From [Actinomadura] parvosata subsp. kistnae (GTDB lineage Bacteria; Actinomycetota; Actinomycetes; Streptosporangiales; Streptosporangiaceae), in the NCBI RefSeq assembly GCF_900323885.1, contig NZ_OOHJ01000005.1:124001-188000 (forward strand): 64,000 nucleotides of DNA. Direction: 5' to 3'. Numbering within the stretch: the stretch's first letter is position 1; every line of letters starts with the position of its first letter. Positions 1 through 64,000 of this stretch are shown piece after piece. The notes beneath the pieces are model-generated. The model had not been told where the DNA came from. It did not search any database and worked only from the letters and a program-made list of their open reading frames with translations. The position numbers and the translations under genes were made by a program.

Positions 1-101
1 ACGCCCGGACGGGGCAGCCGGGCCGACAGGCCGCGCAGGACCGTCCTGCGGCCGTAGCCGGCGGTGACCTCGCTGAGCACGACCGCGTCGGTGACCTTCA
101 T
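1..101 (-). CDS. aztA: Zinc ABC transporter ATP-binding protein, N-terminal part (AztA-like)
   Basis: Only the first 33 codons are in the window; the gene continues past the left edge. The start ATG at 101 has a GGAGG ribosome site. The product begins MKVTDAVVLSEVTAGYGRR and reads like the first beta strand and A-loop (the Tyr before the Walker A motif) of an ABC ATPase. The Walker A motif itself lies outside. The call as the zinc ATPase rests on context: a Zur-type operator lies immediately upstream, and the same operator, base for base over 22 positions, precedes the aztB permease at 17841. In the known AztABCD importer, AztA powers zinc uptake through AztB from the binding protein AztC. 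The subfamily cannot be proven from this fragment. Confidence 0.6.
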   Translation of the reverse strand, partial: MKVTDAVVLSEVTAGYGRRTVLRGLSARLPRPG

Positions 102-112
102 GCGCCCTCCAC

Positions 113-142
113 CTGAAACTGACAACGGTTTTCATTGTAGAG
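113..142. promoter_or_regulatory. Zur-type operator with promoter, left copy of a 22-bp direct repeat
   Basis: A 7-1-7 dyad, TGACAAC-G-GTTTTCA (120-134), resembles the actinobacterial Zur box TGAAAATGATTTTCA. On the minus strand TACAAT (139-134) is a good -10 box for aztA. Positions 121-142 are identical to 17810-17831. Zinc-bound Zur would be expected to repress from here; this is inferred from family knowledge. Confidence 0.65.
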
Positions 143-158
143 GGTGGAGAGGATCGGC

Positions 159-1199
159 TCAGGAGAGCGCGTGCTCCGCGGCGGCGATCGCGGCCGCGCC
201 CGGCTCGCACGCCGCGCGCAGTGCCGCCAGCGACTCGGCGTCGAGATCGGCCCGCGCCCGGCCCGCCCGGCCCGGATCGACCAGGCGGCGCGCCGCCTCC
301 AGCCACCGCGCCGGCACCGGCAGTCCGGCGAACTCCGCCAGCCGCCGCAGCTCCGCCTCGGGCCCGCGCAGCAGGGCCTCGTAGCTCATCGAGATCCACG
401 CCTCCCGGGGCAGCTCGCGCAGGGACGCCACCCCGTCGCACACCATCGCCGACCACCACTGCGCGCCGAACACGTGCACCGGGATGGGATAGCCCATCAG
501 CAGGTCGGCGTTGTAGGGCGGGCAGATCAGGCCGCGGAACCGCGCGGGCAGCGCCGCCTCCACCTCCTCCAGCGTGGCGGTCGGCGGCAGCCCGGCGGCG
601 CGCACGGCCGAGATGGCCAGCGTCTGCCAGCGGAAGGACGGGTGCCGGCTCATCGACAGCGCGCAGTCGGGGCCGTCGCGGTGCAGATGCACGAAGCGCG
701 CCTCGGGGAACAGCCGCCGCAGCCGCTCCACCATGACGAGCGAGGCGCCGGAGCGCTCGATCACGAAGCGCCGCCCGTACAGGCCGGCGAGCAGGCGGAA
801 GACGTGCCGGTACTGGTCGGCGGCCGGACGCCGGGGCCAGGAAGGGATCTCGGCGGCCAGCCGGTCGAACAGGCCGTCGGGGTCGTCGGTGAGCAGCGGC
901 AGCACGCTGTGGCAGATCACCGGCACGCCGGTCGCCGGGTCGAAGCGGCCCTTCCCGTACGGGTAGTACAGCTCGGGCGGCTTCAGCCCGTCCCTGATCA
1001 GGGCGTCGAGGAAGGTCGCGGGCGCCGACAGCAGGCCCCACAGCTCCGCGCCGTCCAGCTCCCCGGTCGGGAGTTTCCTGCCGACGCCCAGCGTGGAGAA
1101 GAACTCGCTGACGCTGAGCACGTCGGGATGCTCGCGCAGGATGCGGGACAACAATGTCGAGCCGCACCGCCCGGTGCCCACGACAATGGTGAGATCCAC
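159..1199 (-). CDS. Sulfotransferase family protein
   Basis: A 346-residue P-loop sulfotransferase that would move a sulfuryl group from PAPS to a hydroxyl or amine. The N-terminus carries the 5'-phosphosulfate-binding loop GTGRCGSTLL at about residues 8-17. A 3'-phosphate-binding region with RFVHLHRDGPDCALSMSRHP follows near residue 190. Length is normal for the stand-alone bacterial family. The start ATG at 1199 directly precedes the loop-containing beta strand, as is usual. It lies next to the RiPP genes but points away from the exporter genes, so it may either modify the peptide or be unrelated. The substrate is unknown. Confidence 0.8.
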   Translation of the reverse strand: MDLTIVVGTGRCGSTLLSRILREHPDVLSVSEFFSTLGVGRKLPTGELDGAELWGLLSAPATFLDALIRDGLKPPELYYPYGKGRFDPATGVPVICHSVLPLLTDDPDGLFDRLAAEIPSWPRRPAADQYRHVFRLLAGLYGRRFVIERSGASLVMVERLRRLFPEARFVHLHRDGPDCALSMSRHPSFRWQTLAISAVRAAGLPPTATLEEVEAALPARFRGLICPPYNADLLMGYPIPVHVFGAQWWSAMVCDGVASLRELPREAWISMSYEALLRGPEAELRRLAEFAGLPVPARWLEAARRLVDPGRAGRARADLDAESLAALRAACEPGAAAIAAAEHALS

Positions 1200-1311
1200 C
1201 GGCCGCCTCCTTCTCGCGTTTTTTCGTACGCGGGCGTGCGGGAGAAATTGCCATTACCTTAGCAAGGCGTTCATCGGCTGCCCAGCGACCGTTCTTGATA
1301 GAGTGAGTTTT

Positions 1312-2214
1312 ATGGCTGTGCTCAGCGCCGCGGGCCTGTCCGCCGGTTACCGCGGCCCGGCCGTCCTGCATGAAGTGCGGCTCGATTACGACCCCGGGCT
1401 CCATGTTTTACTCGGCCCTAACGGCGCCGGTAAGACGACCCTGTTCAGGGTGTTGTCGGGAGTGCTGCCGCCGCGCGCGGGCGGCGTGCTGGTCGACGGC
1501 GCCGACCCGTACGCCGACGCCATGGCCAAGCTGCTCGTCGGCCTGGCGGCGCACCGGGCGGCTCTGGCGCCCCGGCTGAGCGTCGCCGACAACCTGGGCT
1601 ACTGGGCGCGGGTGCTGCGCCTGCCCGCCCCCACGCGGCAGCGGCGCGTCGAGCAGGTCATCGATACCATGCGGCTCACCGACATCGCGGGCCAGAAGGC
1701 GGGCTCGCTGAGCAGGGGGCAGGCGCAACGGGTGGGCGTGGCCAAGGCGCTGCTCGGCGACCCGCCCGTGCTGCTGCTCGACGAGCCCACCGCCGGGCTC
1801 GACCCGGGCATGGCGGCCGGGCTGCGCGAGCGGCTGCGCCTGCTGGCCGACGCCGGGCGCACCATCGTCGTCTCCACCCACGAGCTGGCCGAGGCGAGCG
1901 AGCTGGCCGACGACGTGACCGTCCTGCACCAGGGGCGGGTGGTGGCCCGCGGCGAGCCGGGCGAGCTGCGGCAGCGGCTGGTCGGCCAGGGCTACCGGCT
2001 GCGCGTGCGCGGCCACGGCGACCTGCTGGGCGCGCTGCGGCGGCTCGGCTACGCGCCCGAGGCGCACGGGCACGACGGGGCGACCGTCCAGGTGTCCGGC
2101 GAGGAGGAGACGGAGAGGCTGGTGGCGGCGCTGGTGCGCGACGGGGTCGGGATCCGCGAGGCCACGGCGGCCGGCAACCCGTTGCAGGACGTCTACCTGC
2201 ATCTTCAGGGGTGA
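1312..2214 (+). CDS. ABC transporter ATP-binding protein, probable RiPP exporter
   Basis: A 300-residue ATPase with Walker A GPNGAGKTT (about residues 39-47), signature LSRGQAQR (about 133), Walker B VLLLLDEPT (about 150) and the H-loop STHE. The ATG at 1312 is chosen because the product then starts with the expected first beta strand (MAVLSAAGLSAGY). The reading frame stays open further upstream but codes nothing family-like there. It overlaps the permease gene by four bases (GTGA), so the two are translationally coupled. The pair most likely exports a product, probably the peptide made by the neighbouring radical SAM genes, or protects against it. Confidence 0.85.
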   Translation: MAVLSAAGLSAGYRGPAVLHEVRLDYDPGLHVLLGPNGAGKTTLFRVLSGVLPPRAGGVLVDGADPYADAMAKLLVGLAAHRAALAPRLSVADNLGYWARVLRLPAPTRQRRVEQVIDTMRLTDIAGQKAGSLSRGQAQRVGVAKALLGDPPVLLLDEPTAGLDPGMAAGLRERLRLLADAGRTIVVSTHELAEASELADDVTVLHQGRVVARGEPGELRQRLVGQGYRLRVRGHGDLLGALRRLGYAPEAHGHDGATVQVSGEEETERLVAALVRDGVGIREATAAGNPLQDVYLHLQG

Positions 2215-3017
2215 GCGGGGTGCCGGGCGCGTTCGCCCTGTGCGGGGCGATCCTGTGGCGGGTGCGCAGGGAGGGCGTGCGCGACCTGCTGTCCGCCGTC
2301 GTGCCGTTCGTCGTGCTCCTTGTCGTGCTCAGCGTGCTGCCGCTGGTCGCCGGGCACGGGATCAAGGGCGCGGCCGTGGCCGCCGCCGTCGGCGCCCGCT
2401 ACGGCGCCGACGCCAACATGGTCGTCGTCGGGCTGCTGCTGCTCATCACGCCCGGGCTCGCGGCCCTGTTCGGCGCCATCGGCGTCACCCGCTCCGTGCA
2501 GGGGCTGGTCGGCTCCGAAGTGAGCAGGGGCGGCATGGAGGAGCTGCTGAGCGCGCCGTACACGCCCGGCGGCATCGCCGCCGCCGTGCTCGGCTACGCC
2601 CTGGTCGTGGCCACCGGCTTCTGGGCGGTCATGACCGCGGCCGGCGCGCTGGCGATCACCGTCGTGCTGCTCCTGAGCGGCGCGCGGCTCACGCTCGACG
2701 CCGGATACCTGACGCTCGCGCTGCTGCTGCCCCTGCTGTGCGCGTGGGCGAGCGCCGGGCTGACCCTGATGGTCAGCCTGCTCTTTCCGCGCCTCACCCA
2801 ATTGGGTGCGGGCGTGAATGTCGCGGGCGGCAGTCTCGGAAACGGCCTGGCATTGCTGCCGGCCCTCGGCACGTTGCTGGCGCTGCTTTACGGGACGGTT
2901 TCCCTGGGGCCGGTGAAACTCTTTCTCATGGCCGGTGGGGTGACCGTGGTCATTACCGTCGCGGCGGTGGCGATCGTCGCCGGGAAATTCCGGCCGGAAA
3001 CGGTGCTCGACTCCTGA
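2211..3017 (+). CDS. ABC-2 type transporter permease
   Basis: A 268-residue membrane protein starting at the GTG that overlaps the ATPase stop. About six hydrophobic spans are visible: residues 28-45, 64-85, 115-140, 145-165, 170-190 and near 205-260. It keeps the hallmark EVSRGGMEELLSAPYTP cytoplasmic segment (about 104-120) that couples ABC-2 permeases to their ATPase. No peptidase domain is fused, so leader removal would need a separate enzyme. It is the membrane half of the exporter encoded by the gene before it. Confidence 0.8.
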   Translation: MSGVPGAFALCGAILWRVRREGVRDLLSAVVPFVVLLVVLSVLPLVAGHGIKGAAVAAAVGARYGADANMVVVGLLLLITPGLAALFGAIGVTRSVQGLVGSEVSRGGMEELLSAPYTPGGIAAAVLGYALVVATGFWAVMTAAGALAITVVLLLSGARLTLDAGYLTLALLLPLLCAWASAGLTLMVSLLFPRLTQLGAGVNVAGGSLGNGLALLPALGTLLALLYGTVSLGPVKLFLMAGGVTVVITVAAVAIVAGKFRPETVLDS

Positions 3018-3038
3018 CGATTTCCTGGAGAAAACGAC

Positions 3039-3260
3039 ATGGGAATGATTCCGGATCGTATCGTCCGTTGTTCCGACGGGCACCTCTACACGGCGCAGTG
3101 GGCGCCGTTCTTCTCCCTGCGCGCCGTACGGCTCGGCTCCCGGCGCTTCGCCCGCTGCCCGGTCGACGGCCGCTGGCGGCTGGTCACCACGGTCGAGCCG
3201 CGCGACCTCACCGAGGCCGAGATCGAGGAGGCGAAACGCCACCACGCGGGCCTGCAGTGA
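3039..3260 (+). CDS. Small conserved protein of actinomycetes, function unknown
   Basis: A 73-residue soluble protein with a GGAG ribosome site before ATG 3039. Key features are IVRCSDGHLYT near the start, a WAPFFSLRAVRLG segment, and RFARCPVDGRW about 30 residues later. The two cysteines, at about residues 10 and 44, and the surrounding Gly/His could form a half zinc site. The C-terminus is charged and helical. Similar short proteins occur widely in Streptomyces relatives as uncharacterised genes. It follows the exporter pair by 21 bases and ends 6 bases from the convergent radical SAM gene. No function is claimed. Confidence 0.7.
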   Translation: MGMIPDRIVRCSDGHLYTAQWAPFFSLRAVRLGSRRFARCPVDGRWRLVTTVEPRDLTEAEIEEAKRHHAGLQ

Positions 3261-3266
3261 TCCCTG

Positions 3267-5300
3267 TCAGGACGGGTCCGCGCTGACGTGCCCGCCGGGG
3301 AACTCCGTGTGCTGCGGCAGGGCGGGCAGGTCGCCCTTCACCGCCAGCGCCACGAGCCGGCCGTCGATCGGCAGCACCAGCCGGTCGGCCACCAGCTCGT
3401 CCACCACCTCTCGGACCTCGTCCGCCGAGGCCCGCACGTCGAAGTCGCGGTTGACGGCGTCGGCGATCCGGTCGGCGCGCGGTGCCGCGTCCGCCGCCAG
3501 GTACACCGCGCGGGCCAGGCCGCTCAGCGTCGTCCGCCACCGGCGGGCGCAGCCGCGCGAGTCCATGATGTCCAGGACGCCGTCGCGGTCCACCAGCGAC
3601 AGGATGGGCGGCAGGTGCCGGCGGAAGGCCGCCCGCCACTCGCGCACCGCCTCGTACACCGCCACGGTGCCCGGCCGCTCCCGCACGTCGGCCCGGCTGA
3701 AGGCGGCCAGGTCGAGCGTGTCCGACTCTGGCTCGGCGGTGAAGAAGTAGGTCAGGTCGTCCAGGTCCGCCCGATCCAGCGGGTAGACGTGCGCCATCGC
3801 CGAGATCGGCGTCAGCGTGAGCCCCAGCTGCCCGGCCCGCTGGTGGTAGACGCTGTAGCGGTCGTAGCGCAGCCTGGACAGGCCGTTCGGGGCCTGGAGG
3901 TGCTCCAGCAGCGGCAGCCAGCCCGCCATGGTCCGGTAGTAGTGGTCGTGCTCGCCCGGGAAACCCCACAGCAGCGACCACGACAGCCGCAGCCCCAGCT
4001 CGCGGGCCCACTTGAGCAGCTGCACGTTCTGCCAGCCCCGCACGCCCTTGTCCATGAGGGCCAGCACCTCGCTGTGCAGGCTCTCGATGCCGGGCTGCAC
4101 CCACGTCACCCCCGCCCGCACCAGCAGCTCCACCTGTTTGCGGGTGAGGTTCGCCTTGACCTCGTAGAAGAGCCGGCGCGGCCGGTCGTCGGCGGCGAGC
4201 CTGGGCAGCACCGTACGGAAGTAGGCCATGTCGAGGATGTTGTCCACGACCTCGAAGTCGCTGATGCCGTGGCGCCGCTCCAGCTCGCGCACCTCGGCCA
4301 GCACCCGCTCGGGCGACTTGGAGCGGAAGGCCATGCTGCTGCCGTTCAGCCCGCAGAACGTGCACTGGTGCACGTCGCCCCACCAGCAGCCGCGCGAGGT
4401 CTCCAGCGGCAGGCCCGGCCGGATGTTGGGGCGCAGCGGCGAGGCCGCGACCTCCGCGAAGTAGTCGTCGAACTCCGGCACCGGCAGGCTGTCCAGGTCG
4501 CGGAACAGGGCACGGGGGAGCGCCTTGCCGCGAGGTCTCCGTACGTGGAGGTCGAGGACGCCGGGCCCGCGCGCACGGAAACCGGCCCCGCCGCCCTCCC
4601 GCGAACGGGGGCCGAGGACGCCGGGCGGCAGCTGTTCCGGCGGGACGTCGCGGCCCTGCGCGAGCACCAGGCGGCACAGGCCGGCGATCAGGCCGTCCGC
4701 CTCGCCCGAGACGACGTAGTCCACCCACGGGAAGCACCGGTGGGTGGCCTCGCCCATCACGGTCTCGCAGTTGGCCCCGCCCATCATCGTGATCACGGCC
4801 GGGTCCAGCTCGCGGACCCGCCGCAGCAGGGCCAGCGAGGCGGCGTGCTGCTCGAACGTGGACGTGCAGCCGACCACGCGCGCCCCGCTCGCCAGCACCC
4901 GGCGCGCGGCCTCGTCGACGAACTTCGTCGCCATCTCGCGCAACGACACCAGGTCCGCGACCAGCCGGTCACCGCCATCACGGCCATAGGCGCCGAAGAA
5001 CCTGCCGCAGGAGTCGGCGATCTGCGCGAGGTACCGCTCGTCGCCGTCGCGGGCGCCCGGATACTCCGCCTCGGGGAAGGCCACGTCGGCGAACGTCCAC
5101 TCGCCCATCAGGAACTCGGTCGGCGCGTGGTTGGCGCACAGATGGTAGAGCTCCAGGCCGACGCTCTCGGCGAACCAGAGGTTGGCGTTGGCGACGACGG
5201 TCTCGACGCCCTCGGCGATCAGGATGCCCTTGAGCAGGCTCAGCCCCATGGACGGGCGGGGCAGCCCGGCGTACGGCATCGAAACGAGGCATACGTCCAC
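3267..5300 (-). CDS. RiPP maturation radical SAM protein, cobalamin-binding (C-methyltransferase type)
   Basis: A 677-residue protein of the ribosomal-peptide-maturation radical SAM protein 1 family (rSAM_ocin_1), related to the polytheonamide C-methyltransferases PoyB/PoyC. The start GTG at 5300 has GGGAGA upstream and lies 19 bases after the epimerase stop. Residues 1-250 match the B12-binding domain (VSMPYAGLPRPSMGLSLLKG, then ANLWFAESVGLELYH). The 4Fe-4S motif is CWWGDVHQCTFC, with cysteines at about 305, 313 and 316 in the Cx7Cx2C spacing typical of this family. A winged-helix-like C-terminal region is present. The expected role is methylation of unactivated side-chain carbons of the precursor at 6819-7301. 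The reading frame runs on upstream into the frameshifted epimerase gene, but the two families are separate proteins. Confidence 0.85.
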   Translation of the reverse strand: MDVCLVSMPYAGLPRPSMGLSLLKGILIAEGVETVVANANLWFAESVGLELYHLCANHAPTEFLMGEWTFADVAFPEAEYPGARDGDERYLAQIADSCGRFFGAYGRDGGDRLVADLVSLREMATKFVDEAARRVLASGARVVGCTSTFEQHAASLALLRRVRELDPAVITMMGGANCETVMGEATHRCFPWVDYVVSGEADGLIAGLCRLVLAQGRDVPPEQLPPGVLGPRSREGGGAGFRARGPGVLDLHVRRPRGKALPRALFRDLDSLPVPEFDDYFAEVAASPLRPNIRPGLPLETSRGCWWGDVHQCTFCGLNGSSMAFRSKSPERVLAEVRELERRHGISDFEVVDNILDMAYFRTVLPRLAADDRPRRLFYEVKANLTRKQVELLVRAGVTWVQPGIESLHSEVLALMDKGVRGWQNVQLLKWARELGLRLSWSLLWGFPGEHDHYYRTMAGWLPLLEHLQAPNGLSRLRYDRYSVYHQRAGQLGLTLTPISAMAHVYPLDRADLDDLTYFFTAEPESDTLDLAAFSRADVRERPGTVAVYEAVREWRAAFRRHLPPILSLVDRDGVLDIMDSRGCARRWRTTLSGLARAVYLAADAAPRADRIADAVNRDFDVRASADEVREVVDELVADRLVLPIDGRLVALAVKGDLPALPQHTEFPGGHVSADPS

Positions 5301-5319
5301 GGCAGGGTCTCCCAGCGCT

Positions 5320-6776
5320 CTACCGGACCGCGTACACGGCCGGGTCGGTGTCGGCCGAGGGCTCCTCGTCCAGGCAGCCCTCCGCGAACAGGAAGTCCAG
5401 CAGGGCGAACGTCTCCTCCATCGGCACGCCGGCGGTGTGCCGCCTGCTCCGGGCCAGCTCCGCGGCGGTGCACGACCCGCCGGTGAACAGGGCGGCCAGG
5501 TCGCCGGGCCGGGCTGGTCGCGGATGACCACCCGGTTGCCGCGCGAGGTCAGCCGCAGCTCGCCGTTCTCGACCTCGGGCAGGAGGCCGGGACGCAGCCG
5601 CACGGTGTCCTCGACGCGCAGCGCCGGCCGCATGCGCGTGGAGATCATCGACTGCAGGACGTCGCGCAGCTCGCCCGGCGTGCCGAACTCGGCCTGGTCG
5701 AGCACCCAGTAGCCGAGCGGCCAGCGGTCGGTGGCGTCGCAGGGCGTGATGAGCCGCACGGACCGCTCGACCAGGTTGAACAGGAAGCCCGACACGCACG
5801 CGATGGTCGAGCCCTCGCCGGGCGGCACCAGCTCGTCCCCGCGCTTGCGGGAGAACTTGCGGGCCCGGCCCGCGTTCGCCTTCACCTGCGGGATGGCCGC
5901 CTCCCTGTTCTGCGGGACGCACTCCACGCGCAGCAGCTCCTCAGGGCTGAACGCCTCGTGGACGCGGTCGAGCCAGTTGATCGAGATGATCGAGAAGCGG
6001 TCGATGGCGGAGCCCATCGAGCTCGTCAGGCGCAGCAGCCGCCGCGTCCGCTCCACGTCGGCGTGCGCCAGCGCGGTCGTGGTCTGCGGGCAGCGGCCCA
6101 TGACCTCGTGGAAGTCCACCAGGAACCGCTCGTAGTCGGGATTGTCCAGGGGGTCGGTCGCCCAATACAGGAAGCTCTGGGCGGCGCAGTCGCCCACCAC
6201 CTCCCGCAGGGCGCCGAGCACGCCCCGCCACAGCGCCGCGTTCGGCTCGGTGTAGGGCCAGGTGTGGTCGAACCGGGGAGCGGCCACGCCGCAGAACCAG
6301 CAGCCGACGGTGCAGCCCTTCGACAGCTCGAAGGCGGCGGGCGCGTGCACGATGGCGTCCGCGCGGTGCGCGCCGAGCTCGCCGCGGCACCGGTTGATCT
6401 GCCGCCGCCGCCAGGCCGCCATGGTCCGGTTCGCGGGCTCGCCCTCGCGGCGCAGCCGCTCCCGGTGGGCGATCTTTTCCTGGATGTACGCGCAGTACCG
6501 CAGCACCGACGCGGGGTACTCGGACCGGCGCGGCCCGTTGATCGCGGCCTTCCCGGCCGGGTCGAGGAAGGGCGTCACCTCGCCGGGCCGCAGCGGGCTG
6601 CCCAGGTCCTTGAGCGCGGCCTCGGGGTCGGCCTCGAACGCCGCGCGGAAGGCCGGATCCATGGTCCAGCGTTCGAGGGCCCGCTTGGTGTGGGCGACGT
6701 CCCGCAGGTAGCTCGCCGGGACGTCCGAGAGCTCACCGAGCAGGGGAAAGACGGTGTCCAGCGGTTCTCGCGCCAT
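5320..6776 (-). CDS. PoyD-like radical SAM peptide epimerase, apparent frameshift
   Basis: Residues 1-110 are the family's N-terminal region. The radical SAM motif CTVGCWFC (cysteines near 155, 159, 162) is Cx3Cx2C. Members turn L-residues of RiPP precursors into D-residues. The frame is lost at 5503-5510, where GGCCCGGC stands where GGCCCGGGC would restore it. With one G added, the product is about 485 residues and ends ...DTDPAVYAVR followed by TAG at 5322-5320, just before the next gene's ribosome site. As written, the frame runs into the downstream methyltransferase to give a false 1169-residue fusion. The same octamer marks two other breaks in this window, so the gene is probably intact in the organism. 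It lies 42 bases downstream of the precursor gene. Confidence 0.8.
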
Positions 6777-6818
6777 TCTTCCTTCTCTCTCGTCGAGCCT
6801 CTGCTCGGTGCGGCGGGG

Positions 6819-7301
6819 TCAGGTCAGGACGACGGCGCCGACCACCTCGGCCACGATGCTCACGGTCGACCCGACGACGACCGCCTCGACCGCCCAGATG
6901 AAGGGCGCGGTGTGGTGGCTGAGCGTCGTCTCGGAGGTCATGGCCGGGTCGATCCCCGCCGGCGGCGTCCGCAGGACGATGTAGCGGACGTGCTCGGAGT
7001 TCCTGACCAGCCGCAGCTCGCCGCCCTCGGGCACCTCGAGCGCGCCCGGCAGGCCGCCGATCACCTGCCGGACGTCGCCCGCCTCGCGCGCCAGGTTGAC
7101 GTGCCGCACCGCCGGCGTGTCCTCCAGCACGCGCAGCTCGATCCCCTCGGGCACGTCGAGGCCCTCCTCCGTGAGGACCGCGGCCGGCTCGCGCAGCAAC
7201 CGGTCCTTGTACTCGGGATCCCGCCAGGCGCGCGCGGTGACCATCGCCATGATCGTGGCGGCGCGGTCTCCGTCCAGCACCCGGTCCGTCGTCGCGGTCA
7301 T
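6819..7301 (-). CDS. Proteusin-like RiPP precursor with nitrile-hydratase-type leader
   Basis: A 160-residue precursor. ATG 7301 is preferred over ATG 7307 because GAGGAG lies seven bases before the former and only one before the latter. Residues 15-75 match the alpha-nitrile-hydratase leader family (NHLP): a helical RAWRDPEYKDRLLREPAAVL segment followed by LDVPEGIELRVLEDTPAVRH. A second, similar segment (VPEGGELRLVRNSEHVRYIV) follows near residues 95-115. The C-terminus is very hydrophobic: the last 27 residues hold ten Val and two Ile. This resembles cores that are epimerised and C-methylated, as in polytheonamide. The cleavage site is unknown; PPAG near residue 118 is a candidate. The mature product would be a largely hydrophobic D/L-alternating peptide, which is inference. 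Confidence 0.8.
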   Translation of the reverse strand: MTATTDRVLDGDRAATIMAMVTARAWRDPEYKDRLLREPAAVLTEEGLDVPEGIELRVLEDTPAVRHVNLAREAGDVRQVIGGLPGALEVPEGGELRLVRNSEHVRYIVLRTPPAGIDPAMTSETTLSHHTAPFIWAVEAVVVGSTVSIVAEVVGAVVLT

Positions 7302-7490
7302 ACGCATTCTCCTCTGCTCTCGAGCCATGCTCCATGAAACGGGGATGCGACCGATCCGGGTAATCGCGGAAATCGGCGGCACCGGCGACCGGAGGCCGTC
7401 GGCTTTTGCATGACGCGCGCTCGCCCGAAATGCGACGGGGCGGGGTTGTGCGGCCGAGGACCTCCGCGGACCACGGTGAACTTGCGTGCG

Positions 7491-7519
7491 ATTATGAATA
7501 TCCGGGAATATCCTGTCAA
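7491..7519 (-). promoter_or_regulatory. Consensus promoter of the RiPP precursor operon
   Basis: On the minus strand TTGACA (7519-7514) and CATAAT (7496-7491) are separated by exactly 17 bases. The spacer and first base of the -10 box contain a direct repeat, GGATATTC twice, two bases apart. Transcription would start near 7484 and leave a leader of about 180 bases before ATG 7301. The -35 box overlaps the lmbU stop codon. Confidence 0.75.
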
Positions 7520-8211
7520 TCCTCGGCGGCGCCGACCGGCGGATATTCATTTCCCGGGGCCGCGGAATCCGGCGGATCGATCGCGTCGCCGGCGGCCCGG
7601 TCCATGACGGCCACCATCCATTCCAGGACGTCCTGGTGCACCGCCGCGGCGGCCGCCTGCCAGGTCTTCACCTTTTCCTGGCTGACCTTCAGCCGGAGCG
7701 TCGCCTCCACATTGTCGGCCGCCGCGGCGCTGCCCGCGCGGGCCGCTCTGAGCTGTTTCCTGAGCTCCCGCAGCGACCACCCGAACGCCGTGGCGCGGTC
7801 GAGCCAGAGGTCCTGCTCGGCCTCGGGAAGGGCGGCCACCGCCGCGTGGTGCTGGAAGCTCACCGTGTCCCGTCGACGGGACACCGGGAACCGGCGCGCC
7901 ACCCACGCGTAGTTCCGTAATGTCTGATAGTCGAGCGACGTCTCCTGGATCGCCCGCTGGTAACGCTTGGGAAACTTGTCCTGGCCGAATATGAGCCAGT
8001 CGCCCAGCCACCAGGCGGTGGAGTTGCCGATGAGCAGGATCCGCTGGCCGATCTGGCTCCACGTCGACAATTGCGTGTTTTCCGGTAAACGCAGGCTCAG
8101 GCGTCCTGGAACCGTGTCGGAGCCCAGTGTGAGCTGACCGTTGATACCGCCCGAACGATCACGCTGCGCAATTCTCCGGCTGCCGCCCGCGTTTATTTGC
8201 CGTTGTATCAC
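7516..8211 (-). CDS. LmbU-family transcriptional regulator
   Basis: A 231-residue regulator related to LmbU of the lincomycin cluster and homologues in other antibiotic clusters. Diagnostic stretches are the central STAWWLGDWLIFGQDKFPKR, ETSLDYQTLRNYAWVARRFP and RRRDTVSFQHHAAVAALPEA. The GTG at 8211 is chosen because AGGGAG lies eight bases upstream; the frame is open 24 codons further. LmbU proteins bind DNA and activate, or sometimes repress, pathway genes. The gene lies directly upstream of the precursor operon in the same direction, and the operon promoter overlaps its stop codon. It is therefore the likely pathway-specific regulator. Confidence 0.85.
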   Translation of the reverse strand: MIQRQINAGGSRRIAQRDRSGGINGQLTLGSDTVPGRLSLRLPENTQLSTWSQIGQRILLIGNSTAWWLGDWLIFGQDKFPKRYQRAIQETSLDYQTLRNYAWVARRFPVSRRRDTVSFQHHAAVAALPEAEQDLWLDRATAFGWSLRELRKQLRAARAGSAAAADNVEATLRLKVSQEKVKTWQAAAAAVHQDVLEWMVAVMDRAAGDAIDPPDSAAPGNEYPPVGAAED

Positions 8212-8385
8212 CTCGTGCTCCCTGCGACGGCATTGACTTGTCGTCACTGTCAGTGTGGCACGGCGGCCGGAGCCTCGCCACACGGAGATCCACTGAACTG
8301 CGCCCGGTTATTCAAGGAGATTTCCTGAGCGCCTTGACCGGTTGTGGAACGTGCCTTTTCCATGCGGATTCAAGCCTGAGAGGGC

Positions 8386-9195
8386 TCAGGTGCGGACGGC
8401 GCGCTCAAGGACGTCCCAGTGCCGCTGCATCCAGGCGGCGCTGCGCAGGCGCCACGCCATGCCGTGCACCACGCTCCGCGACGGCCCGGGCTCGCCGCCG
8501 GCCTGGGGCGTGATCGTGACGGGGGCCAGGGCGGCGGCGTCCTGCACGGCGACGAGGATCATGTGCTCGACCAGTTCCTCGCGATCCCCGGCGGTCAGCC
8601 CGTACCCGTCGATCATCAGGCGCAGCACGTGCAGCCGCTCGGCGAGCGGGCGCAGGCCGGCCAGCGCGGCCACCTCGTCGTCGTGCAGGTGGCTGTTCAG
8701 CCAGCAGAGCTGCGCCACCTCGACCAGCGGATCGACGGGCCCCGCCACCTCCCAGTCGATGAACGCCACCGGCAGGCCGCCGCGGACCACGACGTTCCAG
8801 GGGCCGGTGTCGCAGTGGCCGAACACGCGCGGCCGCCGCCCGAGATCGCGTCCGTGCCAGGGCTGCCAGGTCGCGTCGCCGGGCTCGGCGAAGGTGGCGG
8901 TGGCGGTGTGCAGGTCGCGCAGCAGCCGGCCGAGCGCGTGGGCCGCCTCGTCGCTCCACTGCCCCAGCCTTACGAAGCCGCCCTCGACGAAGGTGAGCGT
9001 CTCACGCCCGGAGCCCGGCTCGAAGCCGCTGCCGACCACGCGCGGCGCCCCCTCGAACCCGGCCTCCTCCAGGTGCCGCAGCAACGCCTGCACCGTGGCC
9101 GACCACGGGCCCGCCGCGCGCAGCACCGTCCCGCCCCGGCGGGCGACCACGCCCCGGGCGCTGAGCAGCGGCACCTCCACCTGGTCATCCGTCAC
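8386..9195 (-). CDS. Aminoglycoside phosphotransferase family protein
   Basis: A 269-residue APH/choline-kinase fold protein. GTG 9195 is chosen because GGAGG lies seven bases upstream. The catalytic loop HCDTGPWN (about residue 126) carries the Asp base and Mg-binding Asn of the HxDxxxxN motif, and AFIDWEVAGPVDP holds the DFG-equivalent Asp. The N-terminal lobe is short. Such proteins phosphorylate hydroxyl groups of antibiotics or metabolites with ATP. The substrate is not predictable. A 174-base gap separates it from lmbU. Confidence 0.8.
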   Translation of the reverse strand: MTDDQVEVPLLSARGVVARRGGTVLRAAGPWSATVQALLRHLEEAGFEGAPRVVGSGFEPGSGRETLTFVEGGFVRLGQWSDEAAHALGRLLRDLHTATATFAEPGDATWQPWHGRDLGRRPRVFGHCDTGPWNVVVRGGLPVAFIDWEVAGPVDPLVEVAQLCWLNSHLHDDEVAALAGLRPLAERLHVLRLMIDGYGLTAGDREELVEHMILVAVQDAAALAPVTITPQAGGEPGPSRSVVHGMAWRLRSAAWMQRHWDVLERAVRT

Positions 9196-9248
9196 TGGGC
9201 CACCTCCGCGGCGGGGGCCCGGCCGTCCCCGGGCCTTGGGCCCATGTT

Positions 9249-9254
9249 CTATGA
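9249..9254 (+). promoter_or_regulatory. -10 box of the GNAT gene (likely leaderless)
   Basis: TATGAT ends ten bases before ATG 9265, so the transcript would start at or within a few bases of the start codon. An earlier in-frame ATG at 9244 lies upstream of this box and is therefore unlikely to be the start. Confidence 0.5.
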
Positions 9255-9264
9255 TCACGGGCCT

Positions 9265-9819
9265 ATGAGCCACGTGCGTACGCTTTCCGCCGCGGAGATC
9301 TCCTCGGAGCGGCTCCTGCTGCGCAGGGCGTTGCGCGCCGCCGACCGGGAGGCGTTCGTCGAGCTGTCGACCGATCCCGACGTGCAGTCCCACCTCGGCG
9401 GCCCCCGTCCTCGCAGCGAGGCCGAGCAGCGCTTCGAGCAGGTCCTGGCCGGCGGCGGGGAGACCAGGCCCGGCAACTACGCCATCGCGGACCGGGCGAC
9501 GGACCGCTTCCTCGGCACGCTGATGCTCTCCCACCGGCCGCCCGGCGAGACCGGGCAGGCCGGCGAGGAGCTGGAGCTGGGCTACGTCCTGCGGCGCAGC
9601 GCCTGGGGCGCCGGGCTCGCGTTCGAGGCGGCGACGGCCGCGCTGCGCGCCGCCGCCGGCGAACTGCCCGACCAGCCGGTCGTGCTCGTCACGCAGACCG
9701 CGAACGAACGCTCCATGAACCTCGCCGCCCGCCTGGGCTTCCGGCCGGTCCGCACGTTCGAGGAGTACGGCGCCGAGCAGACCCTCTGCACGGCCCCGCT
9801 CTCCCTGTGGTCCTCCTAG
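9265..9819 (+). CDS. GNAT family N-acetyltransferase (RimJ/RimL type)
   Basis: A 184-residue acetyltransferase. ISSERLLLRRALRAADREAF at the start is the typical first strand and helix of the RimJ/RimL-like group. ELGYVLRRSAWGAGLAFEA (about residues 105-123) is motif A, which binds acetyl-CoA pyrophosphate, and NERSMNLAARLGF near 155 is motif B. These enzymes acetylate protein N-termini or small amines, including drugs. It is divergent from the phosphotransferase gene with a 69-base gap, so the two may share a control region and could both be protective. Confidence 0.8.
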   Translation: MSHVRTLSAAEISSERLLLRRALRAADREAFVELSTDPDVQSHLGGPRPRSEAEQRFEQVLAGGGETRPGNYAIADRATDRFLGTLMLSHRPPGETGQAGEELELGYVLRRSAWGAGLAFEAATAALRAAAGELPDQPVVLVTQTANERSMNLAARLGFRPVRTFEEYGAEQTLCTAPLSLWSS

Positions 9820-9840
9820 GCGGCGCGTACAGTCCGGGAG

Positions 9841-10206
9841 TCAGCCGGGCTGATCACCGGATCGGACCCATCGGCGTTCCCAGGCCAGAGCCGCGACCAC
9901 CCCGATGGCGTAGGCGACCAGGTCCCACGGGTCGGGGAACGCGCCGACCAGGACACCGCCGATGCCCGGCGGCGTCATGCCGACCATCTGGTAGAGCTCG
10001 ACGCCGGCGGCGACCGCGGCCGTGGCCAGGGCGCGGCGCACGGCGGTGGTGCGCCACAGCAGCCCCAGGAACGCGTAGACCAGCATGGTCGCGACGACGT
10101 CGCTCACGTAGCCGCGGATGAACGGTTGCCCCGGGCCCCGGTAGAAGAGGACGAACGCGCCGACGGCGAGGGCGAGACCACCCAGAAGGACCATGGCACG
10201 GCGCAT
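9841..10206 (-). CDS. DUF2809 family membrane protein
   Basis: A 121-residue membrane protein with four likely membrane helices. FVLFYRGPGQPFIRGYVSD and ATMLVYAFLGLL in the first half and the VELYQMVG, FPDPWDLVAYAIG pattern match the DUF2809 (VanZ-like) family. The biochemical role of this family is not established. It ends 22 bases from the convergent GNAT gene and is preceded by a 78-base gap from the aminotransferase gene, so it may be cotranscribed with that gene. Confidence 0.7.
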   Translation of the reverse strand: MRRAMVLLGGLALAVGAFVLFYRGPGQPFIRGYVSDVVATMLVYAFLGLLWRTTAVRRALATAAVAAGVELYQMVGMTPPGIGGVLVGAFPDPWDLVAYAIGVVAALAWERRWVRSGDQPG

Positions 10207-10284
10207 GGGATCGACATCTTCTCCGCATCTCTGTGATCAGGACGAACCCGATCATAGAGCTCGTCCCTCGAGGTCCTCCTGGGG

Positions 10285-11523
10285 CTACGGGGCCCGCCGC
10301 CCGGTGACGAGATCCGCGACCGCCTCGACGACCTGGTCCACCTCCTGCTCGGTGTTGTAGTAGTGCGGTGACAGGCGCAGGCACCAGTCCACGTCCTTGT
10401 CGCCGAAGTCGAACTGCGCGAAGTGGCGGAAGCTGAGCGCCGAGTTGATCCGGCGCGCGTCCATGGCGGCCTTGAACGGCTCCGCCTCCCACCCGTCCAC
10501 GGCGAACGTGACGAGCGCCCCCAACCGCCGGCCCCGGTCGAGCACGCGCACCCCCGGCAGCCCGGCGAGCCTGTCGCGCAGCCCGGCGGCCAGGGCGGGG
10601 GTGCGGCGGGCGATGGCGTCCATGCCGACCTGCCGGGCATAACGGGCGGCGGCCGCACAGCCCAGCACGATGGCGTACGGGAACTCCCAGTCCTCGAACC
10701 GGGCGGCCGTCTCGACCGGCTGGTAGCGGTCCGGCGCGACCCACCGGGCGCCGTACATGTCGATGAACAGCGGCTCGTACCCCTCGCGCAGGACGCGGTC
10801 GGAGACGTACAGGAAGCCCGAGCCGCGCGGCCCGCGCAGGAACTTGCGGCAGGTGGCGGTCAGCAGGTCGCAGCCGATCTCCGCCACGTCGATCGGGTAC
10901 TGGCCGACCGACTGGCAGGCGTCCACCAGGTACAGCAGGCCCAGCTCGCGGCAGTGCCGGCCGATCTCCGCGACCGGCTGCACCAGGCCGGAGTTGGTGG
11001 GGATGTGCGTGGCCGCCACCAGCCGCGGGCGGTGCTCGCGCATCAGCCGCGCCATGGCCGCCACGTCCACCCCGCCCTCCGGCAGGTCGGGGGCGTGCAC
11101 GACGCGCACGCCGAGCCTCTTGCCCAGGGACAGGAAGGCGATCTGGTTGGAGATGAAGTCGTTGCGGGTCGTCAGGATGACGTCGCCGGCCTCGAACGGG
11201 ATCGCCGACAACGCGGTGGAGAAGGCGTGGGTGGCGCTACCGGCGAAGGCGATGTTGCCGGGAGCGCAGTTGATCAGCGCGGCCAGCTCGGTGTAGAACC
11301 CGCGGACCTGCTCGGCGCGGGCGGCCGCCGCCTCGTAGCCGCCGATGCTCGCTTCGAGCTGTAGATGCTCGACCATCGCCGCCAGCACGGGCGCGGCCAG
11401 GAGGCCGCAGCCGGCGTTGTTGAAGTGCACCACCTGCTCGGCGCCCGGGGTGTCGGCGCGCAGGGCCGCGATGTCCAGAAGCGATTCTGTCGAAATTACG
11501 GAAGCGCTATTATCGTCTCTCAT
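10285..11523 (-). CDS. PLP-dependent aminotransferase, class V
   Basis: A 412-residue fold-type I enzyme of the class V group (cysteine desulfurase / isopenicillin-epimerase-like). FNNAGCGL near residue 34 starts the domain. YLVDACQSVGQYPIDV carries the PLP-ring Asp, and TATCRKFLRGPRGSGFLYV contains the Schiff-base Lys (about residue 228). The start ATG (11523-11521) overlaps the start codon of the divergent MocR-type regulator. A TACTAT box (11534-11529) sits five bases upstream, so the mRNA is probably leaderless. The gene is the natural target of that regulator. The substrate is unknown. Confidence 0.8.
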   Translation of the reverse strand: MRDDNSASVISTESLLDIAALRADTPGAEQVVHFNNAGCGLLAAPVLAAMVEHLQLEASIGGYEAAAARAEQVRGFYTELAALINCAPGNIAFAGSATHAFSTALSAIPFEAGDVILTTRNDFISNQIAFLSLGKRLGVRVVHAPDLPEGGVDVAAMARLMREHRPRLVAATHIPTNSGLVQPVAEIGRHCRELGLLYLVDACQSVGQYPIDVAEIGCDLLTATCRKFLRGPRGSGFLYVSDRVLREGYEPLFIDMYGARWVAPDRYQPVETAARFEDWEFPYAIVLGCAAAARYARQVGMDAIARRTPALAAGLRDRLAGLPGVRVLDRGRRLGALVTFAVDGWEAEPFKAAMDARRINSALSFRHFAQFDFGDKDVDWCLRLSPHYYNTEQEVDQVVEAVADLVTGRRAP

Positions 11524-11536
11524 GTCGGATAGTAGC
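11506..11536. promoter_or_regulatory. Inverted repeat and two face-to-face -10 boxes over overlapping start codons
   Basis: GCTATTATC (11506-11514) and GATAGTAGC (11528-11536) form a near-perfect dyad centred on the shared CATG of the two start codons. Each arm contains a -10 box for the gene on the far side: TATTAT at 11508-11513 for the plus strand and TACTAT at 11534-11529 for the minus strand. A MocR operator is the simplest reading. Confidence 0.6.
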
Positions 11537-12912
11537 AGTTCGGCGGAGCTGGCCGTCGCGATGCGGGCGATGATCGACCGGCTGGCGCCGGGCGACCGCC
11601 TGCCCAGCAGCCGCGAGCTGATCCGGCGCTACCAGGTCGGCCCGGCACCGTGGCGCGGGCCATCGCCATGCTCGCCGCCGAGGGCCTGGTCGTGACCCGT
11701 TCGGGCAGCGGCACGTACGTGACGGCCCGGGCGCGGCGGCGTACCGACGTGGCCGACACCGCCTGGCAGACGGTCACCCTCGCCGACCGCAGCGTGGACA
11801 CCCGGCTGCTCACCGGCACCGCCGGCACGGCGCCCGCGGGCACGATCCTGCTCGACGGCGGCTACCTGCACCGCTCCCTGCAGCCCACCCGGATCCTCAC
11901 CGCCGCGCTCGCCCGCGCCGCCCGCCGCCCCGACGCCTGGGACCGCGCCCCCGCCACCGGCCTGGAGGCCCTGCGCACCGTGTTCGCCGCCATGATCGGC
12001 GGCGGCCTGACCGCCGACGACCTCCTGATCACCTCCGGCGGGCAGAGCGCCCTGTCCATGACGTTCCGCGCCATCGCCGCGCCGGGCGACCCCGTCCTCG
12101 TCGAGTCGCCCACCTACCCCGGCGCGATCGCCGCCGCCCGCGCCGCCGGCCTGCGCCCCGTGCCCGTCCCCATGGACGCCGACGGCCTGCGACCCGACCT
12201 CCTCGCCGACGCGTTCGCCCTGACCCGCGCCCGCCTCCTCTACTGCCAGCCCACCTACCACAACCCCACCGGCGCCGTCCTCGCGCCGGACCGCCGCCCG
12301 CAGGTCATCGACGCCGCCCGGGCGGCCGGCGCGTTCGTCATCGAGGACGACTTCGCCCGCCACCTCGGCCACGGCACCCCCATGCCGCGCCCCCTCCTGG
12401 CCGACGACCGCCACGGCACCGTGATCCACCTGACCTCGCTCACCAAACCGGCGGCGCCCAGCCTGCGCATCGGCGCCCTCGCCGCCCGCGGCCCCGTCAT
12501 GGAGCGCCTGCGCGCCATCCGCCTCGTCGACGACTTCTTCGTCACCCGCCCGCTGCAGGAGACGGCGCTCGAACTCCTCAGCTCACCCGCCTGGGACCGG
12601 CACGTCCGCTCCCTCGCGGCGGCCCTGCGCGAGCGCTGCGCCACCCTGGCCGGCGCCCTCTCGCGCGAGCTGCCCCACTGGACCCTCATCGGCCCGCCCA
12701 GGGGCGGGCTCCACCTGTGGGCCCGCCTCCCGCACGGCGCCGGCACTGTCGCCGACGCGGCGCTCCGGCACGGCGTCGCCGTCAGCGCGGGCGACCGCTA
12801 CTTCGCCACCGAGCTCCCGGCCGCCTACCTCCGCCTCAGCTTCGCCGCCGCCGCCGACCGCGACGAGCTGGTCGAGGCCGCCCACCGCCTCGCCGCCGCC
12901 ACCTCGCACTGA
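11522..12912 (+). CDS. MocR-type GntR regulator with aminotransferase-like domain, apparent frameshift
   Basis: The N-terminal 40 residues are a GntR winged helix (DRLPSSRELIRRYQVGP). The rest, from VARAIAMLAAEGLVV onward, is a fold-type I aminotransferase-like effector domain with QPTYHNPTGAVL and the PLP-Lys region HLTSLTKPAAPSLRIG. The frame breaks at 11639-11646, where GGCCCGGC replaces an expected GGCCCGGGC. Adding one G gives a continuous 463-residue product of normal MocR length. ATG 11522 overlaps the aminotransferase start on the other strand, and a -10 box at 11508 suggests a leaderless message. It probably senses PLP or an amino-acid adduct and controls its divergent neighbour. Confidence 0.75.
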
Positions 12913-13149
12913 TCCCGGTCACGGACGGTCACCGGCACCGGCCCGTTGTGCTGGCGGGCGCCGCGACCCCGGGGAGCGACCACCGGGGCGTGCGGGCCGT
13001 GATGAGCGTGCGGCGGGGAGGTCTGCGTTCACCGCAGACCTGACCGGCGCTCACGGAGGCAGTGAAGCGTCACTTTCCCGGCGGGCGATGCCGGAAGACC
13101 CTGGAGGGGCACGCATCGACGCAGGAGACGATCCCGCCGGGAGGATGGC

Positions 13150-14382
13150 GTGACGACACCCGCAGCCCCGAACGTCCCGTTCCTCGACGTCCTGGACCCC
13201 GCGTTCGACTTCGACGCCCCGGAGGTCTACGCGGCGCAGGCGGAGAGCTGGTACGCCGACAGCCCCTTCGGCCTGCTCGTGCTCCGCTACGAGGAGGCCA
13301 GTGACCTGCTGCGCGACCGGCGGCTGACCCATGACGGCCGGCGCTACCTGGAGATGCACGGCATCACCAGCGGTCCGATCCACGACTGGTTCGTGCCGAT
13401 GATCGTCAACCATGACGGCGACGTGCACCGCCGCCTGCGCGGCCTGATGAACAAGGCGTTCACGGCCCGCCGGATCACCCGGTTGCGGCCGTTCGTGCGG
13501 GAGCGGGCCGAGGAGCTGACCGACGGCCTGGACGACGGCGGCACGCACGACTTCGTCGCCGAGTTCGGGATCCGGCTGCCGCTGGCGGTCATGTGCCGGC
13601 TGCTCGGCGTCCGGCCCGAGGACTACGACCTGTTCGGCACCTGGACGGCCGACCTCGGCCTGATCTTCAGCCTGTCGGGCGGCGGCGACGTCGTGGCCCG
13701 GCTGGAGCGCGCGGTGGACGGCCTGAACGACTACGCCGACCACCTGATCGACGACAAGCTCGTCCGGCCGTCCGACGATCTCAGCTCCGACCTGGTGGCG
13801 GCCTACCAGGCGGGTGACGGCCAGGTCAGCCGGGAGGAGCTGCGCAACCTGCTGGTCACCCTCGTCTTCGCCGCCCACGACACGACCCGCCACCAGCTCG
13901 CCAACGCCATGGTCGTCTTCGCGCGGCACCCCGAGCAGTGGGTGCTCCTGGGGCGGCGGCCGGAGCTGGTATCCCAGGCCGTGGAGGAGGTGATGCGCTG
14001 GCAGCCGTCCTCGACCAGCATCTACCGCTTCGCCGCCGAGGACTTCACCTACAAGGGGCTCGCGGTCGAGAAGGGGATGTACCTCACCATGTGCGTGAAG
14101 GCCGCGCAGCGCGACCCTCGGGCGTACAAGGACGCCGGCCGGTTCGACATCACCGAGGTCAGGGAGCTGCCGTCGCTGCAGTTCGGCGGGGGCCCGCACC
14201 ACTGCCTGGGGGCGGCCCTGGCGCGGGTCGAGGTGGGGGAGGCGCTGTCCGTGCTGGCGGCGCGGCTGGGGCCGCCGTCCCTGATGGGGCCGCCGGCCTG
14301 GCCGGGGCCGCTCGGCATCCAGGGGCCGGAGACGCTTCCGCTGCGCTTCGGGCCGGGCCTCACCCGTCCAGAACGGCCGTGA
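13150..14382 (+). CDS. Cytochrome P450
   Basis: A 410-residue bacterial class I P450. The I-helix oxygen-binding motif is AAHDTT (about residue 242), the K-helix ExxR is EEVMR (about 280), and the heme loop is FGGGPHHCLGAALARVE with the ligand Cys near residue 349. The start GTG 13150 follows GGGAGGATG at a usable distance. It would need a ferredoxin and reductase supplied elsewhere, since none is adjacent. Its 3' end overlaps the convergent TetR gene by 23 bases. The 237 bases before it hold no recognisable gene. The substrate is unknown. Confidence 0.9.
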   Translation: MTTPAAPNVPFLDVLDPAFDFDAPEVYAAQAESWYADSPFGLLVLRYEEASDLLRDRRLTHDGRRYLEMHGITSGPIHDWFVPMIVNHDGDVHRRLRGLMNKAFTARRITRLRPFVRERAEELTDGLDDGGTHDFVAEFGIRLPLAVMCRLLGVRPEDYDLFGTWTADLGLIFSLSGGGDVVARLERAVDGLNDYADHLIDDKLVRPSDDLSSDLVAAYQAGDGQVSREELRNLLVTLVFAAHDTTRHQLANAMVVFARHPEQWVLLGRRPELVSQAVEEVMRWQPSSTSIYRFAAEDFTYKGLAVEKGMYLTMCVKAAQRDPRAYKDAGRFDITEVRELPSLQFGGGPHHCLGAALARVEVGEALSVLAARLGPPSLMGPPAWPGPLGIQGPETLPLRFGPGLTRPERP

Positions 14383-14911
14383 GCCTGGTCAGTGCCCGGG
14401 TGATCTGCTCGGTGGTGAGGCCGAGCACGGTGCGCTGGTAGTCGTACACCTCGGGGGCCAGGGGGGCGAGCAGCACGTCCACCAGCGCGTCACGGCCGGG
14501 CGTGCCGGCGGCGACGAGGAGCGCGCGCACGTGGGCGCGCCAGAACCCGTACGCGCCGGTCTCGAAGCGTGAGCGGCCCACCTCGGAGCCGAGGACCAGG
14601 TGGGAGTGGTCCTCCAGCAGGCGCACCATGGCGGCGTAGAAGGCCGCGAGCCGCTCGGCGGGCGGCGCTCCCGGCCCGAGCGGCGGCTCGCCGCGCAGCA
14701 GGCGCTCCTGGAGGGCGCGCTCGTGCTCGTCGAGCAGCGCGACGGCGATCGACGCCCGGTCGGGGTAGCGGCGGTAGAGGGTGCCGCGGCCCACTCCGGC
14801 CTTCTTGGCGATGTCGTCCATCGTCACGTCCTGCGGGGACCGCTCCGCGAACAGCAGCGCGGCCGCCTCCAGGATCCGTGCGCGGTTGCGTGCGGCGTCG
14901 GCTCTCTCCAT
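14360..14911 (-). CDS. TetR/AcrR family regulator
   Basis: A 183-residue repressor. The N-terminal helix-turn-helix is clear: ILEAAALLFAERS, VTMDDIAKKAGVGRGTLYRRYP (about residues 13-52). The C-terminal ligand domain is generic. It is divergent from the azoreductase and SMR exporter genes across a 79-base region that contains two GGAC/GTCC dyads, so it most likely represses that operon and itself. The inducer could be a quinone, azo compound or guanidinium-like cation, judged from the targets. Confidence 0.85.
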   Translation of the reverse strand: MERADAARNRARILEAAALLFAERSPQDVTMDDIAKKAGVGRGTLYRRYPDRASIAVALLDEHERALQERLLRGEPPLGPGAPPAERLAAFYAAMVRLLEDHSHLVLGSEVGRSRFETGAYGFWRAHVRALLVAAGTPGRDALVDVLLAPLAPEVYDYQRTVLGLTTEQITRALTRLTAVLDG

Positions 14912-14926
14912 GCCCCCATTGTATGT

Positions 14927-14967
14927 GGACGCAATGTCCGCTTATAGTCATCTGGACAGCGTGTCCA
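14927..14967. promoter_or_regulatory. Two TetR-type operator dyads in the divergent promoter
   Basis: TGGACAgcgTGTCCA (14953-14967) is a perfect 6-3-6 palindrome. GGACgcaatGTCC (14927-14939) is a weaker second copy, 27 bases away centre to centre. Between them lies TTATAGTCAT, which contains possible -10 elements. Together they would give cooperative control of both divergent genes. Confidence 0.65.
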
Positions 14968-14990
14968 CATATCTGTGCCGAGGAGAGATC

Positions 14991-15620
14991 ATGCTGCTTC
15001 ACCTGGACGCCAGCGCCCGCCGCCACGCGTCGTTCTCGCGGAAACTGTCGAGCGTGTACGCCGAGACCTGGCGGGCCGCCCACCCCGACGCCCGCTACGT
15101 CTACCGCGACCTGGCCGCGCACCCCGTGCCGCACATCGGCGAAGCCTGGACCGAGCTGTGCGACCACATCCTGGAGCACGAGATCACCGACATCTCGCGC
15201 TACCGGGAGGCGGCCCGCACCCCCGCCCAGCAGGCCGCGTGGGCCGTCGTGGAGCCGCTGCTCGACGAGGTGGTCGCGGCGGACGTCATCCTCATCGGCA
15301 CGCCGATGTACAACTACTCGATCCCCTCGACGCTCAAGGCGTGGCTCGACCAGATCACGTTCCCCAAGATGTCGCTCGAAGGCCGCTCGTTCGTGGTGAC
15401 CAGCGCGCGCGGCGGCGCGTACGGCCCCGGCACGCCCCGCGAGCCGTACGACCACCAGGAGCGCTACCTGCGCGACTTCTTCAAGGGCCACTTCCGCGTG
15501 GAGGACGTGACCTTCATCCACGCCGAGCTGGTCAACGCCCGCCTCGACCCGGCCCTGGCCCACCTGCGCGAGCAGCACGAGCAGTCGCTGGCCGCGGCGC
15601 TCAAGGAGGCGGCGCAGTGA
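14991..15620 (+). CDS. FMN-dependent NADH-azoreductase (AzoR family)
   Basis: A 209-residue flavodoxin-fold quinone/azo reductase. The N-terminal LLHLDASARRHASFSRKLS is the FMN-phosphate loop, GTPMYNYSIPSTLKAWLDQI (about residues 104-123) is the family signature, and SARGGAYGPG near 142 closes the flavin site. ATG 14991 has GAGGAGAG upstream. It reduces quinones or azo dyes with NAD(P)H. It overlaps the SMR gene by four bases, so a reductase and an efflux pump are made together under the divergent TetR regulator. This suggests a detoxification operon. Confidence 0.85.
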   Translation: MLLHLDASARRHASFSRKLSSVYAETWRAAHPDARYVYRDLAAHPVPHIGEAWTELCDHILEHEITDISRYREAARTPAQQAAWAVVEPLLDEVVAADVILIGTPMYNYSIPSTLKAWLDQITFPKMSLEGRSFVVTSARGGAYGPGTPREPYDHQERYLRDFFKGHFRVEDVTFIHAELVNARLDPALAHLREQHEQSLAAALKEAAQ

Positions 15621-15931
15621 GCTGGCTGACCCTGCTGCTGGCCGGGCTCGTCGAGGTGGCCTGGTCGCAGAGCATCAAACCGACGCAGAACTTCACCCGC
15701 CCGCTGCCCACGCTCGTCTCCCTGGCCCTGATGGCCGTCGCCGTCTGGCTCCTGTCGCGGGCCATGAACACGCTGCCGGTCGGCACCGCGTACGCCGTCT
15801 TCACCGGCATCGGCGCGGTCGGCGCGATCACGCTGGGCATCGTGGTCAACGACGACCCCGTCTCGGTGGGCAGGATGGCGGCGCTCGCGCTGATCGTCGG
15901 CGGCATCGTGCTGGCCAGGATCACCACCTGA
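15617..15931 (+). CDS. SMR family efflux transporter, SugE/Gdx-like
   Basis: A 104-residue four-helix small multidrug resistance protein starting at the GTG that overlaps the azoreductase stop. The essential membrane Glu sits in LAGLVEVAW (about residue 12). LPVGTAYAVFTGIGAVGAI (about 55-73) is the conserved second/third-helix block. The spacing and W-S-x-x-IKPTQNFTRP loop are closest to the SugE/Gdx guanidinium exporter branch, though here K-P replaces the more common K-Y. SMR pumps act as dual-topology dimers and exchange cations for protons. Confidence 0.85.
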   Translation: MSWLTLLLAGLVEVAWSQSIKPTQNFTRPLPTLVSLALMAVAVWLLSRAMNTLPVGTAYAVFTGIGAVGAITLGIVVNDDPVSVGRMAALALIVGGIVLARITT

Positions 15932-16155
15932 GCCCGGAGAGCGCGCCCGCCGCGGCCCGGGCGCGCCCTGGCCGGACGCTCGCACAGGCTTTGGCCGCAC
16001 GTCCGCAGGGCTTTGCCGGACGTTGAGGTAAGGCGCGGGGGCGCTGGGCAGGCGCGGGTGGTGTGCCGCCGGCGGCGGCACCTCAGCGGTCCCCGCCGGC
16101 TTCCATCACCAGCGCGCCCCGGCCCGAGCCGGAGGCGGACAGAAGGGAAGCCGTG

Positions 16156-17028
16156 ATGACCACTGCGACGGCTGCCGCATCCGGCCAGTTCATGATCGAG
16201 GACGTCCTGCCCGTCAACCGCCTCGGCTACGGGACCATGCAGCTCACCGGCCCCGGCGTGTGGGGGCCGCCGGCCGATCCGGACGAGGCCGTGCGGGTGC
16301 TGCGCCGGGCGGCGGAGCTCGGCGTCACCCTCTTCGACACCGCCGACTCCTACGGCCCGTGGGTCGCCGAGCCGCTGCTGCGCCGCGCTCTCGCCCCGTA
16401 CGGCGAGGACATCGTGATCGCCACCAAGGCCGGCCTCACCCGGCAGGGCCCCGACCAGTGGACGCCTGTCGGCCGGCCCGCCTACCTGCGCCAGCAGTGC
16501 GAGATGAGCCTGCGCAACCTCGGCCTCGACCGGATCCCGCTGTTCCAGCTGCACCGCGTCGACCCGGACGTGCCGGTCGAGGACCAGGTCGGCGAGCTGC
16601 GGGCGCTGAAGGACGAAGGGAAGATCGCGCACATCGGCCTGTCGGAGGTGAGCGTCGAGCAGATCGAGCAGGCCCGCGCCGTCGCCCCGATCGCGTCGGT
16701 GCAGAACCTGTACAACCTGGCCGACCGCTCGGCCGAGAGCGTGCTCGACCACTGCGAGCGGCACCGGATCGCCTTCATCCCGTGGTTCCCGCTGGCCACC
16801 GGCGGCCTGGCCAAGCCCGGCGGGCCGCTCGAAGCCATCGCCTCCCGGCGATCGGCGACGCCGTCGCAGCTCGCGCTCGCGTGGCTGCTCCACCGCTCGC
16901 CGGTCATGCTGCCCATCCCCGGTACGTCGTCGGTCGAGCACCTGGAGCAGAACGTGGCCGCCGCGGGGCTGGAGCTGACCGAGGAGGACTTCGACGAGCT
17001 GACCGCGGCCGGCGCCTCGACGAGCTGA
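16156..17028 (+). CDS. Aldo/keto reductase
   Basis: A 290-residue (beta/alpha)8 NADPH reductase. The catalytic Tyr and Asp are in FDTADSYG (about residues 58-65), the Lys in VIATKAG near 89, and the His in FQLHRVD near 131. The C-terminal NADP site is [14 protein letters not shown] (about 256-269). ATG 16156 follows GAAGGGAAG; a GTG one codon earlier is an alternative. It belongs to the general pyridoxal-reductase / YajO-like group. The isochorismatase-like gene starts 31 bases downstream, so the two are probably cotranscribed. Confidence 0.85.
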
Positions 17029-17059
17029 CCCCGCCTTTCCCTACCTGCGAGGAGCACCC

Positions 17060-17692
17060 GTGATGTTCCAGGCGTACGACCCCGGCCGTACGGCCGTGCT
17101 GCTGGTCGATCCGTACAACGACTTCCTGTCCGAGGGCGGCAAGATATGGCCGCGCGTGCGGCCCGTGGCCGAGCAGGTCGGGCTGCTCGACCACCTGCGT
17201 GCCGTGGTCGCCGCCGCGCGCGGGGCGGGCCTGCGGGTGATGATCGTGCCGCACCGCCGCTGGGAGCCGGGCGACTACGAGACATGGGACCACCCCAATC
17301 CCACCCAGCGCGGCATCATGGAGCGGCACAGCTTCGCCCGCGGCACCTGGGGCGGCGAGTTCCACCCCGACTTCCGGCCGCGGCCGGGCGACGTGGTGGC
17401 CCGCGAGCACTGGGCGCAGAGCGGCTTCGCCAACACCGACCTGGACTTCCAGCTCAAGCAGCACGGCATCAGCCACGTCGTGCTCATCGGCTTGCTGGCC
17501 AACACCTGCATCGAGTCCACCGGCCGGTTCGCCATGGAGCTCGGCTACCACGTCACGCTCGTGCGGGACGCCACCGCCGCGTTCCTGCCCGAGATGATGC
17601 ACGCCGCCCACGAGCTGAACGGCCCCACCTTCGCCCACGCCATCACCACGACGGACGAGCTCACCGCCGCGTTTGAGCAGGCGTCCACCTGA
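17060..17692 (+). CDS. Isochorismatase-family cysteine hydrolase
   Basis: A 210-residue hydrolase of the isochorismatase-like superfamily. The catalytic triad is visible as Asp in LLVDPYNDFL (about residue 17), Lys/Arg-containing VAREHWAQSGF near 113, and the nucleophile in LLANTCIESTGRFA (Cys near 148). GTG 17060 and ATG 17063 are both possible starts; GAGGAG seven bases before the GTG favours it. Members cleave amides, carbamates or vinyl ethers; the substrate here is unknown. It is the last recognisable gene before the second Zur box. Confidence 0.8.
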   Translation: MMFQAYDPGRTAVLLVDPYNDFLSEGGKIWPRVRPVAEQVGLLDHLRAVVAAARGAGLRVMIVPHRRWEPGDYETWDHPNPTQRGIMERHSFARGTWGGEFHPDFRPRPGDVVAREHWAQSGFANTDLDFQLKQHGISHVVLIGLLANTCIESTGRFAMELGYHVTLVRDATAAFLPEMMHAAHELNGPTFAHAITTTDELTAAFEQAST

Positions 17693-17809
17693 GCGGGAGG
17701 CGCGCCATGGACGAGAAACTCGGCGTGCCCGTGACCGCCTCCGGCCGGCGGCTCCGTGCGTCTCCACGCGCTCCTCCAGCATGACCCTCGCATGGCTCTA
17801 GTTGGAAAC
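17693..17809. other. Junction region without a convincing gene
   Basis: These 117 bases separate the isochorismatase gene from the right Zur box. A 25-codon ORF opens at ATG 17707, but it resembles nothing known and stops within the region; another frame is open across it. It may be a broken 3' remnant next to a rearrangement point. Confidence 0.4.
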
Positions 17810-17831
17810 GACAACGGTTTTCATTGTAGAG
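17810..17831. promoter_or_regulatory. Zur-type operator, right copy of the 22-bp direct repeat
   Basis: Identical to 121-142. A TAGAGT -10 box (17827-17832) partly inside the repeat ends eight bases before ATG 17841, so aztB is probably leaderless. Zur binding would cover this box. The minus-strand TACAAT box is also kept, although no leftward zinc gene follows it here. Confidence 0.7.
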
Positions 17832-17840
17832 TCCTGGCGC

Positions 17841-18674
17841 ATGGACTGGTTGTTCGATCCCTTTCAGGTGTCATTTGTCCGGCAAGCGCTCTGGGCCGGC
17901 GTCCTCGTGTCGCTGCTCTGCGCGCTCGCCGGCACGTGGGTGGTGCTGCGCGGCATGGCCTTCCTGGGCGACGCGATGTCGCACGGGATGCTCCTCGGCG
18001 TGGCGCTCGCCTCCATGGCGGGGGTCGACATCCTGATCGGCGCGCTGCTCAGCGCGGGCGGCATGGCGTACGGGGTGAGCGTCCTGGGCCGCTCCGCCCG
18101 CCTGTCGCAGGACACCGGGATCGGGCTGCTGTTCGCGGGGATGTTGTCCCTGGGCGTCATCGTGGTCTCGCACTCCCGGTCGTTCGCGGTGGACCTGACC
18201 GGGTTCCTGTTCGGCGACGTGCTGGCGGTCACGGGGGAGGACCTGGCGGGGCTCGGCGTGGCGCTCGCGGTCACGGCCGTGGTCGCGGCGCTCGGGCACC
18301 GGCCGTTCGTGGCGCTCGCCTTCGACCCGCGCAAGGCGCACACGCTGGGGATGCGGCCGGGGGTGGCGCACGTCCTGCTGCTGGGGCTGGTCACGCTGGC
18401 GATCGTGGCGTCGTTCCACATCGTCGGGACGCTGCTGGTGTTCGGCCTGCTGATCGGGCCGCCGGCCGCCGCCGCGCTGTGGGCGCGGCGCATCCCGACG
18501 ATCATGCTGGGGGCGGCGCTGCTCGGCATCGTCTCGACCGTGGCCGGGCTGATCGTGTCCTGGTACGCGGCCACCGCCGCCGGCGCCACCATCGCCGCCG
18601 TGGCCGTGGGGCTGTTCTTCCTGTCGGCGCTCGGCGACTTCCTGCGCCGCCGTCCCCTGGCGGTGGCCCGGTGA
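17841..18674 (+). CDS. aztB: Zinc ABC transporter permease (AztB/ZnuB family)
   Basis: A 277-residue ABC-3 type permease with eight or nine hydrophobic helices. Typical blocks are GTWVVLRGMAFLGDAMSHGML (about residues 34-54) and HTLGMRPGVAHVLLL, followed by the late FHIVGTLLVFGLLIGPPAAA motif of zinc/manganese permeases. ATG 17841 begins MDWLFDPFQ, the usual start of this family; upstream codons belong to the operator. It overlaps the next gene by four bases. With AztA, encoded at the left edge, it would form the zinc channel in the membrane. Confidence 0.85.
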   Translation: MDWLFDPFQVSFVRQALWAGVLVSLLCALAGTWVVLRGMAFLGDAMSHGMLLGVALASMAGVDILIGALLSAGGMAYGVSVLGRSARLSQDTGIGLLFAGMLSLGVIVVSHSRSFAVDLTGFLFGDVLAVTGEDLAGLGVALAVTAVVAALGHRPFVALAFDPRKAHTLGMRPGVAHVLLLGLVTLAIVASFHIVGTLLVFGLLIGPPAAAALWARRIPTIMLGAALLGIVSTVAGLIVSWYAATAAGATIAAVAVGLFFLSALGDFLRRRPLAVAR

Positions 18675-19819
18675 GCAGGGCGATCGCGATCCTCACGGCG
18701 GGGATCCTGCTGGCGGGCTGCGCGCAGAAAGGCGGCGCGGCCGAGCCGGCGCAGACCCCGCACGGGTACGTCGAGGGGGCCGAGGAGACGGCCGAGCCGC
18801 AGCTCCGCCTCGTCCTGTCCGACGGCGAGACGGGCCAGGCCCACGTGCTCGACCCGGTGACCGGCCGGACCACCAAGCTCCCTGCCGCGAAGGTGCGGGC
18901 GATCGAGGGGACCGGCCGCTACGCCTTCCTCACCACGGCCCAGGGCACGCTCCAAGTGATCGACAGCGGCGGCTGGACCGTCGACCACGGCGACCACGTG
19001 CACTACTACCGGGCCCCCGCCCGCGACCTCGGCACGATCGCCGGCCGCCCGCCGTACGAGGTGACCGGTGACGCGGCGATCACCGCCGTCCGCTCCGGCG
19101 ACGGCACGGTCACGCTGCTCGACCGCACCCGCCTGGACCGGGGCGAACGGGCCGAGACGGGCCGGTTGACGGCCGACGCCGTCGTCCCGTACGGGGAGCG
19201 GCTGCTGGTCGCGCAGGACGGCGCCGTCCAGGTCAGGCCCAGGACCGGCGAGCCCGGCAGCGAGGTCGGGACGTGCGCGGACCCGGCCGGAACGGCGGTC
19301 ACCCGGCGCGGCGTGGTCCTCGGCTGCGCCGACGGCGCCCTCCTGGTCACCGAGCGGAACGGCACCTTCGAGAGCGAGAAGATCCGCTACCCGCGCGGGA
19401 CCACGGAGGCCGGGCGCGCGCGGGCGTTCCTGCACCGCCCCGGCAGCTCCACGCTGGCGGCGAAGGCCGGCGACCAGGGCGTCTGGGTGCTCGACGTGAC
19501 CGCCGCGACGTGGCGGCTGCTGCGCACGGGCCCCGTCCTCGCGGTGAACGCCACCGGCGACGACACCCCGGTCCTGTCCCTCACCAGGGACGGCGTCCTG
19601 CGCGCGCACGACCCGCGCACCGGCAAGCAGACGGCCAGGACGAAACTGCTCACCGCACCGGCGGCCACGGCGGCCATCCACGTGGACACCGCCCGCGCCT
19701 ACGTCAACGACCCGGCGGCCAAGGCCGTCCACGAGATCGACTACAACGACGGCCTGCGCCGCGCCAGAACGCTCACCACGGACCTCGCACCCGCCCACCT
19801 GACGGAGACCGGCCGATGA
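18671..19819 (+). CDS. aztD: AztD-like zinc metallochaperone lipoprotein, copy 1
   Basis: A 382-residue exported beta-propeller lipoprotein. The signal peptide ends in the lipobox LLAGC (Cys near residue 17). The propeller region has the His-rich DHGDHVHYYRAPA loop (about residues 105-117) characteristic of AztD, which hands zinc to AztC outside the membrane. Repeated blades such as LRLVLSDGETGQAHVLDP follow. GTG 18671 overlaps the aztB stop, and the aztC ATG overlaps its own stop, so the genes are translationally coupled. The order B-D-C-D differs from the ABCD order of the first described system. Confidence 0.8.
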   Translation: MSRAIAILTAGILLAGCAQKGGAAEPAQTPHGYVEGAEETAEPQLRLVLSDGETGQAHVLDPVTGRTTKLPAAKVRAIEGTGRYAFLTTAQGTLQVIDSGGWTVDHGDHVHYYRAPARDLGTIAGRPPYEVTGDAAITAVRSGDGTVTLLDRTRLDRGERAETGRLTADAVVPYGERLLVAQDGAVQVRPRTGEPGSEVGTCADPAGTAVTRRGVVLGCADGALLVTERNGTFESEKIRYPRGTTEAGRARAFLHRPGSSTLAAKAGDQGVWVLDVTAATWRLLRTGPVLAVNATGDDTPVLSLTRDGVLRAHDPRTGKQTARTKLLTAPAATAAIHVDTARAYVNDPAAKAVHEIDYNDGLRRARTLTTDLAPAHLTETGR

Positions 19820-20724
19820 GGGCGCTGCTCGGCCTGCTGGCGGCGCTCGCCCTGGCGGCCACCGGCTGCGCGGCCACCGGCGCGTCCCCGCCCCGGGTGG
19901 TGGTCACCACCGACATCCTCGGCGACGTCACCAAGGCCGTGGTCGGCGGCCAGGCCGAGGTGACCGTGCTGATGCGGCCCGACTCCGACCCCCACTCCTT
20001 CGGCGTCTCCGCGCGGGAGGCCGCCCGGATCGAGACCGCCGACCTGATCGTCTACAACGGGCTCGGCCTGGAGGAAGGCGTGCTACGCAACGTCGAGGCC
20101 GCCCGGCGGGCCGGCGTGCCCGCGCTGGCCGTGGCGGAGGGCGTCGACCCGATCGCGTTCACCGCCGACGAGACGGCCGGGCAGCCCGACCCGCACTTCT
20201 GGACCGACCCGGCCCGCATGGCCAAGGCCGTGGACCTCATCGCCGGCCAGGTCGTCGCGCACGTGGACGGCGTGGACGCCGCCGCCGTACGGGCCTCCGC
20301 GGCCGCGTACCGGCAGCAGGTCGAGCGGCTCGACGCCTGGGTCGGGCAGCAGGTCGCCACCCTCCCGGCCGGGGCCCGCCGCCTGGTCACCAACCATCAC
20401 GTCTTCGGCTACTTCGCCCGCCGCTACGGCTTCCAGGTGGTCGGCGCCGTGATCCCCAGCGGCACCACGCTGGCCTCGCCCAGCGCGTCGGACCTGAAGT
20501 CGCTCAGCGACGCGATCCGGCGCACCGGCGTCAAGGCCGTCTTCGCCGACTCCGCCCAGCCCGACCGGCTCGCCCGGGTGCTCGCCTCGGAGGCGGGGGT
20601 GGACGTCAAGGTCGTCCCCCTGTTCTCGGAGTCGCTGAGCCGCAGGTCGCCGGGCGCGGCCACGTACCTGGAGATGGTCCGCAGCAACACCACAGCCATC
20701 GTCGACGGCCTCGACGGCCGCTGA
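19816..20724 (+). CDS. aztC: Zinc ABC transporter substrate-binding lipoprotein (AztC-like)
   Basis: A 302-residue cluster A-I binding protein. The lipobox ATGC places the lipidated Cys near residue 18. The probable zinc ligands are His in DSDPHSFG (about 60), His in QPDPHFW (about 127), His in TNHHVFGYF (about 194) and Asp in VFADSAQ (about 261). There is no long His-rich loop, which fits AztC, a protein that takes zinc from the AztD chaperone. ATG 19816 shares bases with the preceding TGA. Confidence 0.85.
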   Translation: MRALLGLLAALALAATGCAATGASPPRVVVTTDILGDVTKAVVGGQAEVTVLMRPDSDPHSFGVSAREAARIETADLIVYNGLGLEEGVLRNVEAARRAGVPALAVAEGVDPIAFTADETAGQPDPHFWTDPARMAKAVDLIAGQVVAHVDGVDAAAVRASAAAYRQQVERLDAWVGQQVATLPAGARRLVTNHHVFGYFARRYGFQVVGAVIPSGTTLASPSASDLKSLSDAIRRTGVKAVFADSAQPDRLARVLASEAGVDVKVVPLFSESLSRRSPGAATYLEMVRSNTTAIVDGLDGR

Positions 20725-20751
20725 AACCGCTACAGAAAGGCGCACCACACC

Positions 20752-21948
20752 ATGACCCGGACCGCCGCCGCCCCCGCGGCGCTGCTCGCCGCCGCCCTCC
20801 TGCTCACCGCCTGCGGGAGCGGGCAGGAGCCCGCGACGCGGGCGGCCGCACCCGCCGCCCAGTCTGCCACGCCGGCGCCCGCCGCCCAGCCCTCGACGAC
20901 GGTGACGGCCCCCCTCGTGCTGACCCACGACGGCGGCCTGTACGTCCTCGACGGGCAGAGCCTGGAGCTGGTCAAGGACCTCCCCCTGCCGGGATACAAC
21001 CGCGTCAACCCGGCGGGGGACGACCGGCACGTGCTCGTCTCCACCGCGACCGGCTTCCGCGTCCTCGACGCCGCCTCCGCCACGCTCAAGGACGACGAGT
21101 TCAAGGGCTCGAAGCCGGGCCACGTGGTGCGGCACGCCGGCACCACCGCCCTGTTCGCCGACGGCACCGGCGAGGTCACCCTGTTCGACCCCGACGAGCT
21201 GGCCGCCGGCCTGCCCAAGGGCGAGGTGTACCGGGCCGCCACGGCGCACCACGGCGTCGCCATCCAGCTGGAGAACGGCGAGCTCGTCGTCACCCTCGGC
21301 ACCGAGGAGAAGCGCACCGGCATCCTCGTCCTGGACAAGGACCGCAAGGAGATCACCCGCAGCGAGGACTGCCCCGGCGTGCACGGCGAGGCCACCGCCC
21401 AGGACGAGGCCGTCGTGCTCGGCTGCGAGGACGGCGTCCTGCTCTACAGGAACGGCGAGATCACCAAGATCGACAGCCCTGACGAGTACGGCCGCATCGG
21501 CAACCAGGCCGGCTCCGACCTGTCCCCGATCGTCCTCGGCGACTACAAGAAGGACCCGGACGCCGAGCTGGAACGCCCCACCCGGATCTCCCTCATCGAC
21601 ACCAGGACCGGCACCCTCAAACTGGTCGACCTGGGCACCAGCTACACGTTCCGCTCCCTGGCCCGCGGCCCGCGCGGCGAAGCCCTCGTCCTCGGCACCG
21701 ACGGCGCCGTCCACGTCATCGACCCGGCCGCGGCCAAGGTCGTCAGGACCATCAAGGTGCTGGACGCCTGGAAGGAGCCCCTGGACTGGCAGCGGCCCCG
21801 CCCGAACATCTTCGTCCGCGACCAGGTCGTCTACGTCAGCGACCCGGAGGGCAAGAAGCTGCACGCGGTCGACTTCGCCTCCGGCAAGGTCACCAGGAGC
21901 ACGTCCCTGCCGCAGCTTCCGAACGAGCTCACCGGCGTCACGAGCTGA
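20752..21948 (+). CDS. AztD-like beta-propeller lipoprotein, copy 2
   Basis: A 398-residue lipoprotein with lipobox LLTAC (Cys near residue 21) followed by an Ala/Pro-rich linker and a propeller of AztD type. Blades include VLTHDGGLYVLDGQSLELV and RHVLVSTATGFRVLD. A GHVVRHAG segment supplies possible metal-binding His, but the DHGDH loop of copy 1 is missing, so zinc affinity may differ. It starts 27 bases after aztC and ends 6 bases before the convergent SARP gene. It is most likely a second, diverged zinc chaperone of the same importer. Confidence 0.7.
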   Translation: MTRTAAAPAALLAAALLLTACGSGQEPATRAAAPAAQSATPAPAAQPSTTVTAPLVLTHDGGLYVLDGQSLELVKDLPLPGYNRVNPAGDDRHVLVSTATGFRVLDAASATLKDDEFKGSKPGHVVRHAGTTALFADGTGEVTLFDPDELAAGLPKGEVYRAATAHHGVAIQLENGELVVTLGTEEKRTGILVLDKDRKEITRSEDCPGVHGEATAQDEAVVLGCEDGVLLYRNGEITKIDSPDEYGRIGNQAGSDLSPIVLGDYKKDPDAELERPTRISLIDTRTGTLKLVDLGTSYTFRSLARGPRGEALVLGTDGAVHVIDPAAAKVVRTIKVLDAWKEPLDWQRPRPNIFVRDQVVYVSDPEGKKLHAVDFASGKVTRSTSLPQLPNELTGVTS

Positions 21949-21954
21949 CCCGCC

Positions 21955-24348
21955 TCAGGGGGAGGCCGGGTCCACCTGCACCCGCCAGATCCCGCGCGGG
22001 TCGAGGAACGACGCCACCGTCCGGGCCAGCTGCCCGGCGTGCGTGACGAAGCCCGCCTCCGCCGCCCGGCGGGCCGCCGCCAGCAGCACCAGGTGCTCGG
22101 CGGTGAACCACGTCCGCGCCGCGCCCCGGTCGGCCGGCGACTCCGGCGTCACCAGCGGCAGGGCGGGGCGCAGGTCCGCGGGCAGGTCGTCGGTGCCCCG
22201 CCCCGGCCGCAGGATCCGGCCCGCCTGGTGGGCGCTGTGCAGGTAGTGGTCGAGCAGGCGGTGCAGGGTCGTCCGCCGCTCGTCCCGGCTGTCGTGCGCG
22301 TCGCTCAGCTCGCACGCGTACGCGCGGAGCAGCCCGTGGCAGGCGAACCGGCCGGGAACCCGCTCGCTGAGCATGCTCGTCCTGGCCAGCTCCGCCACCA
22401 GCGGGCGGGCGTCGGGCGGCGGCAGCCCCGCCAGGCTCGCGGCGGCGGCCGGGGTGAAGTCGGGGCCCGGATGCAGCCCGAGCAGCCGGAACAGGCGCGC
22501 CGCCGGCGGGGTGAGCCGCCGGTAGGACCAGGAGAACACCGCCCGCACGTCCGTCGCCTGCTCGCCTCCGTCGAACGGATCCAGCCGCGCGCGGGCCCCG
22601 CGCAGCTCGGCGGCCAGGGCGGCGAACGGCAGGCACGGGCCGGTGGCGACGCGGGCGGCGGCGATGGACAGGGCGAGCGGCAGCCGCCCGCAGTACGCGA
22701 CGATCTCGTCCAGCGCCGCCTCGCCAGGGCCGGTCGCCGCGCGGCCGGCGGACGAGCGCCGGGTGAGCAGCAGGCGGGCCGCCTCCTTCGGCAGCAGGTC
22801 GACGACGAACGCGTGCGCGCCCTCGACCGCCACCAGGCCCGTGAGCCGATCCCGGCTGGTCACCACGGCGAGACAGCCGGGCGCGCCGGGCAGCAGCGGG
22901 CGGACCTGCTCGGCGTCGAGGGCGTTGTCGAGCACGATCAGCATCCGGCGGCCCGCCAGCAGGCTCCGGAGCAGCGCGGCCCGCGCGTGCAGGCCGGCGG
23001 GGACCTGGTCCGGCTTGATCGCGAACGCCTCCAGGAACCCCTGGATCGCCTCCGCCGCCTCCATCGCCGTCACCGTCGGGCCGAAGCCGCGCAGGTTCAC
23101 GTACAGCTGACCGTCGGGGAACCGGTCGCGAATGCGGTGCGCCCAGTGCAGCGCCAGCGCGGTCTTCCCGACGCCCGCCATGCCGGTGAGCACCACGGCG
23201 CCGCTGTGGTCGTGGCCGTCGGCGAGCAACGCGTCCAGCCGCTCCAGCTCCGCCTCCCTGCCGACGAACCGCGGCACGTCGTGCGGAAGCTGCGCGGGCG
23301 TCAGCCACGGACGCGCCACCCGCCGCCCCCTCCCCGCCGCACCGGCCTCCGCGCCGCCGGTTCCTGAGCCGCTGGTCGCGGTGCCGTTCGCCGCCGTGCT
23401 GCGCGCAGTGGCGCGGCGGCGGCCTGCCGAGGGCTTCCGTGTCTCGTCGGGCGGGTGGTGCGGTGCCGGGGCGGGACGCGGCGGCGAGACGATGGGGAGG
23501 ACCTCCGGCTGGGACGGGGGAGCGGAGAGGGTCATGAGGTCGGGGTCGGCGGCGAGGATGCGCTGGTGGAGGCCCTGGAGCAGGGCGCCCGGCTCGACGC
23601 CCAGCTCCTCGCGGAGCCGCCGCCGCGCGTCATGGAAGGCCGCCAGCGCCTCACCCTGGCGCCCGGACCGGTACAGGGCCAGCATGAGCAGGCCGTGCAG
23701 CCGCTCGCGCAACGGATGGTGGGCCACGAGCCAGCGCAGCTCGGCGACGAGGTCGGCCTGACTGCCCACCGCCGTGTCGAGCGGGGTGCCGGGCCCCGCG
23801 AGCGCCAGGTCCACCTCCATGCAGTCCTCGATCGCGCCGACCCGCCGCTCGTCGAGCTGGTCCCGCATCATGTCGACGAACGGGCTGCCCAGCCCGTCGC
23901 ACACCGGCCCCCGCCACAGCCGCAGCGCCTCGTGGAAGGCGTGTGAGGCGAGCCGCAGGTCACCGGCGCAGCGCGCCTCCCTGGCGCGGCGGACCTCCTG
24001 CTCGAACACCTCCAGGTCCAGCCCGCCCGAGGGCACGCGCAGCACGTACCCGGCCTCGGTCCAGGCCAGCGTCCCGGACGGCGCCCGCCCGCGCCGGCCC
24101 GGCTCCAGCCCGGCGCGCAGGCTCGACATGTGCTTCTGCAGCAGGTTCACGGCGTACGCGGGGACGCGGCCGCCCCACAGCTCGTCGATGAGCCTGTCGC
24201 GGCTCACCGGCCGGTTGGCGTGCAGCAGCAGGACGGCCAAGGCGACCCGCTGCCGGCCGGACCCCAGGGTCAGGGTGTCGCGCGCCCGCCACGCGCGCAG
24301 CGGCCCCAGCACCTCGAATCGGACATCCTCTCCATGTCCTTCGGACAT
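21955..24348 (-). CDS. SARP/AfsR-type transcriptional regulator with NB-ARC domain
   Basis: A 797-residue regulator. Residues 8-100 form the OmpR-like DNA-binding domain (EVLGPLRAW, VALAVLLLHANRPVSRDRLI). Residues 105-255 are the bacterial transcriptional activation (BTAD) domain ending RRRLREELGVEPG. A Pro/Ala-rich linker follows to about 350. An NB-ARC ATPase then has Walker A LTGMAGVGKTALA (about 396) and Walker B RMLIVLDNA (about 480). The C-terminal helical region ends without clear TPR units. Such proteins activate antibiotic genes. It is divergent from the peptide locus beginning at 24733 and is the best candidate for its activator. A palindrome, AACACgaGTGTT (24366-24377), lies just upstream of its start. 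Confidence 0.85.
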   Translation of the reverse strand: MSEGHGEDVRFEVLGPLRAWRARDTLTLGSGRQRVALAVLLLHANRPVSRDRLIDELWGGRVPAYAVNLLQKHMSSLRAGLEPGRRGRAPSGTLAWTEAGYVLRVPSGGLDLEVFEQEVRRAREARCAGDLRLASHAFHEALRLWRGPVCDGLGSPFVDMMRDQLDERRVGAIEDCMEVDLALAGPGTPLDTAVGSQADLVAELRWLVAHHPLRERLHGLLMLALYRSGRQGEALAAFHDARRRLREELGVEPGALLQGLHQRILAADPDLMTLSAPPSQPEVLPIVSPPRPAPAPHHPPDETRKPSAGRRRATARSTAANGTATSGSGTGGAEAGAAGRGRRVARPWLTPAQLPHDVPRFVGREAELERLDALLADGHDHSGAVVLTGMAGVGKTALALHWAHRIRDRFPDGQLYVNLRGFGPTVTAMEAAEAIQGFLEAFAIKPDQVPAGLHARAALLRSLLAGRRMLIVLDNALDAEQVRPLLPGAPGCLAVVTSRDRLTGLVAVEGAHAFVVDLLPKEAARLLLTRRSSAGRAATGPGEAALDEIVAYCGRLPLALSIAAARVATGPCLPFAALAAELRGARARLDPFDGGEQATDVRAVFSWSYRRLTPPAARLFRLLGLHPGPDFTPAAAASLAGLPPPDARPLVAELARTSMLSERVPGRFACHGLLRAYACELSDAHDSRDERRTTLHRLLDHYLHSAHQAGRILRPGRGTDDLPADLRPALPLVTPESPADRGAARTWFTAEHLVLLAAARRAAEAGFVTHAGQLARTVASFLDPRGIWRVQVDPASP

Positions 24349-24732
24349 CCCGCCTCCTCAGAAGTAACACGAGTGTTGCTGTCCGCGAGGTGTGGCCGGA
24401 CCGTCCCGGTCTTGATCCGCCGGGAACGCCCCCTCATTCGTCGTGCGGCGGGACGGGGATGACGCCCGACGGTCCGAATTCATGACATGTCGGAAATTTC
24501 CAGCCCCGAGCCCCTTTCCAGCGCTTTGACCAGCGCCCTTTCCTGCGATGCCCCAGAAAGTCCTCCAGCGACAGGTCCAGGACGCATTCCAGGACGCGCT
24601 CCAGGATGCCGGCCGGTGCGGCGACCAGCGGCGGGTCCAGCGGCGGGTCCAGCGACCGTTCCAGACCCCGCGGCGAAGCTTCGGTGGCAGCGGGACGCAC
24701 CCAGCCGGCACGGCGACGGAGGGAGCCGGACA
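24349..24732. repeat. Divergent control region with a 12-bp-period repeat array
   Basis: Between the SARP gene and the peptidase gene, CCAG recurs at 24553, 24565, 24577, 24589, 24601, 24625, 24637, 24649 and 24661, with CCGG at 24613. This is exact 12-base phasing over ten units. Two or three earlier units (24518, 24530, 24542) are one base out of phase. Typical units are CCAGGACGCGCT and CCAGCGGCGGGT. Short ORFs cross it on both strands and encode four-residue repeats, but none has a convincing start. It could be a regulator-binding array or a minisatellite. Confidence 0.6.
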
Positions 24733-26814
24733 GTGTCCGAGGTCACGAGGTCTTCGGGAGTCATGGACACGAGCATCGTGCCGGCGCGGCGGGACGACGT
24801 TCGGGAGGTGCTCGGCGGCCGTGAGGTGGCCGACCCGTACCGGTGGCTGGAGGACCCCGGCACGCCGGAGACCCGCGACTGGCTGGCGGCGCAGGCCGAC
24901 CTCTTCGCCAGGGCGCGGGACGGCTGGCCGGCCGGCGGCTGGTTCCGCGAGCTGCGGCAGCTCACCTCGTTCGAGCGGCTGTCGGTGCCCCAGTGGCGGG
25001 GCGGGCGGGCCTTCTACACGTGCCTGCGTCCCGGCGCGGAGCATCACGCGCTCATGGTCAGGGACGCCGGAGGCGACCGCGCGCTGTTCGAGCCGGACAG
25101 CGCGGACCCGGAGCGGCGCACGGTGCTGGGGTTCTGGTCCGCCTCCGCCGACGGCCGGTTGATGGCCTACCAGACGGCGGTGGGCGGGTCCGAGCGGTTC
25201 ACGCTGCGGGTCCTGGACGTGGACACCGGGACGAACGTTGACGAACCCATCACGGGCTGCCGGTACTCGGCGGTCGCGTGGCTGCCGGGCAGGGACGCGT
25301 TCTACTACACGCGCCACGACGAGGACGAACGCTCCGGCCCCCGGCTCTGCCTGCACCGCGTGGGGAAGCCGGCCGACGCGGACGCGGTGGTCTTCGGCGG
25401 CGGCGCCGACCGCACGGCTGAGGTGGACGCGCTGGTGGGGGCGGACGGGCGGCTGCTGGTCGTCCAGGTGGCCTCCGGCCTGTCGGCGGCCAACGACGTC
25501 TGGGTGGCCGACCTGCGCGAGGCCCCGATCGAGCGGCCCGCCCTGCGCCGGCTGCCGCTGCCCGAGGACGGCTGGACCTCGGCCTGGCCGGCCCAGGACG
25601 GCCGCCTGTACCTGCTGACCGACGCCGGCGCCCCCCGAGGCCGCCTCCTCGTGACCGGCCTCTCACAGGAGCCGCACACGCTGATACCCGAGGACCCGGA
25701 GGCGGTGCTGGACGGGTTCGCGGTGCTCGACGGCCTGCTGCTGGTCCACTGGACGACCGCCGGCCACGCCACCGTGACCCGCCACGACCCGGCCACCGGC
25801 CGCCTCCTCGGCGAGGTCGAGCTGCCCGGCCGCGGCATCGTCACCGAGCTGGCGCCCGGCGGCCAGGGTGACGAGGCGTGGTTCGAGTACTCCGACCGCG
25901 TCACGCCCGAGACCGTCTACCGCTACGACGCCGGCACCGGCGCGAGCACGGCGTGGCGCCGCCGCCCCGCCCCGGTCACCCCGCCGGTGACCGCGTCCGA
26001 GACGGTCTGCCGCGCACCGGACGGCACCCCCGTACGGATCCTCCTGCTCGCCCCTTCCTGGCACCGGGCGGGCCCGCTGCCCACGATCCTTGAGGGGTAC
26101 GGCGCCTTCGGGGAGCCGCGCGTCGCCGACTACTACGCCGCGGCCCTGGCGTGGGCCGGGCGGGGCGGCCTGTTCGCGGTGGCGTGCGTGCGCGGCGGGG
26201 GCGAGGGCGGCGAGGCGTGGCACCAGGCCGGCCGCCGCGAGCACAAGCAGCGCGGCATCGACGACTTCATCGCCGCCGCCGACCACCTGGTGGCCGCCGG
26301 GCACAGCACCCGCGACGCGCTGGGAGCGTTCGGGACCAGCGCGGGCGGCCTGCTCGTGGGCGCGGCGATGACGCAGCGCCCGGAGCTCTTCCCGGCGGTC
26401 GCGTGCACGGCGCCGCTCCTCGACATGGCCCGCTACGAGCTGACGGGGCTCGGCGAGTACTGGCGCGAGGAGTTCGGCAGCCGGGAGGACCCCGAGGAGC
26501 TGGGCTGGCTGCTCGGCTACTCGCCGTATCACCGGGTCGTGCCCGGCACCCCGTACCCGGCCGTCCTGCTGTCGGCGTTCGCGGAGGACACCCGCGTCGA
26601 TCCCCTGCACGCGCGGAAGATGACCGCCGCGCTGCAGTTCGCCACCACCTCGCCGCGCCCGGTGCTGCTGCGCCACGAGGCGGGCGCGGGGCACGGCGAG
26701 CGGGGACGCACGGGCCGGTTGTCCTACTTCTCCGACGTGCTCGCGTTCTTCGCCCACGAGCTGGGCCTCGCGAGCATCACCCCGACGGAACCGAGAGGAG
26801 GTGAACTTCCATGA
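24733..26814 (+). CDS. Prolyl oligopeptidase family serine peptidase (S9)
   Basis: A 693-residue cytoplasmic S9 peptidase. GTG 24733 has GGAGGG about ten bases upstream; ATG 24763 is an in-frame alternative with poor spacing. The N-terminal DPYRWLEDPGTPETRDWLAAQ block and propeller lead to the alpha/beta-hydrolase domain. The nucleophile is Ser in FGTSAGGLLVGAAM (about residue 535), the Asp is in AEDTRVDPLHARKM, and the His in GAGHGERGR. These enzymes cut short peptides after Pro or other small residues. Its stop overlaps the ATG of the first tiny peptide gene, so it is translationally tied to the precursor. A role in trimming or clearing the modified peptide is likely, but this is inference. 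Confidence 0.85.
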   Translation: MSEVTRSSGVMDTSIVPARRDDVREVLGGREVADPYRWLEDPGTPETRDWLAAQADLFARARDGWPAGGWFRELRQLTSFERLSVPQWRGGRAFYTCLRPGAEHHALMVRDAGGDRALFEPDSADPERRTVLGFWSASADGRLMAYQTAVGGSERFTLRVLDVDTGTNVDEPITGCRYSAVAWLPGRDAFYYTRHDEDERSGPRLCLHRVGKPADADAVVFGGGADRTAEVDALVGADGRLLVVQVASGLSAANDVWVADLREAPIERPALRRLPLPEDGWTSAWPAQDGRLYLLTDAGAPRGRLLVTGLSQEPHTLIPEDPEAVLDGFAVLDGLLLVHWTTAGHATVTRHDPATGRLLGEVELPGRGIVTELAPGGQGDEAWFEYSDRVTPETVYRYDAGTGASTAWRRRPAPVTPPVTASETVCRAPDGTPVRILLLAPSWHRAGPLPTILEGYGAFGEPRVADYYAAALAWAGRGGLFAVACVRGGGEGGEAWHQAGRREHKQRGIDDFIAAADHLVAAGHSTRDALGAFGTSAGGLLVGAAMTQRPELFPAVACTAPLLDMARYELTGLGEYWREEFGSREDPEELGWLLGYSPYHRVVPGTPYPAVLLSAFAEDTRVDPLHARKMTAALQFATTSPRPVLLRHEAGAGHGERGRTGRLSYFSDVLAFFAHELGLASITPTEPRGGELP

Positions 26815-26867
26815 TCAAGAAGTCGACCAAGCGGTACAGCGTCGCCGGTGGTGCCCAGAAGGGCTGA
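26811..26867 (+). CDS. Candidate RiPP precursor, 18-residue peptide 1
   Basis: The gene encodes MIKKSTKRYSVAGGAQKG. A strong ribosome site (GAGGAGGTGA) lies six bases before ATG 26811, inside the end of the peptidase gene, with an ATGA overlap. A nearly identical gene with the same kind of site occurs at 28142, on the other side of the MccB-like gene. The conserved basic front half and the small YSxAGGxQK tail look like a minimal leader-core peptide. Very short substrates are known for the MccB enzyme (the seven-residue MccA), which supports the call. The modification and final product are unknown. Confidence 0.75.
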   Translation: MIKKSTKRYSVAGGAQKG

Positions 26868-26876
26868 TCCCGTTGC

Positions 26877-26907
26877 GGGTGGGGCGTTCTCACGGGGCGC
26901 CCCACCC
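26877..26907 (+). terminator. Hairpin after peptide 1 (attenuator or terminator)
   Basis: GGGTGGGGCG (26877-26886) pairs perfectly with CGCCCCACCC (26898-26907) around an 11-base loop, ten bases after the peptide stop. No U-tract follows. It could limit read-through into the enzyme gene so that peptide exceeds enzyme, or protect the short message. Confidence 0.65.
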
Positions 26908-26932
26908 CCCGCCCAGTCCCGGAAGGAAAGCC

Positions 26933-28090
26933 ATGACTCATCCCGTGCTCAAGACGAGCATCCCCTACTTCATCGCCGACGGGTCGGTGCACTTCCGGCT
27001 GGGCGGCGAGCTGACCTCGCTGGAGGACGCGGACGGCCGCGTCAGCCGGCTGCTGTCCCTGCTGGACGGCACGCGCACCCCGGAGGAGGTCCACCGCGAC
27101 CTGCACGCCGTGCACCCCGACGTGACGGCGGACGACGTCCGCGAGGCCATCGAGGAGCTGGACGCGCTGCGGCTGATCCAGAGCGCCGACGACGCCGGCG
27201 ACGACTTCGACGGCCCGGCCCGCGAACGCTGGTCGAACAATCTGGGCTTCTTCGAGACGTACGCCTCGCTGCACGCCTCCAAGTACGACTTCCAGCGCCG
27301 CATCCGCGACGCCCGCGTGGCCGTGCTCGGCGTCGGCGGCATCGGCAGCCACGCGCTGATCGACCTGGTCGCCATCGGTTTCGAGGACATCAGGATCGTC
27401 GACTTCGACCGCATCGAGCTGTCGAACTTCAACCGCCAGATCCTCTACGGCGAGCCGTACGTGGGCCGGGTCAAGGTGGAGGTGGCCGCTGAGCGGGCGC
27501 GCGCGCTCAACAGCGCCGTGCGCATCGACCCGGTGCAGCGCAAGCTGATGTCCGGCGACGACGTGTACGAGGTGGTGCGCGACCGCGACATCGTCATCGC
27601 CGTGGTGGACCGCCCCAAGGTGCACGTCGCCCACTGGCTGAACGAGGGCTGCGTCCGCGCGGGCACGGCCCTCATCGTGGGCGGCGTCGACACCCAGCGC
27701 GCCCTGCACTACACGATCGTGCCCGGCGTGTCCGGCTGCATCGAGTGCTGGTACGACCAGGTGCGCGGCACCGACCCCACGTCCCTGGCCGTGATGAACG
27801 TGCTGGACGAGATCGACCGGGAGGGCGGCACGTTCGGCGAGGACACCGCCGCCTTCAACGGCCTGGTGCTGTTCGGCGCGGGTTTCCTGGTCGCGGAGAT
27901 GGTCCGGATCGCCAGCCGGGTCTGCCCGCCGCTGTCGGTGGGCCGGATGCTGGAGATGACCTTCCACGATCCGCGCCTGCGCGAGGCCGAGACGTGGAAG
28001 CGCGACCCGCGCTGCGCGACGTGCGGCGACGCCCGGCCGAAGCCGAGCCTCGAGTGGCTGGCCGGCGACATCGGGCCGCTGCCCCTCTGA
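26933..28090 (+). CDS. MccB-like ThiF/E1-fold peptide adenylyltransferase
   Basis: A 385-residue enzyme of the E1/ThiF superfamily with the architecture of microcin C7 MccB. Residues 1-90 form a winged-helix, RRE-like peptide clamp (GRVSRLLSLLDGTRTPEEVH). The ATP-binding Rossmann fold has VLGVGGIGSHALIDL (about 131-145), RIVDFDRIELSNFNRQIL (about 154-171) and the CVRAGTALIVGG block. Two Cys pairs, GCIECW (269, 272) and RCATCG (361, 364), would hold structural zinc as in MccB. ATG 26933 follows GGAAGGAAAG. MccB adenylates the C-terminal Asn of its heptapeptide; the relative PaaA forms a bicyclic core in pantocin. Neither tiny peptide here ends in Asn, so the chemistry may differ. Confidence 0.85.
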   Translation: MTHPVLKTSIPYFIADGSVHFRLGGELTSLEDADGRVSRLLSLLDGTRTPEEVHRDLHAVHPDVTADDVREAIEELDALRLIQSADDAGDDFDGPARERWSNNLGFFETYASLHASKYDFQRRIRDARVAVLGVGGIGSHALIDLVAIGFEDIRIVDFDRIELSNFNRQILYGEPYVGRVKVEVAAERARALNSAVRIDPVQRKLMSGDDVYEVVRDRDIVIAVVDRPKVHVAHWLNEGCVRAGTALIVGGVDTQRALHYTIVPGVSGCIECWYDQVRGTDPTSLAVMNVLDEIDREGGTFGEDTAAFNGLVLFGAGFLVAEMVRIASRVCPPLSVGRMLEMTFHDPRLREAETWKRDPRCATCGDARPKPSLEWLAGDIGPLPL

Positions 28091-28141
28091 CCGTCACCCC
28101 GACACGCACGCCCAGCGAGAGCAGGGAGGAGGTGAAACGCC

Positions 28142-28198
28142 ATGATCAAGAAGTCGACCAAGCGCTACAGCATCGCCGGTGGCACGCAGAAGGCGTAG
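28142..28198 (+). CDS. Candidate RiPP precursor, 18-residue peptide 2
   Basis: The gene encodes MIKKSTKRYSIAGGTQKA, identical to peptide 1 at 15 of 18 positions. The changes are V to I at 11, A to T at 15 and G to A at 18. All changes lie in the C-terminal half, as expected for a conserved leader and a varied core. The ribosome site AGGGAGGAGGTGA lies seven bases before ATG 28142. The start of the coding sequence is almost identical in DNA to the first copy, so the unit was probably duplicated. It lies 51 bases after the MccB-like gene. Confidence 0.75.
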   Translation: MIKKSTKRYSIAGGTQKA

Positions 28199-28210
28199 CC
28201 TCCGCCGGCC

Positions 28211-28238
28211 GGGTGGGGCGTTTCCGGGCGCCCCACCC
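28211..28238 (+). terminator. Hairpin after peptide 2, same stem as after peptide 1
   Basis: GGGTGGGGCG (28211-28220) pairs with CGCCCCACCC (28229-28238) around an eight-base loop, 12 bases after the peptide stop. The stem sequence is identical to the hairpin at 26877. GCCGGC repeats at 28204 and 28245 can extend the structure. Confidence 0.65.
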
Positions 28239-28309
28239 CCTCGCCGCCGGCGCCACGCACGGTTAGTGTCCCGGTGAACCCCTCGTCAGTCCGTTGGGAG
28301 GACCCTGCC

Positions 28310-29560
28310 ATGGCACAGGGAGGCGTCCGGCTGCGCAGCGCGTTCCTCGTCTCGTCGATCGGCGACTGGATCTACCGGTTCGCCGCGCCCACCCTGATCC
28401 TGCAGATCACGGGCTCGGCGTTGTCGGCGGCGCTGGCGTACGTGCTGGAGTTCATCCCGTACATCGTCGTCGGGCTGGTCGCGGGCGTCATCGCCGACCG
28501 GTGGGACCGCCGCAGGATCCTCATCACCTGCGACTGCCTGTCCTTCGCGATCGCGCTGGTCATCGCGGCCGTGGCGGCGGCGGAGCGGCCGTCGGTGGCG
28601 CTGCTCTACCTGTGCGCGTTCCTGCTGGCCGCGGTGCGGCCGTTCGCCTTCCCCGCCTTCCAGGGGTTCATCGTGGACACGGTGCCGCAGGAGCGGCTGT
28701 CCCGGATGAACGCCTGGACGCAGACCGTCGACAGCTCGCTCGGCTTCGTCGGGCCGGTCGTCGGCACCGCGTTCATCGCGGCGCTGGGCGTGCCGCTGGC
28801 GACGCTGGTCAACGCGCTGACGTTCGCGATCTCGGCGCTGCTCATCTACCGGATCGCCCACGTGTCTTCGCGTGAGAAGCCCGCGGCGGGCGTGCGCGCC
28901 GAGCTGTCCGGCGTGGGCCGGGACTTCGTGGCCGGGCTGCGCATCCTGCGCTCGATCAGGCCCGTCTGGTGGGGCACCCTGCTCATGGCCGCCGCCAACT
29001 TCGCCGGCTTCGTCGTCGAAGGCAACCTCGTCTACCTCATCCTCCAGGTGGAGGGCCTGCCGGCGGTGGCGCTGGGCGCCGTGTTCGCCGCGCAGGGGCT
29101 GGGCGCGGTGCTCGGCGCGGTGGTGGCGCCCCGGCTCATCGACAGGTATCCGACGGGCCGGCTGCTCACGTCCGGGATGGCGCTGTCGGCGCTGGCCATG
29201 GCGCTGCCCGCGGCGTTGCCCGCCGTCGGGGTGATCGCGGCGGCCTGGGCCGTGGAGGGCGTGGCCACGTCGGTGATCGTGGTGTCCTGGTTCACCGCCC
29301 GGCAGACCGTCGTGCCCGCCGACGCCATCGGCCGCGTCGCCTCCGTGAGCAGGGCGGCGGCGTACGCGACCATCCCGGTCGGCGCCCTGGCCGGCGGCGC
29401 GGTCGTGGGCGGCGCGCTGGCCGCGTGGGGCGGGCCCGTCCGGACGTTGTTCCTGTGCGCGGCCCTCGTGCAGACGGCCGTCGCCGCCGCCACCGCCCTG
29501 TCACCGCTGCGGGACATCCACGAGGCCGTGCCCGCGCCCACCACCCCGGGGGATCCATGA
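28310..29560 (+). CDS. Major facilitator superfamily transporter, probable peptide exporter
   Basis: A 416-residue twelve-helix MFS protein. ATG 28310 is chosen for GGGAGG ten bases upstream. The loop 2-3 motif is DRWDRRRILITCDCL (about residues 62-76), and FPAFQGFIVDTVPQERLSRMNA near 120 is typical of the enterobactin-exporter-like (EntS/MFS_3) branch. Microcin C clusters carry an MFS exporter, MccC, beside mccB; the same pairing here suggests the job. It overlaps the NOS gene by four bases (ATGA), which places both in one operon. Confidence 0.85.
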   Translation: MAQGGVRLRSAFLVSSIGDWIYRFAAPTLILQITGSALSAALAYVLEFIPYIVVGLVAGVIADRWDRRRILITCDCLSFAIALVIAAVAAAERPSVALLYLCAFLLAAVRPFAFPAFQGFIVDTVPQERLSRMNAWTQTVDSSLGFVGPVVGTAFIAALGVPLATLVNALTFAISALLIYRIAHVSSREKPAAGVRAELSGVGRDFVAGLRILRSIRPVWWGTLLMAAANFAGFVVEGNLVYLILQVEGLPAVALGAVFAAQGLGAVLGAVVAPRLIDRYPTGRLLTSGMALSALAMALPAALPAVGVIAAAWAVEGVATSVIVVSWFTARQTVVPADAIGRVASVSRAAAYATIPVGALAGGAVVGGALAAWGGPVRTLFLCAALVQTAVAAATALSPLRDIHEAVPAPTTPGDP

Positions 29561-30645
29561 GCGTCAGCACCGCGACGGCCGCCGTCGTCGCCCAGGAGGC
29601 GGAGTCGTTCCTCGGCCTGTGCGCCGACGGGCTCGGCTGGGACCGGGAGCGGCTGGCCCGCCGCCGCGCGGCCGTCCTGGACGAGCTGGCCCGCACCGGC
29701 ACCTACCGGCACACGCCCGCCGAGCTGGTGCTCGGCGCGAAGCTCGCCTGGCGCAACCACACCCGGTGCATCGGCAAGCTGTACTGGAAGACGCTCATGG
29801 TGCGCGACTGCCGCAGGCTGCACCACCCCGACGCCATCGCCGCCGCCCTCACCACCCACCTCGTACGCGCCCACAACGGCGGCGCCATCCGGCCGATCAT
29901 CACGGTGTTCCCGCCCGACACGCCCACCGGCGCCGGCCCCCGGATCGTCAGCCCCCAGCTCGTCCGGTACGCCGGCTACGAGCGCCCGGACGGCACCCGC
30001 CGCGGCGACCCCGCCAACACCGGGCTCACCCGGCTGGCCGGCGAGCTGGGCTGGCGCGGCGCGGGCGGCGACTTCGACCGCCTGCCGGTGCTGATCCGCG
30101 ACGCGCGCGGCCGCCTGACCGGGCACGACCTGCCCCACGACGCCTGCCCCGACGTGCCCATCACCCATCCCGCGCTTCCGTGGTTCGCCGAGCTGGGGCT
30201 GCGCTGGTACTCCTGCCCCACGGTGTCGGACATGCGGCTCGAGATCGGCGGCGTCACCTATCCCGCCGCGCCGTTCACCGGCTGGTACGTCGGCACCGAG
30301 ATCGGCACCAGGAACTTCGGCGACCGCGACCGCTACGACCTGCTCCCGGAGGTCGCCCGCCGGCTGGGCCTCGACACGCGCGACGACCGCACGCTGTGGA
30401 AGGACCGCGCGCTGACGGAGCTGAACGTGGCGGTGCTGACCTCGTTCGCACGGGCCGGGGTGCGGATGCTCGACCACCACACGATGGCCGACCACTTCCA
30501 CCGCTACGTCCAGGCGCGGCGGCGGGCGGGGGAGGACGTGCACGCCGACTGGAGCTGGATCATCCCACCCACGGCGGCCTCGGCCACGCCGGTCTTCCAC
30601 GACTCCTACGATCCCGCGATCCTGTCACCGAATTTCTACCGGTAG
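29557..30645 (+). CDS. nos: Nitric oxide synthase oxygenase
   Basis: A 362-residue stand-alone NOS oxygenase domain; no reductase domain is fused, as usual in bacteria. The heme thiolate is Cys 71 in AWRNHTRCIGKLYW. GGAIRPIITVFPP and GWYVGTEIGTRNFGD carry the substrate/pterin pocket and the conserved Arg-binding Glu. It makes NO and citrulline from arginine with help from cellular reductases. ATG 29557 overlaps the exporter stop. In thaxtomin synthesis a bacterial NOS supplies NO for nitration. Here it lies in a peptide locus whose precursors contain one Tyr, so nitration or N-N chemistry on the peptide is a possible role. Confidence 0.9.
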   Translation: MSVSTATAAVVAQEAESFLGLCADGLGWDRERLARRRAAVLDELARTGTYRHTPAELVLGAKLAWRNHTRCIGKLYWKTLMVRDCRRLHHPDAIAAALTTHLVRAHNGGAIRPIITVFPPDTPTGAGPRIVSPQLVRYAGYERPDGTRRGDPANTGLTRLAGELGWRGAGGDFDRLPVLIRDARGRLTGHDLPHDACPDVPITHPALPWFAELGLRWYSCPTVSDMRLEIGGVTYPAAPFTGWYVGTEIGTRNFGDRDRYDLLPEVARRLGLDTRDDRTLWKDRALTELNVAVLTSFARAGVRMLDHHTMADHFHRYVQARRRAGEDVHADWSWIIPPTAASATPVFHDSYDPAILSPNFYR

Positions 30646-30658
30646 TACCATTTTTCGG

Positions 30659-31218
30659 ATGATCGGCGAGTTATTCCGGGAGAACATTCACCTGTCGTAC
30701 CACCAGATCCAGATTCGCCCGCAGGACGAGCTGGGCCCCGCCTGTCCGCGAGCGTTCGGCAACGGCCTCGTCGCCCTCGACGACGAGGAGCCCGACGGCG
30801 CGACCATCCTCACCGGCATCGCGATGGGCCAGGTGGAGATGACCGTGCGGCTCGCCGAGGAGGCCCCGCCCCTCGACCTGGACTCCTGGGAGGAGATCGT
30901 CGACATCTCGATCGAGTCGACCTTCGGCTCGCTCATCGTGTGCGGCCTCGACGGGGACCTGCCGAGGAACCTGCCGAACCTGGCGTGGAAAGGCCCGGCT
31001 TCTACCGCCTGCGCGTGCACGCGATCGGCCGTGACACGGACGTCGACGGAACGGCCTTCACCCCCACCGAACGCTATGCGATTGTCTCCTGGCCCGCCCC
31101 CTGCCCCGCGCCCGACCGGGTGCACAAGCTGACCGACGTGTTCGGCGCGGAGGTACGCGACCGGGCACCTCAGGCCGGCACGACGTGGCCGACGCGGAAG
31201 AACCCGTCCGGGTCGTAG
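30659..31218 (+). CDS. Conserved actinomycete protein of unknown function, apparent frameshift
   Basis: The N-terminal half (IHLSYHQIQIRPQDELGP) and the C-terminal half (FYRLRVHAIGRDTDVDG) fit one actinomycete family of unknown function but lie in different frames. The break is at 30992-30999, at GGCCCGGC, where an added G gives a continuous 186-residue soluble, acidic protein. A TACCAT box at 30646-30651 ends seven bases before ATG 30659, so this gene may have its own leaderless promoter rather than belong to the NOS operon. Its end overlaps the convergent flavin oxidase gene by 49 bases. Confidence 0.6.
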
Positions 31219-32471
31219 ACGCGCTTGACCTCGCGCAGCCGCCGGTAGTCCGCCTCGGTGAACGCCGCCGCCGTCCGCGCCGGGTCGGCCAGGAAGTTCA
31301 GGAACGTCCCGCCGTTGGCGTACGGGCGCAGCTCCTCCGCCAGCCCCGGCACCACGGTGTCCACGATCACCGACAGCTTGGTGGCGCGGTGGCTCACCGG
31401 CCCGGCGTCCGGCCCAGGACGGCCCATGGCGCCGCCCCAGTGCCGGATCTCGATCGTCTGCGCCTGCTCCGCGGCCCGCACCAGCGCGGAGACGACCTCG
31501 CCGGGCACGGTGTCGAACATGTCCATGTGCCGGTTCGGCGTCCCGCCCATCGACGTGGCCGCGTACGTGGTGGTCCGCGTCTCGTCCAGCAGCGCCGGCC
31601 CGGCCGCCGCGAGCAGCGGCGCGAGCAGCCGTCGGCCCTCCTCGGCCGTCCCGGCGTGCAGGACCTTGAGCATGACCACGTGCCGCCCGCGCACCGCCGC
31701 CGGCGTCTGCTCGTCGCCGGGCATGCGCTTGAGCACGACCGCGGTGCTGATCTCGTCGGGGGCGTCGTCGATCCACGTCCGGTACGCCTCCAGCGTCCGC
31801 TCCGCCACCTCGATCGGGAAGTAGACGAACCCGGCGAACACCTCGGAGACCGGGTGGAGCCGGAACTCCAGCGAGGTCACCACGCCGAACCCGGCACCGC
31901 CGCCGCGCAGCGCCCAGAACAGCTCGGGGTGGCTGCTCGGGCTCGCGGTCACGTGCCGGCCGTCGGCGAGCAGCACCTCGGCCCGCAGCACGCTGTCGGC
32001 CGCGAACCCGTGCTTGCGGGCCAGCCACCCGAGCCCGCCGCCGAGGGTGTAGCCGGTGACGCCGACCGACGGCGCCGAGCCGGACAGCGGCGCCAGCCCG
32101 AACGGCGCGGCGGCGGCGATCACGTCGGCCCAGCGCGCGCCCGGCCCGACGTGGGCGATCCGGCGCTCCGGGTCCACCAGCACCGACGCCATCGCGGAGG
32201 TCTTGACGAGGATGCCGCCGTCGCACGGGGCGTGCGTGCCGTGGCCGGTGGACTGCACCGCGAACGGCAGCCCGTGTGCCCGCGCCGCCAGCAGCGCGAT
32301 CCGCAGGTCGGCGACGCTCTGCGCCTCGGCGATCAGCGCCGGGCGGGAGTCGACGGCCGGGTTCAGTGAGCGGCGGGCCTCGTCGTAGCCGGCCTCGCCC
32401 GGCAGGTGCACGGTCCCGGTGAAGCCGGGGAGGCGGAGGTCTTCCTGGATGCTGCTGTACGGCTGGCTCAT
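31170..32471 (-). CDS. FAD-linked oxidase, berberine-bridge-enzyme type
   Basis: A 433-residue flavoprotein of the PCMH/BBE family. The FAD-binding domain has AVQSTGHGTHAPCDGGILVKT (about residues 70-90), with the His that is usually covalently bound to FAD. A GVTGYTLGGGLGWLARKHG segment near 140 follows; the second (Cys) flavin link of bicovalent enzymes is not seen there. The C-terminal BBE tail is YRRLREVKRVYDPDGFFR. Such enzymes oxidise alcohols, sugars or amines with O2. It is convergent with the NOS locus and divergent from the iron-uptake gene; membership in either is unproven. Confidence 0.85.
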   Translation of the reverse strand: MSQPYSSIQEDLRLPGFTGTVHLPGEAGYDEARRSLNPAVDSRPALIAEAQSVADLRIALLAARAHGLPFAVQSTGHGTHAPCDGGILVKTSAMASVLVDPERRIAHVGPGARWADVIAAAAPFGLAPLSGSAPSVGVTGYTLGGGLGWLARKHGFAADSVLRAEVLLADGRHVTASPSSHPELFWALRGGGAGFGVVTSLEFRLHPVSEVFAGFVYFPIEVAERTLEAYRTWIDDAPDEISTAVVLKRMPGDEQTPAAVRGRHVVMLKVLHAGTAEEGRRLLAPLLAAAGPALLDETRTTTYAATSMGGTPNRHMDMFDTVPGEVVSALVRAAEQAQTIEIRHWGGAMGRPGPDAGPVSHRATKLSVIVDTVVPGLAEELRPYANGGTFLNFLADPARTAAAFTEADYRRLREVKRVYDPDGFFRVGHVVPA

Positions 32472-32684
32472 CGGTCTGGCCCTTCTGGTCTGCTCTGTTC
32501 CTCGATCTGGGATCAGAGTGCTGGAGGGCGCTTACGGTCGCGTTCCCGTCGCCTTACCGCCGCCCTTAAGGTCTCCAGGATCTTGCCGCCGGGCCTGCGG
32601 CACATCGGCCGCCGGTCGCCGCTGCGGCTACGCCGCCCGTCGTACGGGGGATGGGCGCGTACTCCCCCGAGAGGACCTTCAAAG

Positions 32685-32703
32685 TTAGGTAAGGCTAATC
32701 TAA
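32685..32703 (+). promoter_or_regulatory. IdeR/DmdR iron box
   Basis: TTAGGTAAGGCTAATCTAA matches the 19-bp iron box consensus TTAGGTTAGGCTAACCTAA at 17 of 19 positions. It stands 37 bases upstream of the siderophore-binding lipoprotein gene. Iron-loaded IdeR would repress that gene. Confidence 0.8.
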
Positions 32704-32739
32704 TATCTCGATCACCAGCTTGGCTCAGAAGGAGACCCC

Positions 32740-33774
32740 ATGGCCGATGTCCCGCGACGCGCCCTCGTCGCCCTCGGTGCCGCCGCCCTGCTCGGCGTCA
32801 GCGCCTGCGGCGGGACGGCCGCGCCGCCCGCGTCGTCCGCGCCGCCCGCGTCGTCCGTCCAGGGCGGCTCTTGGACCTGGCAGGACGACCGCGGAAAGAA
32901 GATCACCCTGCCGCGGCGCCCCCAGCGGGTGGTGGCCCAGTCGGCCGCCGCCGCCGCGCTGTGGGACTTCGGCGTGCGGCCGGTCGGCGTATTCGGCCCG
33001 CACAAGCTCAAGGACGGCGGGCGCGATCCCGAGGTGGGCGAGGTCGACATCACCAAGGTGGAGTCGATCGGCAACGTGTGGGGCGAGTTCAACGTCGAGA
33101 AGTACGCCGCGCTCCGGCCCGACCTGCTGGTGGCCGGCATGTACGTGAAGGACACGCTCTGGTACGTCCCCGAGCAGTCCGTCGCGGCCGTCGACCAGAT
33201 CGCCCCCACCGTCGGCGTGCAGCTCAGCGGCAAGCCCCTGGTGCAGATCATCGAGAGGTACGGCCGGCTCGCCGAGGCGCTCGGCGCCGACCTCACCGCG
33301 GCGCCCGTGGCTGAGGCCAAGAAGCGCTTCGAGGACGCGAGCGCCGCCCTCAAGCGGCTCGCCGCCGACCGGCCCGGCCTCAGCGTCATGGTCGTCACCG
33401 GCACGCCCGACTCCCTGTACGTGGCCTACCTGCCGGACCACCCCGACCTCAAGTACTGGGGCGAGGACCTCGGCCTGAAGATCGTCCACCCGGAAAGGCC
33501 GACCGAGAGCGAGGGCGGCTTCTGGGAGGTGCTGAGCTGGGAGAACGCCGACAAGTACCAGGCCGACGTGATCCTCGTGGACGCCCGCACCCAGTCCATG
33601 AAGATCGAGGAGATGGCCGAGAAACCCACCTGGGCCAAGCTGCCCGCCGTCAAGGCCGGCCAGCTCTACCCGTGGCACGCCGCCGAGCGCTACAGCTACC
33701 TCGGCTACGCCAAGGTCATGGAGGAACTCACGACCAACCTGGACAAGGCGCGCGACGACGTCGTCAAGGAGTGA
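32740..33774 (+). CDS. Iron-siderophore ABC transporter substrate-binding lipoprotein
   Basis: A 344-residue class III binding protein (FepB/FhuD-like). The signal peptide ends in a GVSAC lipobox (Cys near residue 23), followed by an Ala/Ser/Pro linker. The fold starts at DDRGKKITLPRRPQRVVAQS (about 50-69), a hallmark of the family. The mature protein would capture a ferric siderophore at the cell surface. No permease or ATPase is adjacent, so it must use a transporter encoded elsewhere. The IdeR box upstream indicates induction when iron is short. It overlaps the convergent phosphoesterase gene by 11 bases. Confidence 0.85.
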   Translation: MADVPRRALVALGAAALLGVSACGGTAAPPASSAPPASSVQGGSWTWQDDRGKKITLPRRPQRVVAQSAAAAALWDFGVRPVGVFGPHKLKDGGRDPEVGEVDITKVESIGNVWGEFNVEKYAALRPDLLVAGMYVKDTLWYVPEQSVAAVDQIAPTVGVQLSGKPLVQIIERYGRLAEALGADLTAAPVAEAKKRFEDASAALKRLAADRPGLSVMVVTGTPDSLYVAYLPDHPDLKYWGEDLGLKIVHPERPTESEGGFWEVLSWENADKYQADVILVDARTQSMKIEEMAEKPTWAKLPAVKAGQLYPWHAAERYSYLGYAKVMEELTTNLDKARDDVVKE

Positions 33775-34249
33775 CGGGCACGATCTCGGCCCTGACCAGC
33801 ACGCCCTCCTCGATCGTGAGCAGCCCCAGCGTGCCGCGCGGCTGACGGCGCCGGTCGGTGGGGGAGCCCGGGTTGAAGATCCGCAGGCCGCCGCCCTCCT
33901 CGTCGAGCGGGATGTGCGAGTGCCCGAACACCACCAGCTCCGCCTCCGGGAACCGGCGCCGCATCCGCGCCAGCCGCCCCTTGGCCGGGCCGCTGTCGTG
34001 GATCATGCCGACCCGCAGCCCGCCGAGCGTCAGCTCCAGCGTCTCCGGCGCCACCACGTCCGGGCCGTCGTTGTTGCCCTTCACGACGTGCACGGGCGCG
34101 TACGCGGCCAGCTCGTCCAGCACGAAGGGCACGCAGACGTCACCCGCGTGCAGGATGACATCGGCGCCCCGCAGGTGCTCGGCCACCCGGGGCGGGCACG
34201 CGCGCCAGCGGCGGGGCGCGTGCGTGTCGGAGATCGCGACGACGTTCAC
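33764..34249 (-). CDS. YfcE-type metallophosphoesterase
   Basis: A 161-residue calcineurin-like phosphoesterase. The metal-binding motifs are in order: SDTHAPRRW (about residue 7), ILHAGDVCVP (about 31), VVKGNNDGPDV (about 56), GMIHDSGPAKG (about 80) and VFGHSHIPLDEE (about 107). The NPGSPTDRRR segment after them is typical of the YfcE branch. Small members hydrolyse phosphodiesters with two bound metals; the natural substrate is usually unknown. Confidence 0.85.
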   Translation of the reverse strand: MNVVAISDTHAPRRWRACPPRVAEHLRGADVILHAGDVCVPFVLDELAAYAPVHVVKGNNDGPDVVAPETLELTLGGLRVGMIHDSGPAKGRLARMRRRFPEAELVVFGHSHIPLDEEGGGLRIFNPGSPTDRRRQPRGTLGLLTIEEGVLVRAEIVPVTP

Positions 34250-34412
34250 CCGACCCTCATGCCCCCTCCCGCGCTGCCCTCACATGATCAGGACGGGCCG
34301 ACGCGCTGCTCGGAGGTGGCGATGACCGCTCAGGCGACCACCGCCCCGAGGCTGCTCTTGGCGGTGGTGGACGAGCGACCCGGCGGCCGATCCCCGTGCA
34401 GGGAGCCTGCGG

Positions 34413-35126
34413 TTATCCGGCGTACAGCTGCTCCAGCCACGCCCGCCACCGCGCCCCCTGCTCCTCCCCGCCCTCGAACAGCAGGTGCGAGGCGATCATG
34501 GAGCCGCCGAACCCCTGGAGGAACCGGTACATGGCCGTGCCGGAGCGCAGCCCGACCGTCTGGGAGTTGCGGTGGTAGACGACGCCCTCGACGCCGTTGA
34601 CCGCGACCCGGTCGCCCACCTCGGGCACCCCGCCGATGGCCGCGTACAGACGCTCCCAAGCCGCCGCCCAGTCCGCGACCGGCGGCCCGAACTCCGTGAC
34701 CGGCGTCGCGGCCCGCCCCGCGAAGTGGCCGAGGTACTCCACGAGCGTCGCGAAGTACATCTCCAGGCCCTTGGACATGGCCTCGAACTCGTCGTGCCAG
34801 TCGTCGCCCGGCAGGAACCCGCTGGTCACCATGCGGACGAGCGTGCTGCCCCGCTCCCGGCCCTCGATCATGAACTCGTAGGCGACGAAGCGCCCGTCGT
34901 CGCCCTTGTCGCTGGAGTGGGCCAGGTGCCGGCCGGGCTCGGCGTCGGTGACCCTGGACGGCGGCAGGTCGAACCCGCCGAACGCGGTGCGGACGACCCC
35001 GCCGGCCACCTCGGTGCGGCCCATGAACCACGAGTCGATGCCCGGCCCCGTCGAGATGGCCTCCCAGACCTCCTCGGGGGTGGCTCCGACGGTGGCCTCC
35101 ATCGGCAGCTCGAAGTCGCGGCCCAC
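34413..35126 (-). CDS. SRPBCC (Aha1/START-like) domain protein
   Basis: A 237-residue helix-grip protein. The start GTG 35126 has AAGGAG nine bases upstream, inside the end of the preceding regulator gene. FELPMEATVGATPEEVWEAIS and the WFMGRTEVAGGVVRTAF segment are typical of the AHSA1-like SRPBCC family, which binds hydrophobic ligands. It lies two bases after the ArsR-like gene, a common pairing in which the regulator controls an SRPBCC partner. The ligand is unknown. Confidence 0.75.
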   Translation of the reverse strand: MGRDFELPMEATVGATPEEVWEAISTGPGIDSWFMGRTEVAGGVVRTAFGGFDLPPSRVTDAEPGRHLAHSSDKGDDGRFVAYEFMIEGRERGSTLVRMVTSGFLPGDDWHDEFEAMSKGLEMYFATLVEYLGHFAGRAATPVTEFGPPVADWAAAWERLYAAIGGVPEVGDRVAVNGVEGVVYHRNSQTVGLRSGTAMYRFLQGFGGSMIASHLLFEGGEEQGARWRAWLEQLYAG

Positions 35127-35128
35127 TG

Positions 35129-35713
35129 CTAGCGCTCCTTCACTGAAGGATGGACCGCCACGACCAGCCGGTGGTCGCGCCCACCCTCGGCGGACTCGTC
35201 ATGATATTTGCTGACCAGCGAGGTGACGCACTGTGCCAGCTCCTCGGCGAACGCCGCCCGGTCCGCCGCCGACGCGAAGCGCACCTCGCCGTCGATGGCG
35301 AACGTCGCCACCCGCTTCTGCGCCTTCGCGGAGCCGGTGATGAGGGTGCCGACATCCCGTACGAGCTGCGCGGCCAGCGCCAGCAGCCACCGGGCGGACA
35401 GGCGGTCGGGGGAGCGGGCCGGGTCGGGCTGCACGGCGGACAGCGCGGTGGGGGAGATGACGAACGAGGCCGCCGTGGCCCGCATCACGCGCTCGGTGAC
35501 GTTGCCCTTCTTGCGCTCCTCGACCAGCTCGACCAGGCCGTGCCGCTCCAGCGTGCGCAGGTGGTAGTTGACCTTCTGCCGGGCCAGGCCGACCTTCGCC
35601 GCCAGCGAGGTCGCCGAGCCCGGCTCCACCAGCTCGGCCAGGAGCCTCGACCGCATGGGGTCGAGCGACGCCTCGGCGGCCGCGGCGTCCTCGATCACCG
35701 CCACTTCGTCCAT
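35129..35713 (-). CDS. ArsR-like winged-helix regulator
   Basis: A 194-residue regulator with an N-terminal winged helix: DPMRSRLLAELVEPGSATSLAAKVGLARQKVNYHLRTLERHGLVE, about residues 18-62 (given here only as position and family pattern). The rest is helical and uncharacterised. It carries no obvious metal-binding Cys pair, so it belongs to the metal-independent HTH_20 type. It is translated just ahead of the SRPBCC gene and probably controls this two-gene unit. A TTGACA-like element at 35746-35741 could be its promoter. Confidence 0.75.
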   Translation of the reverse strand: MDEVAVIEDAAAAEASLDPMRSRLLAELVEPGSATSLAAKVGLARQKVNYHLRTLERHGLVELVEERKKGNVTERVMRATAASFVISPTALSAVQPDPARSPDRLSARWLLALAAQLVRDVGTLITGSAKAQKRVATFAIDGEVRFASAADRAAFAEELAQCVTSLVSKYHDESAEGGRDHRLVVAVHPSVKER

Positions 35714-35744
35714 GGGGGAACGATGGCACCGAAAAAAATCCTTG

Positions 35745-36980
35745 TCAAGACAGGCGGGATGCCCGGTCCTCCAGGTAACGCCGCTCCGGCAGGCTCGTCG
35801 TCAGCCGCGCCGCCTCCCGGTAGGCCGCCACCGCGCCCTTCGCGTCCCCGTCCATCTCCAGCAGGTGCGCCCGAACCGCCGCCAGCCGGTGATGCCCCGC
35901 CATCCGGTCATCGGCGGCCAGCTCGTCGAGCAGACTCAGCCCGGCACGCGGCCCGTGCACCATCGCCGTGGCCACCGCCTGATTCAGCCGGACGACCGGA
36001 TTGTCCTCCACGCCCGCGAGCACCCCGTACAACGCCAGGATCTGCGGCCAGTCCGTCTCCGCGGCGGTCGGCGCCTCGTCGTGCACCGCCGCGATCGCCG
36101 CCTGCAACTGGTACGGCCCGACCGCCGTCGTGGACAGCGCCTTCGTCACCAGCTCCACGCCCTCCTCGATCAGCCGCCGGTCCCACAGCCCGCGATCCTG
36201 CTCCGCCAGCGGGATCAGCCGCCCCTCGCCGTCGGTACGGGCGGGCCGGCGCGCCTCGGTGAGCAGCATGAGCGCCAGCAGCCCCATGATCTCCCCGTCG
36301 TCGGGCAGCAGCCGCGACACCGCCCTGGTCAGCCGGATCGCCTCCCCCGTCAGCTCCGCCCGGTGCAGCTCGGGCCCCGAGGTGGCGGTGTACCCCTCGT
36401 TGAAGATCAGATACAGCACGTGCAGCACGACCCGCAGCCGATCCTCCCGCTCGCCCTCCGGCGGCAGCCTGAACTCCGCCCCGCTGGCCTTGATCCGCTG
36501 CTTGGCCCGGCTGATCCGCTGCCCCATCGTCGCCTCGGGCACCAGGAACGCGCTCGCGATCTGCGCCGTCGTCAGCCCGCCCACGGCCCGCAACGTCAGC
36601 GCGAGCTGCGACGCCTCCGACAACGACGGATGGCAGCACAGGAACAGCAACGTCAGCGTGTCATCCCGATCCCCGGCCCGATCCTCACCCGGCGCCGGAA
36701 CCACCAGCTCGTCGGCCGCCGCGCTCACCGCCACGCTCTCCTCGCGGCGCCGGCGCGCGTGCTCACTGCGTACATGATCGATGACCCGCCGCGCCGCCAC
36801 GGTCACCAGCCAGCCGCGCGGGTTGTCCGGCACGCCGTCCCGCGGCCACTGCACGGAGGCGTCGAGCAGCGCCTCCTGCACGGCGTCCTCGCACATGTCG
36901 AACTGCTCGTAACGCCGTACGAGCGTGCCGAGCACCTGCGGCGCCAGCTCCCGCAACAGCCCCTCCACGCTGACCGGCAT
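35745..36980 (-). CDS. ECF sigma factor of the ECF42 type
   Basis: A 411-residue sigma-70 family protein, much longer than a classical ECF factor. Region 2 is at about residues 15-75 (FDMCEDAVQEALLDASVQWP) and region 4 at about 110-165 (LTTAQIASAFLVPEATMGQR). The long C-terminal extension with FNEGYTATSGPELHRAELTG and TPR-like helices is the ECF42 hallmark. ATG 36980 is set by a TGATG overlap with a 20-codon upstream ORF. These sigmas normally sit beside a YCII/DGPF protein gene; here only a remnant is left. Confidence 0.85.
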   Translation of the reverse strand: MPVSVEGLLRELAPQVLGTLVRRYEQFDMCEDAVQEALLDASVQWPRDGVPDNPRGWLVTVAARRVIDHVRSEHARRRREESVAVSAAADELVVPAPGEDRAGDRDDTLTLLFLCCHPSLSEASQLALTLRAVGGLTTAQIASAFLVPEATMGQRISRAKQRIKASGAEFRLPPEGEREDRLRVVLHVLYLIFNEGYTATSGPELHRAELTGEAIRLTRAVSRLLPDDGEIMGLLALMLLTEARRPARTDGEGRLIPLAEQDRGLWDRRLIEEGVELVTKALSTTAVGPYQLQAAIAAVHDEAPTAAETDWPQILALYGVLAGVEDNPVVRLNQAVATAMVHGPRAGLSLLDELAADDRMAGHHRLAAVRAHLLEMDGDAKGAVAAYREAARLTTSLPERRYLEDRASRLS

Positions 36981-37042
36981 CAGCCCGCCACCTCGTCGAG
37001 GACCGTCGTGGGGATGGCGCGGATCAGCAGCATGTACGTCAC
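36980..37042 (-). pseudogene. Remnant of a YCII/DGPF protein gene, coupled to the sigma factor
   Basis: A 20-codon ORF beginning VTYMLLIR, which is how DGPF/YCII partner proteins of ECF42 sigmas begin. It then runs into AIPTTVLDEVAG and stops. The stop TGA shares a base with the sigma ATG. The usual 110-140 residue domain is absent, so this looks like an internal deletion that kept the translation start and the coupling to the sigma gene. Confidence 0.5.
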
Positions 37043-37191
37043 GCCCCACATCCTAGGGGTGCACCGATCCGGATATGAGGGAAATACCAGCTCAGCGGCC
37101 CAGTCCGAGGGATAACGGGGCAGGGCGGGTCGAGGCGGGGGCCGGCGGTGCCGGGAGGGTCGGGCGTGCGCGCGGTCGTAGGCTTCGTACC

Positions 37192-38010
37192 GTGCGAACT
37201 CCCGATCTTCACGCCATCGCCGCCCGGCTGGCCGCCGTGCCCGGGGTGGTGGCCGTCGCCCTCGGCGGCAGCCGGGCCCGCGGCACCCACCGTCCCGACA
37301 GCGACATCGACCTCGGCCTCTACTACCGGGGCGACCTCGACGTCGCCGGGCTGCGCGCGCTCGCCCGGGAGGTGACGGGCGAGGAAACGGACGTCACCGA
37401 GCCCGGCGGCTGGGGCCCGTGGGTGGACGGTGGCGGCTGGCTCACGATCGACGGATGGCGGGTGGACTGGATCTACCGCGACCTCGACCGCGTGCACCGC
37501 GTCTGGCACGACTGCCGGGCCGGCCGCTACGAGATCGGCGTCCAGGCCGGCCACCCGCTGGGCTTCTACTCCCACGCCTACGCCGGGGAGGTGGCGTTGT
37601 GCCAGGTGCTCGCCGACCCGGCGGGCGAGCTCACCGCGTTGCGCGAGGCGACCGCCCAGTACCCGCCGGCGCTGCGGGACGCGCTGGTCGCGGGCTTGTG
37701 GGAGTCCGACTTCGCCCTGACGACGGCCCGGTACGGCGCCGCCGGGAACGATCCGGTGTACGTGGCCGGGGCGCTGTTCCGGGCGATCGGCGTGGCCTGC
37801 CACGCGCTGCACGCCGCCGACGGGGCCTGGCTGATCAACGAGAAGGGCATGGTGGCCGCCGCCGGCCGGTTGCCGTCGGCGCCGGAGACGTTCGGGGAGC
37901 GGGCGCAGGCGCTGCTGGCGGGCGTCGGGAGCGCGCCCGAGGAGATCACCCGCACCATCGACACCGCCGCCGAGCTGCTCGCCGAGGTACGCACCGCCTG
38001 CGGTGCCTGA
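37192..38010 (+). CDS. Nucleotidyltransferase domain protein
   Basis: A 272-residue protein with the pol-beta-type nucleotidyltransferase motif GGSRARGTHRPDSDIDLGLYY (Gly-Ser then Asp-x-Asp, about residues 24-44) and a third acidic residue in WRVDWIYRDLD near 95. Helical C-terminal regions follow. Relatives include aminoglycoside adenylyltransferases and toxin-like MNT proteins; the length favours the former type. GTG 37192 lies 12 bases after a possible TAGGCT -10 box and no Shine-Dalgarno is visible, so it may be leaderless. Confidence 0.75.
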   Translation: MRTPDLHAIAARLAAVPGVVAVALGGSRARGTHRPDSDIDLGLYYRGDLDVAGLRALAREVTGEETDVTEPGGWGPWVDGGGWLTIDGWRVDWIYRDLDRVHRVWHDCRAGRYEIGVQAGHPLGFYSHAYAGEVALCQVLADPAGELTALREATAQYPPALRDALVAGLWESDFALTTARYGAAGNDPVYVAGALFRAIGVACHALHAADGAWLINEKGMVAAAGRLPSAPETFGERAQALLAGVGSAPEEITRTIDTAAELLAEVRTACGA

Positions 38011-38043
38011 GCCCGTCGCCTCGGAGGCGCTTCCTTGCCGGGG

Positions 38044-38074
38044 AGACATCAGATGTCTGAGGACCTGATAAGTT
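38044..38074 (+). promoter_or_regulatory. Palindrome and -10 box upstream of the ABC ATPase gene
   Basis: AGACATcagATGTCT (38044-38058) is a perfect 6-3-6 palindrome. A TAAGTT box at 38069-38074 ends six bases before ATG 38081, so the mRNA is likely leaderless. The palindrome covers the region between -37 and -23, a usual repressor position. The regulator is not identifiable here. Confidence 0.55.
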
Positions 38075-38080
38075 GGGCGC

Positions 38081-38980
38081 ATGACCGTTGTCTCGCGCCC
38101 CGCCGACAGCGGCCCCGTGCTGCGGGCCGAAGCCGTCGAGCTCATCCGTGACGGACGCCACCTCCTCCAGGACATCTCGCTCACCGTACGCCCCGGCGAG
38201 CACTGGGCCCTGCTCGGGGCGAACGGCGCCGGCAAGAGCACGCTGCTCAGCCTGCTCGGCGCCGTGACGCATCCCAGCCGGGGCACGGTGGAGGTGCTGG
38301 GGCGCACGATGGGCCGGGTGGACGTCCGGGAGCTGCGGTCGTACCTGGGGCACGTCAACCCGCGCCACACCCCCGACGGGCCGCTGCGCGTCAGGGACGT
38401 CGTGCTGACCGGGCTCACCAACACCGCCGCGCCCGTGCCCCGATGGGCGCCCACCGAGCAGGAGGCCGAGCGGGCCGACGGGCTGATCGCCATGCTCGGC
38501 ATGAGCCACCGGGCGCAGGCCACGTGGCCCACGCTGTCGCAGGGCGAGCGCGGCAGGGCCCTCATCGCCCGCGCGCTCATGCCGCAGCCCCGGCTGCTCC
38601 TGCTCGACGAGCCGGCGACCGGGCTCGACCTGGCCGCCCGCGAGCAGCTGCTGGCCAGCATCGACGCGCTGCGCGCCCGCCACTCCTCGCTGGCCACCGT
38701 GCTCGTCACCCACCACCTGGAGGAGCTGCCCGCCACCACCACGCACGCCATGCTGCTGCGCGACGGCCGGTGCCTGGCGGCGGGGCCGGTCGCGCAGGTG
38801 CTGACCAGCGAGCTGATCAGCACCTGCTTCGATCATCCGGTACGCCTTGTGCGCAGCGACGACGGCCGCTGGGCGGCCCGCGCCGAACGCGTGCCCGTCA
38901 CGATGCCCGGCGACCACATCCCCGGCACGAGCACGCCCGGCGACCGCGTTTCCGAGGAACACGAGACCGTCTCCGTGTGA
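38081..38980 (+). CDS. Stand-alone ABC transporter ATP-binding protein
   Basis: A 299-residue ATPase with Walker A LLGANGAGKST (about residues 45-55), signature LSQGERGRALIARAL (about 150) and Walker B LLLLDEPATGLD (about 170). The H-loop is TVLVTHHLEELPATT. It resembles the metal/siderophore type (ModF/FecE-like) more than drug exporters. The C-terminal 50 residues are polar and low in complexity. No permease is encoded beside it; the following gene on the other strand is an unrelated membrane protein. A soluble or housekeeping role cannot be excluded. Confidence 0.8.
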   Translation: MTVVSRPADSGPVLRAEAVELIRDGRHLLQDISLTVRPGEHWALLGANGAGKSTLLSLLGAVTHPSRGTVEVLGRTMGRVDVRELRSYLGHVNPRHTPDGPLRVRDVVLTGLTNTAAPVPRWAPTEQEAERADGLIAMLGMSHRAQATWPTLSQGERGRALIARALMPQPRLLLLDEPATGLDLAAREQLLASIDALRARHSSLATVLVTHHLEELPATTTHAMLLRDGRCLAAGPVAQVLTSELISTCFDHPVRLVRSDDGRWAARAERVPVTMPGDHIPGTSTPGDRVSEEHETVSV

Positions 38981-38984
38981 GCCG

Positions 38985-39767
38985 TCAGCTGCCGCCCTGG
39001 CCAGGGCCCAGGCGGTAGATGGCCGCGAGCAGGAGGGGGTCGCGTAACTCCGCCAGGCCGTACAGCGCGATGGAGACGGCCAGGCTCCCAGTAGCGGCGC
39101 CGCGCGGATGCGCCGCCCGCGCCCGCGCCAGCTCCTGCCGCGCCCACGCGGTGGTGACCCGCGACACGCCGCCCCACCACCGCAGCTCGCTCTGGGCGGC
39201 CACGCGCGTGAACGTCAGCACGGCCAGCCCCAGCACCGGGATCCAGTACGTGCGCTGCACGAACATCGCGGCCACCTCCAGCAGGGCGCAGACCAGGGCG
39301 GCCGTCCGCAGCCGGCGCAGCCACAGGAGCAGGTCGGTGACGAAGCCGGGGCCGAGGGGCACCAGCAGCCCGAGACGGGTCAGGCCGTCCTCCAGCTCGG
39401 CCAGCACCGGGCTGCGGCGCAGCTCGCGCTTGATCTCGTACAGGTACGAGCCGCGCCGCCCCCTCACGAACGACAGCACCGCCCGCTCCACCGGATGCCG
39501 CGCGCCCGACAGCGGCGACGCCGCCCGTTGCGCGTGACCGCCGCGCGAGAGGCGGATCGTGCCGCTGCCGGCGAGCACGGCCACGGCCAGCTCCGCCACC
39601 CGCCCCGCGCCGCCCGCCAGGCACGCCAGCTCGTACGGGCTGAGCGGCGGCCCGTCGCGGGGCGGCACCTCGTCGTCCCAGGTGCCGCGCTCGCGCCCCA
39701 GGTCGTGGACGGTGACGGCGGTGAACAGGGCCACGATGCCGGACAGGAGCAGCAAGGCGACGTCCAA
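38985..39767 (-). CDS. TIGR04222-type membrane protein
   Basis: About 260 residues with a hydrophobic N-terminus, a Gly/Ser-rich soluble stretch and two central helices (TAALVCALLEVAAMF, YWIPVLGLAVLTF near residues 165-195). DGPPLSPYELACLAGGAGRVAELAVAVL is typical of the TIGR04222 domain found in Streptomyces and relatives, function unknown; it is cited here only as a family pattern at residues 35-62. The start is uncertain: TTG 39767 has AGGAGG five bases upstream, while GTG 39773 is too close to it. Confidence 0.65.
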   Translation of the reverse strand: MDVALLLLSGIVALFTAVTVHDLGRERGTWDDEVPPRDGPPLSPYELACLAGGAGRVAELAVAVLAGSGTIRLSRGGHAQRAASPLSGARHPVERAVLSFVRGRRGSYLYEIKRELRRSPVLAELEDGLTRLGLLVPLGPGFVTDLLLWLRRLRTAALVCALLEVAAMFVQRTYWIPVLGLAVLTFTRVAAQSELRWWGGVSRVTTAWARQELARARAAHPRGAATGSLAVSIALYGLAELRDPLLLAAIYRLGPGQGGS

Positions 39768-40053
39768 GCCCACCTCCTGGAACAGGGCGGGGCCGGGCCA
39801 CCGGCACCGGTACGCGGAGCGGCCGGCCACTCGCACTTTACAGCCGGTGTTCCCGCTCCTTGACTCTCCTTGTCGCCACACTGTTCCGCTGGGCCATCGG
39901 GGCGGCGGGCGTGATGATGGGGCGGGGAGGAGATGCCCGTGCCGCGATCGCGACGCTCCAAACGCTCAGCCGCCCCGCCGGCCACCACCCGCCCGGCCCC
40001 ACCGCACCCGCCCGCCCGCCGAGTCCGCTCAACCCTCCCGGCCCTCCGAGTCC

Positions 40054-40839
40054 GTGCAGGACAGTGCGCGGCGTGGGCGGGGGCTGGTGGTGTGGGGGTC
40101 TGGGATTGTCAGTGCGGTGCTCGTGGCGGCGGGTGGGGTCGTGTTCAGCGGGTGGTTCACCTCGCTCGGCACCGGTGTCTTCGACGGTCTCGGCAGCCGG
40201 GAGCCGCTCACGGTCGCGTACGTGTCGATCGACGACGACGGCCCCGATCTGGCCCTGCGCGAGCGCGTCACCGCCCCGCACGACCGGGCGATCCTGCTGG
40301 GCAGGCCGGATGCCGCGCAGGAGGAGTCGTTCATGGAGCGCTACCGCGCGGCCCGTGTCGGCAGCATGGTGGTCGTCGCCGTGCTGAGCGGGAACCGGGC
40401 GGGGCTGCGGATCGCCGACGTCAGGCCGCGCGTGCTCAAGCGTGAGCCGGTGTCCGACGGTGCGCTGCTGCGGGTGACCCACGCGGGTGAGGCGGGCACG
40501 ATCGAGGTGGCGGCCGATCTCGACGAGCGGGTTCCCCGGTTCGTGCCGGTCAAGGGGCGTAAGACGCCGTACTTCCAGGTCAAGCAGATCGACCTGGTGC
40601 GGGACGAGCGGGTGACGCTGGCCATGACGCTCACCGCGTGTGAGGCGTTCTACGAGTTCGAGTTCGTGGCGACGGTGGTCAGTGGCGGGCGTACCGAGCA
40701 GGTGGTGATCCGCAGGCCGGGCGGGCTGCCGTTCCGGCTGACCGGGCCCGCGCGGAAGTACCGCAGCGTCTACGGCGAGAACCCGCTGGGCGGCTGGCGG
40801 CCCACCTCGCCGCCGGCGCCCGCGAAGCGGGGGTGCTGA
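40054..40839 (+). CDS. Single-pass membrane protein of unknown function
   Basis: About 261 residues: a short basic start, one membrane helix (GLVVWGSGIVSAVLVAAGGVV, residues about 11-31) and an external beta-rich domain. No family is recognised. GTG 40054 is the first start in frame but has a poor ribosome site. A better-looking start, ATG 39933 after GGGGAGG, is in another frame and would give a Pro/Arg-rich N-terminus if a base were missing near 40035. It is separated by one base from the next gene, so both form an operon. The 286 bases before 40054 hold no other gene. Confidence 0.55.
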   Translation: MQDSARRGRGLVVWGSGIVSAVLVAAGGVVFSGWFTSLGTGVFDGLGSREPLTVAYVSIDDDGPDLALRERVTAPHDRAILLGRPDAAQEESFMERYRAARVGSMVVVAVLSGNRAGLRIADVRPRVLKREPVSDGALLRVTHAGEAGTIEVAADLDERVPRFVPVKGRKTPYFQVKQIDLVRDERVTLAMTLTACEAFYEFEFVATVVSGGRTEQVVIRRPGGLPFRLTGPARKYRSVYGENPLGGWRPTSPPAPAKRGC

Positions 40840-40840
40840 C

Positions 40841-42520
40841 ATGCGGTCGCGCCCGCGAAGCGGCGGTGGCGGGGACGGGCGGCGCGCCGCGCTCCTGCCG
40901 CTGTGCGTGCTCATGCTGGTGACGGGGATGATCGTGCTGTCCGACGCCCCCTCGATGACACGACAGGCTGTGGCGTGGCGGAAGGTCTGGTCGCGGTCGT
41001 TGGACGAGCGGACGTTCGGGCCGGCCGGGTTCGGCGCCGGCTACGTGCTCGGATTGTCCGAGCGGGCCGTCGCCGTGGCTCGGGGTCCGGGCCCGATCTT
41101 CGTGCTCGATCCGGCCACCGGAAGGGTGCGAGTCACGATCCAGGAGGACGCGCGGGCAGGGGAGGCGGACCGGATCTGGGAAGCCGGCGGGACGCTCGTC
41201 GTGCTCCGGAAGGCTGCGGCGGAGGCCGGCCTGCTGAGCGGCTATGACCTGGTCACGGGCGCCAGGTCATGGGGCCCGCGGCCGGGCGGCGAGGTGGTGG
41301 TGAGCCGGCGGGCCGTCATGGTCGTGACGGCGTCCGAGGTCACGCTGCTGGACGCCAGGACGGGGGCGGCGATCGCGGCCAGACCTCTCGAACGCGGCTG
41401 CACCGCGACGGCGGCCGCCGCCGATGAGCGGGTGGCCGTGCTGGACGTGTGCGCAGGCCGGAGCGTACAGATCAGGGCCATGGACCCGGCGACCGGCCGG
41501 CCGCGCTGGAGCCGGGAGTTGCCCTACCCGCGCGCGCAGGAGTGGCCGCCGGGAGACGAGGAGCGCGCCCCGGGCGCTTCCGTGGCGGTCGCGGCGGACG
41601 GGACCGTCCTCGCCTGTCTCGGCGACGCGGTCCGCCTGTTCACGCGGGACGGCGCCCGGCTGCCCGGCACGCTCGACTGGCCGTGCTCCTACGGGCAGAC
41701 GATCGTCACGAGCGCGGGCGTGCCGGTCGTCGCCACGACGCGGGGCAGCTTCGGTCCGTACGAGCTGCGCGGCCTCGATCCGGGCACCGGTGACGTCCGG
41801 TGGACCGGTGAGACGGCGAACACGGCCGCGCTGCTCGCCATCGGAAGCCAGGTCGTGCGGGTGCCCGGCTACAGCGACAGCCCCCTGAGCTATGCCGAGC
41901 CGTGGCCGCTGGTCGCCCACCTTCAGACGGTGGACGCGCTCACCGGCCGGACGACCCGGCTCCCGCTGGACGCGACGGCCAGTGCCACGATCGTCGAAGG
42001 GCAGGCGGGAGGGCTGGTCATCACGCGCACCCCGTCCGTGGACGGCGCGCCCACCGTCATCTCGGCCTACCACCTGGTACGCGCTTCCCGCGCGCCGCCG
42101 GGCGGCGTTCCCCTGGCGGGCTGGCCGGACGCCTGTGCCCTGCTCGCCGACCGTGACCTCCGCCTGCTGGGCGACGGATACCTGACGTCGCCACACCCGC
42201 GCCCCCCGGTGCCCCGTCCCGTCTCCTGCGACTGGATCCCCCCGGCGGACGACGGCGACGTGGTCTCCGTGACGATCGGCTGGGCAGCGGCGTCCGAGGC
42301 CGAGGCCCGGCGGACGGCCGAGGAGGAGGTCCGCTACGGGCTCGACCGGACCATTGGCACGGAGCCGGGCATCTGGTATCGGGAGATGGACCATCCCGCC
42401 GGCACGGGTCATGCGGCCATCGTCAGCGCGGGCCCGTTCGTCGTCACGCTCCACGCCTCCACCGCGCAGGCGGTGCGGCTGCTGGCGCCCAGGTTGCGCG
42501 ACCACCTGCGGGCTGGATGA
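40841..42520 (+). CDS. Membrane-anchored PQQ-like beta-propeller protein
   Basis: A 559-residue protein with a basic start, one membrane anchor (ALLPLCVLMLVTGMIVL, about residues 16-32) and an extracytoplasmic propeller. Blade repeats resembling PQQ/YVTN units are visible: FVLDPATGRVRV, YDLVTGARSWGP, AMDPATGRPRWSRE, GLDPGTGDVRWTGE, TVDALTGRTTRLP. No enzymatic residues for a PQQ dehydrogenase are seen. The C-terminal 100 residues form a separate domain. It is probably a structural or sensor protein of the envelope and is cotranscribed with the gene before it. Confidence 0.7.
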   Translation: MRSRPRSGGGGDGRRAALLPLCVLMLVTGMIVLSDAPSMTRQAVAWRKVWSRSLDERTFGPAGFGAGYVLGLSERAVAVARGPGPIFVLDPATGRVRVTIQEDARAGEADRIWEAGGTLVVLRKAAAEAGLLSGYDLVTGARSWGPRPGGEVVVSRRAVMVVTASEVTLLDARTGAAIAARPLERGCTATAAAADERVAVLDVCAGRSVQIRAMDPATGRPRWSRELPYPRAQEWPPGDEERAPGASVAVAADGTVLACLGDAVRLFTRDGARLPGTLDWPCSYGQTIVTSAGVPVVATTRGSFGPYELRGLDPGTGDVRWTGETANTAALLAIGSQVVRVPGYSDSPLSYAEPWPLVAHLQTVDALTGRTTRLPLDATASATIVEGQAGGLVITRTPSVDGAPTVISAYHLVRASRAPPGGVPLAGWPDACALLADRDLRLLGDGYLTSPHPRPPVPRPVSCDWIPPADDGDVVSVTIGWAAASEAEARRTAEEEVRYGLDRTIGTEPGIWYREMDHPAGTGHAAIVSAGPFVVTLHASTAQAVRLLAPRLRDHLRAG

Positions 42521-42532
42521 GCGGCCGACGAC

Positions 42533-42646
42533 GGGTCGGCTTCGCGCTCACGACCGGGCAGGCGCCTTGTGGGTCGGCTTCGCGCTCACGACCGGGCAGG
42601 CGCCTCGCGGGTCGGCTTCGTGCTCACGACCGGGCAGGCGTCTCGT
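42533..42646. repeat. Three tandem copies of a 38-bp unit
   Basis: Copies start at 42533, 42571 and 42609 and begin GGGTCGGCTTCG. The third copy runs into the 3' end of the nitroreductase gene. On the minus strand every copy encodes a variant of the same tail, STKPTREAPARS or similar. The array therefore arose by duplication of the gene's end and can change the C-terminus by unit loss or gain. Confidence 0.75.
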
Positions 42647-43562
42647 GGTCGGTGAGCCGGGCCGACGGGGTGGCGGGCGCCCGGGGCCGGCCCACCCGGG
42701 CGACGTGCAGGAGCGTGCGCGGGTCGGCCACGCCGAGGCGCCGTGCCAGCTCCTGGCGGGTGGCCGGGCAGTCGATGATCTGGCTCAGCGGGTGCGTGGT
42801 GTATCCGAGGTTCGACAGCGTCAGCCAGTGCCGCATCAGCAGCCGCCCCATCTCGACCTCCTCCTCCACCGGCCCGACCAGGACGAGGACGTCCCCGTCG
42901 TAGTCGAGCAGCCCTCTCGACGCCCCGGCCAGCGCCCGGGGAAGCCCCAGCCGCCGCAGCGCCGGGTAGAGAGCGAGCGAGGCCCGCAGGCCGAGCGCCT
43001 CCAGCCGGGTGAGTGCCAGTGCCCGGTCGCTGAGGCCGTCGAGGAAGTAGCGGCGGTGCCGCCGGGTCAGCCGCAGCCAGGCGCGCAGCTCCCGCGTCAC
43101 CTCCCCGTCCCCGAACTGGTGCAGGTCCGCGGCGTGCAGCAGGTCCGCCAGGTCGCGGCAGGGCAGCCGGCGCGTCCCCTCCAGCGCGCCGGCCACGTCG
43201 TCCGGCAGCCGCCCGGCGTGGTACTCGCCGCGGTTGGCGCCGCGGGCCCGCACGTCCGCCGTGGTGAAGGGCGTCTGGTACGGCCGTTCCGCCCCGTACA
43301 GGAAGCCCACCCGCAGCGGCCCCGGGTCGGGGCGGTAGGCGACGGGCAGGCCCGCGTCGGCGCAGACGATCAGGCAGCACTCGATGAACGCCCCCAGGCT
43401 GAGCCGCAGGTCGCGGCCCGTCGGGTCGCTGATGGGCAGCGCCCTGGCCGGGTCCCAGCCGACGGCCGCCTGCCCGTCGCCGTAGGTCAGCGTCCACGGC
43501 TGGGTGTTGTGCGCGCTGGGGGCGCGCCAGAAGTCGGGCTCCAGTGCCCGGAGCTGTCTCAC
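42624..43562 (-). CDS. Nitroreductase-family oxidoreductase (Acg-like)
   Basis: A 312-residue FMN-fold protein. APSAHNTQPWTLTY near residue 15 is the typical flavin-phosphate region of the Acg/nitroreductase group, and GRLLMRHWLTLSNLGYTTHPLSQ near 240 is its second conserved block. GTG 43562 overlaps the stop of the preceding gene (GTGA). It is the last gene of a four-gene coupled operon. Nitroreductase-like enzymes in biosynthetic operons oxidise azolines or reduce nitro groups; the reaction here is unknown. Its C-terminus lies in a 38-bp repeat. Confidence 0.75.
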   Translation of the reverse strand: MRQLRALEPDFWRAPSAHNTQPWTLTYGDGQAAVGWDPARALPISDPTGRDLRLSLGAFIECCLIVCADAGLPVAYRPDPGPLRVGFLYGAERPYQTPFTTADVRARGANRGEYHAGRLPDDVAGALEGTRRLPCRDLADLLHAADLHQFGDGEVTRELRAWLRLTRRHRRYFLDGLSDRALALTRLEALGLRASLALYPALRRLGLPRALAGASRGLLDYDGDVLVLVGPVEEEVEMGRLLMRHWLTLSNLGYTTHPLSQIIDCPATRQELARRLGVADPRTLLHVARVGRPRAPATPSARLTDHETPARS

Positions 43563-44626
43563 GGGAGGTCCTTGTCGTAGAAGGTGTAGCCGTGCAGGGG
43601 CCGCCCGCCCATCGCGAGGTACTGCGCGGCCGAGCCGGGGTTGTCGCGCTCCACGTACGTGCTGCGCAGCGTGTGGTAGCCGCCGCGCCGCAGCCCTTCG
43701 TGCAGCTCCCGTGACAGCAGCCGCATGTAGCCGTGCCCCTGCTCGCCGGGGACGGTGCCCTTGACGATGAGCACGGCCTCGCGGCGGTAGCGGGAGCGGG
43801 TGGCGAGCAGCCGGAGCTGGTGGAAAAAGTGCAGGTTCCCACGAATTTTCGCGATAAATCGCGAAATGTCGGGGAGGCACAGCACGAACGCCACCGGCCG
43901 CCCCGCCTTCGTCAGGTACAGCAGCAGCGCCTCGTCCAGCAGGTACGCCAGCCCGTCCGTCTGCTCGGCGAGCTGCCCGGCCGAGATCTCGGTGTAGTAG
44001 CCGAGCTGGGCGAAGCTGGCGTTCAGCATCTCCCGCAGGATCGGCAGCTGCTCGCGCACCCGCCGCCGATCCCCCCGGTGCACCCGCAGCTCCTCGGCCT
44101 CCATGCGGGCGTCGTCGAAGGCGAACACCGGCTCCGGCGGCACCGGGCAGATCCACGTGTCGGACTCGAACCGCCGTCCGAACCCGTACGCCTCGTAGGC
44201 GGCCGGATAGTACGGCCGGTTCCAGGCGCTGTCGATGAACCCCCGCTCACCGAACCCCGAGGTGATCACCCCGCCCGCCTGGTTCGGCAGCAGCGACACC
44301 GGCCCGAACACCGCCTTCCTGCCCGCCGCCGCCCCCGCCGCGCAGATCCCGTCGAACAGCTCCTCCGCCGCCTCCTCGGCGAACTCGGTCAGCCCGAACA
44401 ACTGCGTCTCCCGCCCCAGCCGGGCATCCAGCGCGGCGTCGGTGTGCAGCGTCGTCCGCGCGACCACCCGCCCGCCCCGCCGCAGCAGGAACAGGCGAAC
44501 GCCGCGCCGGTGCCACCCGCGCACGGTGGCGCGCAACGGCGGGACGAACCGCTCCTCGCCCGCGTACAGCTCGTCGGTGAAGGTGAGGAAGTCGCGCAGG
44601 TCCCGCCGGGACTCGACGGGGATCAT
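43559..44626 (-). CDS. GNAT-like protein of unknown substrate
   Basis: A 355-residue protein. The C-terminal third (FVLCLPDISRF, then VLIVKGTVPGEQGHGYMRLL) resembles the acetyl-CoA-binding region of large GNAT proteins, and the pattern DNPGSAAQYLAMGGRPLHGYTFYDKDL near the end is typical of that family; no active-site residue can be named. The N-terminal half (DFLTFTDELYAGEERFVPPL) is also usual in these proteins. ATG 44626 overlaps the stop of the upstream gene. It is the third gene of the coupled operon. Confidence 0.7.
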   Translation of the reverse strand: MIPVESRRDLRDFLTFTDELYAGEERFVPPLRATVRGWHRRGVRLFLLRRGGRVVARTTLHTDAALDARLGRETQLFGLTEFAEEAAEELFDGICAAGAAAGRKAVFGPVSLLPNQAGGVITSGFGERGFIDSAWNRPYYPAAYEAYGFGRRFESDTWICPVPPEPVFAFDDARMEAEELRVHRGDRRRVREQLPILREMLNASFAQLGYYTEISAGQLAEQTDGLAYLLDEALLLYLTKAGRPVAFVLCLPDISRFIAKIRGNLHFFHQLRLLATRSRYRREAVLIVKGTVPGEQGHGYMRLLSRELHEGLRRGGYHTLRSTYVERDNPGSAAQYLAMGGRPLHGYTFYDKDLP

Positions 44627-45069
44627 GGGCGCCGCACCGCGGGGCCGCCGCCCGGCTCGGTGGACAGCGGCGTGAACGTCTCGATGTGCGCCATCTCGCC
44701 GCCCTCGGCCCGCCAGATCCCGTTGCTGTAGCCCTCGGGCTCGGCGTTGTAGAGCCGGATGTAGCCGCCGGTCGCGTTCTTCGTGCCGTCCGTCACCCAC
44801 CGCATGAGCCTGCGGTGGTGCCGGGTGCGGGCGAAGCGCAGCAGCGCGTCGCGGTCCTCGAAGAAGGCCAGCGTGCCCAGCGTGTACGGGAACTCCCAGT
44901 AGATCTTGTGCCAGCGGTAGCCGCGCATGCGCTTCATGTCGCGCACCATCCGGAACCACGTCAGCGTGAGCGTCAGGATCGACAGCGGCCCCCGGTAGCG
45001 GGTCGCCCCGACGAACATCGCCGTCGCCTGCCCCTGCGGCGGTGTCCTGCTGAAATCGGTGGTCCTCAT
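44623..45069 (-). CDS. DUF-type protein, possibly a dimeric alpha/beta-barrel monooxygenase relative
   Basis: A 148-residue protein with ATG 45069 overlapping the ligase stop. WHKIYWEFPYTLGTLAFFEDRD followed by FARTRHHRRLMRWV suggests a ferredoxin-like fold of the dimeric alpha/beta-barrel type (heme-degrading or antibiotic monooxygenase relatives), with His residues that could bind a ligand. No clear family name can be given from sequence alone. It is the second gene of the coupled operon and has the same four-base overlap on both sides. Confidence 0.6.
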   Translation of the reverse strand: MRTTDFSRTPPQGQATAMFVGATRYRGPLSILTLTLTWFRMVRDMKRMRGYRWHKIYWEFPYTLGTLAFFEDRDALLRFARTRHHRRLMRWVTDGTKNATGGYIRLYNAEPEGYSNGIWRAEGGEMAHIETFTPLSTEPGGGPAVRRP

Positions 45070-46604
45070 GCGTCCTTCACCAGATAGACGTTCTTCATCT
45101 TCGTCAGCCCCGCGAACGGCCCCTCGCCCGGCCCGAACACCCTGATCCGCAGGTCGGCGGCCGTCGGGTCCTCCTTCAGCGACTCGGCGAAGTCGCGCGA
45201 GACCGCGCTCAGGTGCGCCACGACGCCCTTGCGGCAGATCTCGGCCAGCGCCCGCTCGTCCACCTCGCCGCGTACCTCCAGGTTGATCACCGGCCGGTAC
45301 TCCAGGCCGGGCAGCTCCTCCAGCGACAGGCAGAAGCGGTGGATCGCGGCGGCGTACGGGTTGCCCTGGTAGAGGCCGTACTCGACGTCCTGCGGGTAGA
45401 GGTTCGCCCCCATGTAGGAGATCGTCGAGTCCTTGCGGCCGAACAGGAACAGCAGCGGCAGGTTCATCCGCTCGTCGGTCCACATGCGCGCGTACTCGTC
45501 GTCGCCGAGGGCCCGCCGCACGTCGGCGAGCGTCCGCAGCCGCGCCTCGTCGCCGACGTTGTAGCGCAGCTTGGGCTGCAGGCAGCTCTTGGTGTTGATC
45601 GTGCACAGCAGCTCGCCGTCGGCGTTCACCTCCAGGAACGTCTCCAGCGGGTTGTAGTGGAAGATCATCGGCAGCCGCTGCTCGCCCGGCCCGAGCAGCA
45701 GGTCGCGCAGCCGCTGGTCGGTGGCCAGGCGCTTGCGCAGCCGTACGCTGAAGCCGCTCTCCGCCCCCATCCCGATCGTCAGGTCGCTGGCGCCGTAACC
45801 CGAGCGGACCTCCTCGAAGCGCTCCTCCAGGTAGTCGCGCAGCGCCTCCGTCATGCCCTCGCCGCCGACCATGCCCCGGATGCGGTACTCCCGCCACGGG
45901 AAGCCCGCCTCGTCGAGGCGGTCGCGCAGATGCTTCAGGAACGGCGGGTACGCCGCCACCACGTAGTCGTAGCCGGGCCCGAAGTGCTCCAGCGTGTCGG
46001 CGATCTTGTCCAGGTCGGGGCCGGTGTTCTTGACCATCGCGATGCGGGCCATGGCGGCGCCGGTGGTCGTGCCGGTGGCCCAGGCCCCCATCGAGTACGC
46101 GTTGATCACGAACAGCCGCTTCCCCGGGAAGACCAGCTCGATGTAGCCGGCGGCGTTGCGGTAGATGCCCTTCAGCTCGCGCGGCCCGCGCACCCAGTTG
46201 TACGGCTTGCCGCTCGACCCCGACGACTCGTCCACGATCACGCCGGGACGGTGCAGCCGGCCCTCCTGGCAGCGGCTGGCCTCGTCGTAGGCGCCGGCGT
46301 AGTTCTGCTTCGTCGTCTCGGGGAAGTCGGCCAGCCCGCGCGCCCGCTCGGCGCCGTGCGCGCGCAGGAAGTGGCGGTAGGCGGGCACGTCCACCGCCGC
46401 GAACTGGCAGGCCACCCGGGCGTGGCGGGCCGCCACCCAGTCGAGCGCGGGATGGTAGCCACGGGCGACCATCCGCCAGATGGCGGGATGCAGGGCGCCC
46501 AGCCGGTACGCGCCGGTGAGGGTCCAGGAGTAGGCCTGGAGCCGGGCTCGTCGCCAGCGCTGGCGGGGGGTGAGCGGCCCAAGAGCAGGGCTGAGGCGGA
46601 TCAT
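45066..46604 (-). CDS. PaaK-like adenylate-forming ligase
   Basis: A 512-residue acyl-activating enzyme of the phenylacetate-CoA ligase type. The P-loop is IVDESSGSSGKPYNW (about residues 125-139). A YGASDLTIGMG segment near 270 is the aromatic/acyl-AMP motif, and FGRKDSTISYMGANLYPQDVE near 390 is the hinge region. ATG 46604 has a weak ribosome site but a TAGTCT box nine bases upstream, so it may be leaderless. It heads four overlapping genes and is divergent from a winged-helix gene. It would activate a carboxylic acid for the following enzymes. Confidence 0.8.
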   Translation of the reverse strand: MIRLSPALGPLTPRQRWRRARLQAYSWTLTGAYRLGALHPAIWRMVARGYHPALDWVAARHARVACQFAAVDVPAYRHFLRAHGAERARGLADFPETTKQNYAGAYDEASRCQEGRLHRPGVIVDESSGSSGKPYNWVRGPRELKGIYRNAAGYIELVFPGKRLFVINAYSMGAWATGTTTGAAMARIAMVKNTGPDLDKIADTLEHFGPGYDYVVAAYPPFLKHLRDRLDEAGFPWREYRIRGMVGGEGMTEALRDYLEERFEEVRSGYGASDLTIGMGAESGFSVRLRKRLATDQRLRDLLLGPGEQRLPMIFHYNPLETFLEVNADGELLCTINTKSCLQPKLRYNVGDEARLRTLADVRRALGDDEYARMWTDERMNLPLLFLFGRKDSTISYMGANLYPQDVEYGLYQGNPYAAAIHRFCLSLEELPGLEYRPVINLEVRGEVDERALAEICRKGVVAHLSAVSRDFAESLKEDPTAADLRIRVFGPGEGPFAGLTKMKNVYLVKDA

Positions 46605-46736
46605 GACCCGTGAGACTAGTGGGATCGACTGAAAAATCACTTGTCGTCCACTTTCACGGTGGGATCCTTCGAGGAAAGAACCTTTCCGCATTGCCTTCTA
46701 CCGTGGTTGTCGTCGGACGGAAGAAAGGCACCACCC

Positions 46737-47855
46737 GTGATCGAACTGTCGTGGCCCCAGGTCAGCGCGCGGCGGCTGCAGCGCGCCGGGCTCCTCACCG
46801 CGCAGGGCGGCGGCCCGGAGGAGACCGTCGCCGCCATGTGCGGCGCGCACGCCCAGGTCATGTCCGCCGCCGAGCTGTCGGTCGGGCTGCGCCTCAACGG
46901 CTTCACCCGGGCCCACGTCCGGGAGGCGCTGTGGAAGGAGCGCGGCCTGGTCAAGACGCACGGGCCGCGCGGCACCGTCCACCTGCTGCCCGCCCGCGAC
47001 CTGCCCAACTGGGTGAACGCCCTGTCGTCGATCCCCGTCAAGCCCGGTCCCGCGTACATGCGGATGACCGACGAGCAGACCGACCAGGTGGTGGCCGCCG
47101 TCCGCGACGCGCTCAAGGGCGCCGAGCTGACGATGGACGAGCTGAGCGAGGCGGTCGTCGCCGCCACCGGGCCGTGGGCGGGCGACCTCGTCATGCCCGC
47201 GTTCCAGACGTACTGGCCGCGGTGGCGGCAGGTCATGCACCTGGCGGCGCACCGGGGCGCGTTCGTGTTCGGCGCGGGCCGCGGGCGCAAGGTCACCTAC
47301 ACCGCCGCCCCCGACGCGCCCCCGGCCACCGGCGGCCCCGCCTGGCTCGCCAGAAGCTTTCTGTGGGCGTACGGGCCCGCCACACCCGCCGAGTTCGCCC
47401 AGTGGGCGGGCGGCCCCGTCGGCTGGGCGAACGCGGCGTTCCAGGGCGTCGAGCTGGAGGAGGTGCGGCTGGCGGGCCGGCGCGCCTTCGTGCTCGCGGG
47501 CGACACCGCGATGCCCGCCGAGCCGCCCAGAGGCGTGCGGCTCCTGCCGTACTTCGACGCTTACGTGGTCGCCGGCCGGCCCCGCGAGCTCCTGTACGCC
47601 GGGGACGCGGCCCGGCGGGCGCTGGCCGGCGGTCAGGCGGGCAACTTCCCCGTGCTGCTCGTCGACGGGAACGTGGCCGGCGTCTGGCACCAGCGGCGCT
47701 CCGGCAGCCGGATCGACATCACGGTGGAGCCGCTGCGCGACCTCACGCGGGCTCAGGAGGAGGAGCTGCAGGAGCAGGTGCTGCGGGTGGGCCAGGTGCT
47801 GGAAGGCCGCCCGCGCCTCACCATCGGCCCCGTCACCGTCGGGCCGCACGCCTGA
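46737..47855 (+). CDS. Winged-helix DNA-binding domain protein (HTH_42/YcaQ family)
   Basis: A 372-residue protein of the AlkZ/YcaQ-like family: VSARRLQRAGLL at the start, LWKERGLVKTHGPRGTVHLLPARDL (about residues 67-91, family block), and TPAEFAQWAGG near 220. Some relatives are DNA glycosylases for crosslinks with a QxQ/QxD catalytic motif; that motif is not evident here, so a glycosylase function is not claimed. GTG 46737 follows AAAGGCACCACCC. It is divergent from the PaaK-like operon across 132 bases. Confidence 0.75.
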   Translation: MIELSWPQVSARRLQRAGLLTAQGGGPEETVAAMCGAHAQVMSAAELSVGLRLNGFTRAHVREALWKERGLVKTHGPRGTVHLLPARDLPNWVNALSSIPVKPGPAYMRMTDEQTDQVVAAVRDALKGAELTMDELSEAVVAATGPWAGDLVMPAFQTYWPRWRQVMHLAAHRGAFVFGAGRGRKVTYTAAPDAPPATGGPAWLARSFLWAYGPATPAEFAQWAGGPVGWANAAFQGVELEEVRLAGRRAFVLAGDTAMPAEPPRGVRLLPYFDAYVVAGRPRELLYAGDAARRALAGGQAGNFPVLLVDGNVAGVWHQRRSGSRIDITVEPLRDLTRAQEEELQEQVLRVGQVLEGRPRLTIGPVTVGPHA

Positions 47856-47866
47856 ACCTTCCCTAT

Positions 47867-47897
47867 CGCTCCCTTTCATCGGGCATAATAGGGAGCG
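47867..47897 (+). promoter_or_regulatory. Inverted repeat around the -10 box of the HTH gene
   Basis: CGCTCCCT (47867-47874) and AGGGAGCG (47890-47897) form a perfect dyad. CATAAT (47884-47889) lies inside it. ATG 47900 follows three bases after the right arm. Binding of the encoded helix-turn-helix protein here would give autoregulation. Confidence 0.6.
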
Positions 47898-47899
47898 TT

Positions 47900-48307
47900 A
47901 TGGAGCATTACACCGTGGAGCAGGTGGCGGAACTGCTCGGGCTGCACGTCAAGACCGTGCGCAACTACGTACGGGACGGGCGGCTGCCCGCCGTACGGAT
48001 CGGCAAGCAGTACCGCATCACGAAACAGGACCTCGCTTCCTTCACCGGCCTGCCCGTCGCCGCCGCGCCCGCCACCCGGCCCCGGCACGCCGAGGTGTCG
48101 AGCATCGTCCAGATCGACGGCATCGGCCGGGGCGACATGGACCGCGTCAGCACCATGGTCACCGGGGCTCTGGGAGGCGAGCCGCACGGTGTGCGCGTGC
48201 AGTTCGTCTACGACGAGGAACGCGAACACCTGAAGATCATCGTGCTGGGCGGGCTGGAGACCAGTGCCCAGGTGCTGCGCCTCATCGACGCACTGGTACG
48301 GGCCTGA
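47900..48307 (+). CDS. Excisionase/MerR-like helix-turn-helix protein with small C-terminal domain
   Basis: A 135-residue protein. Residues 4-50 are an excisionase-type winged HTH (YTVEQVAELLGLHVKTVRNY, then DGRLPAVRIGKQYRITKQDL). The C-terminal half, with a VSTMVTGAL segment and VQFVYDEEREHLKIIVLGG, looks like a small ferredoxin-like or ligand domain. It is not phage-linked here. Its stop overlaps the ATG of the hydrolase gene (TGATG), so it probably regulates its own three-gene operon. Confidence 0.75.
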   Translation: MEHYTVEQVAELLGLHVKTVRNYVRDGRLPAVRIGKQYRITKQDLASFTGLPVAAAPATRPRHAEVSSIVQIDGIGRGDMDRVSTMVTGALGGEPHGVRVQFVYDEEREHLKIIVLGGLETSAQVLRLIDALVRA

Positions 48308-49182
48308 TGGGCGGCGTCTACTCCGCGCCGGAAGGCAGGCAGGCCGTCGAGCACCGCTACCGGGAACTGCTCGGGCACTGGCCGGTGCCGCACGAGCAGG
48401 TGCGCGTGCCGACCGCGCTGGGGGAGACGTTCGCCGTGACGTGCGGGCCGTCCGGGGCGCCGCCGCTGCTGCTCCTGCACGGCTCGGCCGCCAACAGCGC
48501 CATGTGGCTGGGCGACGTCGCCACCTGGGCGCGCCGCTTCCGCGTCCACGCGGTGGACCTCCTCGGCGAGCCGGGTCTGAGCGCGCTATCCCGCCCGCCC
48601 CTCCACCCGGACATCCACGCGGGCTGGCTCGACGAGGTGCTGACCGGGCTCGGCGTGCAGCGCACCTCCATCGCCGCCGTGTCGCTCGGCGGCTGGATCG
48701 CCCTCGCCTACGCCACCCAGCGGCCCGAGCGGGTCGAACGGCTCGTCCTCATGTGCCCGAGCGGCATCGGCAGGCAACGCGTCCTGCCCCTGCTGCGGGC
48801 ACTCCCGCTGGCGGCGCTGGGCGGCGAGGCAGGCCGCCGCCGCACCCTGCACCTGCTCCTCGGCCCCCACGCCGCCACGCTTGGGGAGACCGCCGGCGGG
48901 CTGGGCGGTGAGCTGGGGGCGTTCGTGTTGCTGGTGCATCGGCACTTTCGGCCGCGCCGGGGCAAGGTGCCCCTCTTCGCCGACGAGGAGCTGCGCCGAC
49001 TGGCCATGCCGGTGCTGGTCATCGCCGGCGAGCGCGACAGCCTGCTCGACTCCCGCGACACCGGGCGCCGCCTGGCCCGCACCGTGCCCGGGGCCGACGT
49101 GCGCGTCCTGCCCCGCACCGGGCACCTCCTGCCCCCGCAAACCCAAGAGATCATGACCTTCCTGGAGGACCCCCATGCCTGA
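48307..49182 (+). CDS. Alpha/beta-hydrolase
   Basis: A 291-residue hydrolase. The oxyanion loop is LLHGSAANSAMW (about residue 58), the nucleophile elbow AAVSLGGWIALAYA (Ser near 122), the acid in VIAGERDSLLD (about 240), and the His in RTGHLLPPQ (about 273). It is of the carboxylesterase/dehalogenase-like type without a lid signature that would reveal the substrate. It is coupled to the HTH gene before it and overlaps the DUF4180 gene by eight bases. Confidence 0.8.
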   Translation: MGGVYSAPEGRQAVEHRYRELLGHWPVPHEQVRVPTALGETFAVTCGPSGAPPLLLLHGSAANSAMWLGDVATWARRFRVHAVDLLGEPGLSALSRPPLHPDIHAGWLDEVLTGLGVQRTSIAAVSLGGWIALAYATQRPERVERLVLMCPSGIGRQRVLPLLRALPLAALGGEAGRRRTLHLLLGPHAATLGETAGGLGGELGAFVLLVHRHFRPRRGKVPLFADEELRRLAMPVLVIAGERDSLLDSRDTGRRLARTVPGADVRVLPRTGHLLPPQTQEIMTFLEDPHA

Positions 49183-49516
49183 CGGCTACCACTACGCGGA
49201 CGGCGAGCCCCTGAAGAACACCGCCGACGTGCTCGACCTCATCGGCGACGCCTGGGGCAGCGGGGCCCGCTGGGTGGCCGTGCCGATCGAGCGGCTGCCC
49301 GCCGACTTCTTCAAGCTGAGCACCGGCGTGGCCGGCGAGATCACGCAGAAGTTCGCCAACTACCGGATCGGCCTCGCCATCGTGGGCGACACCACCCGGC
49401 ACGCCGCCGCCAGCGACGCGGTGCGCGCCTGGATGATCGAGGCCAACCGGGGCGAGCACCTGTGGTTCGTACGCGACGAGGCCGAGCTGGCGACCCGCCT
49501 GGCAGCCCGCCAGTGA
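49175..49516 (+). CDS. DUF4180 domain protein
   Basis: A 113-residue protein with the clear DUF4180 pattern: DVLDLIGDAWGSGARWVAVP, then RLPADFFKLSTGVAGEITQK and FANYRIGLAIVGD. Members occur beside HTH regulators and hydrolases, and their role is unknown. The start overlaps the hydrolase stop. The gene ends the operon. Confidence 0.8.
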   Translation: MPDGYHYADGEPLKNTADVLDLIGDAWGSGARWVAVPIERLPADFFKLSTGVAGEITQKFANYRIGLAIVGDTTRHAAASDAVRAWMIEANRGEHLWFVRDEAELATRLAARQ

Positions 49517-49699
49517 TCTTCTCGCGGAGGCTCAGCCCTTCACCCCCGTGCGCCCGTCCTCGCAGAGAGGTCCTTCGCCGCCGTGCGCCCGGTGACGCCC
49601 GTCGGAGGGGCGGCTCTTAGCCCCGTACGCCCGGTGACGCCCGCCCTCGCGGAGGGACGGCCCGTCGCAGGCGTGCGGCTGGCCGGTGAGCTCCGGTCG
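49517..49699. other. Intergenic region with degenerate repeats
   Basis: Three imperfect copies of a block around GTGCGCCCGGTGACGCCCG occur at about 49545, 49580 and 49622, each followed by a GGAGG-rich stretch. No gene is visible. Confidence 0.45.
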
Positions 49700-50323
49700 T
49701 CAGTCGAGCGGCCACACCTTGCGGCCCTTGGTGAGGATCCGGCCCATGACCGAGCGGGCCTGGACGAGCTTGCCCGCGACGTCACCGAGCACGGTGTTAC
49801 GGCGGCCGACCTGGACGACGTTCTCGCCCTCAGCGATGTCGCCGACCACGTCGTTGCGGTAGCCGATCTGGACCACATACTGGGCCTTCCCGATGAAGGT
49901 GGCGTTGTCCACCATCACCGCCGTGCCGGACACCTGGCCCACCAGGGTGCCGCCCCGGATGACGACGTCGCCGTCCACGTCGCCGACCCTGACCTCGCCC
50001 GGGCCGACGACCTCGGTCTTCGCCTGCCCCACGGGCGCGACCGGTGCGGCGCCGGCGCTGTGCAGGCGCCAGGCGTAGAAGCCGGTGGCGGTCAGGCCGA
50101 GGGCGCAGGCGAGAGCGGCGGCGGCCGCGGGGACGGACTGGTCGCAGTTCAGTGCGGGGAACTTCTTCTCGGGCTCAGCGGGAGCCGGGTCGGCCTGGCG
50201 CTGCTCGTACGTGATGCTGCCGCAGCCGGCCGCCGCCGGTGAGGCGCCCAGCAGCAGGACCCACGCCGCTGCCATGGCGGTGAGCAGGCATCGCGCCAGC
50301 AGCCGCGGCGCGCACTCGTTCAT
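49700..50323 (-). CDS. Secreted/membrane protein with beta-helix-like repeats
   Basis: A 207-residue protein with a signal peptide (about residues 1-33, ASPAAAGCG cleavage area), a second hydrophobic helix near 65-80 and a C-terminal repeat region. VVQIGYRNDVVGDIAEGE and NVVQVGRRNTVLGDVAG are two copies of an 18-residue unit, with weaker ones before them. Such units often form a small beta-helix or polymer. ATG 50323 has AAGGA seven bases upstream. The function is unknown. Confidence 0.6.
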   Translation of the reverse strand: MNECAPRLLARCLLTAMAAAWVLLLGASPAAAGCGSITYEQRQADPAPAEPEKKFPALNCDQSVPAAAAALACALGLTATGFYAWRLHSAGAAPVAPVGQAKTEVVGPGEVRVGDVDGDVVIRGGTLVGQVSGTAVMVDNATFIGKAQYVVQIGYRNDVVGDIAEGENVVQVGRRNTVLGDVAGKLVQARSVMGRILTKGRKVWPLD

Positions 50324-50363
50324 CGGCAAGTCCTTCGGGCCTGGAGGTCGGTGGTGGAGGCGC

Positions 50364-51833
50364 TCACGGGCCGGCTCCGGCGAGGGCGGCCCTGACCGCC
50401 TGGACGCGGGCTCGTGACGTCGCCTCGTCCGGCGCGAGCGGGTCGGCTTCGCCGCGCAGCCGGTGCCAGTGGTCGGTGGCGAGGTCGAGCTGGGCCGCGT
50501 GCAGGCGGGCCAGACGGCGGTAGGCGGCGATGCCGTGGCGCGGGCTGCCGGCGGCGCGCAGGGCGTCCACCTTGAGCCGGAAGCGCCGGGCGGGGGAGAG
50601 CAGCACGGCCGCCTCCGGCTCGGTGATCGCGGCGCGGGCGGCGTCCGGCAGGTTGGCCAGCGCCACTCGCAGGCCGCCCTCCTGGCTGCGCAGCCCGCGG
50701 CGCAGCAGCAGCACGTACAGGACCACCAGCGGGCCCTGGAACAGCAGGAACTGGGCGGGCGTCAGCACCAGGGCGTGCACGGTGTCGTTGACGGTGAACC
50801 ACTTGTGGGACTCTTTGCCGACGTAGTCGAGCATGCTGTTGTTGCAGAAGTGCGCGCCGGCCGCCACGCAGAAGCCGAGGGCGATCGTGGTGACCTGCTG
50901 CGAGCGGCTGTGCAGCTGGCGGGCGATGCCGAAGCCGGCGCCGACGACGGCGGTGAACGCGGTGTGCGCGGCCATGAGCCCGGCCACCTGCCGGCCCCAG
51001 AAGTGGAAGCCCGCGCTCGCGCCGTCGAAGTACGCCATGTAGGTGAGGCTCTCGCCGAAGTTGAAGCCGAGACCGACGGCGGCGCCGAGCACGATGCCGG
51101 AGACGACGGAGTCGACGTGCCGCCGGTACAGCAGGAAGAGGATCGCGACCCCCGCTCCCTTGCCGAGCTCCTCGAAGAACCCGGAGATCATCGGCAGGCC
51201 GATGTTCTTCAGGTACGTGACGTCCAGGACGTTGTCGGGGAGCGGGAAGTGCAGGAGGGAGAAGTCCGACCACCACTCGTTCATCGTCGCGCCGAACCCG
51301 CCGGCGACGATCGCCCCCCATCCCGCGCCGCCCAGCAGCAGGGGCACCGGCATCCGGCGGAAACGCTGCGCGCAGTGCACGAGCCCCAGCGCGTAGACGG
51401 TCGTGGGCACGCACACCAGGAAGGCCGTCGCCCAGGCCCCCGGCCACATGATCAGGTCGACGATGAGCGGGGACTTCAGGGCCGGCACCGCCAGCAGCAC
51501 CGCGAGGAGTGCCCGACGGTAGCGCCGAGCCAGCACCGCACGACGGTCCGCCGGGACCTGCCGGCGCTTCGCGTACCGCAAGTGCCCCCATGCCACGGCG
51601 GACAGGACCGCGAGCAGCGCCCACCCGGGCGGGTACGGCCAGTGCACGTACAGGCCGGCCAGCGTCACCAGCTCCTCCAGCCCCGGGATGTCCAGGGCCG
51701 TCATGTCCACCTGCCGGGGCCGGACCAGGCTGATCACCATGGTCAGCGCGACCACCATGTGCAGCGACACGAGGACGAGCAGCGCCGCGCGCTGACGCCG
51801 GCAGGCCGGCAGAAGGCGGGGGTCCTCGGTCAT
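50364..51833 (-). CDS. PrsW-type intramembrane metalloprotease
   Basis: A 489-residue multi-pass membrane protein. The PrsW signature is present in order: GFFEELGKGAG (about residue 215, the EExxK motif), LGFNFGESLTYM (about 255), AAHTAFTAVVGAGFG (about 285) and GAHFCNNSMLDY (about 320). These residues bind the metal and form the active site. PrsW-like proteases cleave anti-sigma factors or other membrane proteins. A cytoplasmic tail of about 110 residues follows. It overlaps the upstream gene by four bases, so the two are translated together. Confidence 0.8.
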   Translation of the reverse strand: MTEDPRLLPACRRQRAALLVLVSLHMVVALTMVISLVRPRQVDMTALDIPGLEELVTLAGLYVHWPYPPGWALLAVLSAVAWGHLRYAKRRQVPADRRAVLARRYRRALLAVLLAVPALKSPLIVDLIMWPGAWATAFLVCVPTTVYALGLVHCAQRFRRMPVPLLLGGAGWGAIVAGGFGATMNEWWSDFSLLHFPLPDNVLDVTYLKNIGLPMISGFFEELGKGAGVAILFLLYRRHVDSVVSGIVLGAAVGLGFNFGESLTYMAYFDGASAGFHFWGRQVAGLMAAHTAFTAVVGAGFGIARQLHSRSQQVTTIALGFCVAAGAHFCNNSMLDYVGKESHKWFTVNDTVHALVLTPAQFLLFQGPLVVLYVLLLRRGLRSQEGGLRVALANLPDAARAAITEPEAAVLLSPARRFRLKVDALRAAGSPRHGIAAYRRLARLHAAQLDLATDHWHRLRGEADPLAPDEATSRARVQAVRAALAGAGP

Positions 51834-52684
51834 GCGTTACCTGCCGGAGGCGGGGGTGGCGGCGCGGGCGCGGACGGCTGGCCAGGGAGGCGCGGCAGAT
51901 CCTCCACGGTCGTGTGCCGGTCGATCACACAGCTCACGGCCAGCCCGAGCGTGAGCAGGCCGCCGGCGGTCATCGACGCGAACGTCCGGAAGAAGCGCAG
52001 GTGCGGCCGGGCTTCGAACCCGGCGGGCTCTTTGATGTGCGTGGGTGCGGGCGGGCCGGCGGTGTGCGGGCGTCGATCGCGCCTGAGCCTCTCCGGCCTG
52101 TTCGTGTAGATGAAGACGCCGGCCGCCACGATGACGAGGGCCATCATGAGGCGCTGGATCACCGCCACGAGGGTGTCGTGGCTCTCGCCGCCGGCCGGGG
52201 CGCGGCCCGGCTGCATGAAGAACTCGCCGACAGGCTCGGTGTCGCTGACCCGGCAAGGTCCGGCGGAAGGGACGGAGATGGCCAGGTTCGTGGCGTGGAG
52301 TTGATACATGCCCGGAGCGGCTTTCCCGGGGTCCAGCGTTCCGTGGCCGGTCATGAAAATGCGATCGCCCGCCGCCGTCCCGCTGAGAGGGACCGTTATT
52401 TCCGGTTTTTCGCCGGGCTGCAGAAACAATGTCACGTTGCCGGTGACCTGAGTGGGTATGCCGTGAATTTCCCCGCCGGGAAAAGTCTGCCGCGCGGCGG
52501 GGACGTTGCTGATGTCGAGCCGCACATGAAACCGGGCCGCGCCGGGCGAATCCGCCATGACGACCGATGGCGACTGGACGGTCAGCTCTCCCGTGGCCCC
52601 TCTGTCGCAGGTCACCAGGGCGCTGGGTGCCTGGAAGGTGGCGAAGATTCCCAGGACGCCGATCACAAATGGGGCGTATCCCAT
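51830..52684 (-). CDS. Membrane protein of unknown function, partner of PrsW-like protease
   Basis: A 284-residue protein with an N-terminal hydrophobic segment, a beta-rich domain (residues 30-155), and two C-terminal membrane helices at about 168-188 and 235-255. The tail is Pro-rich. It is not assigned to a family. Its stop overlaps the ATG of the PrsW-like gene, so it may be the substrate or an accessory subunit of that protease. Confidence 0.6.
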   Translation of the reverse strand: MGYAPFVIGVLGIFATFQAPSALVTCDRGATGELTVQSPSVVMADSPGAARFHVRLDISNVPAARQTFPGGEIHGIPTQVTGNVTLFLQPGEKPEITVPLSGTAAGDRIFMTGHGTLDPGKAAPGMYQLHATNLAISVPSAGPCRVSDTEPVGEFFMQPGRAPAGGESHDTLVAVIQRLMMALVIVAAGVFIYTNRPERLRRDRRPHTAGPPAPTHIKEPAGFEARPHLRFFRTFASMTAGGLLTLGLAVSCVIDRHTTVEDLPRLPGQPSAPAPPPPPPAGNA

Positions 52685-52786
52685 GAATACACCTCCCGGA
52701 AGTGCTCGGCGGCGGGGGCTGCTATTTCACGGGAGAATATACCGGCTGTTCAAGAAGCTCAGTGAATTTTTTGCGGGGGGCATAAT

Positions 52787-53542
52787 TCAGCCCTTGGCGA
52801 TGGTCGCCTCGAGGCCGTCGAGCAGCACGTTCAGGCCCATCGTGAACGTGTCGTCCTCGCCCGCCTCGTCGTCCTGCGACTCCACCCACGCCACCATCGG
52901 ATAACGCTCCGCGAACCCGGGCGCGACCTCCTCCAGCAGGTGCGAGCGCGTCCGCCACCACTCCTCGTCCGACACCCCGGTGGCCGAGGGCGCCAGGCGC
53001 GACTCCGTGACGGTCCTCGCCGCGCCCCGGACGAAGTCGAACAGCAGCGCCACCACCCCGCGCGTCCGGCGCGGCCCCAGCCCCGTGCCGCGCAGGATCG
53101 CCACCACGCTCTCCAGCGCCGCGAACTCGTTCGGCCCCAGCACCGGCCGCGCCTGCGACACCTGCAGCACCCAGGGGTGACGCAGGTAGAAGTCCAGCGT
53201 GTGCCCGGCCCACGAGGCCACGGCCGGGCGCCAGCCGGCGCTCACGTCGTACTTCGTGGGCAGCTCGGCCAGCACCCGGTCGTACATGAGGTCGATCAGC
53301 TCGCCCTTGTTCGGCACGTACGTGTACAGCGCCATGCCGGTGCGGCCCAGCCGCTCGCCGACCTTGCGCATGGACAGCGCGGCCATGCCCTCGCGGTCGG
53401 CCACCTCGATCGCGGCCTCGACGATCACGTCGACGCTCAGGGCCGGCTTGGGGCCGGGACGCACCTCTTCCGGCTGCTCGCCGCCGCGCCACAACAACGC
53501 CATCGACCGTCGCGCATCACCCTGACCTGCGAAGACGGTCAA
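52787..53542 (-). CDS. TetR/AcrR family regulator (C-terminal type 1)
   Basis: About 251 residues. The HTH is IVEAAIEVADREGMAALSMR and VGERLGRTGMALYTYVPNK. The ALYTYVP pattern and LIDLMYDRVLAELP are typical of the TetR_C_1 (tetracycline-repressor-like) branch. The start is uncertain: TTG 53542 has GGGAG seven bases upstream; TTG 53566 and ATG 53505 are alternatives. A palindrome upstream suggests autoregulation. No obvious divergent target is adjacent. Confidence 0.75.
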   Translation of the reverse strand: MTVFAGQGDARRSMALLWRGGEQPEEVRPGPKPALSVDVIVEAAIEVADREGMAALSMRKVGERLGRTGMALYTYVPNKGELIDLMYDRVLAELPTKYDVSAGWRPAVASWAGHTLDFYLRHPWVLQVSQARPVLGPNEFAALESVVAILRGTGLGPRRTRGVVALLFDFVRGAARTVTESRLAPSATGVSDEEWWRTRSHLLEEVAPGFAERYPMVAWVESQDDEAGEDDTFTMGLNVLLDGLEATIAKG

Positions 53543-53567
53543 CGCGGGACTCCCGGGGGCGGACAAT

Positions 53568-53584
53568 GCCTTACGGCATAAGGC
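53568..53584. promoter_or_regulatory. Palindrome upstream of the TetR gene
   Basis: GCCTTAcggcaTAAGGC has perfect 6-base arms. It lies immediately upstream of the TetR coding region and is likely its operator. The region between it and the F420-type oxidoreductase gene at 53678 has no other gene. Confidence 0.6.
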
Positions 53585-53677
53585 TATCAGCCGCGTGGAT
53601 CATGCGAGCGTACGCTCACTGTGCGGCGCGACACGAACGGCCCGGCGTGCGGCCGGGCGACGAGCCGGAAGGCGGGA

Positions 53678-54520
53678 TCAGGCGGGCCGGCGGGCGGCCA
53701 CGGCGGCCAGCATCTCCCAGGCCGCCTCCGGGCGGAGCGTCTCCGCCGGATCCTCGTGGAACGGGTCCAGCACCACCGTCTCCGCGCCCAGCAGGCGCAG
53801 CTCCTCCAGGTCCTCCACGACCTGCTCGATCGTGCCCTCCCCGGCCCGCCGCTCCGCGCCCGTCACCGGCTTGGGTGTGATCCGCAGCAGGATGCGCGGG
53901 GCCAGCGCGGGCGCCGGCCGTTCCTGCTCGGCCGCGATGTCCTGAAGGCGTGACCACGTCTCGCGCAGCCAGGGCAGGGTGTTCCTGAGCGGATGCCACG
54001 CCTGGCCGAAGCGCACCGCCCGGCGCAGCGCGGCCGGGCTGCCGCCGCCGATCCACAGCGGCACGCCGCCCCGGGCCCGGTAGTCGCGCTCGTCGGCCCA
54101 CGCGTCGCGCATGGCGGCCAGGTACTCGTCGGTGAGTTTGCCGCGCCGCTCGTGCGCCACCCCCAGCGCCTCGAACTCCTGCCGCGCCCACCCCGCCCCG
54201 ACGCCCAGCACCAGCCGGCCGCCGCTGAGGTCGTGCAGGTTGGCCGCCATCCGGGCGACGAGCAGCGGGTGACGATAAGGGACGATCAGCACCGTCGTGC
54301 CGAGCGTGATGCCGGTGGTCGCGCCGGCCAGCCAGGAAAGGGTGGTGAACGGCTCGTAGAACGGCGGGGGGTACTGCTCGGCGACGTCGGGGGTGATCAC
54401 GACGTGGTCGGAGACCATGAGCAGGTCGAAACCGAGGCCCTCGACGGTCAGGGCCCAGCGCCGCAGCACGTCCGGGGTGGTGCCGGGGCCGAAGTTGGGG
54501 ACATTCACACCGAGTCGCAT
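53678..54520 (-). CDS. LLM-class F420-dependent oxidoreductase
   Basis: A 280-residue luciferase-like (beta/alpha)8 protein of the F420 type. The start NVPNFGPGTT, the VSDHVVITP strand (about residue 36), the YEPFTTLSWLAGATTGITLGTT block and the VGAGWARQEFEALG signature near 110 are clear. Enzymes of this group use deazaflavin F420 for hydride transfer. ATG 54520 has a weak ribosome site. The substrate is unknown. Confidence 0.85.
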   Translation of the reverse strand: MRLGVNVPNFGPGTTPDVLRRWALTVEGLGFDLLMVSDHVVITPDVAEQYPPPFYEPFTTLSWLAGATTGITLGTTVLIVPYRHPLLVARMAANLHDLSGGRLVLGVGAGWARQEFEALGVAHERRGKLTDEYLAAMRDAWADERDYRARGGVPLWIGGGSPAALRRAVRFGQAWHPLRNTLPWLRETWSRLQDIAAEQERPAPALAPRILLRITPKPVTGAERRAGEGTIEQVVEDLEELRLLGAETVVLDPFHEDPAETLRPEAAWEMLAAVAARRPA

Positions 54521-54675
54521 CCGATCAGGCTATCCACCCCCCACCCCACCGGGGAAAGCGGCCCACGGCCGCTCTGTGATCGGGCCATGCCCCGCATCGG
54601 GCCGGAAACGGCGGCTGTCCCGGCCCCGCGCGAGGCGGGTACCGGGACAGCCGTACGCCGAAAGCTCAGCTTTCG

Positions 54676-54996
54676 TCAGTCGACGGTGACATCGCTGTCG
54701 TCGTCGTCATCGTCATCATCGTCGTCGTCGTCGCCCGCCCAGTTTTCCCTGTAGTTCTTGGACTCGAAGGCCTTGCAGACGTCGGCGTCGCGGGTGCCGG
54801 CGAAGACACCGTGCTTGGTGACGTGCTGGTAGGTCGAGTCGTCGTTCATGCCCAGACCGCAGTGGTGCGGGTGCTTGGCCCAGAACTCGGACCAGACGTA
54901 GTCCTTGCCGTCGTCGGCGGCCGCGGAGCCGGCCGTGCCGAACAGTACGGCCGCGGCGAGCAGCGCCCCGCCGGTGGCGGTGAGGCTCTTTCTCAT
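54676..54996 (-). CDS. Small secreted protein with poly-Asp tail
   Basis: A 106-residue exported protein with a signal peptide (positive MRKSL, hydrophobic core, AXA-like site near residue 27). The mature part is about 79 residues with two Cys (CGLG, DVCK) that could form a disulfide. The end carries twelve consecutive Asp followed by SDVTVD. The GAC/GAT run at about 54697-54732 is a trinucleotide repeat. The tail could bind calcium or cations; no family is recognised. Confidence 0.65.
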   Translation of the reverse strand: MRKSLTATGGALLAAAVLFGTAGSAAADDGKDYVWSEFWAKHPHHCGLGMNDDSTYQHVTKHGVFAGTRDADVCKAFESKNYRENWAGDDDDDDDDDDDDSDVTVD

Positions 54997-55125
54997 GATC
55001 TCCCCCTGTAATCACGGAGTGCCATCGGCCATCACTATACGTAGCGATCTTGGCGCTTCCAGTAGCGCCACACCGACTTTTCCCTCAATAGACCACCGGG
55101 GAAGGACGAGCACCCCTCGCGGCCG

Positions 55126-55932
55126 TCACCCCGCCTTGCCGAAGAACTCGATCAGCGCCGGCCCCATCACCCCCGCCTCGACGTCGTGGAACCCGCCCGG
55201 CAGGCTCCGCCGCACCGCCCCCGGCACCGCCTCCGCCATGTCCCTGCACGCCGTACGCAGGAGGCCGGGGCTGGCCTCGCTGTCGAGCACCAGGACCGGC
55301 GCGGTGACGCCGGCGTACCGGGCGGGATCCCCGCCGTTCGCCACCGCCGTGTCGTACGCGAGCGTCGGCGCGATGCCCTCCAGCACCGCCCGGAACGGCG
55401 ACTCGCGCATCCCGGCGATCATCTCCTGCGGCAGCCCGATCGCCGCCTGGAACGCCTCGACGGCCTCGCCCCTGCGGCCCGCACGCACCAGCTCGCGCAG
55501 CCGTTCCAGCAGCTCCGCGTCCGCGTCGCCCCCGGCGGGCGGCGGCTCGAACAACGCCAGCCCCGTGATCCCCGCGCCCCGCAGGCTCGCCTCCAGCGCG
55601 AGGATCGCCCCCGAGGAGTGGCCGAACACATGAGCGTTGCCGCCGGCGTGCCCGACGAGGGCCACCAGGTCGTCGACCTCCGCCTCGACACTCGCCCGCG
55701 CCCACTCCTCGGCCGTGCCGCCCGTGTCGGGATGGCGGGCGTCGGTGCTCTCGCCCCGGCCGCGCCGGTCGTAGGTGTAGACGGTGAAGGCGCTGGCCAG
55801 CTCCGCCGCCAGCGCGTCGGAGGGGCCGGCGCCGCGCACGCACATGGCCCCGTCCACCAGGATCATCGCGGGCCCCTCGCCCGTCCGGGTGAAGGCGATG
55901 CGGGTGCCGTCGCGGGAAGTCACGGTGTTCAT
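55126..55932 (-). CDS. Alpha/beta-hydrolase
   Basis: A 268-residue hydrolase. The oxyanion region is VDGAMCVRGAGPS, the nucleophile elbow VFGHSSGAILALEA (Ser near residue 105), an acid in VLVLDSEASPG, and the His in PGGFHDVEAG near 250. ATG 55932 begins MNTVTSRDGTRIAF, the usual start of the family; longer upstream codons are not family-like. ATCACC precedes it. It is of the general type that lacks substrate assignment. Confidence 0.8.
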   Translation of the reverse strand: MNTVTSRDGTRIAFTRTGEGPAMILVDGAMCVRGAGPSDALAAELASAFTVYTYDRRGRGESTDARHPDTGGTAEEWARASVEAEVDDLVALVGHAGGNAHVFGHSSGAILALEASLRGAGITGLALFEPPPAGGDADAELLERLRELVRAGRRGEAVEAFQAAIGLPQEMIAGMRESPFRAVLEGIAPTLAYDTAVANGGDPARYAGVTAPVLVLDSEASPGLLRTACRDMAEAVPGAVRRSLPGGFHDVEAGVMGPALIEFFGKAG

Positions 55933-55996
55933 GGTGATCCTTTCGTCCGGAGGCCCTACCGACGAAGGGAACAGCACCGCACCGACATTTTCCGCC

Positions 55997-57478
55997 TCAC
56001 TCGGCGGGGCAGCCTGTGCCCGGCCGCGGGAGGGTCAGGTCGGTCAGGTACGCGGTGGCGTACCGGATCGGGCACTTCTTGCCCGACAGGTACATGACGT
56101 GGCCGGGCCCGTCGTAGGGGACGGTCACCGATCCCGGGATCATGCTGGTGAAGCTGTCGGTCGAGGTGTGGTCGACCCACGTGGTGCCCACCCCGAGGAA
56201 GGGCGGCAGACCTCGGGTGGGCAGGGGGCGGGACGGGTTGGCGACCGGCAGCGGCCAGCCCGCGCAGCCGAGCGCGTCGATGGCCGCTCCCGCGTACTCG
56301 GGCGCGATCTTCCGCGCCTTCCTGCGGAAGTCCTCAAGCTGCGCGTAACCGGTGTAGCCGCGGTCGTCCCCGCAGCTCATCACCTGCGCTCCGGGCGTCG
56401 CCGCGTGACGCGCGGTGAACAGGGCCTGGTCGGCGAATCCTGACCCGTCCCCGCGCCGCGCCCTGTCCATCGCGTCCGCGACGGCGAGCCAGTCGGCGTT
56501 CCGCGGCCCGGGATCGAGGGGGACGATGGAGGTCAGCAGCCAGCCGGTCAGCTTCCCCTCGCCGTAGGAGGACGAGGTGACCGGGATGGGATGGCGATCG
56601 GCGTCCCGCAGCAGCTTGAGCCACACCGCCTCGGCGTCCTGGCCGTGCAGCGCGCAGGCGGGAGTGCGCGCGCACCAGGCGGCGAACCTGCCGAGCATCC
56701 CGCGCAGCACGGGCAGGCCGCGCAGTCGTTGCGCGGGCCAGCCCTCGACCTGGTTGTTGACGCCGTCGACGTACATGGCCCGGATCCGCTGCGGGAACAG
56801 CCTGGCATACGCGGCGGCCGCCGTCCCGCCGATGCCGCCGGCCATGAAGCTCACCCGCTCCTCGCCCAGCGCCTCACGGATCGCCTCGGTGTCCCGGGCG
56901 ATCGACAGGCCGTCCAGGTGTGCGAACAGGCCCGTCGTGTCCGCCTTCCGGCACTGCTCGAACGCGTCGCTCATCGCCGCCGCCAGCGCCGCGAAGTCCT
57001 TCGCGTCGCGCGGGTCGTGCAGGGACGCTCCGGGCTGCGTGCACGCCTGGGGCATGTGCGCGATCCACGTGGTGGTACGCGTGTCGAAACCGACCAGATC
57101 GAACCTGCGCCGCAGCTCGGCGAGGTCCGCCGCGGAACGGGCCGGCTCCTGGATCCCGTAGCCGCTGGAGATGCCCACGACGCTGCCGATGCGGCGGGCG
57201 GGCTCGGTGGCCGGCAGGCGGGCCACGTCCAGCGTGATCTTCTGCCCCTGCGGCCTCGACCAGTCGGCCGGCACCTCGATCGAGGCACACCGCATCTGCG
57301 CGGGCACGCCTTCGCCCGCGCAGTCCCGCCACGCCAGTCGTCCGTCGTCTTGGTCGATCCCGGCAGCAGAAGCCGCCGGGGCCGTCGCCGCCAGCACCGC
57401 CGCCATGACGGCGATGACCGGCCACGTGCGCCTGCCGCTACGGCGTCTCCTCAGGGGCACCGCCCGAATCTTGATCAT
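55997..57478 (-). CDS. TAP-like alpha/beta-hydrolase homologue lacking the catalytic Ser
   Basis: A 493-residue exported protein (basic start, hydrophobic core, ASA cleavage area near residue 38) of the tripeptidyl-aminopeptidase SlpD/E type. The family order is kept: ADWSRPQGQKITLDVARLPA, the DLVGFDTRTT block (canonical D-x-R-G-x-G-x-S), and the elbow. At the elbow the canonical GxSYGT reads GGIGGTAAAAYA: Ile replaces the nucleophile Ser. The oxyanion loop (usually GGPGGSG) reads GISSGYG, and the DPVTP acid motif is absent. The terminal GPGHVMY still has the His. It is most likely an inactive, binding-type relative. Confidence 0.75.
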   Translation of the reverse strand: MIKIRAVPLRRRRSGRRTWPVIAVMAAVLAATAPAASAAGIDQDDGRLAWRDCAGEGVPAQMRCASIEVPADWSRPQGQKITLDVARLPATEPARRIGSVVGISSGYGIQEPARSAADLAELRRRFDLVGFDTRTTTWIAHMPQACTQPGASLHDPRDAKDFAALAAAMSDAFEQCRKADTTGLFAHLDGLSIARDTEAIREALGEERVSFMAGGIGGTAAAAYARLFPQRIRAMYVDGVNNQVEGWPAQRLRGLPVLRGMLGRFAAWCARTPACALHGQDAEAVWLKLLRDADRHPIPVTSSSYGEGKLTGWLLTSIVPLDPGPRNADWLAVADAMDRARRGDGSGFADQALFTARHAATPGAQVMSCGDDRGYTGYAQLEDFRRKARKIAPEYAGAAIDALGCAGWPLPVANPSRPLPTRGLPPFLGVGTTWVDHTSTDSFTSMIPGSVTVPYDGPGHVMYLSGKKCPIRYATAYLTDLTLPRPGTGCPAE

Positions 57479-57636
57479 GATCCAAGCGTGCCGTCGCGGC
57501 CCGGCGGTTTCTTCCTCCCCCGAAACGATTCCGCCGGAGGCGATTCAGGATCCTCGTCCTAATCCGCAGGGTGGACCTCGGGGAACGGGAGACCTTCCCC
57601 AGGAACGTCGTCCCCCGCCCTGAGGAGGCGGTGGGG

Positions 57637-58635
57637 TCAGCCGGTCGCGTAGTCCGGGGTCATGACGGCGGCCAGGGTCAGGTGGGAGGCGGCCTCCTCG
57701 TGGCGGCCCTGGCGCTGGAGGGTGCGGCCCAGCAGGTGGCGGGCGTAGGAGTCGTCCGGTGACTCGGCCACCAGGGACTCCAGTGCCGTGCGCGCCCGGT
57801 TGAGCTGGGCCGAGGCGAAGTACGCGCGGGCCGCCAGCAGCCGCACCCCGCGGTCGTCGCCGTGCGCGGCCATCAGGGGGCGCAGCAGCGTCAAAGACCC
57901 GAGGGGGTCGCGCTGGTCGAGCAGCGACTCGGCGTACCGGAGCCGCTCGACCTCGTCGGGCAGCCGCCGGGGCGTGTGCCGCGCGGCGTCCTCAAGGAAC
58001 TCGCGCAGCGTCGCGGGCGGTTGCGCGCCCTCCAGTGCGAGCCCGTTCGCCACGATCGTCGGGGACGTGCGCACGCCCTTGGCCTTGCCGACGAGCAGCA
58101 GCTCGCGCACCAGCTCGGCCCCGGGCAGGGTGCCGAGGGTGGGCCGGCCGGTGTAGCCGGCCTCCTCGGCCAGGCCCGCCTCGGCGGCGATGGCCGTCAG
58201 GACGGTGAGGTCGCTGATGTCCTGGACGTCGACGAAGTGGGCGCGCAGCACCCGCTCCACCACGCGGTCCTGCAGCTCGGCGCCGCCCTTCTCGTACGCC
58301 AGCGCGATCAGCCGGTGCGCCTCCAGCGTGCCGGCCCGCCACCCGGACCCCCACTGCTCCCCGAGCCCTTCGTCGGCGGCCACCTGGGCCACCCGCGCCC
58401 GGTTCTCGGCGGGGGAGAGGCCGGGCGCGCAGGCCCGCAACGCCTCGTCGGCCACGGGGTCGGCGAGCAGCTCGGCCATGGGGACGGCGCGCACGGGCGC
58501 GGACGGGTCGATCTGGTACGGCCGCCAGACCACCTCGACCGGCTCCCCTTCCCAGGAGGCCAGCGCCTTCTCCATGCGGCGCTTCCCGATGTGAGCCCAT
58601 CCGCAGACGACGTCCGCCCAAATCTCCACTCTCAT
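57637..58635 (-). CDS. DsbA-family (FrnE-like) protein with C-terminal TPR region
   Basis: A 332-residue protein. Residues 1-205 are a DsbA/FrnE domain (EIWADVVCGWAHIGKRRMEKAL; the cis-Pro is in TSPTIVANG near 188). Residues 235-330 form TPR-like helices (LRPLMAAHGDDRGVRLLAARAYFAS). The usual CPWC centre is CGWA here, so only one of the two active-site cysteines remains; it may act as a monothiol enzyme or a binding protein. ATG 58635 has no strong ribosome site. It is divergent from a TetR gene. Confidence 0.8.
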   Translation of the reverse strand: MRVEIWADVVCGWAHIGKRRMEKALASWEGEPVEVVWRPYQIDPSAPVRAVPMAELLADPVADEALRACAPGLSPAENRARVAQVAADEGLGEQWGSGWRAGTLEAHRLIALAYEKGGAELQDRVVERVLRAHFVDVQDISDLTVLTAIAAEAGLAEEAGYTGRPTLGTLPGAELVRELLLVGKAKGVRTSPTIVANGLALEGAQPPATLREFLEDAARHTPRRLPDEVERLRYAESLLDQRDPLGSLTLLRPLMAAHGDDRGVRLLAARAYFASAQLNRARTALESLVAESPDDSYARHLLGRTLQRQGRHEEAASHLTLAAVMTPDYATG

Positions 58636-58650
58636 GCCGCCCAAGATAAG

Positions 58651-58680
58651 CGACAAATGTTGAATAGTCAACACATGTCG
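58651..58680. promoter_or_regulatory. Extended palindrome in the DsbA/TetR divergent region
   Basis: TGTTGA-atag-TCAACA (58658-58673) is perfect; outer CGACA/TGTCG arms (58651, 58676) extend it. A further GCGATGAATGTCG half copy follows. It is the probable operator of the divergent TetR gene. Confidence 0.65.
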
Positions 58681-58711
58681 CGTAAGCGATGAATGTCGTA
58701 TAGTGAAGGGC

Positions 58712-59287
58712 GTGAACCCCGACGATCCACGCGCCCAGCGCACCCGCGCCCGCCTCAAGGCGGCCATGCTGGAGCTGGCCCTGCAGCAGGAGCTCACCTC
58801 CATCACGATGTCCGCGTTGGCCAAGCGCGCCGAGGTGAACCGGGCGACGGTCTACCTGCACTACCCCGACGTCGACGCGCTGGTCACCGACGCCATGGAG
58901 GACGCCGTCGCCGCCGTGGCCAGGGCCGCCGCCCTGTGCCCGCTCGACGCGCCGCGCGAGCGGGCGCCGGGGCCGCTGGTGGAGCTGTTCGAGCACGTGG
59001 CCGTCAACGCCGCCCTCTACCGGCGCATGCTCGGGGCGCACGGCAGCGCCCGCTTCGCCGCCCGGATGCGCGAGCGGCTGACCGACGAGCTGGCGCGCCG
59101 CTTCGCCGACGGCCGGCGCCCCGCCGGGTGGGAGGACGTGCCGGTGGGCATGCACGCCGCGTACCTGGCGGGCGCGCTCGTCGGCGTGATCGCCCACTGG
59201 GTCGCGGACGGCGGCACCAGCGAGGAGGCGGCGCTGGCGTTCTGGCGGCTCTTCCGCACCGGCTGCCAGGCCGCCGCAGGACAGTAA
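58712..59287 (+). CDS. TetR/AcrR family regulator
   Basis: A 191-residue regulator with HTH AMLELALQQELTSITMSALA and KRAEVNRATVYLHYPDVDAL. TATAGT (58699-58704) ends seven bases before GTG 58712, so a leaderless start there is more likely than GTG 58703, which lies inside the -10 box. It is divergent from the DsbA-like gene and probably controls it through the palindrome between them. The ligand is unknown. Confidence 0.8.
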   Translation: MNPDDPRAQRTRARLKAAMLELALQQELTSITMSALAKRAEVNRATVYLHYPDVDALVTDAMEDAVAAVARAAALCPLDAPRERAPGPLVELFEHVAVNAALYRRMLGAHGSARFAARMRERLTDELARRFADGRRPAGWEDVPVGMHAAYLAGALVGVIAHWVADGGTSEEAALAFWRLFRTGCQAAAGQ

Positions 59288-59650
59288 GCCCAGGCCCCAT
59301 GCCTGGCCACCAAGGGTGAGTGCCTGCCCAGGTGGTGCGAAAGGTCGGAGGGGGCGATACCGCAGCCGGCCCGGCATGGCCGATAATGTCCACGGTTGTC
59401 TTCGCGCGATTGATGGGGGTCCGTATGCGCCTCGCCAAGGTCCGTGCCGCCGCTTCCCGGCGAGGGCGCGCCACGCTGTAGCCGGTCGCCGTCGGGCTCG
59501 TGCCGGCGGGCGAATGCTCCTCGTCCGAAGCGGTCGCTCGCATAACCAACCGACCGTTTCCCTCTTCGCTCCGAGGAGCCCTTCAGCATGCCTTCATGCC
59601 CCCGTTCCCCGCAGTCCCGCCCCTCCCCGCACGTCAGGTGACCGTCCGCC
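59288..59650. other. Intergenic region without a clear gene
   Basis: Short ORFs at 59415 and 59588 (20-25 codons) have no ribosome site or recognisable product. No repeat or strong hairpin is seen. GATAATG at 59381 could be a -10 element. Confidence 0.5.
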
Positions 59651-60622
59651 ATGCTCCCCGATGACCTCAGAACCGCCCTCGACCAGGCCCTGGCCCGCTT
59701 CACACCCCAGGAGCTGTCGGACGCGGTGACCCGCCTCACCGAGCGTTACCGCGTGGCGGGCGTCTCCCAGGGCGGCAACCACCTGCGGACGCGCGCCGAC
59801 GTCGCCGCCTACGCGGCCTACCGCATGCCCGCCACGTACGCCGCCGCCGCGGCCGCCCTGCGCCAGGCCGCCATGCTGACCCCCGGCTTCGAGCCCTGCA
59901 GCCATCTCGACGCCGGCGGCGGCACCGGGGCGGCGATCTGGGCGGCGGCCGGCATCTGGCCGTCCGTCGAGCGGGTCACCGTCGTCGAGCACGACGCGCA
60001 CGTCATCGACCTGGGCCGCCGCCTGGCCCGTGGCGGCCCGCGCCCGCTGCCCGCCACGACCTGGCGCCAGGCGCCCATCACCGCGGGCCTCGACCGGCCG
60101 CCCGCCGACCTGGTCACCATGTCGTACGCCCTGGGCGAGCTCCCCGAGCGGGACCGCCCGGGGGTCGTGAAGTGGCTGGCGGAGGGCGCCGCCATGGTGG
60201 TGATCATCGAGCCCGGCACCCCGGCCGGGCACGCCACGGTCGCCGCCGCCAGGGATGTGCTCGCCGCGCAGGGCCGGACGATCGTCGCCCCCTGCCCGCA
60301 CGACGGCGCCTGCCCGATCCGGCAGGGCCGGCACTGGTGCCACTTCTCCGTGCGCCTGCCCCGGACGTCCCTGCACCGCCGCATCAAGGCGGGCACGCTC
60401 AGCTTCGAGGACGAGAAGTTCTCGTACGTGGCCGCCACGACCGGCACGTGGCCGCGCCCGGCCGCCCGCGTCCTGCGCCATCCGCAGAAACGCAAGGGCG
60501 TGGTCGCGCTGCGCCTGTGCACGGAGGGCGACGGGCTGTGCGACGTGATCGTCTCCAAGCGGCAGGGCGACCTCTACCGCGAGGCCCGCGACGTGGACTG
60601 GGGCGACGCCTGGCCTCACTAA
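59651..60622 (+). CDS. Rsm22-family methyltransferase-like protein
   Basis: A 323-residue protein of the small ribosomal subunit Rsm22 family. The SAM-binding motif is HLDAGGGTGAAIWAA (about residues 85-99). The Cys-rich segment APCPHDGACPI followed by RHWCHFSVRL supplies the probable iron-sulfur ligands typical of this family. DEKFSYVA is a further family block. It is thought to act on or with ribosomal RNA in the small subunit; in bacteria the role is untested. Confidence 0.8.
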   Translation: MLPDDLRTALDQALARFTPQELSDAVTRLTERYRVAGVSQGGNHLRTRADVAAYAAYRMPATYAAAAAALRQAAMLTPGFEPCSHLDAGGGTGAAIWAAAGIWPSVERVTVVEHDAHVIDLGRRLARGGPRPLPATTWRQAPITAGLDRPPADLVTMSYALGELPERDRPGVVKWLAEGAAMVVIIEPGTPAGHATVAAARDVLAAQGRTIVAPCPHDGACPIRQGRHWCHFSVRLPRTSLHRRIKAGTLSFEDEKFSYVAATTGTWPRPAARVLRHPQKRKGVVALRLCTEGDGLCDVIVSKRQGDLYREARDVDWGDAWPH

Positions 60623-60663
60623 AACCAATAGATGTTGACATAGAGTCGGAGGAATGGTTGGCT

Positions 60664-60686
60664 CCCGGGGGACACCAACCCCCGGG
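60664..60686 (+). promoter_or_regulatory. Hairpin at the ribosome site of the LysE gene
   Basis: CCCGGGGG (60664-60671) pairs with CCCCCGGG (60679-60686) around a seven-base loop. The right arm overlaps the GGGAAGG ribosome site of the LysE-type gene, so the fold could restrict translation. TTGACA at 60635 is a possible upstream -35 box. Confidence 0.5.
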
Positions 60687-60699
60687 AAGGCCGCCGTCC

Positions 60700-61311
60700 G
60701 TGAGCATCGAGTTCCTGCTGACCTCGCTCGTCATCGTCGTCACCCCCGGCACGGGCGTGCTCTACACGCTCGCCGCCGGCCTGTCCCGCGGCGGCCGGGC
60801 CGGCGTCGTGGCCGCCGCCGGCTGCACGCTCGGCATCGTCCCGCACATGGCCGCCGCCATCACCGGTCTGGCCGCGCTGCTGCACGCCAGCGCCGTCGCC
60901 TTCGAGATCATCAAGTACGCGGGCGTGGCGTACCTGCTCTACATGGCCTGGAACACCCTGCGCGAGCGCGGCGCCCTCGACGTCGAGCGGGCGGCCGAGC
61001 CGCGCACCCCGCTGCGCGTGATCGCCGACGGCGTGCTCGTCAACATCCTCAACCCCAAGCTGTCGATCTTCTTCTTCGCGTTCCTGCCGCAGTTCGTCAG
61101 CGCCGGGGAGCCCGCCGCGCTGGCCCGCATGCTGGAGCTGAGCGCCGTGTTCATGCTCCTGACCTTCGTGGTCTTCGCCGGGTACGGCCTGTGCGCCGCC
61201 GCCGTCAGGAACCACGTCGTCTCCCGCCCCGGCGTGCTGACCTGGATGCGGCGCGGCTTCGGGGCCGCGTTCGTCGCACTCGGGGTCAAGCTGGCACTCA
61301 CCGAGCAATAA
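60700..61311 (+). CDS. LysE/RhtB-family exporter
   Basis: A 203-residue six-helix exporter of amino acids or related metabolites. TPGTGVLYTLAAGLSRGGRAG (about residues 15-35) is the LysE signature with the Gly-Pro loop, and NILNPKLSIFFFAFLPQFV (about 113-131) is the second conserved block. GTG 60700 has GGGAAGG about nine bases upstream. The substrate is unknown. No LysG-type regulator is adjacent, but a hairpin covers the ribosome site. Confidence 0.85.
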   Translation: MSIEFLLTSLVIVVTPGTGVLYTLAAGLSRGGRAGVVAAAGCTLGIVPHMAAAITGLAALLHASAVAFEIIKYAGVAYLLYMAWNTLRERGALDVERAAEPRTPLRVIADGVLVNILNPKLSIFFFAFLPQFVSAGEPAALARMLELSAVFMLLTFVVFAGYGLCAAAVRNHVVSRPGVLTWMRRGFGAAFVALGVKLALTEQ

Positions 61312-61405
61312 GCCGGGATCCCTTCATCGGCGCCGGTAGCGAACACCGCCCGGCGCGCTCGCCGGACGTCCGGCGGACCATGGCTTCGGCATTATGGTTT
61401 GCCGT

Positions 61406-63610
61406 ATGAATACGGATACGGAGAGTAGCGTCATGCGGACTCTCAGACACGATCTTCCGGCGTCACTCGTCGTCTTCCTCGTCGCGGTGCCCCTGTCGCT
61501 GGGCATCGCCATGGCCGCCGGCGCGCCCCTCGCGGCCGGCCTGATCGCCGCCGTGGCGGGCGGCATCGTCGCGGGCTGGCTGGGCGGCTCGCCCGTGCAG
61601 GTGAGCGGCCCGACGGCGAGCCTCACCGTGGTGATCGCCGGCCTGGTGCACACCTACGGCTGGCGCGCCACCTGCGTGATCACCATCCTCGCCGGCACCG
61701 TGCAGGTGCTGCTCGGCGTGTTCAAGGCGGCCCGCGCCGCGCTGGCCGTCTCGCCCGCGGTCGTCCACGGCATGCTGGCCGGCGTCGGCATCATCATCGC
61801 CCTCTCGCAGCTCCACGTCGTGCTCGGCGGCAGCTCCCAGCACTCGGCGCTGGCCAACATCACGCAGCTCCCCGGCCAGCTGATGAACCTGCACGGCCAC
61901 AAGGTCATGGTCGGCGTGCTCACCATCCTGGTGCTGCTGGTCTGGGGCCGGCTGCCCAAGCACATCCGGGCGATCCCGGCCCCTCTCGCGGCGCTGCTCG
62001 TGGCCGCCGGCACCGCGTGGCTGTTCGGCTGGAACGTCACCCGCATCGACCTGACCGGCGCCATCGCCTCCTGGGCGCCGCCGGAGCTGCCGCAGGGCGA
62101 CTGGCACCACGTCGCCGGAGCCGTCCTGCTGATCGCCCTGCTGGCCGGGGCTGAGTCGCTGCTGTGCTGCGTGGCCACCGACAGCATGCACGGCGGCCCC
62201 CGCGCCGACCTCGACCGCGAGCTGTCCGGGCAGGGCGTCGCCAACGTGGTCAGCGGCCTGCTCGGCGGGCTGCCCGTGGCCGGCGTGATCGTGCGCAGCA
62301 CCACCAACATCCGGGCCGGCGCGCGCACCCGCTGGTCGGCCATCCTGCACGGCGTGTGGGTCCTGCTGTTCGCGCTCTGCCTCGGTGGAACGATCCAACT
62401 CATCCCGATGGAGGCCCTGGCGGCCCTGCTCGTCTTCATCGGCATCAGGACGATCAGCCTCGGCCACATCCGGAAGGTGCACGGCCACAACGAGGTGCCC
62501 GTCTACGTGATCACCATGGCCGGCGTGATCCTGGTCGGCCTGGCCGAAGGCGTGCTGGCCGGGCTCGCGCTGGCCGCGCTGCTGGCGCTGCGCCGCCTGA
62601 CCCGGGTCACCATCGACAAGCGCGAGGAGCCCGACGGGCGCCTGCACACCACCGTCTCCGGCTCGCTCACCTTCCTCGGTGTGCCCCGCCTCACCCAGGA
62701 GCTGCGCGAGATCCCGGCCGGCGCCGCCGTCGACCTCGACCTCAACATCGACTTCATGGACAACGCGGCCTTCGAGGCCATCCACAACTGGCGTCAGGAC
62801 CACGAGCGCCTCGGCGGCACGGTCACCATCGACGAGCTGCACGACGAGTGGTACACGATCGCCGCCAGCGGCGCCCGCATGTCCCCGGCCAAGAGCCCGC
62901 CCAAGGCGGCCGGCCGCTGGTGGCTGCCGTGGACGCACCGCGACTCCGACGCCTCCACGAGCGTGGAGTGCCGGCTCACGTGGGGCGCCGACGAGTTCCA
63001 CCGGCGCACGGCGCCGCTGGTGCGGCCCATCTTCACCGAGCTGGCCGCCAAGCAGCAGCCCACCCACCTGTTCATCACCTGCGCCGACTCCCGGCTCATG
63101 CCCAGCCTGATCACCTCCAGCGGGCCCGGTGACCTGTTCACCGTGCGCAACATCGGCAACCTCGTGCCGCGCGCGGGCGCCGCGCCGAGCGACGACTCGG
63201 TGGCCGCCGCCATCGAGTACGCCACCCGCGTCCTCGGCGTGCACACCATCACGGTCTGCGGGCACTCGGGCTGCGGCGCGATGGCCGCCCTGCTTGCCGG
63301 GCCGGCCGCCACCGCCGAGCTGCCGCAGCTCAGCCGCTGGCTCCAGCACGGCGACCTCAGCCTCACCGGGCTCGGCGGCGACGACGCCGGCGACCGGCTC
63401 GACGTGCTGTGCCGGCTGAACGTGCAGCAGCAGCTCGAGAACCTCAGAACCTACCCCGGGGTGGACGAGCAGGTCGCGGCGGGCCGGCTGAAGCTGGTCG
63501 GGCTCTACTTCGACATCGCCTCCGCGCGGGTGGACATCGTGCCGCCACGCTCGCCCGACCTGCCGGTGGCCACCACCACGTCCCTGCCTCCTGAGCCGAG
63601 CCAGCGCTGA
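61406..63610 (+). CDS. SulP-family anion transporter fused to beta-carbonic anhydrase
   Basis: A 734-residue fusion. Residues 10-405 form a SulP transporter (FLVAVPLSLGIAMAAGAPL, GSPVQVSGPTASLTVVIAGL). Residues 405-490 form a STAS-like domain. Residues 530-725 are a beta-carbonic anhydrase with zinc ligands in TCADSRLMP, a VRNIGNL segment and VCGHSGCGAM. It likely moves bicarbonate or another anion while hydrating CO2. TATGGT ends seven bases before ATG 61406, so it may be leaderless. Such fusions are known in actinomycetes. Confidence 0.85.
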   Translation: MNTDTESSVMRTLRHDLPASLVVFLVAVPLSLGIAMAAGAPLAAGLIAAVAGGIVAGWLGGSPVQVSGPTASLTVVIAGLVHTYGWRATCVITILAGTVQVLLGVFKAARAALAVSPAVVHGMLAGVGIIIALSQLHVVLGGSSQHSALANITQLPGQLMNLHGHKVMVGVLTILVLLVWGRLPKHIRAIPAPLAALLVAAGTAWLFGWNVTRIDLTGAIASWAPPELPQGDWHHVAGAVLLIALLAGAESLLCCVATDSMHGGPRADLDRELSGQGVANVVSGLLGGLPVAGVIVRSTTNIRAGARTRWSAILHGVWVLLFALCLGGTIQLIPMEALAALLVFIGIRTISLGHIRKVHGHNEVPVYVITMAGVILVGLAEGVLAGLALAALLALRRLTRVTIDKREEPDGRLHTTVSGSLTFLGVPRLTQELREIPAGAAVDLDLNIDFMDNAAFEAIHNWRQDHERLGGTVTIDELHDEWYTIAASGARMSPAKSPPKAAGRWWLPWTHRDSDASTSVECRLTWGADEFHRRTAPLVRPIFTELAAKQQPTHLFITCADSRLMPSLITSSGPGDLFTVRNIGNLVPRAGAAPSDDSVAAAIEYATRVLGVHTITVCGHSGCGAMAALLAGPAATAELPQLSRWLQHGDLSLTGLGGDDAGDRLDVLCRLNVQQQLENLRTYPGVDEQVAAGRLKLVGLYFDIASARVDIVPPRSPDLPVATTTSLPPEPSQR

Positions 63611-63613
63611 GAA

Positions 63614-63647
63614 GCGGGCCGGGTGCCGGGCGCGGCACCCGGCCCGC
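63614..63647 (+). terminator. Strong hairpin terminator after the SulP-CA gene
   Basis: A perfect 15-bp stem (63614-63628 with 63633-63647) around a four-base GGCG loop starts three bases after the stop. It has no U-tract, as is usual for actinomycete intrinsic terminators. Confidence 0.75.
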
Positions 63648-63713
63648 CAGGCGCTCGACATCGGGGATGATCGTCACCAGAATGGCGGAAAACGCCACAC
63701 GGGGGATTGTCGG

Positions 63714-64000
63714 ATGCCGGAGCCCGAGGAGACACGTCCGGACGACCCGGAGCGGATCGCCGGCCACACCGTGATCGGCCGCCTCGGGGAGGGCGGGCAG
63801 GGCACCGTCTACCTCGCCACCACCGCCGGCGGCGCGCGGGTGGCGGTGAAGCTGCTGCGCGCCGACCTGGCGGGCGACGCCGAGGCGGCGCAGCGGTTCG
63901 TCCGCGAGGTGGAGCTGGCGCGCCGGGTGGCGCCGTTCTGCACCGCGCAGGTCCTGGAGACCGGATTGGTGGAGGGTGGGCGGCCCTACATCGTCAGCGA
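63714..64000 (+). CDS. Ser/Thr protein kinase, N-terminal part
   Basis: The first 95 residues of a Hanks-type kinase; the gene runs off the right edge. The Gly-rich loop IGRLGEGGQGTVYLA (about residues 22-36) and the catalytic-pair Lys in VAVKLLR (about 46) are clear, followed by the alpha-C helix with Glu in RFVREVELAR. ATG 63714 lies after a GGGGGATTGTCGG stretch with a weak ribosome site. Actinomycete members often add a sensor domain, which is not visible here. Confidence 0.85.
   Translation, partial: MPEPEETRPDDPERIAGHTVIGRLGEGGQGTVYLATTAGGARVAVKLLRADLAGDAEAAQRFVREVELARRVAPFCTAQVLETGLVEGGRPYIVS

What the first reader, a model, noticed from the sequence alone, without database searches (positions are those of the whole stretch)
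24733..31218. Undescribed peptide locus: twin 18-codon precursors around an MccB-like enzyme, with peptidase, exporter and NO synthase
Seen: two genes, MIKKSTKRYSVAGGAQKG and MIKKSTKRYSIAGGTQKA, flank a ThiF/MccB-like gene with an RRE-like front domain and MccB-like Cys pairs. An S9 peptidase, MFS exporter and NOS oxygenase overlap or abut them. Known: MccB modifies a seven-residue peptide and MccC is an MFS exporter. Inference: a nucleotide- or pantocin-type peptide further altered with NO. I know of no described family with this gene set or precursor.
Basis: partly seen in the sequence, partly recalled or inferred. Interest (0 to 1): 0.95.

Follow-up and report, generated by a model that had tools for sequence, protein, structure and literature searches.

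The report
New family of ultra-short peptide loci
A soil actinomycete carries two 18-codon peptide genes around an MccB-like enzyme gene, with peptidase and exporter genes beside them, and 12 related loci in other actinobacteria keep a similar short peptide beside the same kind of enzyme; the enzyme is predicted to activate the peptide's tail end, likely giving a small exported product whose activity is unknown.

Summary
Both 18-mers are in the window (26811-26867, 28142-28198), behind AGGAGGTGA-type ribosome sites, around an RRE-ThiF gene whose best solved match by sequence and predicted fold is MccB. Two clades: K-type with an S9 peptidase (6 of 6 loci), E-type with an M3 oligopeptidase (7 of 7). 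NOS is not core: 4 Nonomuraea loci only, absent from the held Planosporangium genome, and no P450 travels with it. Nucleotide (microcin C) chemistry is unlikely: those precursors end in Asn; here 1 of 13 does. In the K clade the C-terminus is the only carboxylate, so it is the likely adenylation site. Verdict: a new variant of the known ThiF-like (TLAT) RiPP class; product, NO chemistry and activity are unproven.

The parts
24733..26814 (+). S9 prolyl-oligopeptidase-like peptidase (ATG at 24763 or GTG at 24733)
   Evidence: Pfam S9_N + S9; best solved match prolyl endopeptidase 2bkl, 375 bits; S526, D609, H644 and pocket residues W567, R611 kept (invariant in the 28 aligned). Residue roles recalled.
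26811..26867 (+). precursor peptide 1, MIKKSTKRYSVAGGAQKG
26877..26907 (+). G+C-rich stem-loop after precursor 1
   Evidence: fold (z -1.3 here; a stem-loop is predicted after 16 of 16 precursor genes)
26933..28090 (+). RRE-ThiF adenylyltransferase, MccB-like (RRE-like front about 26933-27208)
   Evidence: Pfam ThiF 150 bits; MccB best by profile and by fold (TM 0.75 by query); invariant residues
28142..28198 (+). precursor peptide 2, MIKKSTKRYSIAGGTQKA
   Evidence: a second copy in the same place in N. gerenzanensis
28211..28238 (+). stem-loop after precursor 2
   Evidence: z -1.7
28310..29560 (+). MFS exporter
   Evidence: Pfam MFS_1 115 bits; an MFS match within the stretch at 13 of 13 family loci, in some on the other strand or 2-3 kb away
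29557..30645 (+). nitric oxide synthase oxygenase, accessory, seen in Nonomuraea loci only
   Evidence: Pfam NO_synthase 444 bits; the 4 cluster copies form one clade, 100/100, against 30 of the 58 other NOS matches of the genus
21955..24348 (-). divergent BTAD/NB-ARC (SARP-type) regulator, possible pathway regulator
   Evidence: Pfam BTAD 144 bits, NB-ARC 49 bits; kept at 72-76% in the 3 other Nonomuraea loci, no match in the Planosporangium stretch

Best explanation
This is a locus for a ribosomally made peptide of the ThiF-like (TLAT) kind, in which the MccB-like enzyme is predicted to activate the C-terminal carboxylate of an 18-residue precursor as an acyl-adenylate that is likely captured within the peptide (a condensation, -18 Da). 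Shown: the precursors, their conservation beside this enzyme in two clades, the predicted MccB-type fold with adenylation-site residues and zinc-type cysteines kept, and the company of an oligopeptidase (S9 in one clade, M3 in the other) and an MFS gene. Inferred: residues 1-12 are the leader, held by the RRE-like front domain; residues 13-18 (GGAQKG, GGTQKA) are the core; the S9 peptidase would cut after the invariant Ala12; the MFS protein would export the product; the stem-loop after each precursor would raise precursor output over enzyme, as in mccA/mccB. In Nonomuraea the cluster's own NOS would supply NO for an added modification or for a protective or signalling role. The attacking nucleophile is not settled: the new core N-terminus, Lys17 or Ser10 are candidates, and a Ser10 ring would conflict with cutting after Ala12.
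For: Precursor conservation: 16 genes at 13 loci, Ser at -9 and Ala at -7 in 13 of 13 distinct peptides. Fold and active site: MccB closest by profile (E 4.9e-44) and by Foldseek; model pLDDT 93; R168, K181 and D226 invariant in the 64 aligned, one number on from Arg167/Lys180/Asp225 of EnfB as given in PMC12250964 (heading 5, read; the equivalence is my inference, EnfB was not aligned). No Asp or Glu in 6 of 6 distinct K-clade peptides, so the C-terminus is their only free carboxylate. Peptidase swap: S9 at 6 of 6 K-clade loci and 0 of 7 E-clade loci, M3 at 7 of 7 and 0 of 6; Pfam M3 in the 5 scanned. S9-ThiF linkage among database entries: 19 of 107 ThiF entries share a longest-contig length with one of 119 listed S9 entries, shifted control mean 0.47, maximum 3. 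Known TLAT enzymes adenylate a carboxylate that a nucleophile attacks (PMC12150305, parts 1-2 of 3 read).
Against: No product, transcript or enzyme assay. The capture step is a guess between several nucleophiles. Lys17 is Glu in the other clade. The S9 enzyme looks post-Pro, but none of the 13 peptides has Pro. One K-clade precursor ends in Asn, which would suit microcin C chemistry. One of the 14 family-level loci examined, L094, has a 17-residue peptide without the motif. The window's two stem-loops are only weakly better than shuffles (z -1.3, -1.7), and no U-tract terminator was found. By sequence the profile matches MccB from residue 92 on, behind the front domain; only PaaA matches from residue 2.
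Confidence: 0.6

Rival explanations
1. A microcin C-type peptide-nucleotide: the MccB-like enzyme joins a nucleotide to the C-terminal residue through an N-P bond, and the product would be a Trojan-horse antibiotic.
For: MccB is the closest solved relative; short precursor with a strong ribosome site and a stem-loop before the enzyme gene, as in mccA; one peptide ends in Asn; MFS exporter as MccC (recalled).
Against: McC precursors were found to end in Asn, required for the N-P bond (PMC6495379, passages); 12 of 13 distinct peptides here end in Gly or Ala. No MccE/MccF-type immunity gene was recognised among the proteins scanned, but the flanks were not exhaustively annotated.
Confidence: 0.13
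2. The activated C-terminus is passed to an outside amine or another small molecule (amide or conjugate), as EnfB can do in vitro, rather than cyclised.
For: EnfB amidates its peptide's C-terminus when amines are present (PMC12250964 heading 5); C-terminal Gly/Ala in 12 of 13 peptides, with Ser -9 the only side-chain nucleophile kept in both clades.
Against: No shared gene for a partner molecule was seen; the genes common to the loci are peptidase, ThiF and MFS, though the E-clade flanks were annotated only in part.
Confidence: 0.2
3. The short ORFs are regulatory leader peptides (attenuators) with a stem-loop, not precursors.
For: Short ORF plus stem-loop ahead of the gene.
Against: Amino acids are kept while codons change; copies lie downstream of ThiF in the window, N. 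gerenzanensis and L106, and only downstream in L109; the enzyme carries an RRE-like front.
Confidence: 0.04
4. The NOS is a passenger: a neighbouring NO-defence or signalling gene with no part in the peptide's chemistry.
For: Absent from 9 of 13 family loci and from the held Planosporangium genome; no travelling P450; the whole region is syntenic in the 4 Nonomuraea, so co-inheritance alone would keep it; 0 contig-length matches between listed NOS and ThiF entries.
Against: The cluster genomes have a second, separate NOS; the cluster copy is its own clade (100/100), overlaps the MFS gene by ATGA in the window, and its nearest entries outside Nonomuraea are 62-67% identical, FlsN1 of Micromonospora rosaria among them, against 50-57% for the 30 other Nonomuraea NOS compared.
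Confidence: 0.4

Closest known systems
Microcin C (MccA/MccB/MccC)
   Same: Very short precursor with strong ribosome site, stem-loop before the enzyme gene, MccB fold with RRE front and CxxC pairs, MFS exporter (MccC recalled)
   Different: 18-19 residues (the B. amyloliquefaciens McC precursor has 19), C-terminal Gly/Ala (one Asn), S9 or M3 peptidase gene, NOS in Nonomuraea
Pantocin A (PaaA)
   Same: RRE-ThiF enzyme; PaaA is the second solved protein by sequence and fold
   Different: Pantocin's Glu-Glu-Asn core (recalled) is absent; no Glu in the window's clade
Enterofaecin (EnfA/EnfB) and indolylamide RiPP (IndA/IndF)
   Same: Short precursor, C-terminal carboxylate activated by an RRE-ThiF enzyme; the ind cluster has peptidase and transporter
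   Different: Their C-termini are aromatic (WWIVI, NWYFI); no Trp in the 13 peptides; the ind peptidase is M16
GRC RiPP (GrcB)
   Same: ThiF-like macrocyclisation
   Different: Glu-Cys thiolactone; no Cys in the 13 peptides
NOS-P450 nitration pairs (TxtD/TxtE, RufN/RufO, lajollamycin)
   Same: NOS gene inside a biosynthetic cluster
   Different: No P450 conserved beside it; with a 12-residue leader the core has no aromatic residue

Membership tests
ThiF-like adenylyltransferase (TLAT) RiPP class | RRE fused to a ThiF/E1 domain with MccB/PaaA fold | tested here: met
   (about 369 alignment columns to MccB of 385 residues, gaps included; PaaA profile match from residue 2; PqqD match sub-threshold); RRE-Finder not run
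ThiF-like adenylyltransferase (TLAT) RiPP class | conserved short precursor gene beside the enzyme | tested here: met
   16 genes at 13 of the 14 family-level loci examined; L094 has another peptide
ThiF-like adenylyltransferase (TLAT) RiPP class | ATP-dependent modification of the precursor | not testable with these tools
   needs enzyme assay
Microcin C | precursor ends in Asn | tested here: not met
   1 of 13 distinct peptides; neither of the window's two
Microcin C | peptide-nucleotide N-P product | not testable with these tools
   needs mass spectrometry
Pantocin A | Glu-containing core cyclised by PaaA | tested here: not met
   no Asp/Glu in 6 of 6 K-clade peptides; the E-clade peptides have Glu at -2
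Enterofaecin / indolylamide | Trp-containing aromatic C-terminus | tested here: not met
   no Trp in 13 peptides
GRC thiolactone RiPP | Cys near C-terminus | tested here: not met
   no Cys in 13 peptides
GRC thiolactone RiPP | radical SAM enzymes in the cluster | not tested
   flanks not scanned for radical SAM
TOMM/YcaO docking ThiF | YcaO partner in the cluster | not tested
   no YcaO search was made; the Pfam-named genes next to ThiF are S9, MFS and NOS
NOS-P450 nitration | NOS with a dedicated P450 | tested here: not met
   nearest P450 on the contig, 13066-14379, has no tblastn match in the stretches fetched around the 3 other Nonomuraea loci; a P450 elsewhere in the genome is not excluded
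Prolyl oligopeptidase (S9A) | Ser-Asp-His triad and POP-type pocket | tested here: met
   residue roles recalled

The most novel reading that the evidence does not exclude
A two-branched actinobacterial family of ultra-short RiPPs in which an MccB-like enzyme treats the peptide's C-terminal glycine as E1 enzymes treat the tail of ubiquitin, activates it, and closes or caps a six-residue core by a bond not yet seen in the ThiF class; interchangeable oligopeptidases (S9 or M3) free the core, and Nonomuraea adds an NO-derived group with a dedicated NOS and no P450.
Probability: 0.2. Interest if true: 0.9.

Novelty: new variant of a known kind. Interest (0 to 1): 0.74.

Why it matters
ThiF-like RiPP enzymes are already reported to give five different bonds (N-P, pantocin bicycle, thiolactone, imide, indolylamide). 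The K clade of this family offers precursors with a single carboxylate, and none of the 13 peptides has Cys, Trp or Pro, so the chemistry could be read from one in vitro reaction. The exchange of S9 for M3 oligopeptidases between sister clades points to the peptidase as a maturation step. A NOS tied to an RRE-ThiF peptide locus would, if it acts on the peptide, be a new source of N-N, nitro or nitroso groups in RiPPs. 18-19 codon genes are easily missed by gene callers, so such loci are likely under-counted.

Tried and rejected
Oligopeptidase B-like cleavage after Lys/Arg (my first idea, from the NCBIfam PRK10115 match): rejected, because the best solved matches are prolyl endopeptidases and the POP-type pocket residues are kept. 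Nitration by a nearby P450: the nearest one (13066-14379) does not travel with the cluster; 80 further P450 matches lie elsewhere in the genome, so a distant partner is not excluded. Viral contigs: 71 pattern matches, no relative. Plasmids: 7 records; one is an N. gerenzanensis replicon, six are 29-34% relatives. Sampling of the class: 1 of 394, the own genome only. Sampling of the order with the single sequence: 71 of 200, the own genome plus paralogues, next best E 6.7e-46. The Planosporangium family: 7 of 350, Planosporangium plus six 30-35% relatives with other peptides.

Family-level loci are those with profile E of 1e-141 or lower; the next matches are at about 1e-86 (L045) and 5e-85 (L082) and have other peptides. 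Left out of the counts: L094 (41% ThiF, E 2.4e-150, peptide MRIRKHSVSVSDIALPS without the motif; its contig has only about 0.8 kb before ThiF, so no upstream peptidase could be seen); L103 (second copy at the other contig end of L101/L108, not examined); duplicate fetches of the same loci (L044 = L003 contig, L078 = N. gerenzanensis again, L081 = L004, and the short versions L091-L093, L097-L102); nested alternative starts (24 pattern rows are 16 genes). Contig-length matching can mislead: the 5,483-base contigs of L094 and P0007 agree in length but not in sequence.
Full report
Observation. Each follows an AGGAGGTGA-type ribosome site. The S9 gene's stop overlaps the first precursor's start (ATGA), the MFS gene's stop overlaps the NOS start. 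Pfam names the four large proteins S9 peptidase, ThiF, MFS and NO synthase; no Pfam or NCBIfam model matched the 18-mers, given as one joined string.

The enzyme. A protein search gave 107 relatives at 42-100% identity and then a drop to about 30-37% (only the 7,996 candidates sharing most words were scored, so the gap may be partly made by the filter). In a hand-thinned 64 of the 107, the nucleotide-site residues and four zinc-type cysteines (269, 272, 361, 364) are invariant. The profile's best solved relatives are MccB (E 4.9e-44, from residue 92 on) and then PaaA (E 5e-38, residues 2-201). The predicted structure (pLDDT 93) matches MccB best (TM 0.75 by query, 369 alignment columns with gaps, so most likely front domain included), then PaaA.

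Close relatives. In the 54 genomes of the genus, 6 have a profile match at 1e-75: 4 hold close orthologues (this genome, G569, G561 and G565); the other three matches (G557, G577 and a second one in G565) are 32% relatives with different precursors. G561 is Nonomuraea gerenzanensis by 99.9% identity over 18.7 kb; G565 carries the PA05 contig. All four keep S9, precursor, ThiF, MFS, NOS in this order, with flanking genes also syntenic. Planosporangium thailandense (L004, 75% ThiF) keeps S9, precursor (MIKKSTKRYSAAATVAKG), ThiF and MFS only. N. gerenzanensis has twin precursors like the window (VAGGTQKG and IAGGVQKA endings); PA05 and G569 have one. Among 7 copies the first ten residues never change while codons 5, 6 and 8 do.

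Distant relatives. The order around Planosporangium gave 4 of 397 genomes at 1e-90, Planosporangium included, and one family in it 7 of 390 at 1e-85, one of them already found: 9 new loci, ThiF 40-55% identical to the window's. L104, whose ThiF stretch is contained in P0078 of Saccharothrix australiensis, has MIRKSSSKYSTAVGASKN and an S9 gene after the MFS gene. Seven others have 19-residue precursors such as MTVTVRVRKTSIASGAVEG; L106 has two identical copies, one on each side of ThiF, as in the window. The ninth, L094, has a 17-residue peptide without the motif. Over 17 loci (the 13 with precursors, L094 and three 32% relatives) I scanned every 15-22 residue ATG/GTG ORF on both strands: 1,068 ORFs, 24 pattern matches, which are 16 genes, all beside ThiF in the 13 loci. 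The pattern was derived from these peptides, so this shows specificity, not discovery. Aligned from the C-terminus, Ser at -9 and Ala at -7 are in 13 of 13 distinct peptides; -2 is Lys in 6 of 6 of one clade and Glu in 7 of 7 of the other; the last residue is Gly in 10, Ala in 2, Asn in 1.

Peptidases. A ThiF tree separates the two clades (99/99 and 99/97; some long branches and outgroup joins are unsure). S9 is found at 6 of 6 loci of the first clade and 0 of 7 of the second; an M3 oligopeptidase lies upstream of the ThiF/precursor site at 7 of 7 of the second and 0 of 6 of the first (Pfam M3 in the 5 scanned; NCBIfam M3_fam_3 at 261 bits, below its cut-off of 562, in the one scanned). Planosporangium and the Nonomuraea have S9 upstream, Saccharothrix downstream. 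This swap is the best evidence that the peptidase serves the peptide. Among database entries, 19 of 107 ThiF proteins share a longest-contig length with one of 119 listed S9 proteins (shift control mean 0.47, maximum 3); listed NOS proteins share none with ThiF and one with S9 (PA05). The S9 list shows only 120 of 1,466 hits, the NOS list 40. Several of these S9 proteins end in residues that read like the same ribosome site and stop-start overlap (for example GGELP, GGEPA, RKEVN, my reading). The S9 enzyme is of the prolyl-endopeptidase type. None of the 13 peptides has Pro; Ala12 is invariant, and POP enzymes accept Ala (recalled). A POP acts in flavipeptin leader removal (PMC10885120, passages), and likely in myxarylin (PMC12951456, passages).

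NOS. 52 of 54 genus genomes have a NOS. The four cluster genomes have two: an ordinary one and the divergent cluster copy (445-453 bits). Six other genomes also have two, with scores of 474 bits or more, so a second NOS by itself is not special. The cluster copies form one clade (100/100) at 50-57% identity to 30 of the 58 other NOS matches; nearer entries outside the genus (62-67%) include Kibdelosporangium and FlsN1 of Micromonospora rosaria. Heme Cys and substrate Glu motifs look intact against solved bacterial NOS (residue roles recalled). The held Planosporangium genome (7.0 Mb, completeness not told) has no NOS, nor do the other 8 loci within the stretch fetched. So the NOS is an accessory of the Nonomuraea version, not part of the core.

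Stem-loops. Within 70 bases after the stop a stem-loop is predicted for 16 of 16 precursor genes, with unlike stem letters between Nonomuraea, Planosporangium, Saccharothrix and the second clade. The z-scores run from -1.3 (window P1) to -7.9 (L095), so the window alone would not have shown it. In the window stretch scanned no stem-loop with a U-tract was found. In mcc, termination after mccA raises precursor over enzyme transcript (PMC6495379, passages).

What it is and what it is not. The class is known: RRE-ThiF (TLAT) RiPPs, where a carboxylate is adenylated and attacked (PMC12150305, parts 1 and 2 of 3; PMC12250964, headings 2 in part, 4 and 5). In the first clade no peptide has Asp or Glu, so the C-terminus is the only carboxylate to activate. 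C-terminal Asn is missing in 5 of 6, so the microcin C route is unlikely; there is no Glu-Glu, no Cys, no Trp, so pantocin, GRC and enterofaecin/indolylamide chemistry do not fit. I therefore commit to C-terminal activation with capture inside the peptide, and leave the nucleophile open.

In print. The main text of the TLAT review has no occurrence of Nonomuraea, Streptomyces, Actinobacteria or oligopeptidase. Seven searches on ThiF/MccB, NOS and peptidase terms (seen as listings) and one on peptide letters (0 papers) showed no description of this family. Supplementary files, where the Ind paper shows other candidate clusters (its Figure S1), could not be read, and most subscription papers are not held.

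Noticed in passing
L045, L046, L047 (Nonomuraea genomes G557, G577, G565), upstream of ThiF: 21-23 residue peptides ending W-x-x-F (KWVIF, SWIIF, SWIVF, NWVFF) beside a 32% ThiF, with an MFS match in all three: same spacing as IndA (NWYFI), so likely indolylamide- or enterofaecin-type loci in actinomycetes.
   Followed up: partly
L007-L009, L012, L013, L015, L017-L019, L022, L029, L030 about 170-220 bp upstream of the ThiF match; L011, L014, L023, L027, L032 just downstream: Streptosporangiaceae-order paralogues have their own 18-26 residue peptides (MKIEVRKVEAVKATQFMT type; K(I/L)EI(K/V)R(I/V)E(N/S)TRLT type), perhaps further TLAT RiPPs.
   Followed up: no
L083-L087 upstream of ThiF: Peptides of the Planosporangium family with a KI(Q/E)(I/V)R(R/K) leader and Cys-bearing tails, e.g. 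ending CACSPCTDC.
   Followed up: no
P0191, P0192: S9 peptidases of this family fused to a DUF6058 domain (PF19531); P0192 shares a contig length with a ThiF member.
   Followed up: no
30659-31132: Conserved hypothetical; from about codon 110-114 its frame departs from the relatives' frame. Not followed; nothing mended.
   Followed up: no
L104:4169-6671 and 14188-16077: Deoxysugar genes (DegT, NDP-hexose 2,3-dehydratase) and an asparagine-synthase-like gene near the Saccharothrix locus.
   Followed up: no
13066-14379: Cytochrome P450 with FGGGPHHC motif, no match near the cluster in the three other Nonomuraea.
   Followed up: partly
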